Position numbers and translations under genes: made by a program. The notes below the pieces were generated by a model. The model saw only the letters and a list, made by a program, of their open reading frames with translations, ran no database searches and was not told the origin of the DNA. From Acidobacteriota bacterium (GTDB taxonomy: Bacteria; Acidobacteriota; Terriglobia; Bryobacterales; Bryobacteraceae), in assembly GCA_016213775.1 (NCBI GenBank), contig JACQZR010000144.1, positions 1 to 64,000 of the forward strand: 64,000 nucleotides of DNA. Direction: 5' to 3'. Every line of letters begins with the position of its first letter. Position 1 is the first letter of the stretch. Below are positions 1-64,000 of the stretch, one piece after another.

Positions 1-97
1 CCTCGCGGCTACGCCTTGCGTTTCGCTACGGTTGCCTGTCATCGGCTCCGGTTGGCTCCTTTCATCCAACAAGATTCTGCCCATGCTGGGCACACTG

Positions 98-142
98 GGG
101 CGGCCAATCCTGGCCGCGGCTGGCCTTTCCAGGCCAGCCATC
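98..142. repeat. REP-like twin-hairpin element
   Basis: Two adjacent perfect hairpins are visible: GCGGCCA/TGGCCGC with a 4-base loop, then GGCTGGCC/GGCCAGCC with a 6-base loop. A near-identical copy lies at 59082-59122. The rest of 1-306 holds no gene I can support. An open frame runs upstream from the sigma gene but passes straight through this element, so I do not believe it is coding. Confidence 0.6.
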
Positions 143-306
143 TCGAACTGAGAATAATTCCGGAAAGCGCTATGTCTGTTCGTCACCTGGCGTCTGTTCG
201 GCACCTCCCGCGCCACCCCGACCTCGCGGACAAGGTTTTGGTGCTGGCGGGTACATCTTCCGTAACGGACGCTTTATACTGTCAAACAGAGGATGGATCG
301 TCTCTG

Positions 307-879
307 ATGGAGAGTGTTTCGCAAGTAACGCGCGAGGACTTCGAGCGCCTCCTCGACTGCCTGGCTGCGGAGCGTGACGTTGCTTCCGAGCGATACTCCC
401 GCCTGCGGGAAACCCTGATCGACTACTTCACCTTCGAACGCTGCCCGTTTCCCGAAGATCATGCCGACGAAGTGATGATGCGCGTGGCAAGGCGCTTGAG
501 CCAGGGAGAGCGCATCGAGCGGGTGCCGGCTTTCATGCTGGGCGTGGCGCGGGTGCTGGCAAAAGAAGTGGTCAGCCGGGCGCAGCGTGCGGAAGCGAAG
601 CTGCGCGAGTTCGCCCGGATCGCCGCGCCGGATTCCGCGTCCAGTGAAGTCCCGCTGGTGTGTCTGGACCGCTGTCTCGACCAGCTTCCACCGGAGAGTC
701 GTGAGTTGATCCTGGAGTATTACGGGGGAGAGCCGGATCGGCGGATCGCCACTCGCAAGAGCATGGCGAAGCGCTATGGCATTGACGGGGTGGCGCTGCG
801 CAATCGCGCTCTACGAGTCCGCCAAAAGCTGGAGAGTTGCGTCGGCCAATGCCTGCGCAACGGTGGAGGTCACCCATGA
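307..879 (+). CDS. ECF-like RNA polymerase sigma factor (sigma-70 region 4 type)
   Basis: The 190-residue protein probably directs RNA polymerase to a small regulon. Its C-terminal half has a region-4-like pattern: a conserved LPPESRELI segment followed by a helix-turn-helix around residues 140-180. The N-terminal half (VTREDFERLLDCL, then DYFTFERCPFPEDHADEVM) resembles the divergent region-2 segment of small sigma factors found in Solibacter-type genomes. The frame is open far upstream, but the first methionine beyond the REP-like repeat is at 307. A TATACT box at 275-280 could be its -10 element. The stop overlaps the start of the next gene by four bases (ATGA), so the two are translationally coupled and the neighbour is the likely partner or anti-sigma. 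The family call rests on pattern recognition, not a search. Confidence 0.65.
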   Translation: MESVSQVTREDFERLLDCLAAERDVASERYSRLRETLIDYFTFERCPFPEDHADEVMMRVARRLSQGERIERVPAFMLGVARVLAKEVVSRAQRAEAKLREFARIAAPDSASSEVPLVCLDRCLDQLPPESRELILEYYGGEPDRRIATRKSMAKRYGIDGVALRNRALRVRQKLESCVGQCLRNGGGHP

Positions 880-1658
880 TCCCGTTCACCCGATGGCGCC
901 AATCGAGCGAACGTCGCAGCATGCGCGCATACCTGCTTGGTACGCTCGACGAAGCCCGAAAAACGGCGCTGGAAGAGCGCATGTTCGAGGACGAGGATTT
1001 CCACGCCCGCCTGCGCGAAGCTCAGCACGACCTGTTCGACGACTACGCCCGGCGAGTGCTTGACCCGCACGACCGCAGACGATTCGAGGAGCGGCTGCTG
1101 GGCCCTCGCCGGCAGACTGTTCGCCTGGAGTTGGCTGTGGCTCTCGCCGCACGGCAAGACAGCCGCACTCCCGATCAAAGGCTCGTGTTGCCGGCGCCCA
1201 GGCTCACCGCGGTATTGGCAGGTGTGGCCGTACTCGCGTGCGGGTTGGCAGGCTGGATGGCGCGCGAGAATGCGAAGCTGAAGGCCGACATAGCAGCGCA
1301 ACGGTTGCTTCCGGCGCCGCCGGGGCACGCTCCTTCACCTGCCGTGATGCGACTTACTCTTAGCCCGCGGCTCACCCGCGCCGCCGAATCCGTCCAGGCC
1401 TTGCCCGCGCCTGTCCCCGCAACGCTGGTTCGATTGGAATTGGTCATCGATGACAGCCGCCCGTCGTACTCGGTAACGATTGAAGCCGCGGGTCGCGGCC
1501 GCGTCTGGTCGCAAACCGCGCTCACCCGCACCGCGGAAGGCACAGTAGTCCTATGGCTCCCCGCTGAAATGCTGCGTCCCGGCAATTACGAAGCGCTGCT
1601 TCACAGCGAGCTCCCGCGCAGGGAGTTGCTCGGCTCGTACATTTTCCGGCTCAAATAA
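876..1658 (+). CDS. Single-pass membrane protein, putative anti-sigma partner
   Basis: The 260-residue protein starts at an ATG preceded by GGAGGT at 865-870 and overlaps the sigma gene stop by four bases. The N-terminal part (about residues 15-70) has a helical Arg/Glu-rich region with YLLGTLDEA and EDEDFHARL, as in the cytoplasmic part of anti-sigma-like proteins. It lacks the HxxxCxxC zinc motif of ZAS anti-sigma factors. One membrane segment lies at about residues 110-127, followed by a coiled linker and an extracytoplasmic domain of about 120 residues. The likely job is to hold the sigma factor and release it in response to an envelope cue. That is inferred from gene order and topology only. 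Confidence 0.55.
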   Translation: MIPFTRWRQSSERRSMRAYLLGTLDEARKTALEERMFEDEDFHARLREAQHDLFDDYARRVLDPHDRRRFEERLLGPRRQTVRLELAVALAARQDSRTPDQRLVLPAPRLTAVLAGVAVLACGLAGWMARENAKLKADIAAQRLLPAPPGHAPSPAVMRLTLSPRLTRAAESVQALPAPVPATLVRLELVIDDSRPSYSVTIEAAGRGRVWSQTALTRTAEGTVVLWLPAEMLRPGNYEALLHSELPRRELLGSYIFRLK

Positions 1659-1673
1659 ACATAACGGCACTGT

Positions 1674-1750
1674 CTTCTGTCTTCTGGCTCCTGGCTTCTG
1701 GCTTCTGGCTCCTGGCTTCTGGCTTCTGGCTTCTGGCTCCTGGCTTCTTG
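1674..1750. repeat. Heptanucleotide tandem array, 11 units
   Basis: Eleven contiguous 7-base units of CTTCTGG and CTCCTGG type begin 15 bases after the stop of the anti-sigma-like gene. A second heptamer array (CTTCTTG/CTTCTTA) lies at 49987-50042, also directly at a gene's 3' end. Confidence 0.85.
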
Positions 1751-1824
1751 TTCAGCCGCGTTACGTTTTCGCTCCTTCTGGCACACAGAGTAAGACCGTC
1801 CCCGCCACAGGAGGAGTACACCAG

Positions 1825-2637
1825 ATGTTAATTCGAAAATCGCTCGTTCCGTTTACGTTCTGCGCTGCGCTCTGCTTCAATACGCCAGCCAAAGCAACCA
1901 TCCTTACTTTCGACATCTTCGACCCGCGTTACACCCTTTCGGAACTGTATCCGGAGGGCTTCCTGGTCAATCAGGAGTATGGCGATCGGGTCACCGGCAG
2001 CCCGATGTCACTAGGCACGACTACGTTTCACTATGGCTTTGGGGCGGAAGGCGTCACGCCGAACGTGCAAGTGAGCTACGGCCCGTTTTCAATCTTCACG
2101 GGCGGACCATCGCTCTGGCGGTACGACTACGGCGACCTTCAGCGGATTCTCTACCAGGGCAGCACCAACACCGGCGTCGGCAATGACTATGACTACCTCG
2201 AAATCACTCTTTTCGCCGACCCGGGATTCGATGTTCTACTGTACGGGTTCGATCTCGGAGGCTGGTTCCAAACCGGCTACACCATCAACGGCGTAGCCGT
2301 CTACAACTCACAACTGAACCTCTTTTTCCCCGATCAGAACCGTATCTTCCACGACCCGAATGCGCTGGTGCAGGGGAGCGGCCCCTCTCACTCCAGCTAC
2401 AGTTTCGGCACCCCTCTCCGAGGGAATGTCATCACCATATTTATCGACGCCAACAACCTCGGTGCCACCAGCGAACAGGTCGGGATCGACAATATCCGCT
2501 TCGGCCAGGATGCAGCGGCGGCGGCCTCGATTCCCGAGCCTGCATCCCTCATTCTGACGGCCGCCGGCATCGCACTGCTCGCACTTCGCCGGCGCTTCTA
2601 CCGCGAATCGCCGATCAGGACGAACGTGCTCCAGTAA
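1825..2637 (+). CDS. PEP-CTERM sorting domain protein
   Basis: The 270-residue exported protein has an N-terminal signal peptide (about residues 1-25, cleavage near AKA). The C-terminal sorting signal has PEP at residues 237-239, a hydrophobic stretch to about residue 254, then RRR. Such proteins are processed by an exosortase and placed at the cell surface or in the exopolysaccharide matrix. No exosortase gene is in this window. The body is aromatic- and glycine-rich with GIDNIRFG near its end, typical of beta-sandwich PEP-CTERM proteins. A strong AGGAGGAG lies about 10 bases before the start. The 3' end overlaps the convergent TPR-CHAT gene by 40 bases. Function beyond surface location is unknown. 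Confidence 0.85.
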   Translation: MLIRKSLVPFTFCAALCFNTPAKATILTFDIFDPRYTLSELYPEGFLVNQEYGDRVTGSPMSLGTTTFHYGFGAEGVTPNVQVSYGPFSIFTGGPSLWRYDYGDLQRILYQGSTNTGVGNDYDYLEITLFADPGFDVLLYGFDLGGWFQTGYTINGVAVYNSQLNLFFPDQNRIFHDPNALVQGSGPSHSSYSFGTPLRGNVITIFIDANNLGATSEQVGIDNIRFGQDAAAAASIPEPASLILTAAGIALLALRRRFYRESPIRTNVLQ

Positions 2638-5600
2638 TAGGGATGCCGCCAGCGCTCTTCGCTCTGCATCTTGCGGCGGGCGATCTTCAGCGCCTCAGAT
2701 GGCGGCATCCGCTGTTTCAGCAAAGCGCGGTAGAAGTAGCCCATGAACGCCGCGGTGGCGCGGTCGTCGACGTTCCACAGGCTCGCGAGCACCGCGTCCG
2801 CGCCGGCGTGCAGGAAACCGCGCACCAGCCCGATCAGTCCTTCGCCTTCCACGTGGCGTCCCAGCCCGCTCTGACAGGCGCTCAACACCACCAGACGCGC
2901 ATCCAGCTTCAGATTGTAGATCTCATGCAGGCGGAGGAATCCATCCACGGGCTTGCCTTGCCGGTCCACCTGCGACAGCACAATACCGGAAAGCTCCGGT
3001 TGGCGATCGTTCAGCAGCGTGTGCGTGGCAAAGTGTATCATCGGACGCCTTGCCAGCACTCCACTCAACACGGTCTTCCGGCTGGCGTCGAAGTCCAACG
3101 CCAGCAGTGTGGCTCGACTGGCGTGCAGCCCCGCGATCGCTAGCGCTTCCTCGCGAGAAAACCGCAGCCGCGGATACTCGACTGCTTGCGGCGGGAACTC
3201 AACCGTCCCGCCAGAGATGGAGTGAACGCGAGAATCTGAAGCGGTAAACACCGGGTCCGCGATGATCGCAATGGCAGAGATCTTCCGGTCAGGTCGCGTC
3301 TGCTGCCGAAGGAAGGCCGACACCGATGCCGACGGCTGGTTCGTGATTGCGGCCCGCTCGCCCAGTATCTCGCCGCTCCGTCTTGGACTCGGCAACGCCG
3401 CGAATGGCAGCCTCGCGAGTCCTCTGTGCGCTACAATCACCAACCGTTCCGCTTCCAAATGCTCACCCGCTGGGGTCAACAGCACTCGCGACAACTCGTT
3501 GGCGCGAACGCGAAACCGTGCCTCCGACCGCGCCACTCGAGCCCGTCCTGCCGCCGCCGTCTCTCCACTCACTACCTGTCCGGCTTCGGCCAGTGCGCCA
3601 CACGCTTCGTTCACCAGTTCTTCGATATGTGCGCGCGCGGGCAACCGGTGTGTCTTCAATGTACTCTTCGTCAGCACCCACAGGATGCTTCGCTCTTCGC
3701 CCAACCAATACTCGAGCAGAACGGCGCCGCCGCCGAGCAGTGTCTCCCGCGCCTCCGCCGCCGTGATAGGAACGGGTTGCGTCAGCGCTCCATACCTCGA
3801 GTGACTGGTACGAATCCGGCCCCGAAGCTCCGACTGACGCGTCAACAGATCGCGAAGCTCGCGCCGTGCCGCTTCCGCCTGCTCTTTCGTGTGACGAGCG
3901 GCCACCAGACGAGTCAGCCGCGCCGCCTTGCCGTTGATCAGATCTTGCAGTTCGCGCTCCTCGGACAGCAACTCAGCCGCAGAAGCCGCCCCCTCGCGCA
4001 GTTCGATCTTACCCTGTGCCAACATCTCGAGCAGACTTCGTGCGCGGGCGCGTTCGGAAACGTGAAACGCCTCCGCATCGAATCCTCGCCCGGGCTCACG
4101 CGCGTGCATATCCATCAAAACGTCGATCGCCAGTTCATAGTGGGCGCGGCTGGACGCGGCATACGACATTCGCAGATCGTCGCTCGACAATCCGGCACGC
4201 ATCGACTCGATCAGATCGAGCGTCGCGAGGATGTCTGCGCGCGCCGCCGTCAAATCGCCCGATTGGCGGTACCCGCGCGCAAGCCGAGCGTGCAGCGTCG
4301 CTTCCGAGGGTCGATCGCCCGAACTCTCGCGCAGCACCAACGCCTCGCGGTACAAGACAGCCGATTTGCTCGCGTCTCCGGAATGAAACGCAAGATCGCC
4401 AAGCCCTGTCAGGGCGGACGCCTCCGAACGGGGGTCGGAGATTGCACGTCCAATACCCAACGCCCGGTTGAACGACGACTCGGCGGCTTCGCGCTGGTCG
4501 AGTGCATGCTGGATGGCGCCGCGCTTCACCAGCGCCTGGCTCAACTCGCGCTGGTATCCTTTCTCACTGCTAAGCGCCACAGCGCGTTCCACTACCTCCC
4601 TCGCCTTGGTCAAACGATTCGTGCTCTGAAAAACCGTGCCTAACCGGATCAGCGCGAGCGTTTCACCGCGCCGGTCCTCCAGCGCCTCCCAGGACGCTCG
4701 TGCCTTCTCGAAGTGCTCGGAGGCGCGCTCGTTATCTCCCAGCGCGAGGAGAGAATCTCCAAGCGCCTGGAGGCAAAACGCCTCTCCCCGGCGCGCGCCC
4801 GCGGTTCGGAATCCGGCCGCGGCTTCCCGAAACAGTGCAATCGCTCGATCCTGTTCTCCCAGTTCGGCATGAGCGTTCCCGAGATTGTAGAGAGGCGTTA
4901 GCGCGCCCGGCAGGTTGCCGCCGGCCCTCCTCAACTCGACTGCGCGCTGGTAATAACCGATCGCGGCTCGCGCCTCGCCCAGATTGTAGTGGATGACTCC
5001 GAGGTTGTTGAGCGTCTGGCCCTGGCCCTCGGTGAAACGTATCCGTTCACGAATCGCAAGCGCCTCCCGGTACGCTTCCACCGCCTCTCTGGTGCGGCCC
5101 AGATACGCGTGGACGACGCCCGAGTGGTTCAACGCATCGGCTGTGCCGCGCCGGTCGCCGGCCGCGCGCGCCAGACGCAGCGCGCGGTCTAGAAGAGCGA
5201 GCGCTCGATCGCTTTCACTGCGGACACCGGCCACTCCGGCAAGCTCCACTAGCGTTTCGGCCTGCCGGGCAAGGTCTCCGTGTCTCTCGCGAATGGCGAG
5301 CGCCCCATCGAGAGCCTCCTGCGCCTCGTTGGGTCGCCCCGTTACCCCATAAAGGCGACCGAGCCTGAACAGCGCCGTGGCTTCGCCCGCTTCGTCCCGT
5401 ATCTCGCGAACGTGCTCCAAGGCTCGACGCCAAACGTCTGAGGCCTCCTTGTTTTGACCGAGTGCGGAGAGCGCCTGTCCACGGTGGATCAGCGCGTCGG
5501 CCCGCCCCTGTACGTCGTTAACCGACGAAAACAGGCGCTCGGACTCGAGGTAAAGGGCAAGCGCCGCGTGCCCGTTTTCTCTTTCCACGATTTCGCCTCG

Positions 5601-5996
5601 GGCCAGCGCATCTTCCGCCGCCACACGGACGTTGTCCCCCGTTGCGGCCTGCCGCTGCCCGGTCAGTGCAACCACATAGGTGCGCGGCTCGGAATCGCGC
5701 GATTCGATCCGCAATTCGTAGGTCTCGGCGCCTGCGGATACCCGCGACCAGATCATTGGCCCCATATCGCCGGCGCCGCGTTCGCGAGCGGCGCCGCTGC
5801 CCGATAGGCGAAGTAGAGCGCCTCTTCCTTCTAACGTCACGCGCACGAATTCGCCGGCTCGTGCATCGACGCGATACGAGTGAACTTCGCCCGGTGAGAT
5901 CGCACGCTCGATGCGTTCGTCTACCACCAGAACGTGGGCATCCGGTTGCGCCGCGAGTGCTGTGCAAATTCCAATCAGCCGTACAACGGTCATCAC
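2598..5996 (-). CDS. TPR repeat protein with C-terminal CHAT protease domain
   Basis: The 1132-residue protein has three parts. The first 25 residues are hydrophobic and may be a signal peptide, followed by a short beta-rich domain (about 25-110, with GEVHSYRVDARAGEFVRV). At least ten TPR-type repeats run from about 130 to 600. The C-terminal CHAT domain covers about 790-1132. The caspase-like dyad is visible as H992 in HFATH and C1041 in SACQSG, so the protease should be active. CHAT-TPR proteins are widespread in Acidobacteria, and the TPR array is thought to bind the substrate or trigger. No obvious substrate such as a gasdermin is adjacent. The overlap with the PEP-CTERM gene is tail to tail, so they are not an operon. 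Confidence 0.85.
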   Translation of the reverse strand: MMTVVRLIGICTALAAQPDAHVLVVDERIERAISPGEVHSYRVDARAGEFVRVTLEGRGALLRLSGSGAARERGAGDMGPMIWSRVSAGAETYELRIESRDSEPRTYVVALTGQRQAATGDNVRVAAEDALARGEIVERENGHAALALYLESERLFSSVNDVQGRADALIHRGQALSALGQNKEASDVWRRALEHVREIRDEAGEATALFRLGRLYGVTGRPNEAQEALDGALAIRERHGDLARQAETLVELAGVAGVRSESDRALALLDRALRLARAAGDRRGTADALNHSGVVHAYLGRTREAVEAYREALAIRERIRFTEGQGQTLNNLGVIHYNLGEARAAIGYYQRAVELRRAGGNLPGALTPLYNLGNAHAELGEQDRAIALFREAAAGFRTAGARRGEAFCLQALGDSLLALGDNERASEHFEKARASWEALEDRRGETLALIRLGTVFQSTNRLTKAREVVERAVALSSEKGYQRELSQALVKRGAIQHALDQREAAESSFNRALGIGRAISDPRSEASALTGLGDLAFHSGDASKSAVLYREALVLRESSGDRPSEATLHARLARGYRQSGDLTAARADILATLDLIESMRAGLSSDDLRMSYAASSRAHYELAIDVLMDMHAREPGRGFDAEAFHVSERARARSLLEMLAQGKIELREGAASAAELLSEERELQDLINGKAARLTRLVAARHTKEQAEAARRELRDLLTRQSELRGRIRTSHSRYGALTQPVPITAAEARETLLGGGAVLLEYWLGEERSILWVLTKSTLKTHRLPARAHIEELVNEACGALAEAGQVVSGETAAAGRARVARSEARFRVRANELSRVLLTPAGEHLEAERLVIVAHRGLARLPFAALPSPRRSGEILGERAAITNQPSASVSAFLRQQTRPDRKISAIAIIADPVFTASDSRVHSISGGTVEFPPQAVEYPRLRFSREEALAIAGLHASRATLLALDFDASRKTVLSGVLARRPMIHFATHTLLNDRQPELSGIVLSQVDRQGKPVDGFLRLHEIYNLKLDARLVVLSACQSGLGRHVEGEGLIGLVRGFLHAGADAVLASLWNVDDRATAAFMGYFYRALLKQRMPPSEALKIARRKMQSEERWRHPYYWSTFVLIGDSR

Positions 5997-6072
5997 TACC
6001 CGGACCAGTGTACACCGCGCGCAGGACCGCCCGCGCCCGCCACCTCCGCTAGCTCCAACCTCTCGAACTCAC

Positions 6073-6096
6073 TTGACATGTACGGCGTCACCGTAC
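6073..6096 (+). promoter_or_regulatory. higBA promoter with palindromic operator
   Basis: A consensus -35 hexamer TTGACA is at 6073-6078. A perfect inverted repeat GTACGG-CGTCA-CCGTAC follows at 6080-6096, four bases before the toxin start and overlapping the expected -10. This is the normal place for a HigA operator in an autoregulated module. Binding is inferred. Confidence 0.5.
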
Positions 6097-6099
6097 GAG

Positions 6100-6391
6100 A
6101 TGGAACTCACCAGCTTCCGTCACAAAGGGCTGAAACAACTCCCATGCGAATGACGACCCAAAGCGGGTGCCGCCTGCAATGGTTGACAAACTGCGCAAGA
6201 TTCTGTTCGCGCTGGAAACCGCGGACGATGTTGAACAGGTGGCGATCTTCCCGGGGTGGAAGCTCCATCCACTACATGGTGACATGCAAGGGTTCTTCAG
6301 CCTGACAATCACTGGTAACTGGTAGTTGATTTTCTTCTATAACAGAGAGACCAACACGGCCGGCGATATCGATTTGGTTGATTACCATTAG
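6100..6391 (+). pseudogene. higB: Broken HigB/RelE-type toxin
   Basis: HigB toxins are ribosome-dependent mRNA interferases of about 92 residues. The reading starts MELTSFRHKGLKQL, then shifts frame near 6143. It resumes as DDPKRVPPAMVDKLRKIL and continues through FPGWKLHPLHGDM and SLTITGNW. It then meets an in-frame TAG at about 6323 exactly before LIFFYN, and ends DLVDYH at 6391. The frameshift and nonsense codon together remove the catalytic core, so the toxin should be dead. The order toxin then antitoxin and the RBS of higA overlapping this stop match the standard higBA layout. Confidence 0.85.
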
Positions 6392-6402
6392 GAGGGTCTG
6401 CA

Positions 6403-6693
6403 ATGGCTATGAAGAATCCGCCTCACCCAGGCAACCTGATAAAAACGGAGATAATGGAAGCACTGGGCCTAAGCGTGACCAAGGCCGCGGGCATCCTGAA
6501 GGTCCGGCGCGCGACCCTTTCCGACTTGCTCAATGGCAAAGCTGCGCTCACGCCAGAAATGGCGCTTCGCATCGAAATGGCGTTTGGACCGAAAATGGAT
6601 CATCTGCTCCGCATGCAACTCGCCTATGACCTTGCGAACACCCGGCAACGCGCTGCCGGCATCGAGATCGAGCGGTATGTTCCGGCGTCCTGA
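6403..6693 (+). CDS. higA: HigA-family antitoxin (XRE helix-turn-helix)
   Basis: The 96-residue protein fits the HigA addiction-module antitoxin family. The start region has the family's HPGNLIKTEIMEALGLS, followed by an HTH around residues 24-50 (VTKAAGILKVRRATLSDLLNG) and the conserved MALRIEMAFG helix. The start at 6403 has AGGAGGG at the end of the toxin reading frame. The gene is intact while its toxin partner directly upstream carries two inactivating mutations. The product may survive only as an autorepressor acting on the palindrome at 6080-6096, or as an anti-addiction factor against related toxins. Confidence 0.85.
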   Translation: MAMKNPPHPGNLIKTEIMEALGLSVTKAAGILKVRRATLSDLLNGKAALTPEMALRIEMAFGPKMDHLLRMQLAYDLANTRQRAAGIEIERYVPAS

Positions 6694-6721
6694 GAGGCCA
6701 ACCAATCGTTGATCATCCGGC

Positions 6722-9700
6722 TCACTGGAACGACGCATTCGCCGCTTGGGAATTCCCCACCGCATTCGTCAACGTCACCGTCACTGAGCTGATCGCGCTC
6801 GTATCCCCCTGCACGTTGAACTGCTGCGTCAAGGTGAACTGGCTCCCAAACAACCGCGACTGTTCGTTCTGATACCACGCCCGCGCGCCATCGCCTAACT
6901 GCACCGTGATCTCAGTAGTCTGCAGCGTACTCCCCGCCGCCGGCGTAAACCGGAACGTCGCCGATGCCACCTCGCGAGGCGTCGAATACCCTGTGATCTC
7001 CACCGACAACCCGCCGCTAGCGCGCGTGGCCCGCAGCCCGCGGATCACCGGCACGTCGCGATTAATCTTCGCGGTCAGCGCAGGCGCTGGCGACGGCGTT
7101 ACATCCTGACCAGCCGCGCGCAGTGTTACCGCCATTCCGATCGTACCCGCCACCGTCCCCGATTGCATCGAGAACCCGGCCGGCAACTGCGCATTCGTGC
7201 TGTTGGCCGGTACCGTGAAGTTCACCGTGCGCGACCCGTTCGTGAACACCACCGCGGGATCGTCCAAAGGCACCGCCGCATCCGGCGTAAACGTCATCGT
7301 GAGCGTTCCCGCGAGATCCAGCGGGTACGACGCCCCCAGACTCATCCCGATGCGCGGCTGTTGCGCCGGCCCGATCGTGTCGGAAAGTCCCGTTATCGTC
7401 AGCGTCGGCCTCGCGGGCAGCCCGATGGTCATTGCGAAATCCGCCGTCGCATTCCCGCCCGAAACATCCGACACCTGCACCGAAAAGTTGAAAGTGCCCG
7501 TGCCCGCTGGTATGCCGGAAAGCACTCCCGCCGTGCTCAGCGTCACTCCCGGGGGCAGATTCCCCGTCGCCGACCACGCATACGGCGGCGTGCCACCCGT
7601 CGCCGCAAGAACCTGCGTAAACGGCGTGCCCGCCACTCCGGTGGGCAGCGGCGAAGGTGTATTGATGCTCAGCCCTTGTACAACCGATAGCGTCAGGGTG
7701 CGCGTGCCTGTTCCGCCCACGCTGTCCGCCACCTGCACCGTGAATGTGAACACTCCCGCGTTCGACGGCGTTCCGCTCAACACGCCGCCCGCGTCAATCG
7801 TGAGTCCCAGCGGTGGATTGCCTCCGGCGAGCGACCACGAATACGGCGGCGTTCCACCGCTTGCGATGAGGTTCTGGATATAGAAGGTGCGGGCCGTCGC
7901 ATTGGGGAGTGTCTGCGTCACAACCGTGACCCTGCCGCCGACAACCAACGTGAACGCCTTCTGCACGGTCTGCTGGGCGGCGTCCGTCAATTGGATAATG
8001 AAGCTGTAGCTCCCCGCCGTGGTTGGAGTCCCCGAGATCCCGCCTGTCGATGCGTTCAGCGACAGCCCTGCGGGCAACGTCCCCACCGACACCGTCCATG
8101 CATACGGCGTCGTGCCGCCAGTGGCACGTAGCGTCTGCGTGTAAGCCGTATTCTCCGCTGCATCGGGCAGCGCCGTTGGCGTCGTGATCGATAGCGCGTC
8201 CATCACGACGATGGAAAGGTCCCGCGTCGCGCTGGCTCCAGTGGAATCCTGCACCCGCACCGTGAACGTGTAAGTGCCCGGGGTCGTCGCCGACCCGGTT
8301 ATCACACCCGTCGATGCGCCCAGCGCCAACCCGGGCGGCAGCCCAGTGACGCTCGAAATCGACCACGACAGTTGAGGCGTCCCGCCCGATGCACTCAGCG
8401 CCTGCGTGTAGGCAACGCCCGTCGAAGCCACTGGTAGGGCACTGGTGGTGATGCTCAGCGTCGTGCCAATCGTGATGCTCAGCGCTTTCGATACGTTCCC
8501 GCCGGAGGAGTCCGATAACTGTACCGTAAAGTTGAACGGGCCCGTGCTCGTCGGCGTCCCGGAGATGACACCGTTGGCCGAATTGAGCGTGAGTCCCGGC
8601 GGCAGAGAGCCTGTCAACAGCGACCATGTGTAGCCCGTAGTCGTTCCGCCCGACGCCGCCAGCGTCTGATTGTAGAAGACTCCCGACGTCCCGCCCTGCA
8701 GCGCCGTCGTCGTGATCGTCAAAGGAGCCACTACCACCAGGTTGAACTGGCGGCTTACGCTGGCGTTATTGCCGGCATCCACCAACTGAATCGTGATCGT
8801 GTATGTCCCGGCTACTGTTGGAATGCCGGTCAACAGCCCAGAGGACGAGTTCAGCCCGATTCCCGTCGGCAATAGACCGGAAGTCACGCTCCAACTCAAG
8901 GCTCCCACCGCGCCAGAGGCCGTCAGATTGAGATTGTACGTTTGCCCGAGCAGAGCGTTGGGCAGCGTAGTTGTGGTGATCGCCAGCGTTCCCGACGCAA
9001 CTGCCAGGGTGAACGTCTGGCTCGCGGTCTGCTGCGGATTTGAACTGTCCGCCACACGCGCCGTGAACTGATACGTGCCCGGCGCCGTGGGAGTGCCGCT
9101 CAACGTGCCGGTGGATGGCGTCAACGTTACTCCAATCGGAAGCAGCCCCGCCGTGATGATCCACTGGTACGGCGCCAGTCCCCCCGTCGCGCCCAGTGTG
9201 GTCGTGTACGGCGTCCCCACAACTGCCCCAGGCGTAATCGTCGCCGGAGTCGTAATCGTGAGGGCCGTGATCTGCACGTTGTACGTGATCTGCCCTGAGG
9301 CGCCGGCCGCATCCGTCACGCGCACTGTCGCGCTGAACGGCCCCGCCAGTGTCGGCGTGCCGGAGACAACCCCGGCTGGGGACAACGTCAACCCGTTCGG
9401 CAGCTCGCCGCTCACTACCGCCCACGCGTAGGGCGTCGTTCCGCCAACCGCCTGCAGCGTCACGGCCGCATACGGCGAATTCAGAACTCCCGCCGGCAGA
9501 CTTTGTGGTGTGATCGCCAGCGCCACTACAATCTGGAACGTCTTCGTTGCACTCGCACTCGCTGTATCGCTGACCTGCACTACGAGGTTATATGTGCCAG
9601 CCGACGTAGGTGTGCCGGTGAGCACGCCAATAGTCGAAATACTGAGCCCCGCCGGCTGGCCGGATAATGTCCATGAATAGGAACCCGTCCCACCAGTAGC

Positions 9701-12700
9701 GGTCAAAGTCGTCGCGCTGTACGGCGAGCCCACAATGCCATTGCTCAGGCTTTGTGTGCTGATCGTCAGCGTGCCTCCACCCACAACGATCTGGAACTGC
9801 TTCGTCGCCACCCCGCCCGCCGAATCGGTCACCTGTACAGTGAACGTATATGTGCCCAGCGCGTTGGGCGTCCCCGAGACAACACCGGCCGGACTCACGC
9901 TCAGTCCCGGCGGCACAGTCCCCAACGTCACCGTCCAGGACAAACCCGTCTGCGTGCCGCCTGATGAAACCAGCGTCGTTGACGGGTAGCCAGTCCCCAC
10001 CGTGCCATTCGGCAGCGATGCCGTACTGATTGTCAACGCGCCCGATTGCGCAACCACCAGCGTGAAGGCCCGCGAAGCCGTCAGCGGCGGCGTTGACGAA
10101 TCCGCTACTCGGGCCGTGAACTGGAACGTCCCCGATTGCGTAGTCGTCCCTGCAATCGCGCCGCCCGTCGATAGCGCAATCCCTATTGGCAACGCCCCCG
10201 CCGTGATCGTCCACGTGTACGGCAACACGCCACCCGTCGCCGCCAGCGTCTGGTTATAGGCCACGTTCGGCACCGCGTTCGGTAAAGTCGCTGCCGTCGT
10301 AATCGTCACTGTCGATCCCGTGCTGCTCACCATGATGGTGAACGGCTTCGACCCCGTCACACCAGCGTTGTCCGTCACCTGCACCGTGAAGTTGAACGGG
10401 CTCCCAATCGTCGTCGAAGGCGTCCCGCTGATCCTTCCCGTACCCCCGTTGAGCGTCAACCCCACCGGCAGCGCCCCGCTGATCACCAGCCATGTATAGG
10501 GCGCTATGCCGCCAGTTGCCTGCAGCGTTTGATCATACGCAGAGCCCACCACGCCTGCAGGTAGCGTCTGCGTCGTGATCGAAAGGTTCGACCCCACATT
10601 GAGCGTGAACGGTTGCGTCGCCGTGCTGTTCGCGTTGTCGCGCACCTGAACCGTGAAGTTGAAGCGACCCGCGGTGGCCGGCGTCCCCGACAGCACACCG
10701 CCCGTGCTCAGCGACAGCCCCGACGGCAGCGTGCTCCCCGACGCGACTGACCAGGTGTACGGCAAGGCTCCGCCTATCGCCGCCAATGTCATGGAATAGG
10801 CCGCCCCAACGGTTGCATCCGGCAGTACCAGGGTTGTGATACCGAACGTGACAATCTGTATGGACAGATCGGCATCGGCGGTCAGGTTATTCACATCGCG
10901 CACCCGAACTCGGAAATTGTACGTGCCGGGTGTCGTCGGTGTGCCGCTGATTGTACCATTCGTCGCCAGTGTCAGCCCCGGCGGCAGCAGACCAACCGTC
11001 AACTGCCACGTATAGGGAAGCCCCCCGCCGCTCGCCGTCAGCGTCGCATTGTACGGATTCCCCGCGGCCCCCGACGGCAGCGTCGACGTCGTGATGGTGA
11101 CAACATTCTGGGTCACGGTGAGCGTCAGTGGTTTGTTCGCCGCGCCGCCCACGCCATCCACTACTTGAACCAGGATCGGAAAAGTCCCCGCCTGCGTCGG
11201 CGTGCCCTGCAATGTCCCGTTCGCCGCCAGCGTCATCCCATTCGGCAGTGTGCTCGTTGTCGTGAAGACGTAACTCGACCCCACGCCTCCGGACGCGCTG
11301 ATCGACGCCGCGTACGGCGTCCCTACGTTCGCATCCGGCAGCGGCGAAACGGTCGTCACGATCAACAATGTGGATGCCACCGCCAGTGTGAACGACTTCG
11401 TCACCGTCGTGCCCAGCGAATCCGCCAATTGCACCGTGAACGTTACGACCGTGAATGCCGTTGGTGTTCCGCTGATGATACCCGCGTTGTTCATGGTGAG
11501 CCCCGAGGGCAGCGCACCCTGGACAATCGTGAACACGTAGCCAGTTCCGCTCCCACCCGACGCCACCAGTGCCGCCGTATACGAATTCCCCACCAGTGCT
11601 TCGTTCAGCGGTGTATTGCTCGAGATGGTCAACGACGACGTTGTTACCGTTACCGTGTATCCGCGCGAAACCACGTTGCCCACCGAATCCGACACCTGGA
11701 CGTTGAACGAAAAAGTGCCTGGTACCGTAGGCGTCCCCTGCAAAACACCGCCCGTAGTTAGTGTCAGCCCGGTGGGTAGAACGTTCCCGGCCGGGAGTGT
11801 CCACGAATAGCCCGTCCCTGATCCACCATTCGCCGCGAAGGTCGTCGAGTAACCGGAGTTCAACACGGGGTTCGGAATCGTTGCGGTCGTGATAGTCAGC
11901 GTCGAGGTTGTCACCGACATGCTGAGCGGCCGGGCGGCGGATGTGCCGGCCGCGTCCAGCACCTGCACCGTGAACGCCTGCGCCGTCACTGTGGCAGTTG
12001 GAGTCCCGCTGATCACCCCGCTGCCCGCATTCAACGACAGACCCGCCGGCAGTGTTCCCGCTGCTAGCGACCACGTCAGCGGAGCCGTACCGCCGCTCGC
12101 GCCCAGCGTAGTCGAGTACCCCGTTCCCACCACTCCGTTCGGGACGCTTCCCGTCAGAACCAGCAGGCTCTGGTTAATCGTTACCGTGTACTGCTGCGTC
12201 GTCGACCCGCTCGCCGAGTCCTGCACCCGTACCGTGAACGTCGAATTTCCCGCCGCTGTCGGAGCGCCGCTGATGATCCCAGTGTTGGTCGCAATCGACA
12301 ATCCCGCGGGCAGGGAACCGCCGCTGATCGACCACGTGTAGGGAAGCACGCCGCCAGTCGCCGCCATCGTCTGCGAATAGTTCGCATTGATCGTCCAGCT
12401 TGGAAGCGAGGGCGTTGTGATCGTCAACGAGCCACCGCTGATCGTCAACGAAAATTGCTTCGTCGCTGTGTTCGACTGCGAGTCCGTCACCTGGGCCGTG
12501 AAGTTGAACGTCCCGCCCGCGGTGGGTGTCCCACTGATCAGACCGCCGCTGCTCAGCGTCAGTCCCGTGGGCAGGCTCCCCACCGTCACTGCGAACCCAT
12601 AGCCGCTCCCCGAACCGCCACTAGCCACGAGCGTTTGAGAATAGCCCACTCCCACAGTGCCCGTGGTGAGCGGCGAACTCGTGTTGATCACCAGCGGCTG

Positions 12701-14659
12701 GTTCACCGTAACGGAAAAAGCCTTGTCCACAAAGGCGCTTGCCGAATCGGTGACACGTACCGTGAAACTGGTGGGTCCGCCGGCCGCTGTCGGCGTCCCC
12801 GACAGCACTCCCCCCGTGGTCAATGTGAGTCCGGCGGGTGGGGTGCCCACCGGCACGGTCCATGTATATCCCGTACCGCTTCCGCCGGTCGCCGTGAAAG
12901 TCTGCGTATAACTGAGGGTCACTGTGGCATTCGGCAGCGGAGTGTTGGTCGTAATGGTGAGCGCGCTACCCGCGCTGTTCACCGTAATCGACAACGCCTT
13001 CGTGATCGATGCGCCCGTCGAGTCCGCTAGCTGCACCGTGAAGTTGAACGTTCCGCCCGCGGTGGGCGTGCCTGTGATCACACCGCCGCTGCTGAGCGTC
13101 AGGCCACCTGGCAGCGCACCCGTCGCCACGGACCATGCATATCCAATTCCCGATCCACCGGAAGCCGTCAGCGTCTGATTGTAAGCAGTGCCCACGGTTC
13201 CCGCCGCCAGACTGTTCGTCGTAATCGACAACGCCGGGTTAACCGCAATCGACAGCGGCTTCGTCGCCGTCGCGTTCCCTGAATCGGTCACCTGCACCGT
13301 GAAGTTGAAAGGACTCCCTGTTGTGGTCGTCGGCGTTCCCGTGATCGCACCCGTGCCTTGCGTCAGCGTCAGCCCGCCCGGAAGGGCGCCCACCGTGACC
13401 GCCCACGTGTAGCCGGTATTCGTTCCGCCCGACGCCGCCAGCGTTTGGCTATACGCGCTGCCCACCGCGCCTGTCGCCAGCGTCACGGTCGTCACACTCA
13501 ACGGCGCCGTAATCGTGATCGTGAACTGTTTGGTCGCTGTGCGGGACTGCGAATCGGTCACCTGCACGGTAAACGTCGACGCTCCGCCCGCAGTCGGTGT
13601 CCCGCTGATCACCCCGCCCGTGCTCAAAAGAAGGCCGGCTGGCAGAGTCCCAACCGAGACGATGAAGGAATAGCCGCTCCCTGAACCGCCTGTCGCCACC
13701 AATGTCTGTGAATATGCTGTGCCGACGCTCCCGTTTGCCAGCGGCGACACCGTGTTGATCACCAGAGCCGGGTTCACTGTCAACGAGAATGCCTGTTCCA
13801 CGAATGCTGTTGAAGAGTCCGTCAATCGCACAGTGAAACTCGTTGGCCCACCGGCCGCAGTTGGAGTGCCCGAAAGCACACCGCCTGTAGTCAATGTCAG
13901 CCCCGCGGGAAGAGTGCTGCCGACAGCAAGTGTCCATGCATATCCTGTGCCGGTACCGCCCGATCCCGTGAACGTCTGCGAGTAGGACTGATTCGCGGTC
14001 GCATTGGGCAACGGTGTCGCCGTGGTGATGGTCAGTCCAGCGCTGATCGTCAGCGTCAGCTGTTTTGAATCCGAAAACGTTGGAGTGGAGGTGTCCTGCA
14101 CGTTTACAGTTAAGGCGTATGGTGACGCTCCTACCGATGAGGGTGTCCCCGTAATCGCGCCTGTACTGCTGCTGAACCCAAGCCCCGATGGTAGGCCGGT
14201 AATATTCCACGTGTAGGACCCAGACCCACCCGTCGCCGTCAATGGCCCGCTGTTGTAGGCCGCCCCCACGGTCGCCGCCGGAATCGAACTCGTGCTGATG
14301 CCGAGGCTGCTCCGCACCGTCATCGTGAACGATTTCGTGGCCGTGTTCGGCGTGGGGCTGGCACTGTCGGTAACTTTGATACTGAACGTGAATGTTCCGC
14401 TAGCCGTGGGGGTTCCGCTCACCGCACCCGCTGGGCTTACCGTTGTGCCCACTGTTAGTCCAGCAGGCAAGGACGGCGGTGGTGGCTCCAAAGTCCATGT
14501 GAGCGTCCCCGTCCCACCCGTCGCCGCTAACGGGGCATTATAGGCTCGAGACACCATCGCATCCGGCAACGGTGACGCCGTCGTGATCGTGAGTTGCCCG
14601 AAAGCCGGTACCGCCAGCCCCAGCAAAACGAGGAAAACTACCAGCCGGTAAGTCTTCAT
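6722..14659 (-). CDS. Giant secreted protein with 27 He_PIG-type Ig-like repeats
   Basis: The 2645-residue protein has a signal peptide (about residues 1-21, ending AFG). It then carries 27 tandem repeats of about 80-95 residues, each opening with an ITT-like strand, a proline/valine segment ending in Y, then TLxASGG, YTW, GLPxGL, GxISGTP and FTVxVTDS. This is the cadherin-like putative Ig (He_PIG) pattern. A different beta-rich C-terminal domain of about 240 residues follows. No catalytic motif, LPxTG or PEP-CTERM anchor is visible, and the protein ends FQ. The likely role is an extracellular fibre or adhesin. It lies 28 bases behind another secreted Ig-like gene on the same strand, probably as one operon. 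Its weak RBS suggests coupling to that gene. Confidence 0.85.
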   Translation of the reverse strand: MKTYRLVVFLVLLGLAVPAFGQLTITTASPLPDAMVSRAYNAPLAATGGTGTLTWTLEPPPPSLPAGLTVGTTVSPAGAVSGTPTASGTFTFSIKVTDSASPTPNTATKSFTMTVRSSLGISTSSIPAATVGAAYNSGPLTATGGSGSYTWNITGLPSGLGFSSSTGAITGTPSSVGASPYALTVNVQDTSTPTFSDSKQLTLTISAGLTITTATPLPNATANQSYSQTFTGSGGTGTGYAWTLAVGSTLPAGLTLTTGGVLSGTPTAAGGPTSFTVRLTDSSTAFVEQAFSLTVNPALVINTVSPLANGSVGTAYSQTLVATGGSGSGYSFIVSVGTLPAGLLLSTGGVISGTPTAGGASTFTVQVTDSQSRTATKQFTITITAPLSVTTVTLATGAVGSAYSQTLAASGGTNTGYTWAVTVGALPGGLTLTQGTGAITGTPTTTTGSPFNFTVQVTDSGNATATKPLSIAVNPALSITTNSLAAGTVGTAYNQTLTASGGSGIGYAWSVATGALPGGLTLSSGGVITGTPTAGGTFNFTVQLADSTGASITKALSITVNSAGSALTITTNTPLPNATVTLSYTQTFTATGGSGTGYTWTVPVGTPPAGLTLTTGGVLSGTPTAAGGPTSFTVRVTDSASAFVDKAFSVTVNQPLVINTSSPLTTGTVGVGYSQTLVASGGSGSGYGFAVTVGSLPTGLTLSSGGLISGTPTAGGTFNFTAQVTDSQSNTATKQFSLTISGGSLTITTPSLPSWTINANYSQTMAATGGVLPYTWSISGGSLPAGLSIATNTGIISGAPTAAGNSTFTVRVQDSASGSTTQQYTVTINQSLLVLTGSVPNGVVGTGYSTTLGASGGTAPLTWSLAAGTLPAGLSLNAGSGVISGTPTATVTAQAFTVQVLDAAGTSAARPLSMSVTTSTLTITTATIPNPVLNSGYSTTFAANGGSGTGYSWTLPAGNVLPTGLTLTTGGVLQGTPTVPGTFSFNVQVSDSVGNVVSRGYTVTVTTSSLTISSNTPLNEALVGNSYTAALVASGGSGTGYVFTIVQGALPSGLTMNNAGIISGTPTAFTVVTFTVQLADSLGTTVTKSFTLAVASTLLIVTTVSPLPDANVGTPYAASISASGGVGSSYVFTTTSTLPNGMTLAANGTLQGTPTQAGTFPILVQVVDGVGGAANKPLTLTVTQNVVTITTSTLPSGAAGNPYNATLTASGGGLPYTWQLTVGLLPPGLTLATNGTISGTPTTPGTYNFRVRVRDVNNLTADADLSIQIVTFGITTLVLPDATVGAAYSMTLAAIGGALPYTWSVASGSTLPSGLSLSTGGVLSGTPATAGRFNFTVQVRDNANSTATQPFTLNVGSNLSITTQTLPAGVVGSAYDQTLQATGGIAPYTWLVISGALPVGLTLNGGTGRISGTPSTTIGSPFNFTVQVTDNAGVTGSKPFTIMVSSTGSTVTITTAATLPNAVPNVAYNQTLAATGGVLPYTWTITAGALPIGIALSTGGAIAGTTTQSGTFQFTARVADSSTPPLTASRAFTLVVAQSGALTISTASLPNGTVGTGYPSTTLVSSGGTQTGLSWTVTLGTVPPGLSVSPAGVVSGTPNALGTYTFTVQVTDSAGGVATKQFQIVVGGGTLTISTQSLSNGIVGSPYSATTLTATGGTGSYSWTLSGQPAGLSISTIGVLTGTPTSAGTYNLVVQVSDTASASATKTFQIVVALAITPQSLPAGVLNSPYAAVTLQAVGGTTPYAWAVVSGELPNGLTLSPAGVVSGTPTLAGPFSATVRVTDAAGASGQITYNVQITALTITTPATITPGAVVGTPYTTTLGATGGLAPYQWIITAGLLPIGVTLTPSTGTLSGTPTAPGTYQFTARVADSSNPQQTASQTFTLAVASGTLAITTTTLPNALLGQTYNLNLTASGAVGALSWSVTSGLLPTGIGLNSSSGLLTGIPTVAGTYTITIQLVDAGNNASVSRQFNLVVVAPLTITTTALQGGTSGVFYNQTLAASGGTTTGYTWSLLTGSLPPGLTLNSANGVISGTPTSTGPFNFTVQLSDSSGGNVSKALSITIGTTLSITTSALPVASTGVAYTQALSASGGTPQLSWSISSVTGLPPGLALGASTGVITGSATTPGTYTFTVRVQDSTGASATRDLSIVVMDALSITTPTALPDAAENTAYTQTLRATGGTTPYAWTVSVGTLPAGLSLNASTGGISGTPTTAGSYSFIIQLTDAAQQTVQKAFTLVVGGRVTVVTQTLPNATARTFYIQNLIASGGTPPYSWSLAGGNPPLGLTIDAGGVLSGTPSNAGVFTFTVQVADSVGGTGTRTLTLSVVQGLSINTPSPLPTGVAGTPFTQVLAATGGTPPYAWSATGNLPPGVTLSTAGVLSGIPAGTGTFNFSVQVSDVSGGNATADFAMTIGLPARPTLTITGLSDTIGPAQQPRIGMSLGASYPLDLAGTLTMTFTPDAAVPLDDPAVVFTNGSRTVNFTVPANSTNAQLPAGFSMQSGTVAGTIGMAVTLRAAGQDVTPSPAPALTAKINRDVPVIRGLRATRASGGLSVEITGYSTPREVASATFRFTPAAGSTLQTTEITVQLGDGARAWYQNEQSRLFGSQFTLTQQFNVQGDTSAISSVTVTLTNAVGNSQAANASFQ

Positions 14660-14687
14660 GAATCTTCGGTTCGTAGGATTGCCTTAA

Positions 14688-15296
14688 TTATTTGGGTGGT
14701 CCGAACGACGACCCGCCAGCCGAAATCGAAGTCGACGGATTCGGCTGCGTGGAACTCTTTCCGCTGCGGGTTACCCCGAGCGCAACACCTGCCCCCGCGC
14801 CTCCAAGAAGCGCGAGTATGAGAATTGTCTTGCCATTGCCACCCGAGGCCTTGGCCTGCGCGGCATTGGTCTGATGGATCACGGCACGTGCGGTCTGTCC
14901 CCGGAACGAGGCCGTCACGCGGATCTCAAATTGACCCACCACGTTGTTCGGCTTCAGCCCGCGGCCCGTGGCAATGCCGTCATTGCCGGTGGTCACCACC
15001 AGGTTCGATCCGCTTGCCGGAAACACGCCGCTTGCGCCATTGTCCGGCATCAGAAACGACACCTGCGCTCCGGCCAGCGGCTTTTCGCTCGCGTCCGTCA
15101 CCACCACCACCGGTTCCTTGGCCTTCCCGGAGTTGATGTTGTTGAGGGCGCCTTCCCCTTCCTTAACCGTGACCCTGATTCCGCCTTCGGCCCCTTGCGC
15201 CATAACAGGCGCCGGGCCCAGCGGAATGAGAAGCGCCAGGGCAAGCCACGCGACACAACGCTGCCCGCCAGGGGAACGCAAAGGATTTAAGACCAT
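14688..15296 (-). CDS. Secreted protein with one Ig-like (Big_1-type) domain
   Basis: I chose the ATG at 15296 because it has GGAGGAG six bases upstream and gives a clean signal peptide (about residues 1-31, ending VMA). The 202-residue product then has one Ig-like domain: KEPVVVVTDASEKPLAGAQV, later FEIRVTASFRGQTARAVIHQ. After that come a hydrophobic glycine/alanine helix (TILILALLGGAGAGVALG) and a Ser/Pro-rich tail. The helix suggests a membrane anchor near the C-terminus. It is the first gene of a probable two-gene operon with the giant repeat protein, so it could anchor or present it. That link is inferred from order only. Confidence 0.7.
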   Translation of the reverse strand: MVLNPLRSPGGQRCVAWLALALLIPLGPAPVMAQGAEGGIRVTVKEGEGALNNINSGKAKEPVVVVTDASEKPLAGAQVSFLMPDNGASGVFPASGSNLVVTTGNDGIATGRGLKPNNVVGQFEIRVTASFRGQTARAVIHQTNAAQAKASGGNGKTILILALLGGAGAGVALGVTRSGKSSTQPNPSTSISAGGSSFGPPK

Positions 15297-15499
15297 ATTG
15301 ACTCCTCCGCCAAGGTGCGTGAGGGCGCGTACGTCGCACGCCCTGTTCGCCGCCAAGCGAGTACGGCTGTTGGCCTCGATTATACCGCATTTGCCCGGCA
15401 GAACTCGCCGCGCGCGAAGCTGAGCCAGTATACCTTCTGCTGATGATGCGAGAGCCCGTCGCGACTGTGACAGTCTGTACGTATGGTGTGAGGCCGGGT

Positions 15500-16023
15500 T
15501 CATACTGCTTCCATTTCGCTTTCGTTTTGCTGTTCGGAAATGGGACTGGGTTCGTCCTGTAATACACCTTGCGGCGCATCTGATTCCCAGGTGGAGTTGG
15601 CGAGATTCCCGGTGACTTCGGGCAATGGGATGGAATTGCGGCGCTTGGTCTGGTGTTCCATGAGGCGCGGAAGGTGGAGGCGAGGCGCAGCGGACGCTGG
15701 CCGAGGGCGGGGTCCTGGCGAGCCATTTCGAGATCGAACTCGGCTTCTGCAAAACTCCAGGCGCGCATCTGCATCCAGCGGGCGACGGCCATGGTTTCGA
15801 CCAGAGTGTATTCGGTTGGGGTAGCCGGCTCGTATTCCGCTTCGAGGGCCTCGATTAGAGACGTGAAGCGGTCGATGGACTCGCCTTCGAGGACAACGGT
15901 GGAGGCGAGCATGCCGTGACGGATGCTGTTGAGAGAGGACCGCTGTTTGCCCTCCTCTGTAACTGGACCACGCGACAGGCGTCCGTTGGCCCTGGAACTT
16001 TCGATTTTTCGTTGGGAACTCAT
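15500..16023 (-). pseudogene. Decayed conserved hypothetical gene
   Basis: The first 100 or so residues from the ATG at 16023 read as a coherent helical protein. It has RLSRGPVTEEGK, then IRHGMLASTVVLEGES and ALVETMAVARWMQM-like segments, a pattern I associate with a protein family repeated in Solibacter-type genomes. After about residue 105 the sequence becomes incoherent in that frame, while another frame gives LPEVTGNLANSTWESD and stops at 15500. I read this as an internal deletion plus frameshift. The original frame stays open into the start of the next gene, which is not plausible as coding. The 203 bases between 15297 and 15499 show no gene. Confidence 0.5.
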
Positions 16024-16271
16024 TGCGATCTTATCTTGGCATGCACCCAGATCGGCTGGGCCGAAGTTTTCGCGGCGATTGCTGATTTCAGGGGAGAAAT
16101 AAATTGAGCTTGTCTGTGACTCGAGATTTCGTCTCGTAGGCCGGCTGATTCCTGGTGTGCGGCTTGACGTTAGGGGTCACGGATAAACTGGGATTCACTC
16201 GGATGCGCACGGATCAAGGCAGTGACAAACGGTTGTGAATTGGTTTTGCTCTCGATTGTTATAGATAGCAG

Positions 16272-16469
16272 CTAAGTTGGCTGGGGTGATTGACCGGTAT
16301 GTTAGGAAAATGGATAGGGTGTGGCTAACATTTGATCTGGATGAGGACGCGGGCGGCCGAGGCTAGCGCTTCCCATCTAAGTTGAGAACTGGTTTCGAGA
16401 AGCAAAACTCTGTGCGTTCGTTTGTTCGGGATAGGGCAGGCAGTCGAGGAACGTTACCTGCCCTTTTTT
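16272..16469 (+). ncRNA. Candidate small RNA ending at a plus-strand terminator
   Basis: The 467 bases from 16024 to 16490 have no convincing gene. A good intrinsic terminator points rightward at 16433-16469, yet no plus-strand gene lies upstream. About 200 bases before it, TGTTATAGA at 16257-16265 matches an extended -10 element. Together they could bound a 200-nt transcript. I recognise no known RNA family. The length is 6S-like but I cannot show the fold. Low confidence. Confidence 0.25.
16433..16469 (+). terminator. Rho-independent terminator (plus strand)
   Basis: The stem AGGGCAGG/CCTGCCCT (8 base pairs) has a 16-base loop and is followed by six T residues. On the minus strand there is no T-run after the stem, so it does not serve the glutamate dehydrogenase gene that ends at 16491. 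Confidence 0.6.
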
Positions 16470-16490
16470 GATCCCCTAAACCTATCCAGC

Positions 16491-17750
16491 TCACGGATAA
16501 AGGCCGCGCAGTTTCACCGCTTCGGCCACACGTCCGACACCGAGCATGTTGGCGGCGGCGCGCATACTGACGCTGCGGTCGGCGCGGATCTTCACGACGT
16601 CATGGAACGAAGTCCTCATCACCCGCTCCAGGCGGTTGTAGATCTCCTGAGTCTCCCAGAAAAGGTGCTGCAGATCCTGCACCCATTCAAAGTAAGACAC
16701 GGTGACGCCGCCAGCGTTGCACAGGATGTCCGGAATGATAAACACCCCCTTGGCTTCGAGAATCGCGTCGGCCTCTGGCGTGAGCGGACCGTTGGCAGCT
16801 TCCGCGATGATCTTCGCCTTCACGTAAGGAGCGTTCTCCTCGACAACTGTGTTCTCCAGGGCCGCCGGCACCAGAATGTCACAAGAGAGCGCGAGCAATT
16901 CGCTCGCCGAGATAGCTTCGGAGCCAGGGAAGCCGGCGACCCTGCCGGTCTTCTCCTTGTGCATCATCAGTTTCGGAATGTCGAGTCCCTCCTTGTTGTG
17001 GATGCAGCCGGTCGAGTCGCTAACCGCGATGACGAGACACTGGGCAGTGTCCAGCAGATGCGCCGCAACGGATCCCGCGTTGCCGAACCCCTGCACCACC
17101 ACTGTGGCCCCTTTCAACTGCATGTGGAGATGGTCGCAAGCCGATTGGATCGTGTAGAACACGCCTCGGCCCGTGGCCTCGTTACGCCCCAGCGATCCGC
17201 CCAGGCACACCGGCTTTCCGGTGACGACACCGGGGATCGGATATCCCTTGGTCATGCTGTAGGTGTCCATGATCCAGGCCATGGTTTGCGAGTTGGTGTA
17301 GACGTCGGGCGCCGGGATGTCCTGTTCCGGCCCGATGAGCGGCAGGATGGCGCTGGCGTAGCGGCGCGTCATATGCTCCAGTTCGTTGCGGGACATCTCC
17401 TTGGGGTTGCAGGTGACTCCGCCCTTCCCTCCGCCAAACGGGATGTTGACGACGGCGCATTTCCAGGTCATCCAGGCTGCGAGCGCCTTTACCTCCTCCA
17501 ACGTCACGTTGGGGTGATAGCGGATGCCCCCTTTTGCCGGGCCGCGTACCGTGCTGTGCTGCACGCGGAATCCTTCAAACCGGCGCACGTGTCCGTTTTC
17601 CATTCGCACAGGTACGGTGACGGTGAGAACCCGCTCGGGGTATTTGATCATTTCACGGACATCATGGTCGAGGTCGAGATAACCCGCGGCGATGTCGAAA
17701 TTCTCCAAGGCTACTTCAAAAGCGTTTTTCGGTCTGACTGCCGCTAACAT
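16491..17750 (-). CDS. gdhA: Glu/Leu/Phe/Val-family glutamate dehydrogenase
   Basis: This cytoplasmic enzyme interconverts glutamate with 2-oxoglutarate and ammonium using NAD(P). The 419-residue product has the conserved segments in order: KGGIRYHPNVTLEEVKALA, the catalytic lysine motif PFGGGKGGV, PAPDVYTNSQTMAWIMD, the Rossmann GFGNAGS, and NGPLTPEAD followed by DILCNAGGVTVSYFEW. I chose the ATG at 17750 because AAAGGAGG lies eight bases upstream. The frame stays open a further 144 bases upstream, but that extension does not look like the family. Leu/Val dehydrogenases share these motifs but are shorter, and the sequence favours glutamate. No adjacent gene forms an operon with it. Confidence 0.9.
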   Translation of the reverse strand: MLAAVRPKNAFEVALENFDIAAGYLDLDHDVREMIKYPERVLTVTVPVRMENGHVRRFEGFRVQHSTVRGPAKGGIRYHPNVTLEEVKALAAWMTWKCAVVNIPFGGGKGGVTCNPKEMSRNELEHMTRRYASAILPLIGPEQDIPAPDVYTNSQTMAWIMDTYSMTKGYPIPGVVTGKPVCLGGSLGRNEATGRGVFYTIQSACDHLHMQLKGATVVVQGFGNAGSVAAHLLDTAQCLVIAVSDSTGCIHNKEGLDIPKLMMHKEKTGRVAGFPGSEAISASELLALSCDILVPAALENTVVEENAPYVKAKIIAEAANGPLTPEADAILEAKGVFIIPDILCNAGGVTVSYFEWVQDLQHLFWETQEIYNRLERVMRTSFHDVVKIRADRSVSMRAAANMLGVGRVAEAVKLRGLYP

Positions 17751-17922
17751 TGCAACAGCCTCCTTTCCAGATAGGAGCGGAACCGGCGGGAATGGGCACG
17801 GTTCGGCCCACAGGCTCTCCAGCATTTGTCGCTCCAACCTGTAAGACCATTGAAAAAGAGCGCCAAACAGCATCGGCCTGTGGGAGCTGCGCAACTAGAC
17901 CCACAGTAATGTGGTGCTTAAC

Positions 17923-18987
17923 TCAGTGCATCAACGCCTTGGCGGCCGAGCTCAGCAGCACGCCATCAACCGGATTGATGACACCCGGCCGTACGGCGGG
18001 GAGCAGCAAAGTGTTGCTGGTGCCATCGGTAATGCCTTGTACATAGGCTTCAAGGACTCGCTGTTTATTGCGCTGATCGCCGTTTTGTTCGAAGCGCTGC
18101 GCCTGCGTCAGAAGTTGTTGCAGGTGGCGTGAGAGGTTTGCGTCGAAGACCTTGTCCTCGGTCAGCAGGGCCAGCCGCTCAAACGAGAGCAACGCATTCC
18201 CCGTTTGCACCGCCGGCAAGGACGTAATGCCGCCGAGGGATCGCCAGGATTCCTGGTTAGCTCCCAGTTGCAGGTCGCATTCCCACTTGCGCCACAGGTC
18301 CGTCAGGACAGTACGAACCGACCCGTCACCCATCGCAATGAAGAGGTCCGAGACGCCGGCGAAGGTCAGTTCCGAGCGTCTGCCCCGGATCTGGAGCATC
18401 GCTTCCTGCATCACCTGTTGCGAGTCAATGTCCGACCGCAGAGTGCGAAACAGATTGTCCTGTTCGATGTAGGGAAGCAAGCTCGCGAGATTGCCCATCG
18501 CCTCCGCTCCATGCGAGAAGACGGCACGAAACATCCGCGAGCGGCCTTCGCTTGCTCCGGGCGCCGGAACAAACTGTACGGAGGACACCGCCTCACCATT
18601 CCGAATGCCCACATCGAGGAATCCGATCTCCGAGCCGGTGACCCCGGGGACGGGGTTGCAGGCAACTCTCCAGCGGTTCGCCTCCATTTGCAGCGGAAGG
18701 TAGGTGTTACCGTCCTTTTCTCCGCCCAAAGGAAACGTATCCAGTCGCATCAGCAGGGATTGCGGCGAATCGGGGAACCTGCCGTTTGTGCCGTGATAGC
18801 GAATCAGCGCGGCGCTGATCTGGTTGAGGTTGTTGGAGCAACTGGTGCGGGCAGCGGCCTCTCGCACCTTCTGTACAGCCGGCAACAGCAGTCCGATCAG
18901 AATGGCGATGATGGCGATCACCACCAGCAATTCAATCAACGTGAATCCCGAGCGTGCCGATCGGATGTGTTTCTTTCCTGACTTCAT
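17923..18987 (-). CDS. Pseudopilin-like protein with N-terminal methylation motif
   Basis: The 354-residue protein starts at an ATG preceded by GGAGGAGG. Residues 13-40 carry the type IV prepilin signal [20 protein letters not shown], with cleavage expected between G and F. The downstream [16 protein letters not shown], the [10 protein letters not shown] segment and the late [12 protein letters not shown] recall DUF1559-type pseudopilins, which are abundant in Planctomycetes and present in Acidobacteria. It would be processed by a prepilin peptidase and sit in the inner membrane or a pilus-like structure. No secretion genes are nearby. It lies next to another exported protein gene on the same strand, 125 bases away, so shared transcription is possible. 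Confidence 0.75.
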
Positions 18988-19112
18988 AGCTTCCTCCTCC
19001 AAATGCAATTTAGAAGCGCACAAGGTGCGCGTATTCCTCAAAGGTGGGGAGAACCGGCCCAGCGGTCCGGATGGATTGATTAAGAGGATAGCTCAGTCGG
19101 GCGTGGAGTGCA

Positions 19113-19943
19113 TCAGCGGTGGAGCCGGATGTTCGGTCGATAGGCCTGACGCAGCCGGTCGCGCAATGCGTTCTCACCGCCGTGCTCATGAATCCGGATC
19201 AATTCCTGAGCGAGGTTCTGGATGTGATACCGATACCACCGGTTGGGACGCAGCGAGGCAATGGTACGCGGTTCAGAAGCCAAGTCCCGTAGCCAGCCGA
19301 CGTAGTTCTGCACTGGTTCGTTTCGGCTGGCGCGATCCTCAAAGGCGGTATACAGGTCGTTCGCGGAATCGAGCCGGTCCTGTGCTTGCGACACGCTGCG
19401 GGAAGCATCGGGTCCCACCACTTCGCCGCTGGCGAAGATGGCGACATCCAGGGAAATCGTGATCTGCGCCTGGTGGAGAAACTGCAAGTCCATTCTGGAT
19501 TGATAGAAACGCTGTGAGAACGATTTCTGATCCTCACCCTTCAACGGTCTGCCCACTGCGTCAACGACAGTCACCAGCGTAACGCCGCCAGGATCCAGCG
19601 CGTAGCCTCCCCGCAGGGTTGCGAGGTTGTAATACATACGGTCGTCGTGGACGGTAACGCCTTTATCGGAGGTGCTGGACCAGCGCACGGAGTAGAACAC
19701 AAGACGTTTCTTCGACGCATTGACGAGGAGAACGGAATAGGGAAGGAGCTCATCCAATTCATGAAAGCGTGTCCGTCCGGCTGCACGTTGCATCAGTCGC
19801 GGGAACTCAGGAGAACTTGACGGGATGAGGGACAGCCCGTACTGATCGAGTCCTCTGGCCGTGACACGGCCTTCGCCAATGAGTACGGCGAAAGCCGGTT
19901 GTATCAGTACGAAGACAAGTAGGGCAGAGAGCGTTACCAGCAT
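19113..19943 (-). CDS. Exported protein of unknown function
   Basis: The 276-residue protein has a signal peptide (about residues 1-19, ending AFA). The mature part is soluble and rich in charged residues, with a beta-rich first half (SVLLVNASKKRLVFYSVRW) and a helical second half (AQELIRIHEHGGENALRDRLRQAY). I recognise no family or catalytic motif. It is transcribed toward the pseudopilin gene and could precede it in a transcript. No strong Shine-Dalgarno is visible before 19943. Confidence 0.55.
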   Translation of the reverse strand: MLVTLSALLVFVLIQPAFAVLIGEGRVTARGLDQYGLSLIPSSSPEFPRLMQRAAGRTRFHELDELLPYSVLLVNASKKRLVFYSVRWSSTSDKGVTVHDDRMYYNLATLRGGYALDPGGVTLVTVVDAVGRPLKGEDQKSFSQRFYQSRMDLQFLHQAQITISLDVAIFASGEVVGPDASRSVSQAQDRLDSANDLYTAFEDRASRNEPVQNYVGWLRDLASEPRTIASLRPNRWYRYHIQNLAQELIRIHEHGGENALRDRLRQAYRPNIRLHR

Positions 19944-20046
19944 GCGCTACGGGAATAATGACAGGGAATGGTGACAATGGCAGTCAGTGGAATCCTCAAT
20001 TTGGAGGGGGACAATACAGTAGCATCCTCCCTCGACTCTCCTCGCA

Positions 20047-20223
20047 ATGGAAACCCGAAACGCCCAAAGCGAAGCCCTCATCGTCCCGGCTTCGTATACG
20101 CAGGGAACGCTGGGTCGCAACGTCTTTGAAGGTCCGCAGGTGGGCGAACGCATGCGGGTACAGATCCGTCTGGTGGGCACGGCGAACTCGCACATGCTGC
20201 TGGTGGCGCGGTTCCAATTTTAG
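20047..20223 (+). pseudogene. Possible remnant of a TonB-dependent receptor C-terminus
   Basis: A short 58-codon frame reads PASYTQGTLGRNVFEGP and ends LLVARFQF. The first segment resembles the region near the C-terminus of the long carboxypeptidase-regulatory/TonB-type outer-membrane proteins of Solibacter-like bacteria. The final phenylalanine is like a beta-barrel end. The rest of such a protein is absent. I see no gene in 20224-20589. Confidence 0.3.
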
Positions 20224-20589
20224 CCAGTGGCCTCGGATTCTGCTCAAGGCCGTGCGATTCGGACCGATAAGACCCAGGAATGGAACCCATATCGCTCCTC
20301 ATCGGTGTCGTGGCATTAGCGGTGATCGGAATGCTCGCCGGCGCGGCTACTTACGAATCTCTAGCGACGCCGAGCCGTACCCGATTCGCAAGGCCAACCG
20401 CGACGGAAGCAGAGCCGCCACACATCCCAGATGGGGTCACGGTGGGTCTGGCCAGCCTGGCGAACGTTCTCGCGGAATCGAATCCGGTTCTTCCCTCAGA
20501 CTCTGAGCAATCCCCGCAGCGGCCCGGTGCTGTCGGCGAGCAGCTCCACGGGCGCGCCGAATACGTTCAGCATCGACACACATAGGAGG

Positions 20590-21001
20590 ACACCGCGTAC
20601 GGCGATCCGAACGGCCGGTTCAAAAGGCGTGGCCTTGTTGTATCGCGGCGCGAAACAGCGCCAGATAGGGGGTCACAGTGGCGGCAGTCACGGGCCGGCG
20701 GGAGGCTCTTGGCAGAAACGCTTCGAGGATACGGCGCGCGGCCTGGTCGACGATGACGCCGCTGCCCGGCTTAACGATAAAGAGCAGCGCCGGAGGGGTC
20801 ACTTCTTTGGCGGCGTAGGCCGAGACGAAACCTCGAGATATTTTCCGAATGGAGAGGGGAGAGGAACATTGTCTCGACGGCGTTGTCGAACCCCTCGGCG
20901 CCGTCGGCGGGAAGCATCTTCGCCAGATCGAGCGAAATGCCGAGCAGATCACGGACGGTTGCCGAATACCCATCGCGGTTTAAGCGGCGAATGGGCGCCA
21001 T
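20590..21001 (-). pseudogene. Remnant of a DUF1587/DUF1592-family protein
   Basis: In one frame from 21001 the sequence reads IRRLNRDGYSATVRDLLG, then MLPADGAEGFDNAVETMFLSPL. These are the hallmark start motifs of the DUF1587 domain in planctomycete-type cytochrome-associated proteins. The reading then shifts frame and continues as AARRILEAFLPRASRRPVTA and TPYLALF, typical of DUF1592. Large stretches between and after these blocks are missing; intact proteins of this family are usually over 700 residues. It is a deleted and frameshifted relic. No gene is seen between 21002 and the tRNA. Confidence 0.6.
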
Positions 21002-21238
21002 GCCTGGCTACACGCCGGAGGCACAGACAGCCGACGGTGCGGAGGGTTTCCGCGCCGCTGAGCCTTCATCCGTAGGTCTGGCGGGTGCGAGGTTGGAGGT
21101 TGACGGTAGGGGTCACGGATGAAAACGGATGAAACGGATGGACTCCGATGGAACAGGTGGGATGCCGGGGCGCTATCGCGTTGGTCATCCACCGGGCGCA
21201 CACATGCATGCCAACCGACGCCCGTGGAGGGGATGCTT

Positions 21239-21315
21239 TGGCGCGCCCGGAGAGGATCGAACTCCCGACCTGTTGGTTCGAAGCCAACCGCTCTATCCAC
21301 CTGAGCTACGGGCGC
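21239..21315 (-). tRNA. tRNA-Arg (anticodon TCG)
   Basis: The reverse strand folds as a complete cloverleaf. The acceptor stem GCGCCCG pairs with CGGGCGC and the discriminator is G. The D arm contains GCTC-AGGTGGATA-GAGC. The anticodon stem GTTGG/CCAAC holds the loop CTTCGAA, giving anticodon TCG for codon CGA. The T arm contains the usual TTCGATC. The 3' CCA is encoded. Confidence 0.92.
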
Positions 21316-21405
21316 GTGCTCCCATTATACGCGCTCGCTACCACCCCGGACGAGGCATGGTGCAACTGCAATGTCCCGCTTGCGGGCCGATATGAATGGA
21401 TAGTA

Positions 21406-21954
21406 ATGGAACACGTCTCGACACCTTCCGATTTCCTTCCCTCACAGAGAATGTCCCCGGGCGAAGTGGAAGCGCTGGCAGCGCGTCTGTCCGCGTGGAG
21501 TCCGCTGGAAGGGTTTTTCCAGGCGCATCCGCAGCCGATGGCTCTGATCACCGAGACGCGGCAAATCGTCTGGGCGAACGCCGCGCTGGCTCGTCTGGCA
21601 GGGGTTTCCGACCCGGCCCTGCTGCGCAGTAAACGGCCAGGGGAAGCATTTGGTTGCGTCAGTGCCCATATCAAATGCGGCGGTTGTGGCACGTCCAGGA
21701 GATGCCGCGATTGCGGGCTGTGCAAGGCATTGTTCGATGCCATGCGGTGGGGCCAGTCGCTGGTTGTGGATGGCTCCTTCACCAGTCTGTGCGCCGGCGG
21801 AGAGCGGCTGCTGCTGTTGCAGCTCCGCGGAAAGGAATCGGAAATCCCGCTTGTTGCCAGTGGCGAGGATCCTCCCGTGGAAGTGAGGGAACTATACGCG
21901 GCGCTGTGCAATCGACGATTTTTCTCCAGCGACCCTCTATTTTCCCGCCGATAA
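21406..21954 (+). CDS. PAS-like sensor with a six-cysteine cluster, head of chemosensory operon
   Basis: The 182-residue protein has a PAS-like core (about residues 35-75: PMALITETRQIVWANAALARLAG). It is followed by a compact cysteine cluster with C84, C91, C94, C100, C103 and C106, spaced CGGCG, RRCRDCGLC. Such clusters in PAS proteins suggest a metal or redox-sensing site. There is no kinase, GGDEF or methyl-accepting domain. A helical tail follows. It lies 56 bases upstream of cheW on the same strand and probably feeds a signal to the array. The start at 21406 is the first methionine after the tRNA; no strong RBS is seen, and the frame runs open further upstream through the tRNA, which cannot be coding. 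Confidence 0.65.
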   Translation: MEHVSTPSDFLPSQRMSPGEVEALAARLSAWSPLEGFFQAHPQPMALITETRQIVWANAALARLAGVSDPALLRSKRPGEAFGCVSAHIKCGGCGTSRRCRDCGLCKALFDAMRWGQSLVVDGSFTSLCAGGERLLLLQLRGKESEIPLVASGEDPPVEVRELYAALCNRRFFSSDPLFSRR

Positions 21955-22010
21955 CAGAGTATGTGGCCTCCGATGGTTGACCGCGGCAGGCTTCAGAAAG
22001 GGAGTTCGGT

Positions 22011-22571
22011 GTGACAGCAGCATCTGAGCATGTGACAAAGGCCAGCGGGAAAGGCCCTCCGCCTCTTGCGCCGGGCGGACAACGCGGCGGCAAGTACCTT
22101 GTTTTTCATCTGGGGGAGGAGGAGTTCGGCGTCCATGTCCTCAAGGTACGCGAGATCATGGGACTTCAGGAAATCACCGCTGTGCCGCACGCGCCGGCGT
22201 ATGTCCGGGGCGTGATCAACCTGCGCGGAAAGGTGGTGCCCGTGATCGACCTTCGCCGCAAATTTCTTCTGCCGGAGGTGGAGTACAGCCACCGTACCTG
22301 CATTGTCGTCGTGCAGGTGGTGCTGCAGAGGAACGCCGGCGCGGATTCCCTCTTGATGGGGGTAATCGTGGACGGGGTTTCGGAAGTGCTCAACGTACAG
22401 GACAGCGAAGTTGAGGACAAGCCTTCGTTCGGCGGCGGGGAGGATACGCCCTATATTCTCGGCATGGCAAAGGTGAAGGGCAAAGTCAAGATCCTGCTCG
22501 ACATCGACGAGGCGCTGGCAGGGGACGGAGCACGGGAGTTCCGGCGAGTGATGGGGCGCGAAACCGCATAG
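22011..22571 (+). CDS. cheW: Chemotaxis coupling protein CheW
   Basis: CheW links chemoreceptors to the CheA kinase at the inner membrane. The 186-residue product has the family pattern: YLVFHLGEEEFGVHVLKVREI, then VRGVINLRGKVVPVIDLRRKF, MGVIVDGVSEVL and YILGMAKVKGKVKILLDID. It carries an extra low-complexity N-terminus of about 25 residues. The start is GTG at 22011 with AAAGGGA upstream. It precedes the receptor gene by nine bases, followed by cheA, cheR and cheB, which is a tight operon. Confidence 0.95.
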   Translation: MTAASEHVTKASGKGPPPLAPGGQRGGKYLVFHLGEEEFGVHVLKVREIMGLQEITAVPHAPAYVRGVINLRGKVVPVIDLRRKFLLPEVEYSHRTCIVVVQVVLQRNAGADSLLMGVIVDGVSEVLNVQDSEVEDKPSFGGGEDTPYILGMAKVKGKVKILLDIDEALAGDGAREFRRVMGRETA

Positions 22572-22580
22572 GAGATCAAG

Positions 22581-24185
22581 ATGAACAGGCAGATGACGTT
22601 CGGCAACAGACTTTTCTTATCGGTAACGGTTCTTGGCGCCTTTCTGCTCGCCGTTTCGGGCATCGGTGTCTATGGGATGTTCGAACTCGACCAGGTTCAA
22701 GAAGATGCGCTGATCAGACAGGCCAGGAAGATACAACTACTGGCCGAACTCACCACAAGCGGGGAAGAGTGGCTGGCCAACCAGAGGGGACTGATCATGG
22801 GGGCCCTGCTGAAGGAGGACGACAAGGCGCGGGAGGCGCGCCAGCAGTCGGACGACAGAGCAAAGAAGATAGAACAGGATTTGAACGAACTGGAGCCGTT
22901 GCTGCAACTGGCGAGTTCCAGGCAGGTTGTCGAGAAGATGCGGGGGATGGGGCGCGACCTGGCGCGGCAGCAGCCGCAGTTATTCGAGTTGTTGGGGGCG
23001 CACAAAGTCAACGAAGCCGTCGCGTTTCAAGATAGCCGCATGCGTCCGGTTTTCGAGGCGTTCCACACAGAGGCCAAACGGCTGTTCGGCGTACAGGGCC
23101 AACTGATGAAGGACCTGCGCGCGCAGTCCGAATCGCGCTCCGCACTGTGGCGTTGGCTCATCCTGGTTGCCGGCGTGGTTTCTGCCGCGGTCTGTCTGAT
23201 TGTCGTCTGGATTGTCCGTAAGGCGAACACCGACTTGCGGCGACTGGCCTCGCAGATCGCCCAAGGCGCACAACAGGTGGCTTCGGCGGCGGGGCAGGTT
23301 TCCTCTTCGAGCCAGAGCCAGGCGCAGGGCGCTTCCGAACAGTCGGCCGCACTGGAGGAGACTTCCTCCTCCACCGAAGAGATCAGCTCGATGACGCAGA
23401 AGAACTCGGAGAACTCGCGGCTGGCGGCGGATGAAACGGCGAATGCCGACCAGTTGCTCAAGGAGACCAACTCGAAGCTCGGACAGATGATCGAGTCCAT
23501 GCGGGAGATCAACCTGTCGAGTGAAAAGATATCCAAGATCATCAAAGTGATTGACGAGATCGCATTTCAGACGAACATTCTCGCTTTGAATGCAGCGGTG
23601 GAAGCGGCCCGCGCCGGGGAGGCCGGCATGGGTTTCGCGGTGGTGGCGGACGAGGTTCGCAACCTGGCGCAGCGTTGCGCGCAGGCGGCTAAGGACACCT
23701 CCGAGCTGATCGAGGAATCCATTGGGCGGTCGAACGAAGGCAAACTCCGGCTGGACGAAGTGGCGGGCTGCGTGACGCGGGTGGTAGAGAACGCCTCGCG
23801 CATCCGCGTTCTGGCGAACGAAGTCCACGTCGGCAGCCAGGAACAATCGCGCGGTATTGAACAGATCGCCAAGGCGATCTCGCAGATGCAGCAGGTGACG
23901 CAATCGAGCGCGGCCAGCGCCGAGGAAGGCGCTTCGGCGGGAGAGGAAATGTCCTCTCAGGCGGCGCACCTCAGCGATTCGGCGGCGCGGCTGCACGAGA
24001 TGGTGGGTTCCGATGACGACAACCGGGAAGTGCGGCCGGCGCCGGCGCTCAAAGCCGTGGCGCATGCCGCAACCCGTGTCCCGGCCGTGAAACCGCAGGC
24101 CCAGCCGTACAAAGCACCGGCGTTGAACGCCCCCAAACCGGCCAAGGACGCATTTCCGCTGGACGATGACTTTAAGGACTTCTGA
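22581..24185 (+). CDS. Methyl-accepting chemotaxis protein without evident HAMP domain
   Basis: The 534-residue receptor has a first membrane helix (about 10-33). A four-helix-bundle type periplasmic domain of about 155 residues follows, then a second membrane helix (about 191-212). The cytoplasmic signalling hairpin has its tip at residues 326-347 ([19 protein letters not shown]). I see no HAMP module between the second helix and the hairpin; the S/Q-rich [20 protein letters not shown] region starts almost at once. The last 60 residues are Pro/Ala-rich and end [10 protein letters not shown], which may be a tether for CheR or CheB. Adaptation sites in the hairpin would be modified by the CheR and CheB encoded downstream. 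The ligand is unknown. Confidence 0.92.
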
Positions 24186-24188
24186 CCT

Positions 24189-26033
24189 ATGTCCCCCCAA
24201 GACAAGAACTTTACGCCGATCGCGCAGGACCCGGAACTGCTACAGGATTTCCTGGTGGAGTCGCGTGGACACCTCAGCAACATCGAGCAGCAGGTTCTGG
24301 TGATCGAAGACGATCCGGGCAACAAGGACGCGATGAGCTCGCTGTTCCGGAGTTTCCATACCATCAAGGGTCTGGCGGGCTTTCTGGAACTGCCGGTGAT
24401 TGAAGAGGTGGCGCATGAGGCCGAGACTCTTCTCGATGGGGCGCGCAACGGAAAGCGCGCCATCGATGTGCGTCTAATAGACTGTGCACTGGCGGCGCGG
24501 GACTATCTCAGCCGCTGGCTCGGATTTCTCGATCCGGCTGGTGAAGGACGTGCGCCCGATCCCGGCTCCCCGGCGGGCCTGCTGGCGCTGCTGCGCAATC
24601 TGGTAGCGGAGGAAGCGCCGGTGCAGGTTCCGGTGGCGGCGGAGATTGTTCCGGCCGAGGTTATGGCGACGGAGGTTGTGGCGACGGCCCCGGAAGTGAC
24701 GGCGGAGGCTCCGGAGATGGCGGTGGCGGAGGCTCCTGAGGTGCCGGCGTTCGAGTTGCCACGGGAACAGGTGGTGGTGGAACAGCCGCCGGAACAGCCG
24801 AAGGCCGACACCGTGGTAGCGGCGGCGCGGGCTGATCAGCCGGCGGTTGCTGTGGAATCCTCGGTTGTGAAGATCAATACGGCGAAGCTCGAGTACCTGG
24901 TCGATATGGTGGGGGAGCTTGTCATTGCCCAGTCGATGCTGCGGCACGACCCGGAGATGGAAGCGCTCCACGCTCCGCGTCTCCAGCGCAAGCTGGCGCA
25001 ACTGGCCCGCGTCACGGGAGAGGTTCAGAAGACCGCCATGGCGATGCGGATGGTGGAAATCGGCGGTCTTTTCCAACGGATGAGGCGGCTGGTACGGGAC
25101 CTGTCGAAAAAGTCCGGCAAGCGTGCCGAACTCGAGATCAGCGGTGAGGATGTGGAACTCGACCGCAGCCTGGTGGAAGAGCTTGCCGATCCGATGGTGC
25201 ACATGCTGCGCAACTCCATGGATCATGGCCTTGAGATGCCGGAGGAACGCGTCCGGAGCGGCAAACCGGAAGCCGGGCGGATCGTCTTACGGGCCTCTCA
25301 TCAGGCGGGCCAGATCGTGATTGAAGTAGCCGATGACGGGCGCGGCCTGAACCGGGACCGTATCCGGCAAAAAGCCATCGACAAGGGACTGATCCAGGCG
25401 GATGCCGAACTCAGCGACAGCGACATCTACGCGCTGATATTCGAGGCGGGCTTTTCCACCGCCGAGAAGGTGACCGAAGTTTCCGGCCGCGGCGTGGGCA
25501 TGGACGTGGTGCGCAAGCAGTTGGAGAAACTGCGGGGAAGGGTGGAGATTGAAAGTACGCCCGGCCAGGGATCACGCTTTCTGATGAAACTGCCTTTGAC
25601 GCTGGCGATCATTGACGGCCTTGTGGTAAAGGTGGGCGCGGAACGGTTTATTGTTCCAGTGGCTTCGGTGCGGGAGATGTTCCGGCCCTCGGCGGAGACT
25701 TTCTTCACTGTGGAAAACCGCATGGAGATGGTGCTGGTGCGGGGGAGGCTGTTGCCCGTGGTTCGGCTGGCGGAACGTCTGGGCTTCCCGGCGGCGAAGT
25801 CCGATATCACCAGCGGTCTGATGATCGTGGGCGAGACAGAGAGTGGTCAGTACTGCCTTTGGGTGGATGAGCTGCTTGGCAAGCAGGAGGTGGTAATCAA
25901 GAGTCTGGGCCGGCTGTTTGAGGAAGTAAACGGGCTGGCCGGGTGCGCCATTCTCGGCGATGGCCGGGTGGGGTTGATTCTGGAAATGAACGCACTCTGG
26001 AAGGGGTCCGGGCATGTCTGCCGCCATAGCTGA
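24189..26033 (+). CDS. cheA: Chemotaxis histidine kinase CheA
   Basis: The 614-residue kinase has an N-terminal HPt domain with the phospho-accepting H57 in SFHTIKGLAGFL. A long Pro/Ala/Glu/Val-rich linker (about 130-220) replaces a P2 domain. A dimerisation helix follows, then the HATPase domain with the N box (VHMLRNSMDHGLE), VADDGRGLN and GRGVGMDVV. The C-terminal CheW-like domain runs from about 475. It would phosphorylate a response regulator, but no cheY is in the window; CheB in the same operon has a receiver domain. The start lies three bases after the receptor stop and the end overlaps cheR by 20 bases. Confidence 0.95.
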   Translation: MSPQDKNFTPIAQDPELLQDFLVESRGHLSNIEQQVLVIEDDPGNKDAMSSLFRSFHTIKGLAGFLELPVIEEVAHEAETLLDGARNGKRAIDVRLIDCALAARDYLSRWLGFLDPAGEGRAPDPGSPAGLLALLRNLVAEEAPVQVPVAAEIVPAEVMATEVVATAPEVTAEAPEMAVAEAPEVPAFELPREQVVVEQPPEQPKADTVVAAARADQPAVAVESSVVKINTAKLEYLVDMVGELVIAQSMLRHDPEMEALHAPRLQRKLAQLARVTGEVQKTAMAMRMVEIGGLFQRMRRLVRDLSKKSGKRAELEISGEDVELDRSLVEELADPMVHMLRNSMDHGLEMPEERVRSGKPEAGRIVLRASHQAGQIVIEVADDGRGLNRDRIRQKAIDKGLIQADAELSDSDIYALIFEAGFSTAEKVTEVSGRGVGMDVVRKQLEKLRGRVEIESTPGQGSRFLMKLPLTLAIIDGLVVKVGAERFIVPVASVREMFRPSAETFFTVENRMEMVLVRGRLLPVVRLAERLGFPAAKSDITSGLMIVGETESGQYCLWVDELLGKQEVVIKSLGRLFEEVNGLAGCAILGDGRVGLILEMNALWKGSGHVCRHS

Positions 26034-26898
26034 GCGCGGTTCGCAAAAAACGGAGCAGCCACAACCCAAGGAATGGGGGGTGACGTTGAGCGCGGCCGAT
26101 TTCTCGCATATCCGCAAGCTGGCCTACGACCATTTCGGGCTTGATCTGAAGCAGGGCAAGGAGGCTCAGGTCTCGGCCCGGTTGAGCAAACGGATTCGAG
26201 ACGCAGGCTTGTCAGGAGTGAAGGAATACCTGGCAAGGCTGGACCGCGATGCAAGCGGAGAGGCGTTGCGGGAGCTGGTGGACGACCTGACGACACATTA
26301 CACCTCGTTTCTGCGCGAGCGCGAGCACTTCGACTGGCTGCGCGAGCGGGTGCTCGCCGACTGGCCATCGCCGCAGCAGTTGCGCATCTGGAGCGCGGGT
26401 TGTTCGACGGGTGAAGAACCGTATTCGATTCTCTTCACGGTAATGGATGCCGAGCCGAGCACGAAGCGGCTGGAGCTGTTTGCGACCGACGTATCGCGTC
26501 CGGTACTGGAATCATCGGCGTCGGGGGTGTATGAGGAGGAGCGGTTGAAGGGACTGCCGCCGGGCTGGGGCCCTCGCTACTTTCAAAAGGGGCACGGGCG
26601 GTGGGCCGGCTTCTGCCGGGTGAAGGCGGATTTGCGTTCGCGCATTCGTTTTGACCGGGTGAACCTGATGGAACCGATGGGAGGGCTTCCGTCGTTTCAC
26701 GTGATTTTCTGCCGCAATGTGATGATCTATTTTGACCGCGCGACTCAGGAGCGGCTGGTGAGCCAGTTTGTGTCGCGTCTGGAGCCGGGCGGGTACCTGT
26801 TCATTGGCCATTCGGAAGGCTTGATGGCCATCAATCATTCGCTGGAATTCTTGAAAGCTGCGATCTACCGCAAGCCCGGTAGGCCATCGCGCCGTTAG
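26014..26898 (+). CDS. cheR: Chemoreceptor methyltransferase CheR
   Basis: CheR methylates glutamates on the receptor using S-adenosylmethionine. The 294-residue protein has the N-terminal helical CheR domain (about 25-90), a THYTSFLREREHF segment, and the SAM-binding motif LRIWSAGCSTGEEPYSI. Further on it has FATDVSRPVLE, the typical FCRNVMIYFD, and GGYLFIGHSEGL. It begins inside cheA with a 20-base overlap, so translation is coupled, and it is followed after eight bases by cheB. No TPR extension is present. Confidence 0.95.
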   Translation: MSAAIAERGSQKTEQPQPKEWGVTLSAADFSHIRKLAYDHFGLDLKQGKEAQVSARLSKRIRDAGLSGVKEYLARLDRDASGEALRELVDDLTTHYTSFLREREHFDWLRERVLADWPSPQQLRIWSAGCSTGEEPYSILFTVMDAEPSTKRLELFATDVSRPVLESSASGVYEEERLKGLPPGWGPRYFQKGHGRWAGFCRVKADLRSRIRFDRVNLMEPMGGLPSFHVIFCRNVMIYFDRATQERLVSQFVSRLEPGGYLFIGHSEGLMAINHSLEFLKAAIYRKPGRPSRR

Positions 26899-26906
26899 GT
26901 GACTAT

Positions 26907-28013
26907 ATGAGCCCGTCCCCTCCAATCCGGGTCCTGATTGTCGACGATTCGGCCATCGTGAGGAAAGTCCTGTCCGGGCTGCTGGCCGATGAGCCGGACA
27001 TTGAAGTTGTGGGTACGGCGCCCGATCCGATCGTGGCACGCCAGAAGATACTATCGCTGAGTCCGGACGTGATCACGCTCGATCTGGAGATGCCGCGGAT
27101 GGACGGGTTGACGTTTCTCGACAAACTGATGAAGCATCATCCGTTGCCGGTGATCGTGCTCAGCTCGCTGGCATACAATGCACCCGGGATTGCGCTGGAT
27201 GCGCTCCGGCGCGGCGCGGTGGATGTGATTCCGAAACCGGGAGGCCCGTATTCGGTGGGTGACCTGAAGTCGGAACTGGGCCGGCGGATCCGTTCGGCGG
27301 CGAAGGCGAGGCTGGGGGTGAGAGCGCAGGCGACACTGCCAACGGTGACGACTCCTGGCGTCATTGCGGCGGCGGCAGCGCCAGCACTGGCGCCGGTGGC
27401 ACGCCAGCACGCTGTCCGGCTGATCCTGGTGGGCGCGTCCACGGGAGGCACGGTGGCAATCGAGCAGTTGTTGCGCGAGTTCCCGGCGGACATGCCGCCG
27501 ATCGCGGTGGTGCAACACATCCCGGCCGGTTTTTCCAAGGCGTTCGCGGACCGGCTGAACACGGTCTGCCGTTTGAATGTCGCCGAGGCCAGGGACGGCG
27601 ATGTTTTGAGCGCCGGCTCGGTATTCATTGCCCCAGGCAACTGGCACATGGAACTGGATGAGGCGGGGACGGCGTTCCGGGCGCGGCTGCATGACGGCGC
27701 CAAGGTCTGCTATCAGCGGCCGGCAGTGGACGTGCTGTTCAAATCCGCAGTACCCTATGCCGGGTCTGATTGCGTGGCGGTGATCCTCACCGGGATGGGA
27801 AATGACGGCGCCGAAGGGATGCGCCTGCTGCACCAGCGGGGTGCGGGGACGTACGCGCAGAACGAAGCCAGTTGCGTGGTGTACGGCATGCCGCGCGAAG
27901 CGGTGCTGCTCGGCGGGGTGGACGGGGTGGGAACTCCGGCGGAGATTGCGCAGCAGGTGACGGGGCGATGCCGCGGACAACGTCCAGCCAACGCCAGCCT
28001 GCGAGCGAGTTGA
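26907..28013 (+). CDS. cheB: Chemotaxis methylesterase CheB
   Basis: The 368-residue protein has a receiver domain at about 8-125 with phospho-acceptor D59 (VITLDLEMPRMDG) and the LIVDDS acidic pocket. A variable linker follows. The C-terminal methylesterase domain begins near residue 170, with catalytic serine in VGASTGGTVAIEQLL, histidine in QHIPAGFS, and aspartate in LTGMGNDGAEGM. It removes methyl groups from the receptor when phosphorylated by CheA. It closes the operon. No cheY or cheD follows. No terminator is obvious in the 46 bases before the next promoter. Confidence 0.95.
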   Translation: MSPSPPIRVLIVDDSAIVRKVLSGLLADEPDIEVVGTAPDPIVARQKILSLSPDVITLDLEMPRMDGLTFLDKLMKHHPLPVIVLSSLAYNAPGIALDALRRGAVDVIPKPGGPYSVGDLKSELGRRIRSAAKARLGVRAQATLPTVTTPGVIAAAAAPALAPVARQHAVRLILVGASTGGTVAIEQLLREFPADMPPIAVVQHIPAGFSKAFADRLNTVCRLNVAEARDGDVLSAGSVFIAPGNWHMELDEAGTAFRARLHDGAKVCYQRPAVDVLFKSAVPYAGSDCVAVILTGMGNDGAEGMRLLHQRGAGTYAQNEASCVVYGMPREAVLLGGVDGVGTPAEIAQQVTGRCRGQRPANASLRAS

Positions 28014-28059
28014 AATCCGCAGTTTTCACTACCACCAGCGCGAATTCACCCTACTCCCA

Positions 28060-28117
28060 TTGCATTCGCGCGGTGACAATATTAACATTCCAATTGGAAC
28101 ACCACTTGCATGTGGTG
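28060..28117 (+). promoter_or_regulatory. Promoter with two palindromic operator candidates
   Basis: A sigma-70-like pair TTGCAT (28060-28065) and TAACAT (28083-28088) is separated by 17 bases. A perfect 12-base palindrome TTCCAATTGGAA (28088-28099) covers the expected start site. An adjacent perfect inverted repeat CACCAC-TTGCAT-GTGGTG (28100-28117) ends 16 bases before the CoA-transferase start. Such placement suggests repressor control of the five-gene metabolic operon. No regulator gene is adjacent. Confidence 0.5.
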
Positions 28118-28133
28118 CTGTATGGGAGCTCCG

Positions 28134-29450
28134 ATGATCTGGCACGAGTTGTATCGAAATAAAGTGACCTCCGCTGAGCGGGCACTAGGGGTAGTCCGTT
28201 CAGGGAACACGGTATATATCCAGCCTGGATGCGCCACTCCGAAGCTGCTGGTGGAAGCGCTGCTGGAGCGGGCCAACACACTGAAGGATGTGGAAGTCAT
28301 CCACATGATGACGTTCGGGTCGGCGGATTATGTCCGGCCGGAGTTTGAAGGACGGTTCCGGGCCAATGCGTTGTTCATTGGCGGGAACGTACGGCATGCG
28401 ATAGGGGAAGGGCGCGCGGATTACACGCCCATCTTTCTCAGTGAGATAGAGGAGTTGTTCACGTCTGGGGTGAAGCCGCTGGACGTGGTTCTGTTGCAGG
28501 TTTCGCCGCCGGATGAGCATGGCTACCTGTCGTTAGGGGTGGGGATCGATTGCACGCTCAACGCCGCCCGATGCGCGCGGTATGTGATAGCGGAAGTAAA
28601 TGATCAGATGCCGCGCACGCACGGCGATGCATTCCTGCATGTCCGCGACCTGACTGCGTTGGTGGAGACGTCGCATCCGCTGCCGGAACTGTTGCCGGAA
28701 CCCTTTGATGAGACGCAGAGCCGGATCGCTTCGCGGGTGGCGAATTTGATTCCCGATGGGGCGGTGCTGCAGATGGGGGTCGGAGGGATTCCCAATGCGG
28801 TGATGGCATGTTTGGGGAATCACCGGGATTTGGGGCTGCACACGGAGATGTTTTCCGACGGCGTGATTCCGCTCATCGAGCACGGAGTCATGAACGGGCG
28901 GACGAAGACGCTGCATCCGGGGAAGCTGATCGCGGGGTTCGCGCTCGGCACCCGGAAGCTTTTCAGTTTTGTACACGATAATCCGCTCTTCGAATTCCAT
29001 CCAATTGCGTATACGAACGACCCGTTTGTGATCTCGCGCAATGACCGCATGGTGGCGATCAACTCGGCGATTGAAGTGGATCTCACCGGGCAGGTGTGCG
29101 CCGATTCGATCGGGACGAAGCCATATAGCGGGTTCGGCGGACAGGTGGATTTCATACGGGGAGCAGCGCGGTCAAAGGGGGGCAAGCCGATCATTGCTCT
29201 GCCGTCCACGGCGAAGAATGGAAGCATCTCGCGCATCGTCGCAACGCTCTCGCCGGGCGCGGGAGTGGTGACCTCGCGCGCCGATGTCCACTATGTAGTC
29301 ACCGAGTTCGGCGCAGCCTACCTGCACGGAAAGACACTCCGCCAGCGGGCAGAGGCGTTGATTGAAATCGCCGATCCGCGCTACCGGGGGGAACTGTACG
29401 ATTTTGCCTGCCAGGCGCACTACATCAATCCGGCGCCTGTTTGTAGCTAG
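28134..29450 (+). CDS. Acetyl-CoA hydrolase/4-hydroxybutyrate CoA-transferase family protein
   Basis: The enzyme moves CoA between carboxylic acids, or hydrolyses acyl-CoA, in the cytoplasm. The 438-residue product carries the family blocks [17 protein letters not shown], the [18 protein letters not shown] block, [26 protein letters not shown] (probable catalytic glutamate) and [20 protein letters not shown] chose the ATG at 28134, where the family-like sequence [10 protein letters not shown] begins; GGGAG lies about seven bases upstream. It heads an operon with a ferredoxin, a 2-oxoacid oxidoreductase and a branched-chain aminotransferase. The likely substrates are therefore branched-chain acyl-CoAs, exchanged with acetate or a similar acid. 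Substrate identity is inference. Confidence 0.88.
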
Positions 29451-29461
29451 AGGAACCAACA

Positions 29462-29689
29462 ATGAATCCCACATCGCGAGGCCATGTTGAACTCCGCGGC
29501 GAGCATTGCAAAGGCTGCGGGCTTTGTGTGGAAGCCTGTCCGCCCAAGGTCCTGCACCTGACGACGCAATTGAACCGCTCCGGCTATCATTCCGCCGCCT
29601 ATGCGGGCGAGCGGTGCACCGGATGCGGAATCTGTTTCTATGTCTGTCCGGAGCCGGGCGCAATCACGGTGCTGCGCCGGGCCGCATGA
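29462..29689 (+). CDS. 2x[4Fe-4S] ferredoxin subunit (delta) of 2-oxoacid oxidoreductase
   Basis: The 75-residue protein has two ferredoxin motifs: C16-C19-C22-C26 and C52-C55-C58-C62, each CxxCxxC followed by a spaced cysteine and proline. It matches the delta subunit of ketoacid:ferredoxin oxidoreductases and would pass electrons from the catalytic subunits to soluble ferredoxin. It starts 11 bases after the CoA-transferase, with AGAGGA upstream, and ends 12 bases before the alpha subunit. Confidence 0.92.
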
Positions 29690-29701
29690 AGGTGACTTAC
29701 C

Positions 29702-30793
29702 ATGCCCAAGCAACTAATGAAAGGGAACGAGGCGCTGCTGAAAGGCGCCATCCTCGCCGGGTGCCGCGCTTTCTACGGTTATCCGATTACGCCGGCGAAT
29801 GAGATTTCGGAAGGTGCGGCGGCGTATATGCCGCGCGTGGGCGGGACGTTTTTGCAGGCCGAAAGCGAAGTAGCGGCGATCAACATGGTCTACGGCGCGG
29901 CGGCCTGCGGGGTACGGGCGATGACCGCATCGAGCGGGCCGGGAATCAGCCTGATGCAGGAAGGCATCAGTTACATGGCGGGGGCGGAACTGCCGTGCGT
30001 GATTGCGGACCTGACGCGCGGCGGGCCGGGGCTGGGCAACGTGAGTCCCGAGCAGAGCGACTACTTTCAAATCGTCAAGGGCGGTGGCCACGGCACTTAC
30101 CGCAACATCGTCGTGGCGCCCGATTCGGCGCAGGAAATGGCTGAGCTGACAATGCTGGCCTTCGATCTGGCTGACAAGTACCGCAATCCGGTGGTGGTGC
30201 TGGCGGACGGCAACATCGGGCAGATGATGGAGCCGGTGGAGTTCCACACCGAGGCGAGGCTGCCGGAGCCGCCGGAATGGGCGGTACGGGGGACACTGGC
30301 GACGCGGCGCAATGTGGCTACCTCGATCCAGCTTGTCGATGACGATCTGGAGCGGCATGTGATCCATCTTGAGGAGAAGTATCGCGCGGTGCAGCGGGCC
30401 GAGACACGGTGGGAGAACTACCGCACCGATGACGCCGATATCGTCCTTGTGGGGTATGGGATTGTGGCGCGGATTCTGCGTGCGGCGGTGGAGCGGTTGC
30501 GGCTGCGCGGGATTCGCGCGGGACTGCACCGCCCGATTACGTTATTCCCGTTTCCCGAGATGGAGATTCGACGGCTCAGCCGGAACGCGAAACTGTTTGT
30601 CGCGGTGGAGATGTCGCGCGGACAGATGGTGGAGGATGTGCGGCTGGCGCTCGAAGGACGCACTCCGGTGGAGTTTTTCGGACGCTGCGGCGGGAACACC
30701 CCGCAGACGGATGAAGTAGTGGATCACATTGTGCGGCTGCTGTCGCCGGTGCGGGCGAGCGGAGAGGAGGTGCACACATGGACGGCTATGTAG
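29702..30793 (+). CDS. vorB: 2-oxoisovalerate:ferredoxin oxidoreductase alpha subunit (VorB-like)
   Basis: The 363-residue subunit shows [64 protein letters not shown], and [16 protein letters not shown]. These are the signature blocks of the alpha subunit in the 2-oxoglutarate/2-oxoisovalerate:ferredoxin oxidoreductase family. With the delta, beta and gamma parts it oxidatively decarboxylates a 2-oxoacid to acyl-CoA, CO2 and reduced ferredoxin, or runs in reverse. The aminotransferase at the end of the operon supports branched-chain 2-oxoacids as substrates; 2-oxoglutarate (KorA) is the alternative. It overlaps the next gene by 16 bases. Confidence 0.85.
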
Positions 30794-32193
30794 TGGCCCA
30801 TTCGCGGCCGAAGGCGTTCTTTCCGGTGTTTGAGCGCAAGCCGGGGGATCACGAGCACACGCACTATTGTCCGGGTTGCGGCCATGGCATCATCCATAAG
30901 CTGATCGCCAACGCGATTGATGAGTTGGGGATCCAGGACCGGTCGATTCTGGTGAGTCCGGTAGGGTGTTCCGTATTTGCGTATCACTACTTCGACACCG
31001 GTAACGTACAGGCGGCGCATGGCAGGGCGGCGGCGGTGGCGACGGCGGCGAAGCGCGCGTGCCCGGAGAGCATTGTGATCGGCTACCAGGGGGACGGCGA
31101 TCTGGCGGCGATCGGGACGGCGGAGATTGTGCACGCGGCGAATCGCGGCGAGCCGTTCACGGTGTTTTTCGTCAACAATGCGATTTATGGAATGACCGGC
31201 GGGCAGATGGCGCCGACAACGCCGCTGGAGACCCGCAGCACGACCACGCCTTACGGACGCAGCGTGGAGAACGACGGGTATCCGCTGCGGATCGCGGAAA
31301 TGCTGGCGACCCTTGATGCGCCGGTGTACATCGAACGAGTGGCGTTGGGGAACAACAAGCAGATCATGGCGGCGTCGCGGGCGGTGAAGCAGGCGATTGA
31401 GAATCAGGTGAAGGGGTTGGGGTTTTCGCTGGTGGAGATTCTGTCGCCGTGCCCGACGGTGTGGAAGCTGCCGCCGGTGGAAGCGCAGCGCCGCGTGCGC
31501 GAGGATCTGACGCGGGTGTTTCCTTTGGGTGTGTACCGCGATCGGACAAAAGAAGCGGAGCCAAGGCGGCCTCGGCCGGTTGCGCCGCCGTTGGAAAATG
31601 TTCCGGAGATCCTGGGGATTCGTGCGAAGAACGGCAATGGAAAGGCGCCCGCGCCGGCGCGTCCGATGGACTACCGCATTCGTGTCGGCGGATTCGGTGG
31701 ACAGGGCGTTCTGCTGCTGGGCGAGATACTGGCGGAGGCGGGTATGGATGCGGGGCTGGAGGTTTCGTGGCTGCCCAGCTACGGGCCGGAGATGCGGTCG
31801 GGGACGTCGAATTGCCATGTGCGGCTGTGCTCGGATGCAGTGGATTCCCCGGTGGTGTCGCGGCCGAATGTGGTGATGGCTTTGAATGAACCGTCCCTGC
31901 GGAAGTTTCTGCCGCTACTCGAGACCGGGGGAATGCTGTTCTACAACGGCAAGGAAGTACCGGCGGATTGCCGCCGTCCGGATGTGGATGTGGTGGCGGC
32001 GCCGTTTCAGGAGATGGCGCATGAACTGGGGGATGTGCGTGCGGGAAACATGATTCTGCTGGGGGCGTTTCTGGCGCACACGGGCGCAGTGGCGGTGGAA
32101 TCGGTGGTGGCGACCTTGCGCCGGATGGTGAAGGACGAAAATCTGTTCGAGTTGGATAGGAAAGCGTTGTACGCATATGCCCAAACACGATGA
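30778..32193 (+). CDS. Fused beta-gamma subunit of 2-oxoacid:ferredoxin oxidoreductase
   Basis: The 471-residue protein joins two subunits usually encoded separately. Residues 1 to about 255 are the TPP-binding beta subunit, with [30 protein letters not shown] and the TPP motif from GDGD (105-108) to NN (133-134). A Pro/Arg-rich linker (about 256-296) leads to the gamma subunit (about 298-471), with [39 protein letters not shown] and [13 protein letters not shown]. Fusion would fix the subunit ratio. The start overlaps the alpha subunit and the end overlaps the aminotransferase gene by 17 bases, so all three are translationally linked. Confidence 0.88.
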
Positions 32194-33121
32194 CCCAATC
32201 ATATATTTCAACGGCCGCTATGTCCCTGTGAGCGAGGCCAAGGTCAGCATACTGACGCATGCGCTGCACTACGGAACGGGGGTGTTTGAAGGCATCCGGG
32301 GCTACGCGGCCAAAGAGCATAATGACCTGTTCCTGTTCCGGCCCGACGATCACTATCATCGCTGGAAGCAGAACTGCAGCCTGCTGCGGATGGGTCTGAC
32401 CCAAACGCCTGCGGAACTGACCGCGATCACCCTCGAGCTGATTCGCCGCAACGAGTTCGATTCGGACATTTATGTCCGACCGTTGTGCTACAAGTCCTCG
32501 CCTAGGATCGGGGTCCACGCGGATGACCAATTCGCCATAGCCATCATAGCCCTGCCCTTCGGCGTGTATCTGGAAAGCTCAGAGGGGGTGCATGCGGGAG
32601 TGGTCTCGTGGCGGCGCGTGGAGGACAACGCGATCCCCGCGCGGGGCAAGATCTGCGGTGCCTACGTCAACAGCGTGCTCGCCAGCGACGATGCCCGGCG
32701 GGCAGGATTCGACGAGGCGGTCTTCCTCAACGAAGCAGGGCACGTTGTGGAGGGCTCCAGCAGCAACATATTCATCGTTCGGAATCACAAGCTGTTGACG
32801 CCGCCCCCGAGCGACAACATCCTCGAAGGGATCACCCGGGAGACGGTGATGGAACTGGCGCGCAACGAACTCGGCCTCACCGTGGAGGAGCGGTCCATCG
32901 ACCGGTCTGAGCTGTACATCGCCGACGAGGCCTTCTTCACCGGCACGGCTGTTGAAGTGGCGCCGATCGTAAAAGTGGACTTTCATGTCCTCGGAGATGG
33001 CCACGTCGGCGAGATCAGCCGGTCACTGCGCCGGCTGTTTTATCAGGTGGCGCGAGGAGACATGCCGCGGTACTATCACTGGCTGACGTCGTCGGCGCAA
33101 CCGGTTGGGGTGCGGAAGTGA
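32177..33121 (+). CDS. ilvE: Branched-chain amino acid aminotransferase (class IV)
   Basis: The 314-residue PLP enzyme interconverts leucine, isoleucine or valine with their 2-oxoacids, using 2-oxoglutarate/glutamate. Visible family blocks are ALHYGTGVFEGIRGY, RPLCYKSSP, the PLP lysine K158 in GKICGAYVNSVLAS, DEAVFLNEAGHVVEGSSSNIFIV and DEAFFTGTAVEVAPI. It begins inside the fused oxidoreductase gene and ends the operon. In this setting it links amino acids to the ferredoxin-dependent 2-oxoacid reaction. The genomic context favours degradation or branched-acid assimilation rather than the ilv/leu biosynthetic cluster, none of which is nearby. Confidence 0.93.
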   Translation: MPKHDDPIIYFNGRYVPVSEAKVSILTHALHYGTGVFEGIRGYAAKEHNDLFLFRPDDHYHRWKQNCSLLRMGLTQTPAELTAITLELIRRNEFDSDIYVRPLCYKSSPRIGVHADDQFAIAIIALPFGVYLESSEGVHAGVVSWRRVEDNAIPARGKICGAYVNSVLASDDARRAGFDEAVFLNEAGHVVEGSSSNIFIVRNHKLLTPPPSDNILEGITRETVMELARNELGLTVEERSIDRSELYIADEAFFTGTAVEVAPIVKVDFHVLGDGHVGEISRSLRRLFYQVARGDMPRYYHWLTSSAQPVGVRK

Positions 33122-33145
33122 GGGGATTGGCGTCGGGAATCCGCT

Positions 33146-33160
33146 TACAATAGTGGAGGA
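33146..33160 (+). promoter_or_regulatory. Probable -10 box and RBS of the PAAR gene
   Basis: TACAAT at 33146-33151 is followed closely by GGAGGA at 33155-33160, six bases before the ATG. The leader would be very short. No matching -35 hexamer was found at normal spacing. Confidence 0.35.
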
Positions 33161-33166
33161 GATTCC

Positions 33167-33670
33167 ATGCCGCAAGGCCCAGCCGCGCGAATTCTTGATC
33201 CCGTGATGCACCCGTTGCCGCCGGTGTTGATGCCGGGTCCGGGGAGCCCGAACGTACTGATCGGTTTCCTGCCGGCATGGCGGGGCATTCCGCTGGCGGC
33301 GGTGGCGGCATTGACGGCAGCCAAGCAGGCCGCCGACACAGCGATCAAGGTCGCCGAAGCAGCCACTCTCGCGGCAGCCGGTACGCCCGGCGCACCCGCG
33401 GCCTACGCTGCCGAACAAGCCGCGAAGGCAACCGCCCTTGCGTCGATGAGCTCCGCCATATCCGCTGCCTCCGGCGGGGCCGATATTCATATGTGCACAA
33501 CCCCGGTGCCGGTGCCGCCGCATGGGCCCGGAGTGGTGATTGACGGGAGCCCGACGGTAATGATCAACAACCTGCCGGCGTGCCGGCTGGGCGACACGAT
33601 ACTGGAAGCGATCGGCCCGCCCAACAAGATCGTGAAGGGCGAATTCACGGTGATCATCGGCCAGGGATGA
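33167..33670 (+). CDS. PAAR-domain spike-tip protein
   Basis: PAAR proteins cap the VgrG spike of type VI secretion systems or related contractile injection systems. The 167-residue product has two glycine/proline-rich PAAR segments: residues 5-40 (ARILDPVMHPLPP, NVLIGFLPAWRG) and about 105-167 (DIHMCTTPVPVPPHGPGVV, VMINNLPACRLGDTI, GEFTVIIGQG). An alanine-rich helical insertion (about 42-100) separates them. This split layout is a known PAAR variant. No vgrG, hcp, tss or toxin gene is nearby, so it is an orphan. It has no C-terminal effector extension. Confidence 0.85.
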   Translation: MPQGPAARILDPVMHPLPPVLMPGPGSPNVLIGFLPAWRGIPLAAVAALTAAKQAADTAIKVAEAATLAAAGTPGAPAAYAAEQAAKATALASMSSAISAASGGADIHMCTTPVPVPPHGPGVVIDGSPTVMINNLPACRLGDTILEAIGPPNKIVKGEFTVIIGQG

Positions 33671-33708
33671 GGTAGTTTATCGGCCCGCGAATTGCTTGGT
33701 TGATTAGC

Positions 33709-35289
33709 GTGAAACCTATCCGCGAAATCGCCGAAACCCTCGGCGTCACTGAGGAGTACCTGCACTACTACGGCAAGTACACCGCGAAGCTGGATCTCGG
33801 GCTGTTGCAGGCAACCGCCTCGCGCCCGCCCGGCAAGTTGATTCTTGTGACCGCCGTCACCCCGACATCGCATGGGGAGGGCAAAACCGTCGTATCTATT
33901 GGCCTTGCGCAAGGCTTGGCCCGCACGGGCCGCAAAGCCGTCGTCACGCTGCGTGAGCCATCGCTCGGTCCGGTGTTCGGCATCAAAGGCGGGGCCACTG
34001 GCGGTGGCGCATCGCAAGTGATTCCGCCGCAGATGATCAATCTGCATTTCAATGGGGATTTTCACGCCGTGAGTTCCGCGCATAACCTGCTGGCTGCGCT
34101 GTTGGACGCGCACATTCATCACGGCAACGCGCTGGGCATCGATGTGGACAACATCTACTGGCCGCGCGCGCTCGACATGAACGACCGTGCGCTGCGGGAT
34201 GTGATCGTCGGGCTAGGTGGGAAGAACAACGGGGTGCCTCGCGAGACGGGGTTTGTGATTACGGCGGCGAGCGAGATCATGGCGATTCTGGCGCTGTCGA
34301 ACGGCCGCGAAGATTTGCGAAAACGGCTGGGGGAGATTGTGGTTGGGTTGAGCCTGGACGGGAAGCCGATTCGCGCGGCGGACCTGAATGCCACGGGCGC
34401 GATGATGGTGCTGCTGAACGAGGCGATCATGCCGAACCTGGTGCAGACGAGCGAGCATGTGCCGGCGTTTGTGCATGCGGGACCGTTTGCGAACATCGCG
34501 CATGGAACGAGCAGCGTGCTGTCGCAGCGGATGGGCCTGCAACTCGCCGACTGGGTAGTGAACGAGACGGGGTTCGCGGCCGATTTGGGCGCGGAGAAGT
34601 ACTTCGACCTCGTGATGCCCGCCTCGGGGCTGAAGCCTTCCGTGGTCGTGCTGATCGCGTCGCTGCGAGCCATTGAGGCGCAGGGCGGGTTTGCCAACAT
34701 CGACCGCCACTTGAGCAACCTGGCGCAGTTTGGCGTGCCGGTAGTGGTGGCGATCAACCGCTTTGCGGCCGATAGCGCGGAGCAGATTGCGGCGGTGAAG
34801 GGACATTGCCGGCAGTTGGGCGTGGAGGCGGTGGAGGCGGACGTGTTTGCGCGCGGCGGCGATGGCGGACGGGAGCTTGCGGATGCGGTTGTGGAGGCGG
34901 CATCGGGCGAGTCGCATGCCAAGGCGCTGTACAATCACGACCTGACGCTGGAGGCGAAAATTGAGCGGGTGGCGCGAGCGATTTATGGAGCGGCGGGCGT
35001 GTACTTTGAGTCGGGGACAAGGAAGAAGCTGCGGCAGTATGAAGGGATGGGATATGCCGGGCTTCCGGTGTGTATCGCGAAGACGCAGTCGTCGTTGAGT
35101 GATAATCCGAAGCTCATGGGTGCGCCGAGCGGGTTCACGATGACTGTGACGGATGTGCATCTGTCGGCGGGCGCGGGATTCATTGTCGTGATTGCAGGGA
35201 ACATGCTGCGGATGCCGGGATTGGGGAAGGCGCCGCAGGCGTTCCAGATGGATGTGACTGGGGAGGGGGAGATTGTCGGGTTGCAGTGA
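33709..35289 (+). CDS. fhs: Formate--tetrahydrofolate ligase
   Basis: Fhs makes 10-formyl-THF from formate, THF and ATP for one-carbon metabolism. I chose the GTG at 33709 because it gives the family N-terminus KPIREIAETLG; a TTG three codons earlier is possible. The 526-residue product has the P-loop TPTSHGEGKT at about residues 51-60, then LREPSLGPVFGIKGGATGGG, NLHFNGDFHAV, DMNDRALRDVIVGLGG and HAGPFANIAHG. The last 135 codons are duplicated in decayed form at 39101-39482. No folD or other folate gene is adjacent. The next intact housekeeping gene in ancestral order seems to be the S9 peptidase at 41325. Confidence 0.95.
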   Translation: MKPIREIAETLGVTEEYLHYYGKYTAKLDLGLLQATASRPPGKLILVTAVTPTSHGEGKTVVSIGLAQGLARTGRKAVVTLREPSLGPVFGIKGGATGGGASQVIPPQMINLHFNGDFHAVSSAHNLLAALLDAHIHHGNALGIDVDNIYWPRALDMNDRALRDVIVGLGGKNNGVPRETGFVITAASEIMAILALSNGREDLRKRLGEIVVGLSLDGKPIRAADLNATGAMMVLLNEAIMPNLVQTSEHVPAFVHAGPFANIAHGTSSVLSQRMGLQLADWVVNETGFAADLGAEKYFDLVMPASGLKPSVVVLIASLRAIEAQGGFANIDRHLSNLAQFGVPVVVAINRFAADSAEQIAAVKGHCRQLGVEAVEADVFARGGDGGRELADAVVEAASGESHAKALYNHDLTLEAKIERVARAIYGAAGVYFESGTRKKLRQYEGMGYAGLPVCIAKTQSSLSDNPKLMGAPSGFTMTVTDVHLSAGAGFIVVIAGNMLRMPGLGKAPQAFQMDVTGEGEIVGLQ

Positions 35290-35521
35290 TGGGCATCGTA
35301 ATTCACGTCGCGCTTCAACTTCCCACAACGGGACTTATCCGGGGCGCGTTCGATTCAAAAAGCAGAAGTACGTGTCGAGCGTCTCGTCCAAACGAACCCG
35401 TTTCAGACGAGACCGTTCGCTGTTGATCGCCGTTGATTCCTATACAATTCCTAACAGCGTCGATAAGCAGACACCCTATGCTATGGGAGAATGAACAAAA
35501 AAAGGCGCGAGACAATACTGA

Positions 35522-38047
35522 ATGACGAGAATTTCGGGTTCCCTTCGTCTTCGTCCCACGCGGATCGGCTTCCTCGTCGATCCAAACGACTTGGAGTCCC
35601 TGCGGAGGATTTTTCAGGTCTGCACGTGCTCCTGGGGTGGCGTGTTCAATCCGATCATTCCCGTGTGCAGCGTCATTCCGGATGCTTGGACCGATCCACT
35701 ATTTCAGGGGCCAAGCCCAGCGGAACTCGCGCAGGGATACCTTGAGTTTTTCGAGCCCGATGTCTACGTCGAGGCGCACTCCGGCCTAGCCGAGCAAATT
35801 GGCCTTGCCCGGACCGACCTTGATTTTGGTCGCCCGCGCATCATCCCGCTCGATTCGTACTTCACGGCCGATGGCCAGTACCCGTTTTCCATGCCGTTCG
35901 GCATGGAAACCTTCGATATTTACAAGGCCATGTATGACCGAGAGTTCAAGTTCTTCTCCCGGCACGAACATCGCGTGGCCCTCTTCGAGGCTGATCCGTC
36001 CGCATCGCCGTTTATCGAAGCGGTGTTCGGGGGGTTTCCGGTGGACGGGCCACTTCAGCCCTTGTCGCGCGCCTACGTAGACGCGTTCGATCCCATCAAG
36101 CTTGTCCCGAACGTGGAGAACTGGGTCAAGGTCATCAAGGAGGGGTTTCGGCTTCCGTTGGACTTCACGATGGAGAGCCTCAAACCAGATCAAAGCGGCT
36201 GGACCGAGCCGACACTTTTTGTCGCCGATCCCACTAGCCCCCTTGACCTCATCGATCTCTGGAATATGCAGCAGTTTCATGGGCAGATCCTTCCGGTCAA
36301 TCTTGCATGGCTCCAAGATGCCAAGGAGTTTCTGAACGAGTTCGTGCAGGAGAACCACCGACCTCTTCCGGGCAATCCTGACGGCATCATGATCCACACC
36401 ACGATCCAATTTGGCCGGTCGATTGTTTCGGGTGGCCACGAAAAGGCGCTGGAACGTGGAAGCGCCATCCTTACCGAAGCCGGTCTCAACAAACTGCCGA
36501 ACGCGCCTTTTTCGATGAAGCTTTGGTACGACCGAATTTGGAGGACCGACCGAGACGACTTTGTCCACCGCCCGCGGCGAACTCAGATTTCGGCAGCGAC
36601 AACCGATTTGGAACTCAATATTGACGACGAAGGTCCCGACCTGAGATGTCGTTTCACGACTTTGTCTCCCGAATTCGACAGCACGTACAGTGCACATGGG
36701 GAAGCGCGCTGGGTCAATGTCCTGAAACTGCGTAGTTATGGCGCAAACGACACACTTGCCTTGACCATGCCGTCGTCGTTCACCGATGAAAGCGCGCGCA
36801 GGCTGCGTCTCGGTGAACCAACCATCATTTCTCGCGAAGGGTTCGTGCTTCCTCAGAGTCACAAACATCACAGCGAATATTTTCGCCTTCTGACGGGACG
36901 GGACGCGGTGATCGACTGGCTGAAACAGCGAGGGATCGACGCCCAACCTTCTGATCCAGGCCGGATCGCCGAGCAGGTTCTTTCGTCACTAAACGGCTTC
37001 TGGGGCACGCATCTTCTTGCGGACCGTGACACGATCAAGCTGCTCGATCAGATGGCCAAAAGCGTCCGAAGGCACGCCGATGGAAAGGTTGAGGAGTTTC
37101 CGGATCGTTCCGTCGAGGTGAAGCGATGGCGGGATCTGGTTAACCGCCGCTCCGGCCCACCGCATGGATATAGACATGGTGTCAGCCTGGACGCGTTCAT
37201 AGAAGCCCATATATTGCGCCTCGGTTTGGTGCTGGCCTGCACGAATTGCCTCAAGAGAAACTGGTTTGGCATCGAGAATCTCAAGGAGGAGCTTACCTGC
37301 GAGCGCTGCTTGAAAACGTATGCGTTCCCGCAAGGCAGTTTGAATTTTCAACAAACCCCGTGGCAATACCGCGTCGTCGGGCCTTACAGTGTTCCAAATT
37401 TCGCGGAGGGCGCCTACAGCACCGTACTCGCTCTCACCGTGTTTGCCCGCCGATTGGCCGGCAATCACCCAAAGCTTACCTACGCGACCGGTCTGGACTT
37501 CAAGATCGGGAAAGATGTTCCCTTCGAGGTGGATTTCACCTTCTGGTACCAGCGCGGCAAAATGTCTGGTCGGGACGAGGAACCCGTCCTCGTGTTTGGA
37601 GAGGCCAAGAGCTTCGCAATACAGTCTTTCAAAGAGGATGACGTCGCGCGCATGCGGAAACTCGCGGATATTTTCCCTGGAGCATTCATGGTTTTTGCGA
37701 CGCTCAAGGATGAATTGAGCGCTACGGAAAAAACCGCGATCGGACAGTTCACGACTTGGGGGCGAGAGCGGTTGCCGGATGGTCGGCCCCGCACGCCGGT
37801 GATCGTTCTGACGGCTACCGAGCTGTTCTGTGGATGGCGTGTCAAAGAAGCGTGGAACGAGCTTGGGGGGCAGAGGGCGAAGTTCGTATCATCACCGGCC
37901 GTGCGTTTAGACAATCTCTGGACGCTCGCCAACCTAACTCAGCAGACCTATCTTGATTTGCCTGATCCGCACGTGCGTCTCCACGCTCCTGAAGCTGCTA
38001 CTGAAATGAAAGAGCCCGTTCAGGATCCTGGTGCCGCAGCCAACTAG
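35522..38047 (+). CDS. Large unknown protein with zinc ribbon and PD-(D/E)XK-like nuclease domain
   Basis: I do not recognise the 841-residue protein as a named family. The N-terminus reads RIGFLVDPNDLESLRRI, then an unusual VCTCSWGGVFNPIIPV block (33-48). A long middle region (50-560) has no motif I know. A CxxC...CxxC zinc ribbon follows (C573, C576, C593, C596). Then comes a region with D671 in FEVDFTFWY, E694 and K696 in LVFGEAKSF, and a helix (KEDDVARMRKLADIFPG), which fits the D-(E)xK core of PD-(D/E)XK nucleases. No signal peptide or membrane segment is seen. It stands alone between decayed duplicates of fhs and the S9 gene, next to an ATPase/DUF4276 pair. That context suggests a defence or mobile cargo gene. 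The RBS is weak; a TACAAT box lies upstream near 35450. Confidence 0.6.
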   Translation: MTRISGSLRLRPTRIGFLVDPNDLESLRRIFQVCTCSWGGVFNPIIPVCSVIPDAWTDPLFQGPSPAELAQGYLEFFEPDVYVEAHSGLAEQIGLARTDLDFGRPRIIPLDSYFTADGQYPFSMPFGMETFDIYKAMYDREFKFFSRHEHRVALFEADPSASPFIEAVFGGFPVDGPLQPLSRAYVDAFDPIKLVPNVENWVKVIKEGFRLPLDFTMESLKPDQSGWTEPTLFVADPTSPLDLIDLWNMQQFHGQILPVNLAWLQDAKEFLNEFVQENHRPLPGNPDGIMIHTTIQFGRSIVSGGHEKALERGSAILTEAGLNKLPNAPFSMKLWYDRIWRTDRDDFVHRPRRTQISAATTDLELNIDDEGPDLRCRFTTLSPEFDSTYSAHGEARWVNVLKLRSYGANDTLALTMPSSFTDESARRLRLGEPTIISREGFVLPQSHKHHSEYFRLLTGRDAVIDWLKQRGIDAQPSDPGRIAEQVLSSLNGFWGTHLLADRDTIKLLDQMAKSVRRHADGKVEEFPDRSVEVKRWRDLVNRRSGPPHGYRHGVSLDAFIEAHILRLGLVLACTNCLKRNWFGIENLKEELTCERCLKTYAFPQGSLNFQQTPWQYRVVGPYSVPNFAEGAYSTVLALTVFARRLAGNHPKLTYATGLDFKIGKDVPFEVDFTFWYQRGKMSGRDEEPVLVFGEAKSFAIQSFKEDDVARMRKLADIFPGAFMVFATLKDELSATEKTAIGQFTTWGRERLPDGRPRTPVIVLTATELFCGWRVKEAWNELGGQRAKFVSSPAVRLDNLWTLANLTQQTYLDLPDPHVRLHAPEAATEMKEPVQDPGAAAN

Positions 38048-38724
38048 AAGTCTTGATGTTTAAAATCTGTTGTAAATGAGTCAAGTTTTGGAGTCCACGC
38101 AAACCTCCACCTTCGCGCCACGCAGGACAGTCTGGGGCGTCAGTGTTCGTCAGGCGGATCCGGCACCGGAGGGAGCCGCGGGGCGGCGGTTGCCTTGAAG
38201 GGCCATCTCCTGATTAGCAGGAGCTGAACGATGATGGTCGCACCGAGCGCGACCGTTATGCCGCATGTGAATTGGCAGGCACGCCGTTTCCGAATCTGCC
38301 GTCATTCTGAGAAGCAGAATAGCAAGATCTCATCGCGGTAGATTTTCTTGGCGAGCTTGGCGGTCTTGGCGAGAGACTGGTTTTGCCTTTGAGATGACCT
38401 CGAAGACCAATTCATGTCAGTCACCCGTTCTTGCCCACAGGCGCATGCTGATCTCACGCAAAGGCGCTAGGCCCGCCAAGAAACCAGGACTTCGCGGAGA
38501 ACCGAATACAACTCGTCGGTCTGAGGCGGAGCCTCGTTAGACGTAACGTCGGCAAAACCGTCGAATTTACCAAGAAACGGCGTTGGGGGAAGCAATGGAT
38601 GAATGATTGGGAACCCGGAAATTATCCATCTCACACGCAATCTCAGATGCTCTGCCGCGCTTCAAGACGGCCAGATTGTCCAGCAAACGAGGTTCGCGCG
38701 TGCAACCGGAACTGCGCGCGGGCG
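38048..38724. other. Gene-free spacer downstream of the 841-residue protein
   Basis: I see no supported gene in these 677 bases. There is a short run of three 9-base units of CTTGGCGAG type near 38347-38373, and no terminator I would defend. The region ends where homology to the S9 peptidase gene begins at its start codon. Confidence 0.5.
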
Positions 38725-39105
38725 ATACGCGCGCTGCTTCTCCTCGCTCTCACTTTTGACTTGTCCGCGGCGGACAAGGTGGCTCCGACGGTGGACCGGT
38801 TGATTGAAACGGGTACCGCGGGTGGGGCGCGGATTTCGCCAAACGGGAATTGGGTGGCGTATAGCGTCACGGCGGCGGATTGGAAGGCGGACGTGTTTGT
38901 TTCGCAGATATGGCTGGCGGATACGGCGTAGGGCAAGACGGTGCAACTGACGCGCGCGACGAAGGCCGGGCGGCGAATACACAGGGGTCGCCGGATTCGC
39001 GGCTGCTCATGTTGACCGCTTCGCGGAGGGCGGCAAGACGCAGATTTACGCGATCCGGCCGGATGGGGGCGAGGCGTTTCCTCTGACGAAATCGGAGACC
39101 GCGGT
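38725..39105 (+). pseudogene. Duplicated 5' fragment of the S9 peptidase gene
   Basis: The stretch aligns by eye with 41325-41707, the first 128 codons of the intact S9 peptidase, at roughly 85 percent identity with several indels. The start codon has become ATA. An in-frame TAG appears at about 38928-38930 where the intact copy reads through, and further small indels follow. Homology begins exactly at the start codon: nothing upstream matches. It ends at a GCGGT pentamer shared with fhs, where the sequence switches to fhs. Confidence 0.88.
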
Positions 39106-39482
39106 TGTGGAGGCGGCATCGGGCGAGCCGCATGCCAAGCCGCTGTACAATCACGATCTGACGCTGGAGGCGAAGATTGAGCGAGTGGCGCGGGCGATTT
39201 ATGGAACGGCGGGGGTGTACTTTGAGTCGGGGACGCGGAAGAAGCTGCGGCAGTATGCCGGTGTGTATCGCGAAGACGCAGTCGTCGCTCAGTGCTAATC
39301 CGAAGCTGATGGGTGCGCCGAGCGGGTTCACGATGACGGTGACGGATGTGCATTTGTCGGCGGGTGCGGGGTTCATTGTGGTGATCGCGGGGAACATGCT
39401 GCGGATGCCGGGATTGGGGAAGGCGCCGCAGGCGTTCCAGATGGATGTGACGGGGGAGGGGGAGATTGTCGGGTTGCAGTGA
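39101..39482 (+). pseudogene. fhs: Duplicated 3' fragment of formate--THF ligase
   Basis: From the shared GCGGT at 39101-39105 to the TGA at 39480-39482, the sequence matches the last 135 codons of fhs (34885-35289) at about 95 percent identity outside one 23-base deletion. That deletion, near 39258, shifts the frame. Homology stops exactly at the stop codon; the following bases differ from those after the intact fhs. Confidence 0.9.
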
Positions 39483-39494
39483 CAGGTTTTTTTC

Positions 39495-40103
39495 TTATAG
39501 CGGCTCACCACCGGATAGGGTCAGAATTGTGTTCAGGAAGGATCGCAGTTCGGGACACACCGCGGCAGCAACGCTGAGATCCCTTCCCTGTAAGATTCTC
39601 TTGGCATCACGAGTCTTGGTGTAGTGCCTGGGTCCCTGGCCGGTTCTGAAAATCTCCTTGATGTGATAGGAGGGCGGGTGGTTGTGGTTAACGGATTCCG
39701 GGCTACCCGCCGGGGCAGTCCGGTTGTGTTTGGCCAATCCCTGAATGGCCGGCCAATACGGAAGCAGCCAGGCTTCAAAATCATGCTTCGCCACATGGGC
39801 GTGGAAACGGTCGTTGGAGCCTACCCAGCTTCGCATTTTCTGCTTCGCATCCTCGGCGCTGAGAAAATCGTTCGAACCTGTGTAGACATCCGTCAGCGCA
39901 ATCACGTGATCGGCATCTGGCGCCGTGCCCCTCAGCAATGCCTCCACGACTCGCTTCAACTTCTCCTGCTTGGGGATTCTACCGTCGTACTTGTTCGGTA
40001 TCAACCTTGGCATCCTACCAGGAAGGCGCGGGGCGAGGAACTCACGCAGGTGGGGGAGAAAAACTCTTTCGGTTTCGCCTTCGATCAGAATCGCGATCTT
40101 CAT
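39495..40103 (-). CDS. DUF4276 family protein (TOPRIM-like), partner of AAA ATPase
   Basis: The 202-residue protein starts with MKIAILIEGETERVFLPHL (E8, E10, E12). It then shows VIALTDVYTG and the family-typical HVAKHDFEAWLLPYW. DUF4276 is predicted to adopt a TOPRIM-like fold and often pairs with an AAA ATPase, as in two-gene versions of OLD-family defence nucleases. The ATG at 40103 overlaps the ATPase stop by four bases (ATGA), a strong sign of stoichiometric coupling. The TOPRIM comparison is from knowledge of similar two-gene systems such as PARIS and is not proven for this protein. Confidence 0.75.
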   Translation of the reverse strand: MKIAILIEGETERVFLPHLREFLAPRLPGRMPRLIPNKYDGRIPKQEKLKRVVEALLRGTAPDADHVIALTDVYTGSNDFLSAEDAKQKMRSWVGSNDRFHAHVAKHDFEAWLLPYWPAIQGLAKHNRTAPAGSPESVNHNHPPSYHIKEIFRTGQGPRHYTKTRDAKRILQGRDLSVAAAVCPELRSFLNTILTLSGGEPL

Positions 40104-41260
40104 CCACGCGCCCCCAAGCGGCCATTGCGCCAAAGTTCATCAAGAGTGTATTCCTCCAACCATTGCTCCAGATTCAGCTTGTCAGCCCATGTCAACGTCG
40201 AAGTTCCGTCATCAGCGGTATCCATCACCACTACTTCGCTGGGTTTGAGAAAACGGACCAGGCGATCGGAATGGGTTGCGACGACGATCTGTGTTCTCTG
40301 GGCAGCTTCCCTCAATAGGCCAGCGAGCAGACTGAGCAATTCCGGATGAAGACTGACCTCGGGCTCGTCGAGCAGGGTTAGAGCAGTCAATCCCGGGCTT
40401 TGCAGCAGCGTAGCGAGCCACACGAACCGCAGCATTCCTTCAGAAAGCTGGTGCATGTACAGCGGCTTGGAGAAACTGTTATCGCGCCAGGTCATGGCAA
40501 GAGTACCGGCGGCAACAGGCGGAAAATCGAGCCGTTTGAAGCCAGGAAATGCCGCTTTCAAAGAGTCTTCGACAACCTCAAAGCGATCGGGCTCCGCCTC
40601 GCGAAGATAATAAAGGCTGGAGACCAGGTCTTCTCCGTTCTTGCCGGGCAGAGCGGCTGGCCGCATGGTCTGGGGCAGTCGCACCGGAGACCCTGGTTCT
40701 ACGTTCAGTACATGGTAGTAAGTGGATGAAGCAAGGCGACGGCGGAACTCTTCGGGTGAACGAAATAGCTTGGGAACCTGAGAAAGCGAAGACTCCAACG
40801 GATTGTGTTCCCAGTTAGGGCGAACGAGTTTGCCTTTTTCTACCTCGTAATACTTGATATCGCCTCCCCGGGAGTCGATATGGTTAAATGGATCTGGATA
40901 TCCCTCTCGCCTTTGGTTCAATGTTTCCCTGTCGATCCGGTAGGCGGTTCCTTGGGGCCTGAGGCTCAGCGAATAGCCGAGGGGCTCGTAGTTTGGGACC
41001 GTCATGGAAATCCCGAACCCGATCTCACCCGCACGGTCGTACGTCATCATTGCGGGCAAGCCGGACATTTCAATGACTGAGGCGTTGAGATTGCCTTGCG
41101 CGGAGCTCGCAAGGACGGAGAGAGCGTCGAGTAAGGACGACTTGCCAACGCCATTTGCTCCGATGAGGACGGCCAGGGGACGCAGTTCCAGATCCACATT
41201 GGCGAGCCGGCGGAATCCCCGCACTGTGAGATGGAGGAAGCGTTGCGTTGAATTTTCCAC
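40100..41260 (-). CDS. AAA (SMC/OLD-like) ATPase of a two-gene defence module
   Basis: The protein opens LHLTVRGFRRLANVDLELRPLAVLIG, leading into Walker A GANGVGKSS. An ABC-type signature-like QLSEGMLRF and Walker B LTLLDEPEVSLHPELL follow, then the THSDRLVRFL switch histidine. This is the AAA_21/RecF-like family found in OLD and related systems. I favour the GTG at 41260 (386 residues); a TTG at 41278 in the same frame lacks a ribosome site. It is coupled to the DUF4276 gene by ATGA. The likely role is phage or plasmid sensing coupled to a nuclease partner, by analogy. It is divergent from the S9 peptidase gene, with a palindrome between them. Confidence 0.8.
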   Translation of the reverse strand: MENSTQRFLHLTVRGFRRLANVDLELRPLAVLIGANGVGKSSLLDALSVLASSAQGNLNASVIEMSGLPAMMTYDRAGEIGFGISMTVPNYEPLGYSLSLRPQGTAYRIDRETLNQRREGYPDPFNHIDSRGGDIKYYEVEKGKLVRPNWEHNPLESSLSQVPKLFRSPEEFRRRLASSTYYHVLNVEPGSPVRLPQTMRPAALPGKNGEDLVSSLYYLREAEPDRFEVVEDSLKAAFPGFKRLDFPPVAAGTLAMTWRDNSFSKPLYMHQLSEGMLRFVWLATLLQSPGLTALTLLDEPEVSLHPELLSLLAGLLREAAQRTQIVVATHSDRLVRFLKPSEVVVMDTADDGTSTLTWADKLNLEQWLEEYTLDELWRNGRLGARG

Positions 41261-41290
41261 GCTCCCATCATCCCCCAAATTAGAGGCATC

Positions 41291-41318
41291 CGCCGTACAG
41301 AACGGCGTCCGCTACAAT
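41291..41318 (+). promoter_or_regulatory. Palindrome and -10 box of the S9 peptidase gene (probably leaderless)
   Basis: CGCCGT-ACAGA-ACGGCG (41291-41307) is a perfect inverted repeat. It is followed by TACAAT at 41313-41318, six bases before the ATG at 41325. Transcription from this box would begin at or near the start codon, giving a leaderless mRNA. The palindrome sits in the -35 region and could also affect the divergent ATPase gene. Confidence 0.45.
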
Positions 41319-41324
41319 TCGAAG

Positions 41325-43316
41325 ATGCGCGCGCTGCTTCTCCTCGCTCTTGCCTTTGCTTTGTCCGCGGCGGACAAGGTGGCTCCCACTGTGGACCGGT
41401 TGATTGAAACGCGCGCTGCCGGTGGGGCGCGGATTTCGCCAGACGGGAAGTGGGTGGCGTACAGCGTTACGGCCCCGGATTGGAAGGCGGACGCGTTTGT
41501 TTCGCAGATCTGGCTGGTGGAGGTGACCGGCGGGAAGGCTGTGCAATTGACGCGCGCAACGGGGACGGGGGCGTCCAATGCGCAGTGGTCGCCGGATTCG
41601 CGGCTGCTCACGTTCACCACTTCGCGCGATGGCGGAAAGGCGCAGGTTTACGCAATCCGGCCGGATGGCGGCGAGGCGTTTCCACTGACAAAATCGGAGA
41701 CAGCGGTGGGCGGTTATGAATGGGCACCGGATGGGAAGTGGATCGCGTATGTAGCGAGCGAGCCGGAGGCCAAGCCGCGCAAGGAGCGGAAGGAATCGTT
41801 CGGCGAGTTCGAGGTGGTGCGCCGTGATTATTCCTTCCAGCAGCTTTCCGTGATTGATGCGGTGAAGGCGATGGACGCGCCACAGGAAGGCAAGGCCCTG
41901 ACGAAGGGAACGGCGTATACCGTGACCGGGTTTCAGTGGGCGCCGGACAGCACGCGGATTGCGTTCAGCGCGACGCGCAATCCAGATCTGACGCAGAGTC
42001 ATACGAGCGACATCTGGGTTCTCACCGTGGCGGATGGGACGGCGAAGAAAATCGTGGACCAGCCTTACTCAGACAATGATCCGAAGTGGTCGCCGGATGG
42101 GGCGCAGATCGTGTTTTCGAGCGCGATGGGGAAGGCGGTATCGCATGCCAACCGGCGGCTGGCGGTGGTGAGCGCGAACGGCGGCGCCGTCCGGTCGATC
42201 ACGGACGGGTTTGATGAAAACCCTTCGCTGGTGGAGTGGCGAAAGGACGGCGTCTATTTTTCGGGACTGCAAAAGACGGCGTCGCACCTGTTCCGGGTGG
42301 ATGCGGCGAGCGGGAAGATCACGCGGGTGACACCGGCGCAGTCGCTGCTGCCGGGCGGGTTCAGTTTCACGGCGGATGGGGAAACGATGGCGTTTTCAGC
42401 GGCGTCACCCACAACGCTTTCGGAGATTTATGTTTCGCCGGTGGCGAGGTTTGCTGCGAGAAAACTGACGGATTTCACCGCGGCGGTGAGTGACCTTGTG
42501 CTGGGCACGCGTGAGGTGATCTCGTGGAAGAGCAAGGATGGCGCGCTGATCGAGGGCATTCTGATCAAGCCCGCGGAGTTTGATGCGTCGAAGAAATACC
42601 CGCTGCTGTGCATCATTCATGGAGGGCCGACGGGGATTGACCGGCCGGCGCTGCTGGACGCGCGCTATTATCCGAGCGACATCTGGGCCGCGCGCGGGGC
42701 GGTGATCCTGAAAGTGAACTACCGCGGAAGCGCGGGGTACGGCGAGAAATTCCGGCAGTTGAATGTGCGCAACCTCGGTGTCGGCGATGCGTGGGATGTG
42801 ATCAGCGGAGTGGATCATCTGATTGCGCAGGGGTTTGTGGACGCGAAGCGCGTGGGATGCATGGGATGGAGCCAGGGTGGTTACATTTCGGCGTTTCTGA
42901 CGACATCGAGCGACCGGTTCGCGGCGATCTCGGTCGGAGCGGGCATTTCGAATTGGGCTACCTATTACTACAACACGGACATCACGCAGTTCACGATCAA
43001 CTACCTGGGCGCGGACCCGGCGAAGGATCCGGAGATCTACAGGAAGACCTCTCCGATGACGCATGTGCTGCAGGCGAAGACGCCGACGCTGATTCAGCAT
43101 GGGGAGTTGGACCGGCGCGTGCCGATCGCCAATGCGTATGAGTTGCGGCAGGGGTTGGAGAACCGCGGCGTGCCGGTGGAGATGATCGTGTACAAGGGGT
43201 ATGGACACGGGATCACCAAGCCGAAATCGATGCGGGCTGTGATGAATCATAACCTGGCGTGGTTCAATCACCACTTGTGGAATGATCCGCCGCCCGACTT
43301 TACTATCGCGAAGTAA
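41325..43316 (+). CDS. S9 family prolyl oligopeptidase-type peptidase, exported
   Basis: The 663-residue peptidase has a signal peptide (about residues 1-16). A beta-propeller of PD40-type repeats follows (SPDGKWVAY, WSPDSRLL, WAPDGKW and more, about 35-370). The C-terminal alpha/beta-hydrolase domain has catalytic S516 (GWSQGG), D596 (HGELDRRVP) and H628 (GYGHG). It resembles dipeptidyl-peptidase/acylaminoacyl peptidases that trim peptides in the periplasm. I chose the ATG at 41325 for the signal peptide and the TACAAT box; the open frame extends upstream into the antisense of the ATPase. It is followed after three bases by a PLP decarboxylase. A decayed copy of its first 128 codons lies at 38725-39105. 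Confidence 0.93.
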   Translation: MRALLLLALAFALSAADKVAPTVDRLIETRAAGGARISPDGKWVAYSVTAPDWKADAFVSQIWLVEVTGGKAVQLTRATGTGASNAQWSPDSRLLTFTTSRDGGKAQVYAIRPDGGEAFPLTKSETAVGGYEWAPDGKWIAYVASEPEAKPRKERKESFGEFEVVRRDYSFQQLSVIDAVKAMDAPQEGKALTKGTAYTVTGFQWAPDSTRIAFSATRNPDLTQSHTSDIWVLTVADGTAKKIVDQPYSDNDPKWSPDGAQIVFSSAMGKAVSHANRRLAVVSANGGAVRSITDGFDENPSLVEWRKDGVYFSGLQKTASHLFRVDAASGKITRVTPAQSLLPGGFSFTADGETMAFSAASPTTLSEIYVSPVARFAARKLTDFTAAVSDLVLGTREVISWKSKDGALIEGILIKPAEFDASKKYPLLCIIHGGPTGIDRPALLDARYYPSDIWAARGAVILKVNYRGSAGYGEKFRQLNVRNLGVGDAWDVISGVDHLIAQGFVDAKRVGCMGWSQGGYISAFLTTSSDRFAAISVGAGISNWATYYYNTDITQFTINYLGADPAKDPEIYRKTSPMTHVLQAKTPTLIQHGELDRRVPIANAYELRQGLENRGVPVEMIVYKGYGHGITKPKSMRAVMNHNLAWFNHHLWNDPPPDFTIAK

Positions 43317-43319
43317 TTC

Positions 43320-44663
43320 ATGAGAGACCTTCTACTACACACTGCCGAAACGGCCATTGACTATCTGGACGATCTGAACTACCGGTCAGTAACGCCGACG
43401 CCTGAGGGACTCGCGGGATTGAACGAGTTTCACGAGCCGATGCCTGCGTATTCGATGGACCCGGAGTTGGTGATTGACATTCTGCATGGCAACGGGTCGC
43501 CTGGGACGATGGGGATGGCGGGACGGCGGTATTTCGGGTTTGTGATCGGAGGGTCGCTGCCCGCGGCGTTGGCGGCAAACTGGCTGGCGGCGGCATGGGA
43601 CCAGTGCCCGGGGTTGTTTGTGGCGTCGCCGGTTGGCACGGTGTTGGAGGAGGTTTCGCTAGAGTGGCTGCTGGATGTATTGAAGTTGCCGGCGGGGTGC
43701 GCAGGGGCGTTCGTGACGGGTGCGACCGTGGCGAACTTCACTGCCCTCGCGGCTGCGCGTCATGCGGTGTTGGAGAAGGCGGGATGGGACGTGGAGGCCG
43801 ATGGATTGTTCGGCGCGCCACCGATTACTGTGATTGTCGGCGACGAGGTGCATCCGTCGCTGATCAAAGCGCTGGGCATGTTGGGACTGGGGCGCAACCG
43901 CGTCGCCCGCGTGCCGGTGGATGATCATGGGCGGATGATCGCCTCGCAGATACCGGCGATCAGCGGTCCCACCATCGTGTGCATGCAGGCGGGCAATGTG
44001 AATACGGGCGCGTTCGATCCGGCGGCGGAGGTGTGTGCGCGGGCGCACGCGGGCGGAGCCTGGGTCCACGTCGATGGGGCGTTTGGTTTGTGGGCGGCGG
44101 TGAGTGAGCAGTTGGCGCATCTGGTGGAGGGTGTGGCGGAGGCGGATTCCTGGGCGACCGATGCGCACAAATGGCTGAACGTCCCCTACGACAGCGGGCT
44201 GGCGTTTGTCCGCGATGAGGTGGCGTTGAAAAGCGCGATGGCCGTGAGCGCGGCGTATCTGCCGCAGGGCGAGCATCGGGAGCCTTCGCAGTACACGCCG
44301 GAGCTTTCGCGGCGGGCCCGCGGTGTGGAGATTTGGGCTGCGCTGAAGTCGCTCGGAAGGAAGGGACTGGCGGAGTTGATCGAACGGAACTGCGCGCTGG
44401 CGCGGCGGTTCGCGGAGCGGCTTGGCGCGGGCGGCTGCGAGATTCTAAATGAGGTTGTATTGAACCAGGTGCTGGTGGCGTTTGGCGATGAGGCGCGCAC
44501 GCGGGAGGTGATCCGCCGGGTGCAGGAGGACGGGACTTGCTGGTGCGGTCCTACGGTGTGGCAGGGACGGACGGCGATGCGGATCAGTGTCTCTTCGTGG
44601 GCGACGCGGGAGGTGGATGTGGATGACAGCGTGGCGGCTATCTTGCGCGTGAACGGCAAGTGA
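43320..44663 (+). CDS. PLP-dependent group II amino acid decarboxylase
   Basis: The 447-residue enzyme belongs to the glutamate/aromatic amino acid decarboxylase group. Visible features are FVTGATVANFTALAAARHAVL, VGDEVHPSLIKALGMLGLG, VHVDGAFGLWAA and the PLP lysine in SWATDAHKWLNVPYDSG. The substrate cannot be read from the sequence. It starts three bases after the S9 peptidase stop without its own RBS, so it depends on upstream translation. A decayed copy of its last 20 or so codons lies at 45224-45282, beyond the convergent DUF5990 gene. Confidence 0.9.
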   Translation: MRDLLLHTAETAIDYLDDLNYRSVTPTPEGLAGLNEFHEPMPAYSMDPELVIDILHGNGSPGTMGMAGRRYFGFVIGGSLPAALAANWLAAAWDQCPGLFVASPVGTVLEEVSLEWLLDVLKLPAGCAGAFVTGATVANFTALAAARHAVLEKAGWDVEADGLFGAPPITVIVGDEVHPSLIKALGMLGLGRNRVARVPVDDHGRMIASQIPAISGPTIVCMQAGNVNTGAFDPAAEVCARAHAGGAWVHVDGAFGLWAAVSEQLAHLVEGVAEADSWATDAHKWLNVPYDSGLAFVRDEVALKSAMAVSAAYLPQGEHREPSQYTPELSRRARGVEIWAALKSLGRKGLAELIERNCALARRFAERLGAGGCEILNEVVLNQVLVAFGDEARTREVIRRVQEDGTCWCGPTVWQGRTAMRISVSSWATREVDVDDSVAAILRVNGK

Positions 44664-44694
44664 ACCCGAGGGGGTGCGAGGGGTAGTTCGGCGC

Positions 44695-45120
44695 CTATTG
44701 CCGCACGGTCCAGCCGGCAAAGTCCTTCACGCTGGCGCAACTCGGACTGCCGTCGCGCGCCGTTCCCTGTACGCGCGTTTCCAGGACACCGCCCGCAGCG
44801 ATCATCTTTGCCGTGATCCCGCTCAGAGGGACCTTCAATCGCCGGGTCCATGGCGTGTCCATCTGCCCAGCGAGTGTGCCGATATCGATGTAGACGAAGC
44901 GCCATCCCGCGGGCCCCTGAACGAACGGCCCACCGAGCGCCGCCATGCCACCGGAGGCGCCCTGCTTCAGGGTGGGAGTGAACTCGAAGGTGAGATCGTT
45001 CCCGGTCGACCGCTGCTTCTGCGTAACCTCATAGGCGCTGCCGCGCCCTTTCTGCAGGCCAAAGTCCACCCCAGCCGGAGGCCGCTCCAATACGATACGA
45101 AGCGTGAGTTCATCTGCCAT
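44695..45120 (-). CDS. DUF5990 family protein
   Basis: The 141-residue protein fits the DUF5990 pattern: MADELTLRIVLERPPAGVDFGLQKG, then GPFVQGP, RFVYIDIGTLAGQMDTPW, RRLKVPLSGIT and the closing SCASVKDFAGWTV. Its function is unknown. I chose the ATG at 45120 because it gives the family N-terminus; the frame is open to 45171. It is convergent with the decarboxylase, 31 bases apart. A decayed second copy lies at 49477-49700. Confidence 0.8.
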   Translation of the reverse strand: MADELTLRIVLERPPAGVDFGLQKGRGSAYEVTQKQRSTGNDLTFEFTPTLKQGASGGMAALGGPFVQGPAGWRFVYIDIGTLAGQMDTPWTRRLKVPLSGITAKMIAAGGVLETRVQGTARDGSPSCASVKDFAGWTVRQ

Positions 45121-45223
45121 ATGGCGAAGTGTATCAAGACACGCGTAAGCAGTACCGCGCCTAAACAGCATGCAACCTGCGGCTCAGTTGGCGCCACATG
45201 CTTAGGCCGGAACGATGGAAATT

Positions 45224-45282
45224 CCCGGGAGGATGCTGTCGATGATAGCGTGGCGGCGATCCTTCGGGTGCGCTACACCTAA
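45224..45282 (+). pseudogene. Remnant of the decarboxylase gene 3' end
   Basis: The sequence reads REDAVDDSVAAILRV then stops. The intact decarboxylase ends REVDVDDSVAAILRV plus three residues. The match covers about 50 bases with a few changes and lacks the rest of the gene. It shows a second local duplication around the DUF5990 gene. Confidence 0.65.
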
Positions 45283-45421
45283 TCCGGTCTTAGACAATAG
45301 CGCCGCACTCCGGCAAGGCAAAACATCTGAGAATCTAAGGCTACGCGCGAATGTCCCGTCAACGGTTGAGTCGCCTATTCTACGGCATGACGCTGATCAT
45401 CGCCAACCTTGGAGGGCCATT

Positions 45422-46885
45422 ATGCTTCGCACACGGAGACTCGCTCTCGCATGCGTCTTGATGCTGGCAGGAATGCCCGCATTGTCCCAGAATGTCATTG
45501 AGCCTGCCACCGGCCGGGCGCCGACTCCGCACAACCGTCCGGCGGCACGGGAGAATTCGTTCATCGTGCAGTTCGCGAAAGGAACTCCCCAGGGTGCACG
45601 CGCTCTCGCAGCAGCTCAAGCCGGCGCTTTCGTTCGCTACAACTATGCCGCAACGGATGCGATTGCCGTCACGGTACCGAATGAGAATGCCTTGAATTCG
45701 CTGCGGCGGAACCCATCCGTGGTCCGCATTGCGCCCGACTTTGTTGTCGAAGCCGCGGTGGTGCGGGCAAACGCGCGCCCTGGAGGCGGCGGGGGAGGCA
45801 ACACGCCGCCGCCGTCGCTCGGCTTCAGCACGACACAGCAGCTCAGTTATGAGGTGCAGCGCGTGGGTGTCCCGGCAAGTGGTTCGGACGGAACCGGAAT
45901 TGGGGTTGCCGTAATCGACAGTGGCATCGACTTTACCCATCCCGACCTCGCGCCGGCAGGCAACACAAACGCGACTTCCTTTAACGCGTTCGGGCCAGGA
46001 ACCACTTGTCAGGACGAGGGGGGACACGGTACGCACGTCGCGGGCTTACTCGCGGCTTCAAACAATTCCATTGGAATCGTCGGCGTGGCGCCCGCGGCGA
46101 AGCTGTACTGCGTGCGGGTGCTGGACGGCACGCTCACCGGATCAGACGCGGGGTTGATGGCTGGGCTGGACTGGGTAATCCAAAACCGCGCGTCAGTAAC
46201 TCCCCGCATTCGCGTAGTGAATATGAGCTTGGGCCGGCCATTGGACGCCGGTGAGACGCTGAGCAACTCGGCTCTACGCCCCATGATTCAGGCGTTGTAC
46301 AACGCAGGCGTAGTAGTGGTTGCTTCCGCAGGTAATGACTCGGAGTTGGAGATTACACAACTGATCCCTGCCGGTTTTCCCGAGGTGCTGGCGGTGGCAT
46401 CGACAACGGCGAACAACGGGATCCGGACGTGCTACCTGTTCGGGCTCCAGAGCCTCGGCCCAGTATCGGCCGACACAGCCTCGGGTTTTACAACCGACGG
46501 TTCCGGCGTGACGGTATCGGCGCCCGGAGAGGAACGAACGGACATCGTTACTTTGGGCAGTGCCGGATGCGTCGGACTGGAGTATGGCACGCTCTCGACG
46601 ACCCTGGGCACGGGAGGCGTTTCGCGAAAGTTAGTGCCAGGCCTCTATGAAGCGCGGGGCACGAGTTTTTCGGCGCCTCTGGTGGCTGGGGTGGTGGCCC
46701 GCGTGATGCAGAAACTATTGGTGCCGGCCACGTTCGACTCCGCCGAAGTAGAAGGCATCCGCTCGTGGGTGAAAGCCAATGCCAACCGCAAGAACGTGGC
46801 GCCTCTGGATAATCCGTGGGCTGGAGTGATCTACACGTATACGTTCGACGGCGTGCGGGAAGGCATCGCCCAGGCGCCGCAATAA
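45422..46885 (+). CDS. Subtilisin-family (S8) serine peptidase, exported
   Basis: The 487-residue enzyme has a signal peptide (residues 1-22). An I9-type propeptide follows (about 44-112, ending VVRIAPDFVVEAA), then a Gly-rich linker (120-127) and the S8 catalytic domain. The triad is D166 (VAVIDSGIDFTHP), H202 (GGHGTHVAGL) and S415 (GTSFSAPLVAGV), with an oxyanion-type region ASAGND. I chose the ATG at 45422 because GGAGGG lies five bases upstream and the signal peptide starts there. It stands alone after remnant sequence. Its likely role is extracellular protein degradation, alongside the S9 peptidase. Confidence 0.95.
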   Translation: MLRTRRLALACVLMLAGMPALSQNVIEPATGRAPTPHNRPAARENSFIVQFAKGTPQGARALAAAQAGAFVRYNYAATDAIAVTVPNENALNSLRRNPSVVRIAPDFVVEAAVVRANARPGGGGGGNTPPPSLGFSTTQQLSYEVQRVGVPASGSDGTGIGVAVIDSGIDFTHPDLAPAGNTNATSFNAFGPGTTCQDEGGHGTHVAGLLAASNNSIGIVGVAPAAKLYCVRVLDGTLTGSDAGLMAGLDWVIQNRASVTPRIRVVNMSLGRPLDAGETLSNSALRPMIQALYNAGVVVVASAGNDSELEITQLIPAGFPEVLAVASTTANNGIRTCYLFGLQSLGPVSADTASGFTTDGSGVTVSAPGEERTDIVTLGSAGCVGLEYGTLSTTLGTGGVSRKLVPGLYEARGTSFSAPLVAGVVARVMQKLLVPATFDSAEVEGIRSWVKANANRKNVAPLDNPWAGVIYTYTFDGVREGIAQAPQ

Positions 46886-46954
46886 ACCGATGGATTCCAG
46901 TCGCCACGAGCCATGGCTTAGCAGGATGCTACGCTATGGATTGGAACCCCCGGT

Positions 46955-47185
46955 ATGGACTTCACGCGAATTACTGTAGATCCGAACCAGATGGGGGGAG
47001 TTCCGTGTATTCGCGGGCTGCGGATTCCAGTGGCGACAGTGCTTCGTATGATTGCCGGAGGAATGGAAAACGCGGAGATCCTGGCTGACTATCCGGACCT
47101 CAATGAAGCCGACATACAGGAAGCTTTGCTCTTTGCGGCCGCCGCCATCACCGAAGAAGAGTTGCCGCAGGTCGTCCATCGTTGA
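46955..47185 (+). CDS. DUF433 family antitoxin
   Basis: The 76-residue protein has the complete DUF433 pattern: FTRITVDPNQMGGVPCIRGLRIPVATVLRM, then ILADYPDLNEADIQEALLFAA. DUF433 proteins are helix-turn-helix antitoxins usually followed by a DUF5615 PIN-like toxin, as here. Its stop overlaps the next start by four bases (TTGA). The antitoxin appears intact. Confidence 0.85.
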   Translation: MDFTRITVDPNQMGGVPCIRGLRIPVATVLRMIAGGMENAEILADYPDLNEADIQEALLFAAAAITEEELPQVVHR

Positions 47186-47505
47186 GGTTCCTGATAGACA
47201 ACGCGCTTTCGCCTCGGGTTGCCGTACTCCTGCGCGAGGCGGGTTTCGATGCCGTACACATCGCGGCCTATGGAATCGTGTGGTTGTTTCGGCGGACTCC
47301 GACTTCCCGAAACTCCTGGCTCTGTCAGCGAAGTTCGCCATCGGCCATCTTGTTCCGCGAACCGGAGAGCGTCCGGCCTGAAGACTATGCCCAACTGATC
47401 CTGAATAATCTTGCCGTCCTCCAACCTGCCGTGGAGACGGGTTGCGTCCTCGTGTTCAGGAAGGGCGTAATTTGGGTTCGGAGATTACCCATTGGCCGAG
47501 TATGA
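47182..47505 (+). pseudogene. Scrambled DUF5615 PIN-like toxin
   Basis: The frame opens properly with MRFLIDNALSPRVAVLLREAGFDAVHIAAYGI, the DUF5615 start with its PIN-type aspartate, and ends with AILFREPE, LNNLAVLQPAVETGCVLVF and IWVRRLPI. Residues 33-51 are nonsense in this frame, while the same DNA in another frame reads RVVVSADSDFPKLLALSAK, the expected second acidic motif. About 20 family residues before it are also missing. A deletion plus compensating shifts have destroyed the active site while leaving the frame open. Confidence 0.75.
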
Positions 47506-47566
47506 AGATAGCGTCGTTGGCGTTTGGCCGGCACGTGGCTTTCCGCGCTGCTCGATGTCTACATAG

Positions 47567-48073
47567 TCACTCGCGTGAGAGGAGTTTGTCGATGTCGAGG
47601 CAATCCAGCAGTCTCATCTGTGTCGATATGTCGGCGTAAGCGCCGAGCCGCGACGCAGCACTTCGGACTTCGAGTAGTGCCTGTTGCAGACTTCCTCTCT
47701 TCTGCTCCATGGTCGAATGCGCCCAGAACTCTGACAGAGCCCGGCCCCAGTGGCAGCGATGATATCCTCGTTCCAACGGCCAGTACTCAGTCTCTTGAAC
47801 GGCCTTGCCGTACCTCCGTCGCCTGTCTGCTTCAAAGTACGAGTCAGCCAAGAACCTCGTCCCTGTGTCCCAATATAAATCGAAGAATCCCGCGATATTG
47901 CTGTAATCCCAAGGAGGATTGCCGGACCGGTATGAGTCCAGGAGTCGATCCGAGCCCCCAGAATTCGCTTGCAGAAACTTGGTTTGCCGGTCACCCCACT
48001 TGCGGTGGAACGCCTCGGGCGCTTCGCGGTAGACAAAGATTTGAAACAACAACTTGGAACACGCTGGTATCAT
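47567..48073 (-). CDS. Hypothetical protein
   Basis: The 168-residue soluble protein starts at an ATG with AAAGGAGA seven bases upstream. It is rich in Trp, Tyr and Arg (WDYSNIAGFFDLYWDTG, EYWPLERGYHRCHWGRALSEFW) and ends in an Arg/Leu-rich helix. I recognise no family. It is isolated, convergent with the broken toxin and co-oriented with the YeiH gene upstream of it (214 bases). Confidence 0.5.
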   Translation of the reverse strand: MIPACSKLLFQIFVYREAPEAFHRKWGDRQTKFLQANSGGSDRLLDSYRSGNPPWDYSNIAGFFDLYWDTGTRFLADSYFEADRRRRYGKAVQETEYWPLERGYHRCHWGRALSEFWAHSTMEQKRGSLQQALLEVRSAASRLGAYADISTQMRLLDCLDIDKLLSRE

Positions 48074-48286
48074 TTGATTCTCTCCTTTGGCCGCTCTTGG
48101 CCAAGTTCAGTATAAGGTCGAATATGCCGTTTTGAGCGATGCGCAGCCAGGGCATCTGCAAGGCATGGCGGCAACAGAAACGCGCAAGCCCACGGCGGCG
48201 GAGGAACGATGGGGCGGGCTCCGTCGGGATAGGTGCTTGCGTCCAGGCCGCCGGCGATTCTCGCGCCACGCACATGTCCAACGTAT

Positions 48287-49417
48287 TCAGAGCCGGACAG
48301 CCGCGAAGCTGAACAGAATGCTCGCCACTGCCAGGATCAACCCAGCCAGTGCCGGTCGAAATCCGACATTGCGCAAACTCCGCAGGGAAGTCTCCAGACC
48401 GAGTGCTGCCATTCCGGCGGCAATCGCGAACCCGCTCACTGTCTTCATCAGGTCGAGCAGGTTTATGGGCACGGCCTGCCATCGCGGAAACTGGATCTGC
48501 AGGCTCGGAATCAGACCCAAGGAATGCAACAGCGCGAGCGCAAGAAACCCCATCACCATTGGCGGGAGAAAGTCGGACAGTTTCAGTTTCTTGCGTTTCC
48601 GCCCATCCGATTTGCGGTAGATCAGGCCCAGCGCAAGCACCAATGGCGCCAACAAGGACACCCGCGACAGCTTCACCAATGTCGCCGCTTGCCCCGCGTC
48701 GGGGTGATATGCGAAACCCGCGGCCACCACTTGCGGCGTCTGATGAATCGCCAGTCCCGCCCAAATGCCGAATGTGCGTGGGTCCATATTGAGAGCGTGC
48801 CCGATGGGCGGCAGGACGAACATCACCGCCAGTCCCAACAACGACACGGTAGCTACGGCAAAGGCCACGTCCCGCTCTTCGGCATCGATCACAGGCGCCG
48901 TCGCGATGATGGCCGAGCCTCCGCAGATCGCTGTTCCGATCCCCAATAAGGTCGCCTGCTTCGGAGCGATTCGCAACGCCCTGCGCACCACAAATGCCAA
49001 TCCGAAAAGCAGCACCACCTGGACCGCGCTCAGGAGAATCGCTTCGCCGCCGGTGTTGATCACGTCGGCGAAATTCAGTCTCGCGCCTAACAGGATGATG
49101 CCGATCATCAACACGGTTCGCAGCGAGTAGCGGATTCCCGGCCGCAGCGCTTCCGGAACGGTGATTACGTTCCCGATCAGAAGGCCCAAAGGAAGTACGA
49201 TCGTGACCGGTTCCAGCCCCCTCGGAAGGTAGTTCACCGCGAGGTAAGCGATTGCGGCCAGCAATGCGGAGAAGACCGCTCCCTTCCAAACCTCCGGCCT
49301 CGGCCGCGCGATGGCGGCAGTGTCCAGCGGATCGGGCAGTTCGGCGCCTGCCTCCATGTAGATCAGGTAATTGGCCCAGGCGTAGTCATCCTTGGGTGCT
49401 GGTTTAGTAGGTGTCAT
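48287..49417 (-). CDS. YeiH/UPF0324 family putative sulfate exporter
   Basis: The 376-residue membrane protein has about ten hydrophobic segments. It shows the family blocks LPLGLLIGNVI, LRTVLMIGIILLGARLNF, LLGIGTAICGGSAIIATAPVI, FGIWAGLAIHQTPQVVAAGF and ALGLETSLRSL. YeiH-type proteins are annotated as putative sulfate exporters; transport activity is little tested. I chose the ATG at 49417, since the reading frame upstream runs into the DUF5990 remnant. No cys regulator is adjacent. Confidence 0.85.
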   Translation of the reverse strand: MTPTKPAPKDDYAWANYLIYMEAGAELPDPLDTAAIARPRPEVWKGAVFSALLAAIAYLAVNYLPRGLEPVTIVLPLGLLIGNVITVPEALRPGIRYSLRTVLMIGIILLGARLNFADVINTGGEAILLSAVQVVLLFGLAFVVRRALRIAPKQATLLGIGTAICGGSAIIATAPVIDAEERDVAFAVATVSLLGLAVMFVLPPIGHALNMDPRTFGIWAGLAIHQTPQVVAAGFAYHPDAGQAATLVKLSRVSLLAPLVLALGLIYRKSDGRKRKKLKLSDFLPPMVMGFLALALLHSLGLIPSLQIQFPRWQAVPINLLDLMKTVSGFAIAAGMAALGLETSLRSLRNVGFRPALAGLILAVASILFSFAAVRL

Positions 49418-49476
49418 AGTCCCAGAACTTACCCAATCTTGGCCCGAACCGCGATGGATGTAAAGTCTTTTATTTA

Positions 49477-49700
49477 CCCGCGGTCCAGCCGGCAAAGTCC
49501 TTGACGGTGGCGCAACTCGGACTGCCGTCCCGCCCCGTCCCCGGCACGCGCGTTTCCAGGACACCGTCCGCCGCGATCATCCTGGCCGTGCCCGTCTGCC
49601 GGTCAGAGTGCCGATATCAATGTAGACAAAGCACCCTCCCGAAAATCCCTGAACGAACAGCCCACCGAGCGCAGCCACACCGTCGGAGGCGTACTGTTTT
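49477..49700 (-). pseudogene. Decayed copy of the DUF5990 gene
   Basis: The bases from 49477 to about 49590 closely match the 3' part of the DUF5990 gene at 44695-45120 (the stretch encoding SCASVKDFAGWTV and upstream). After a deletion they resume as the part encoding FVYIDIG and FVQGP. The frame is broken and the 5' part is absent. Confidence 0.75.
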
Positions 49701-49767
49701 CGTATGGCCCGGTGCTAACGTCCTTGCAACGGTGTTTGGGAAAGTCGGGGATACCGGGGGACACGAC

Positions 49768-49965
49768 TCACAAGTTTTGCTGAGTGGCAACACAACACGT
49801 ACGTTCGGTCTCCACCGCGAGATCAGGCTGATCGCGAAACACCAGAAGAATGTCGTAATCCGAATCCGGCCGCGCGTCGCCGCGGGCGCGGGAGCCGAAC
49901 AGAATCAACTGCACCAACCTGTCGCCGTATAAATCAGAAAGCCCACGGCGCAGGTCGGACAGCAC
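49768..49965 (-). CDS. Truncated MNT-type nucleotidyltransferase
   Basis: The 65-residue product keeps the core of minimal nucleotidyltransferases: LVQLILFGSRARGDARPDSDYDILLVF, with the GS and DxD catalytic motifs. It then ends soon after ETERT. Intact MntA-like proteins run about 100 residues and sit beside a HEPN (HepT) toxin that they neutralise by polyadenylylation. No HEPN gene is present on either side: rpoC's end and a heptamer array lie on one side, and a gene remnant on the other. The start is GTG. It is probably a relic, listed as coding because the core is intact. Confidence 0.6.
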   Translation of the reverse strand: MLSDLRRGLSDLYGDRLVQLILFGSRARGDARPDSDYDILLVFRDQPDLAVETERTCCVATQQNL

Positions 49966-49986
49966 TTGCTATTCTTGCGCCGTGGG

Positions 49987-50039
49987 CTTCTTGCTTCTTA
50001 CTTCTTGCTTCTTACTTCTTGCTTCTTACTTCTTGCTTC

Positions 50040-50042
<3 letters not shown>
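49987..50042. repeat. Heptanucleotide array overlapping the rpoC stop codon
   Basis: Four perfect 14-base units (CTTCTTGCTTCTTA, i.e. eight heptamers) run from 49987 to 50042. The last three bases are the complement of the rpoC stop codon, so the array begins at the stop codon of the gene. Confidence 0.9.
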
Positions 50043-54260
<4,218 letters not shown>

Positions 54261-54287
54261 TCTGTATTCTCCTTTCGGCTCGGGTTA

Positions 54288-58589
<4,302 letters not shown>

Positions 58590-59246
58590 TCATCTACTCC
58601 TAAAGGGCAGTAAGCACGTCAGGCGGCGAAGGTCGCCGCTCGCTTGCAGCCGGGTGACAGTAGACTGCTGTCGCCCGCGGAGTCCGGGGAAACGGAACTG
58701 AGAAAGCGTTGAGAGGGGCCTGGTTGGATGGGGCCCGGAAACGGAATTCGTTGAGGCGAACCGGGATGCGCGGTGGTGAGGCGGACAGAGAGTTCAGGCA
58801 TTCCTTGCCTCCATACCAAAGGCGGTTATGAGGAAGCCGTTTCCAGACACAAGAGCAACGGGTCGGTTGCCTGTAGAGACGACGGAATTATGGATCACGC
58901 GCGCAAAGCCACGAAACGCTACTCGCCCAATTCTCCTCCAGGGTAACAAACCTGTGACGGTGCGTCAACCGGGGTGCATCGGAAGCTCATGGCCACCGAT
59001 GAACCTCCTCACGACCGGCCTTTGGCGCGGTCGCCCGACTGAAGTCCCGCCACTGGAGTTTGTACATTCCGCCGTCATGTAGGGCGGCCAATCCTGGCCG
59101 CGGCTGGCCCTTCCAGGCCCGCCCTGGGCGAGACTGAAGTCTCGCGCGGGCTGAAGCCCACCCTACAGGGCGGCAGAATCGGAGGTCATTTTCGGAGCAA
59201 AGGTGATGAACACTGATAGGAGGACGCAGGAATCCGCCCATTTTTT
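58590..59246 (-). other. Long rpoB upstream region without genes
   Basis: These 657 bases hold no supported gene. In most bacteria rplJ and rplL lie here. rpoBC must be driven from this gap or by read-through from the sialidase-like gene. A REP-like element lies at 59082-59122. I could not pick a single promoter with confidence. Confidence 0.5.
59082..59122. repeat. Second copy of the REP-like twin-hairpin element
   Basis: The bases repeat the element at 98-142 (GCGGCCAATCCTGGCCGC followed by a GGCTGGCCC hairpin half). It is flanked by further inverted motifs ACTGAAGTC and GGGCTGAAGCCC, suggesting an extended dispersed repeat. Confidence 0.6.
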
Positions 59247-60431
59247 TCAGGGCTGTTTGATCCACTCCTCGTTGAACCATGTGTGTTGAATGCGGCGGCT
59301 CTCAGAGCCTTTGGGCAGGTGGTTCAGGAAGTAGGAATAGCTCGAATGGATCATCCCGTCGCGGGTCTGGATGATGGAGGGGTAGTGGAAAGAGCCGGCG
59401 CCTTCGCCGCGGTTGTCGCGTTCGAGACTCTTCTTCCATTTCCATGTGCGGCCTTCGTCGTCCGACATCCAGAGGGCGAGGGAATAGCGTCCGCGCTCGA
59501 TGTCGTTGTTGATGAGCAGCCAGTTGCCGTCCTTGAGCACCATCACTTCCGATCCGGTGCCGGGGTTGGGGATTTCGGAGTCTTTCACCGTTGACCAAGT
59601 GATGCCGTCGTCCTTGGATTCGCTGACGTGCAGACGCTTCGGCGGCGGGCCGTTGTCGCGCATGTAGGCGACGATGGTTCCGTCTTTGCGGCGGGCGAGC
59701 GTAGGTTGGATGTTGCCTGCGCCAATGAGAGGTTCGCTTGTGGTCCAGGTCTTGCCGCCATCGTCGGTGATGCCCATGAGGCTGATGGAGTAGCCGTCGG
59801 AGTAAAGCGGAACGATGATTCTGCCGGTGGCGAGTTCGATGGGGTGGACGCGGGTCATCCAGCCCATGCGGGAGAAGTACTTGTCATCGCCGCGCTGGAT
59901 GAGGCGCTTGGCCCATTCGCCGGTGCGGCCTTCGGCGTTCACGAGCGGATCGAGCGTGGAGTGGAATTTGGCGGCGAAGTTGCGCGGGACCAGCATGAGG
60001 GGATCGCCGGTTTCCCACTTCGGAGCACCGTCGCCTTTCCATTGCGTCGTGGTGCGGATCATGGTGAGGGCGGTGTGCCATTCGTTGGCAACGATGATCT
60101 GCCACAGCAGCCAGAGGCGCTGTTTGCTATCGACGAACATGGTGGGGTTGGTATCGGGGAATCCTGGTGTGTCGGCGAGAACAAACGGGTCGGACCACTT
60201 GGCGGCGCCTTTCTTTTTCCGCGCGCCGAGGATCTGGACATCGTCGGCGGTGCGCTCGCCGGAGCCGCGATACCAGCAGACGAGCAGGTCGCCATTGGGC
60301 AATTCAACGATTGTGGAGGCGTGGTTGTGTTTCGCGCTGAGGGGGAAGATTGCTTCGCTGTGATGAACCGGCTCGGCGGTCAGGCCCGCGGCGATCGCGG
60401 ACACGGCGGCGGCCATTCGTAGAATACGCAT
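59247..60431 (-). CDS. Exported sialidase-like (BNR/Asp-box) protein
   Basis: The 394-residue protein has a signal peptide (about 1-19). It then has a six-bladed propeller signature: the opening RxxG-like [15 protein letters not shown], and Asp boxes such as [20 protein letters not shown] and [10 protein letters not shown]. This is the exo-alpha-sialidase/BNR-repeat family, in which many members act on glycans other than sialic acid. It would act outside the cytoplasm. Its start is only nine bases from the divergent amidohydrolase start, so their control regions must overlap. It is upstream of rpoB on the same strand. Confidence 0.8.
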
Positions 60432-60440
60432 AATGAAGGA

Positions 60441-62096
60441 ATGCTACCAAAATGCCTTCGCTGGCTGTGGGTTCTGCTGATGACGCAGGCGGCGTGGTCC
60501 GGCGATTTGATTCTGCGCAATGGCAGGATCTGGACGGGTGATGCGGCGCGTCCCGAAGCCGAGGCCGTGGCTTGCCGCGATGGGCGGATCGTGGCAGTGG
60601 GGACGAATGCGGAGATCATGAAGTGGGCCGGGGTGGGGGCGGAGGTGATCGATCTGAAGGGCCGGAGGGTGGTACCGGGCTTCAACGATTCGCATGTGCA
60701 TTTCCTGGACGGCGGGCGGAACCTGGCCTCGGTGCAGTTGCGCGACGCGAAGAGTGAAGACGAGTTCCGTCAGCGGATAGCGGCGTTTGCGGCGAAGCAT
60801 CCCAAGGGGCGGTGGATCACGGGTGGCGATTGGGACCACGAGAATTTCGCTTCCGCCCGGCTGCCGGTGCGGCAGTTGATCGATGACGTGACGCGGGACA
60901 ATCCGGTGTTTGTGCAGCGGCTGGATGGTCACATGGCGCTGGTGAATTCGCAGGTGCTGCGGATGGCGGGGATCACGCGGGACACGAAAGACCCGCCGGG
61001 CGGAACGATCGTGCGCGATGCCGCCGGTGAGCCGACGGGCATTCTGAAGGACGCAGCGATGGACGCGGTACACCGGGTTATGCCTGCGCTGAGCGCCGCG
61101 GAGGTGGAGGAGGGCCTGCGCGCGGCGATGCGGTATGCAAACGAACGCGGAGTGACCAGTGTGCAGGATATGTCGGCCTCGCCGGACGTGCTCCGCGTGT
61201 ATCAGAAACTGCTGCGGGAGGGCTCGCTGACGGTGCGGGTGTACGGGTTGCAACCGCTGCGGCAGTGGCAGCGGCTGGCGGGACCGGGCGTGCAGGCCGG
61301 ATTCGGCAACGAGATGCTGCGCATTGGCGGATTGAAGGGCTTTGCCGATGGGTCGTTGGGGTCGACGACGGCGTGGTTCTTCGACTCATACAATGATGCC
61401 CCTGGGAATACAGGGCTGGCGAGCGATGAGATGCTTCCTCCGGGCCGGTTGCCGGAAAATGTGGTTGGCGCCGATGGGGCGGGGTTGCAGTTAGCGATTC
61501 ACGCCATCGGCGACCGGGCCAATCACGAGGTATTGAGCGTGTTTGAGAATGCAATCCGGCGCAATGGGAAGCGCGACCGGCGGTTCCGGATCGAGCACGC
61601 GCAACATCTGCGGGCGCGCGATATTCCCCGGTTCGTGGCAAGCGGGGTGATTGCGTCGATGCAGCCGTATCACGCGATTGACGATGGGAGGTGGGCGGAT
61701 AAACGGATCGGGGCGGAGCGGGCGAAGGGGACCTATGCGTTTCGGAGTCTGCTGGATGCGGGCGTGACGCTGGCGTTCGGATCGGATTGGTTTGTGGCGC
61801 CGATGGACCCGCTGCTGGGAATCTACGGGGCGGTGACGCGGCGTACATTGGACGGGAAGCGGCCTGATGGGTGGGTGCCGGAGCAGAAGATCACGGTTGC
61901 GGAGGCGGTGCGGGCGTATACCTACGGGTCGGCTTACGCGAGCCATGAAGAAAAGACGAAAGGGGTGATTTCGGTCGGGTATCTAGGGGACTTTGCGGTG
62001 CTGGACAGCGACGTTTTCGCGATTTCCGGGGAGAAGGTCGAGAACGTGAAGGTGGACATGACAGTTGTAGGAGGGCGCATAGTTTACAGCAGATAA
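60441..62096 (+). CDS. Exported amidohydrolase of the YtcJ type (amidohydrolase family 3)
   Basis: The 551-residue protein has a signal peptide (about 1-20, ending AWS). It then has the composite beta start [13 protein letters not shown] and the metal-binding motif GFNDSHVHF, with [20 protein letters not shown], the histidine in [23 protein letters not shown], and [22 protein letters not shown] follow. These are typical of the YtcJ-like branch of metal-dependent amidohydrolases. Substrate unknown. It is followed at short distance by a small conserved protein and a YggX-like gene. Confidence 0.88.
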
Positions 62097-62134
62097 GCCT
62101 CAAGATTTCTCTCTTAGCGCCGATATAGCGATTG

Positions 62135-62452
62135 ATGCCGGTGAACTACGAAGAAAGCGAACGCATGCTCTCCCAATTCAACAAGCTCATCACGGAGCTT
62201 TTGAAAGGGACGTTGAGCCGCAACACCTTCCGGCCATGGGAGGTAGACATACTACTCGACATCGAGCACTGCAATCTGCGAGACGGCAACAAGCGGGAGA
62301 CGCTGCGGCGGTATCAGAAGTCGGTCCAGCGGAACATGGAGAAAGGCGCGCCCGAGCCGATGAAGCTGTCGGAATACTTACGCAATCTGCAGGTGAAGCG
62401 CGAACAGCGGGCCACTACCCGACTGGAAGAGACTGCGCTATCCTCAAGGTAG
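62135..62452 (+). CDS. Small conserved hypothetical protein
   Basis: The 105-residue soluble, mostly helical, highly charged protein starts at ATG 62135. Segments include SQFNKLITELLKGTLSRNTFRPWEVDILLDIEHC and LRRYQKSVQRNMEKGAPEPMKLSEYL. I believe similar proteins exist in other Acidobacteria, but I cannot name a family. It lies between the amidohydrolase and the YggX gene on the same strand. Confidence 0.55.
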   Translation: MPVNYEESERMLSQFNKLITELLKGTLSRNTFRPWEVDILLDIEHCNLRDGNKRETLRRYQKSVQRNMEKGAPEPMKLSEYLRNLQVKREQRATTRLEETALSSR

Positions 62453-62484
62453 AGAATCAATCTTTACTAAGGAGTCCGAATAGG

Positions 62485-62832
62485 ATGGGTTGCGGAAGCG
62501 GTGGGTGTGGAAGCGGTGGCGGAGGCTTGGTCTCCCCCAAAATTGAGGACCCCAACGCGCGGAAGGTGTTCTGCGTGAAGTTCCAGAAAGAGATGGCGGG
62601 GCTGGATGAAGTCCCGTTCGAGGGGCATCCACTCGGGCAGCGGATCTACGAAAACGTGTCCAAGGAAGCCTGGAAGCTGTGGGTGGAGCATATGAAGATG
62701 CTCATGAACGAGTACCGGCTCAATCTTGGGACGGCGGAAGCCCAGGAATTCCTCATCAAACAGATGGAACAGTATTTCTTCGGCGAGGGTGCTGCCCTTC
62801 CGGCGGGGTATGTTCCGCAAACCAAGAGCTAA
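62485..62832 (+). CDS. yggX: YggX-like Fe(II)-trafficking/oxidative damage protection protein
   Basis: Residues 25-115 match the YggX pattern: ARKVFCVKFQKEMAGLDEVPF, HPLGQRIYENVSKEAWKLWVEHMKMLMNEYRLNL, EFLIKQMEQYFFGEG and GYVP. The conserved cysteine is in VFCVKF. YggX proteins help protect iron-sulfur clusters. This one has an extra N-terminus of about 24 residues starting MGCGSGGCGSGGGG, with two more cysteines in a Gly/Ser run. The ATG at 62485 has AAGGAG about 10 bases upstream. The family is usually about 90 residues. Confidence 0.85.
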   Translation: MGCGSGGCGSGGGGLVSPKIEDPNARKVFCVKFQKEMAGLDEVPFEGHPLGQRIYENVSKEAWKLWVEHMKMLMNEYRLNLGTAEAQEFLIKQMEQYFFGEGAALPAGYVPQTKS

Positions 62833-62853
62833 TCCGATTCGAACGCCACTGGC

Positions 62854-64000
62854 GTGAACATAGTTCTTCTTTCCACATACGATCTGGGGCACCAGCCGTT
62901 TGGGTTGGCTTCGCCGGCTTCGTGGCTGCGGGCTCGCGGGCATTCCGTGACGTTGGTTGATCTGGCGGTGGAGGCGTTGCCTGCCGAGGCGGTTCGCCGG
63001 GCGGATGCGGTGGGGTTCTTTCTGCCGATGCACACAGCAGCGCGGCTGGCTGCGGGAGTGATCGGGAAGGTACGCACGTTGAACCCGGCGGCGCGGTTGA
63101 TTGCGTATGGGCTGTACGCAGCGCCGAACGCGGAGTATCTGCGATCGCTGGGGGTGGAGTCGGTGATCAGCGGTGAGTTCGAGGCGGCGGTGTGCAAGGC
63201 TGTGGAGCGTTCCGTTCAGACCGTGTCCCTGGAGCGGTTGGCGTTTTTGGCCCCGGAGCGCGGCGGTCTGCCGTCGCTCGATCAGTACGCGAAGCTGCAT
63301 GTGCTCGATTCGACGCGAGTGGTGGGGTATACCGAAGCGAGCCGCGGCTGCAAACATCTCTGCCGGCATTGTCCTGTAGTGCCTGTTTATCAGGGCGCGT
63401 TTCGCGTTGTTCAGGCGGAAGTTGTGCTGGAGGACATCGAGAGGCAGGTGGCCGCGGGCGCGCAGCACATCACTTTCGGCGATCCGGATTTCTTCAATGG
63501 GCCGGCGCATGCAATGCGCATTGTTGAGGCGCTGCACACGGCGCACGCGGACGTCACCTTTGATGTAACGATCAAGGTAGAGCACTTGCTGCGGCATCGC
63601 CAGTTGCTGCCGCGATTGCGCCAGACGGGGTGTCTGTTTGTCACCAGCGCGGTGGAGTCGGTGGATGATCAGGTTCTGGTGAAGCTGGCTAAGGGGCATA
63701 CGCGGGCGGACTTTGTGGAGGCTGTGGCGCTCGTGCGGGCAACGGGGCTGACTCTCGCACCGACGTTTGTGGCGTTCACCCCGTGGATCACGCGCGAGGG
63801 GTACTGCGATCTGCTGCGGACCATTCGCGAGTTGGATTTGATGGAGCAGGTTGCGCCGGTGCAGTTGGCGTTGCGGCTGCTGATTCCACCGCAGTCGCGG
63901 TTGTTGGAGTTGGAGGAGATCCGGGCGGTGGTGACGCACTTCGACCAGCCGGCGCTGTTGCACCGGTGGCAGCATCCCGATCCGGACGTGGATGTACTGG
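62854..64000 (+). CDS. B12-binding radical SAM protein (3' end beyond window)
   Basis: The reading starts at GTG 62854 (NIVLLSTYDLGHQPFG) and stays open to the edge, giving at least 382 residues. The first 120 residues look like a cobalamin-binding Rossmann domain (DAVGFFLPMHTAAR, SGEFEAAV). The radical SAM cluster CxxxCxxC follows at C166, C170 and C173 (SRGCKHLCRHCP), then FGDPDFFNG as in B12-radical SAM enzymes. Such enzymes often do methylations or rearrangements. The substrate is unknown. It lies 21 bases after yggX. Confidence 0.8.
   Translation, partial: MNIVLLSTYDLGHQPFGLASPASWLRARGHSVTLVDLAVEALPAEAVRRADAVGFFLPMHTAARLAAGVIGKVRTLNPAARLIAYGLYAAPNAEYLRSLGVESVISGEFEAAVCKAVERSVQTVSLERLAFLAPERGGLPSLDQYAKLHVLDSTRVVGYTEASRGCKHLCRHCPVVPVYQGAFRVVQAEVVLEDIERQVAAGAQHITFGDPDFFNGPAHAMRIVEALHTAHADVTFDVTIKVEHLLRHRQLLPRLRQTGCLFVTSAVESVDDQVLVKLAKGHTRADFVEAVALVRATGLTLAPTFVAFTPWITREGYCDLLRTIRELDLMEQVAPVQLALRLLIPPQSRLLELEEIRAVVTHFDQPALLHRWQHPDPDVDVL

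What the first reader, a model, noticed from the sequence alone, without database searches (positions are those of the whole stretch)
34885..41707. Stacked tandem duplication at an fhs / S9-peptidase site carrying two different cargoes
Order seen: intact fhs, 841-aa gene, S9 5' fragment joined to fhs 3' fragment, ATPase/DUF4276 pair, intact S9 gene. The hybrid joint has a 5-base microhomology (GCGGT) present in both parents at 34885-34889 and 41703-41707. Homology ends exactly at the fhs stop and the S9 start, so the DNA between these genes differs wholly between the two copies. A simple reading is that the fhs-S9 gap is an exchange site. A circle or segment from a related strain with the alternative cargo would have integrated by recombination in the flanking genes.
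Basis: partly seen in the sequence, partly recalled or inferred. Interest (0 to 1): 0.75.

Follow-up and report, generated by a model that had tools for sequence, protein, structure and literature searches.

The report
Two-lineage scar stacking defence cargoes
A bacterium appears to carry, end to end, two versions of the same gene neighbourhood that had diverged in separate lineages, fused at a five-letter match so that two different probable anti-phage cargoes sit side by side instead of one replacing the other.

Summary
Order: fhs, 841-aa gene, S9 5' fragment fused at GCGGT to an fhs 3' fragment, ATPase/DUF4276 pair, intact S9. Both fragments are decayed. Main new result: the fhs fragment differs from intact fhs at 22 sites, mostly silent (17 synonymous, 5 replacement), so the copies diverged as working genes before fusion. 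A self-made duplication that then decayed is rejected for fhs (P = 4e-4, or 0.013 with lenient site counts) but not from S9 alone. Best reading: DNA from a related lineage carrying fhs-cargo-S9 was joined to the resident allele, one end by microhomology and the other by homologous recombination. Circle or linear route, and which cargo was resident, cannot be told.

The 'exchange site' predicted in relatives was not found: 0 of 15 family genomes with both genes have them on one contig, but no close relative is held. Cargo B is a PADLOC HEC-01 pair. Cargo A is an unannotated family with 88 relatives found, whose C-terminal part resembles PD-(D/E)xK nucleases such as Cdn1, Card1 and Can2. The mechanism is known; the stacking is a neat instance.

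The parts
33700..35289 (+). fhs, formate--tetrahydrofolate ligase, intact (529 aa); left anchor
   Evidence: PF01268 E 2e-222
35522..38047 (+). Cargo A: 841-aa protein of an unannotated family; invariant C573/C576/C593/C596 and a PD-(D/E)xK-type set E669, D671, E694, K696
   Evidence: No hit in PADLOC, Pfam or NCBIfam; 88 relatives, 80 loci kept; 52-sequence alignment; model pLDDT 86.8; PDB matches to Cdn1, Card1 and Can2 over about residues 437-801
38450..38541 (+). Gene-less remnant of the end of a repeated element (hairpin GAGGC-GGA-GCCTC); left limit approximate, judged by eye
   Evidence: Core 38514-38536 occurs 12 times in the own genome with up to 3 mismatches, reversed control 0; copies compared
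38725..39105 (+). S9 peptidase 5' fragment, decayed (ATA start, TAG, two 1-nt deletions)
   Evidence: tblastn pieces
39101..39105 (.). Joint GCGGT, shared by both parents (34885-34889; 41703-41707)
   Evidence: chance 0.0086
39101..39482 (+). fhs 3' fragment with a 23-nt deletion
39495..40133 (-). Cargo B, gene 2: DUF4276 protein (212 aa), HEC-01B-like
   Evidence: PF14103 E 2.1e-27; PADLOC HEC-01B E 5e-14
40100..41278 (-). Cargo B, gene 1: AAA_21 ATPase (392 aa), HEC-01A-like
   Evidence: PF13304 E 2.9e-36; PADLOC HEC-01A E 3e-65
41325..43316 (+). S9 prolyl-oligopeptidase-type peptidase, intact; right anchor (the longest ORF opens at 41004, but homology to the fragment starts at 41325)
   Evidence: PF00326 E 1.5e-51

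Best explanation
Two diverged alleles of one locus, fhs-cargo-S9, each with its own cargo, were fused head to tail in one chromosome. A DNA piece from a related lineage, spanning part of fhs, its cargo and part of S9, was joined to resident DNA by illegitimate recombination at GCGGT on one side and by homologous recombination in fhs or S9 (or further out) on the other. Two routes give the same map: (i) the donor piece was end-joined into a circle at GCGGT and integrated by one crossover in a flanking gene; (ii) a linear piece entered with homology at one end and microhomology at the other. The result keeps both cargoes and one working copy of each flanking gene, and leaves the S9'-'fhs hybrid as a pseudogene scar. 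Shown: the anatomy, the joint, the decay, and the pre-fusion divergence of fhs. Inferred: the import, the route, and the use of both cargoes in phage defence. Unknown: which allele was resident.
For: Codon pattern of the fhs pair: 17 synonymous, 5 replacement, 15 of 22 at third positions. Self-duplication with one-sided decay predicts at least 60% replacements (48% with lenient site counts); observed 23%, P = 4e-4 (0.013 lenient). The S9 pair differs more (56 sites, pS 0.254, pN 0.111); one shared decay time for both pairs fits poorly (P = 0.034 at the most generous setting, 3e-4 with assumed constraints of 0.2 and 0.05). fhs limits post-fusion decay to 0.041 per site (95% upper), i.e. at most about 11 of 30.5 S9 replacements. 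The first fhs difference lies 27 nt from the joint, leaving little room for a tract copied from the resident fhs. Both units keep the order fhs-cargo-S9, and their gap DNA is unrelated. The 5-nt joint fits the 3-10 bp microhomology that PMC3240628 states for HFIR (passage). In that paper 56 of 60 candidate clones gave the PCR product of a partial duplication (14 sequenced), read by its authors as shortened circles entering by one crossover. Cargo B occurs in another genus (G190) at 80% DNA identity over 1616 bp, which suggests transfer.
Against: No relative with a single fhs-cargo-S9 allele was found. The S9 pair alone does not reject self-duplication (P = 0.31; 0.91 lenient). 'Related lineage' is inferred from divergence, not from a named donor. 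Twenty-two fhs differences are a small sample. The literature calls HFIR rare: 100 to 10^6 times less frequent than homologous recombination (PMC3240628, passage), and that paper's Discussion holds HFIR unlikely to explain the dimorphic loci of E. coli.
Confidence: 0.7

Rival explanations
1. Complete tandem units first: fhs-841-S9-fhs-HEC01-S9 existed intact, by import or old duplication, the copies diverged as working genes, and a later deletion between GCGGT repeats in the first S9 and the second fhs made the hybrid.
For: Explains purifying-selection differences and the short-repeat joint equally well.
Against: Needs at least two events and a period with two working fhs and two S9 copies; the assembly has one fhs match at E<=1e-60. 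No relative searched shows the doubled state, though close relatives are lacking.
Confidence: 0.15
2. Self-made tandem duplication of one fhs-cargo-S9 unit, followed by replacement of one cargo and decay of the fragments.
For: Copy order is that of a tandem duplication; the S9 pair alone fits it (P = 0.31).
Against: The fhs pair rejects it (P = 4e-4 or 0.013). A cargo swap would need crossovers inside the short fragments, yet differences run across both, the first in fhs 27 nt from the joint.
Confidence: 0.08
3. Assembly artefact: two strain haplotypes in a draft assembly wrongly joined.
For: Draft genome of 314 contigs with a contamination estimate of 4.6%.
Against: The joint shares only 5 bases, too short for assembler overlap (general knowledge); both fragments carry frameshifts, and S9 a stop, as old pseudogenes do. 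Reads could not be inspected.
Confidence: 0.05

Closest known systems
Homology-facilitated illegitimate recombination (HFIR), and end-joined circle plus single crossover (both in PMC3240628; HFIR-like model for T6SS immunity arrays in PMC5361080)
   Same: One microhomology joint plus one homologous end; old and new cargo end up stacked; partial copies of flanking genes remain.
   Different: Here the donor is homologous on both sides of its cargo; the event is inferred from one genome and is old enough to have decayed.
Merodiploids made by transformation in Streptococcus pneumoniae (PMC3784515)
   Same: Import of homologous DNA yields a tandem duplication.
   Different: Those use repeats in donor and host and give about 100-900 kb duplications; here units of 4.2 and 2.6 kb and a 5-bp joint.
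Gene-exchange hotspots evolving by homologous recombination in flanking core genes (PMC5635113)
   Same: Different cargoes between the same two genes, no integrase gene found among the ORFs examined here.
   Different: Classical double recombination replaces one cargo by another; here both are kept. Recurrence in relatives not shown.
HEC-01 (Hma-embedded candidate), PADLOC
   Same: Cargo B matches both HEC-01A and HEC-01B.
   Different: No difference looked for beyond the profile matches; function not tested here.
CRISPR ancillary nucleases Cdn1, Card1 and Can2
   Same: Cargo A residues about 437-801 align at Z 11.3, 10.5 and 9.9, with PD-(D/E)xK-type residues conserved.
   Different: No match to their sensor half was seen; residues 1-430 of cargo A showed only weak matches (rows over about 226-338 at Z 6.5 or less) and were not searched alone.

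Membership tests
HFIR / circle-integration scar | Microhomology at the illegitimate joint | tested here: met
   GCGGT; chance 0.0086
HFIR / circle-integration scar | The two copies come from different lineages | tested here: met
   fhs codon pattern shows divergence as working genes; S9 alone inconclusive; paralogues within one genome are not excluded (first rival)
HFIR / circle-integration scar | Deletion of resident DNA (HFIR) versus none (circle) | not testable with these tools
   Needs an unmodified close relative; none held
Exchange hotspot at fhs-S9 | Same flanks with different or no cargo in relatives | tested here: inconclusive
   0 of 15 relatives with both genes have them on one contig; no close relatives held
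HEC-01 | HEC-01A plus adjacent HEC-01B | tested here: met
   E 3e-65 and 5e-14, overlapping genes
HEC-01 | Phage defence activity | not testable with these tools
   Needs an assay
PD-(D/E)xK nucleases (cargo A) | Conserved acidic/lysine set in a matching fold | tested here: met
   E669, D671, E694 invariant and K696 in >=90% of 52 sequences; nuclease and restriction-enzyme matches. Activity not tested
CARF nucleases such as Card1/Can2/Cdn1 (cargo A) | CARF sensor domain | tested here: inconclusive
   Best rows cover mainly residues 437-801; the N-terminal part was not folded or searched alone

The most novel reading that the evidence does not exclude
Illegitimate joining of homologous donor DNA at a locus without its own integrase is a regular way to stack, rather than swap, defence cargoes: the flanking genes supply homology, one microhomology end keeps the resident cargo, and cargo A is a new nuclease defence family with a Card1/Can2/Cdn1-like nuclease part.
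Probability: 0.25. Interest if true: 0.6.

Novelty: new member of a known kind. Interest (0 to 1): 0.4.

Why it matters
Hotspots without integrases have been explained by double recombination in flanking core genes (PMC5635113), which swaps cargoes. This scar shows a fossil step by which a locus could gain a second cargo and keep the first, with a codon signature that puts divergence before fusion. It also points to an unnamed, widely scattered nuclease-like family worth a phage assay.

Tried and rejected
Single-sequence folding of the 841-aa protein failed (pLDDT 34.6); the 52-sequence alignment worked. The 841-aa protein found nothing in IMG/VR or phage records and, as a single sequence, nothing in genome contigs; it gave two plasmid records. 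PDB sequence searches gave nothing at E<=1 and nothing below E 0.15. A Citrobacter homologue had no DNA match in 20,395 E. coli records (DNA search only). None of the 80 cargo A loci from genome contigs holds an fhs or S9 relative at E<=1e-8, so cargo A is not tied to these flanks; many of these loci are short. In the closest, L157 (64% identity), only 0.3 kb upstream is visible.

Neighbourhood test for cargo A: of the 80 loci I picked 34 by hand; one (L199) was dropped because I gave the script no coordinates for it. Up to two ORFs a side, none over 1500 aa, gave 130 ORFs from 33 loci. They matched 184 PADLOC families at E<=1e-15; 116 control ORFs matched 9. The controls were a random 130 of 170 ORFs around fhs and S9 homologues, from which I removed 14 by hand (mainly fhs and S9 ORFs, and others to fit the residue limit). 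No listed family matches more than 3 of the 130, and most listed ones are type I specificity models, presumably on the same ORFs; the sampling rules differ between test and control. So this is only a hint. Pfam shows 5 phage-integrase and 4 resolvase neighbours among the 130 (first 25 of 99 families listed).

Paper searches: for HEC-01/DUF4276, 15 of 2,900 and 15 of 17 papers were listed, none of them counted a DUF4276 mention, and I saw no functional study in these listings; PMC10855318 lists HEC under 'Unknown' in a table of antiphage systems (one passage). For GxxExxY, 2 papers with one mention each, not opened. Mosaic breakpoints in the intact S9 could not be sought without close relatives.

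Full report
Observation. The assembly has one fhs match at E<=1e-60, at 33700-35286. The hybrid at 38725-39482 is a pseudogene: its S9 part has lost the ATG and carries a TAG and two 1-nt deletions; its fhs part has a 23-nt deletion. A 5-nt or longer shared stretch would arise in 0.86% of random joints. DNA outside the genes is unrelated between the two units. The host is probably of the Bryobacterales (Acidobacteriota): contig G123:C57 of the same family has the length and match position of a named record titled Bryobacterales (inference).

Origin of the copies. I classified every difference by codon. fhs: 22 differences, 6/1/15 at codon positions 1/2/3, 17 synonymous and 5 replacement (pS 0.180, pN 0.017). 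S9: 56 differences, 19/7/30, 25.5 synonymous and 30.5 replacement (pS 0.254, pN 0.111). If one copy had been a fragment from the start, at least 60% of fhs differences should be replacements; 23% are (P = 4.0e-4). With silent sites raised by 40% the expectation falls to 48% and P to 0.013. For S9 the same test is not significant (P = 0.31, or 0.91). The S9 N-terminal region is less constrained between species (46-56% identity in 10 relatives) than the fhs C-terminal region (74% in the 3 nearest, 53-68% in 4 others), which partly explains the difference; the species compared differ between the genes. fhs caps post-fusion decay at 0.041 per site, so most S9 replacements also predate fusion, or the S9 fragment was already decaying. 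I conclude that the fhs copies, and probably the S9 copies, are diverged alleles.

Mechanism. Two alleles of fhs-cargo-S9 joined at one microhomology and one homologous crossover give the map seen. PMC3240628 (passages and the Discussion section read) describes both routes: HFIR with 3-10 bp joints in most cases, and shortened circles entering by a single crossover, the reading its authors give to the duplication product seen in 56 of 60 clones (14 sequenced). It also reports HFIR as rare. PMC5361080 (passages) proposes an HFIR-like process for stacked immunity genes in Vibrio cholerae, and likewise calls it rarer than homologous recombination. PMC3784515 (passages) shows duplications made by transformation. 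PMC5635113 (passages) describes hotspots without mobile elements that recombine in flanking core genes. The window cannot choose between circle and linear routes or name the resident allele.

Relatives. In 237 family genomes, S9 (E<=1e-180) occurs in 61 and fhs (E<=1e-60) in 57, own genome included. Comparing the two lists I count 15 relatives with both, on different contigs in all 15; in G116 and G172 the fhs 3' end is missing, and I did not check every contig end. Within the genus, fhs occurs in 5 of 11 relatives and S9 at this cut-off in 0 of 11. Eighteen regions of 3.4 to 20 kb (7 fhs, 11 S9) show no other window gene; the only further matches are a 31% S9-like stretch in L076 and an antisense ORF over the hybrid that mirrors S9. 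So the fhs-S9 adjacency seems lineage-specific, and the exchange-site idea stays untested rather than confirmed.

Cargoes. B is an ATPase/DUF4276 pair matching PADLOC HEC-01A/B. Matches to its DUF4276 protein (E<=1e-10) occur in 23 of 237 family genomes, own included. G190, of another genus, has the cassette at 80% DNA identity over 1616 bp beside another AAA_21 gene, which suggests that it moves. A has no Pfam, NCBIfam or PADLOC match. It has matches (E<=1e-5) in 9 of 237 family genomes, own included, several of them partial, and 88 relatives in genome contigs of many phyla by record title (80 kept). Its alignment has an invariant C4 site and a PD-(D/E)xK-type set. The model (pLDDT 86.8, pTM 0.88) aligns best with Cdn1 (Z 11.3, 223 residues, rmsd 4.3), Card1 (Z 10.5) and Can2 (Z 9.9) over residues about 437-801, then with FokI (Z 8.6). 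Foldseek's only match at E<=1e-3 is Card1. The Z values are moderate, and a shared fold does not prove function. A defence role is likely but inferred.

Verdict. A real and interpretable scar, best read as import from a related lineage, of a known mechanistic kind, with two probable defence cargoes stacked.

Noticed in passing
window 38450-38541; own genome C23 (two copies), C35, C66, C106, C114, C174, C217, C244, C294, C306: A repeated element end (hairpin GAGGC-GGA-GCCTC, usually followed by CGTTAG or CGCTAG) occurs 12 times in the genome (reversed control 0), 6 of them 62-204 nt from a contig start; one copy in C23 lies just downstream of a GxxExxY gene (TIGR04256). Near matches in 3 of 11 other genus genomes. 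It looks like a mobile GxxExxY element; a gene-less remnant lies beside cargo A.
   Followed up: partly
L139 (G256 contig 550) 1272-3347: About 200 residues of the 841-aa family are fused in frame to the end of a permease-like ORF (permease identity judged by eye): possibly another scar of illegitimate joining of this cargo.
   Followed up: no
L137 (Photobacterium damselae plasmid pWMD-P3-2): A full-length cargo A homologue (31% identity) whose nearest annotated neighbour is a DUF4238 gene lies on a plasmid.
   Followed up: no
L147 (G190 contig 747) 1-3332: HEC-01-like pair with a shortened DUF4276 gene directly after another AAA_21 gene.
   Followed up: no
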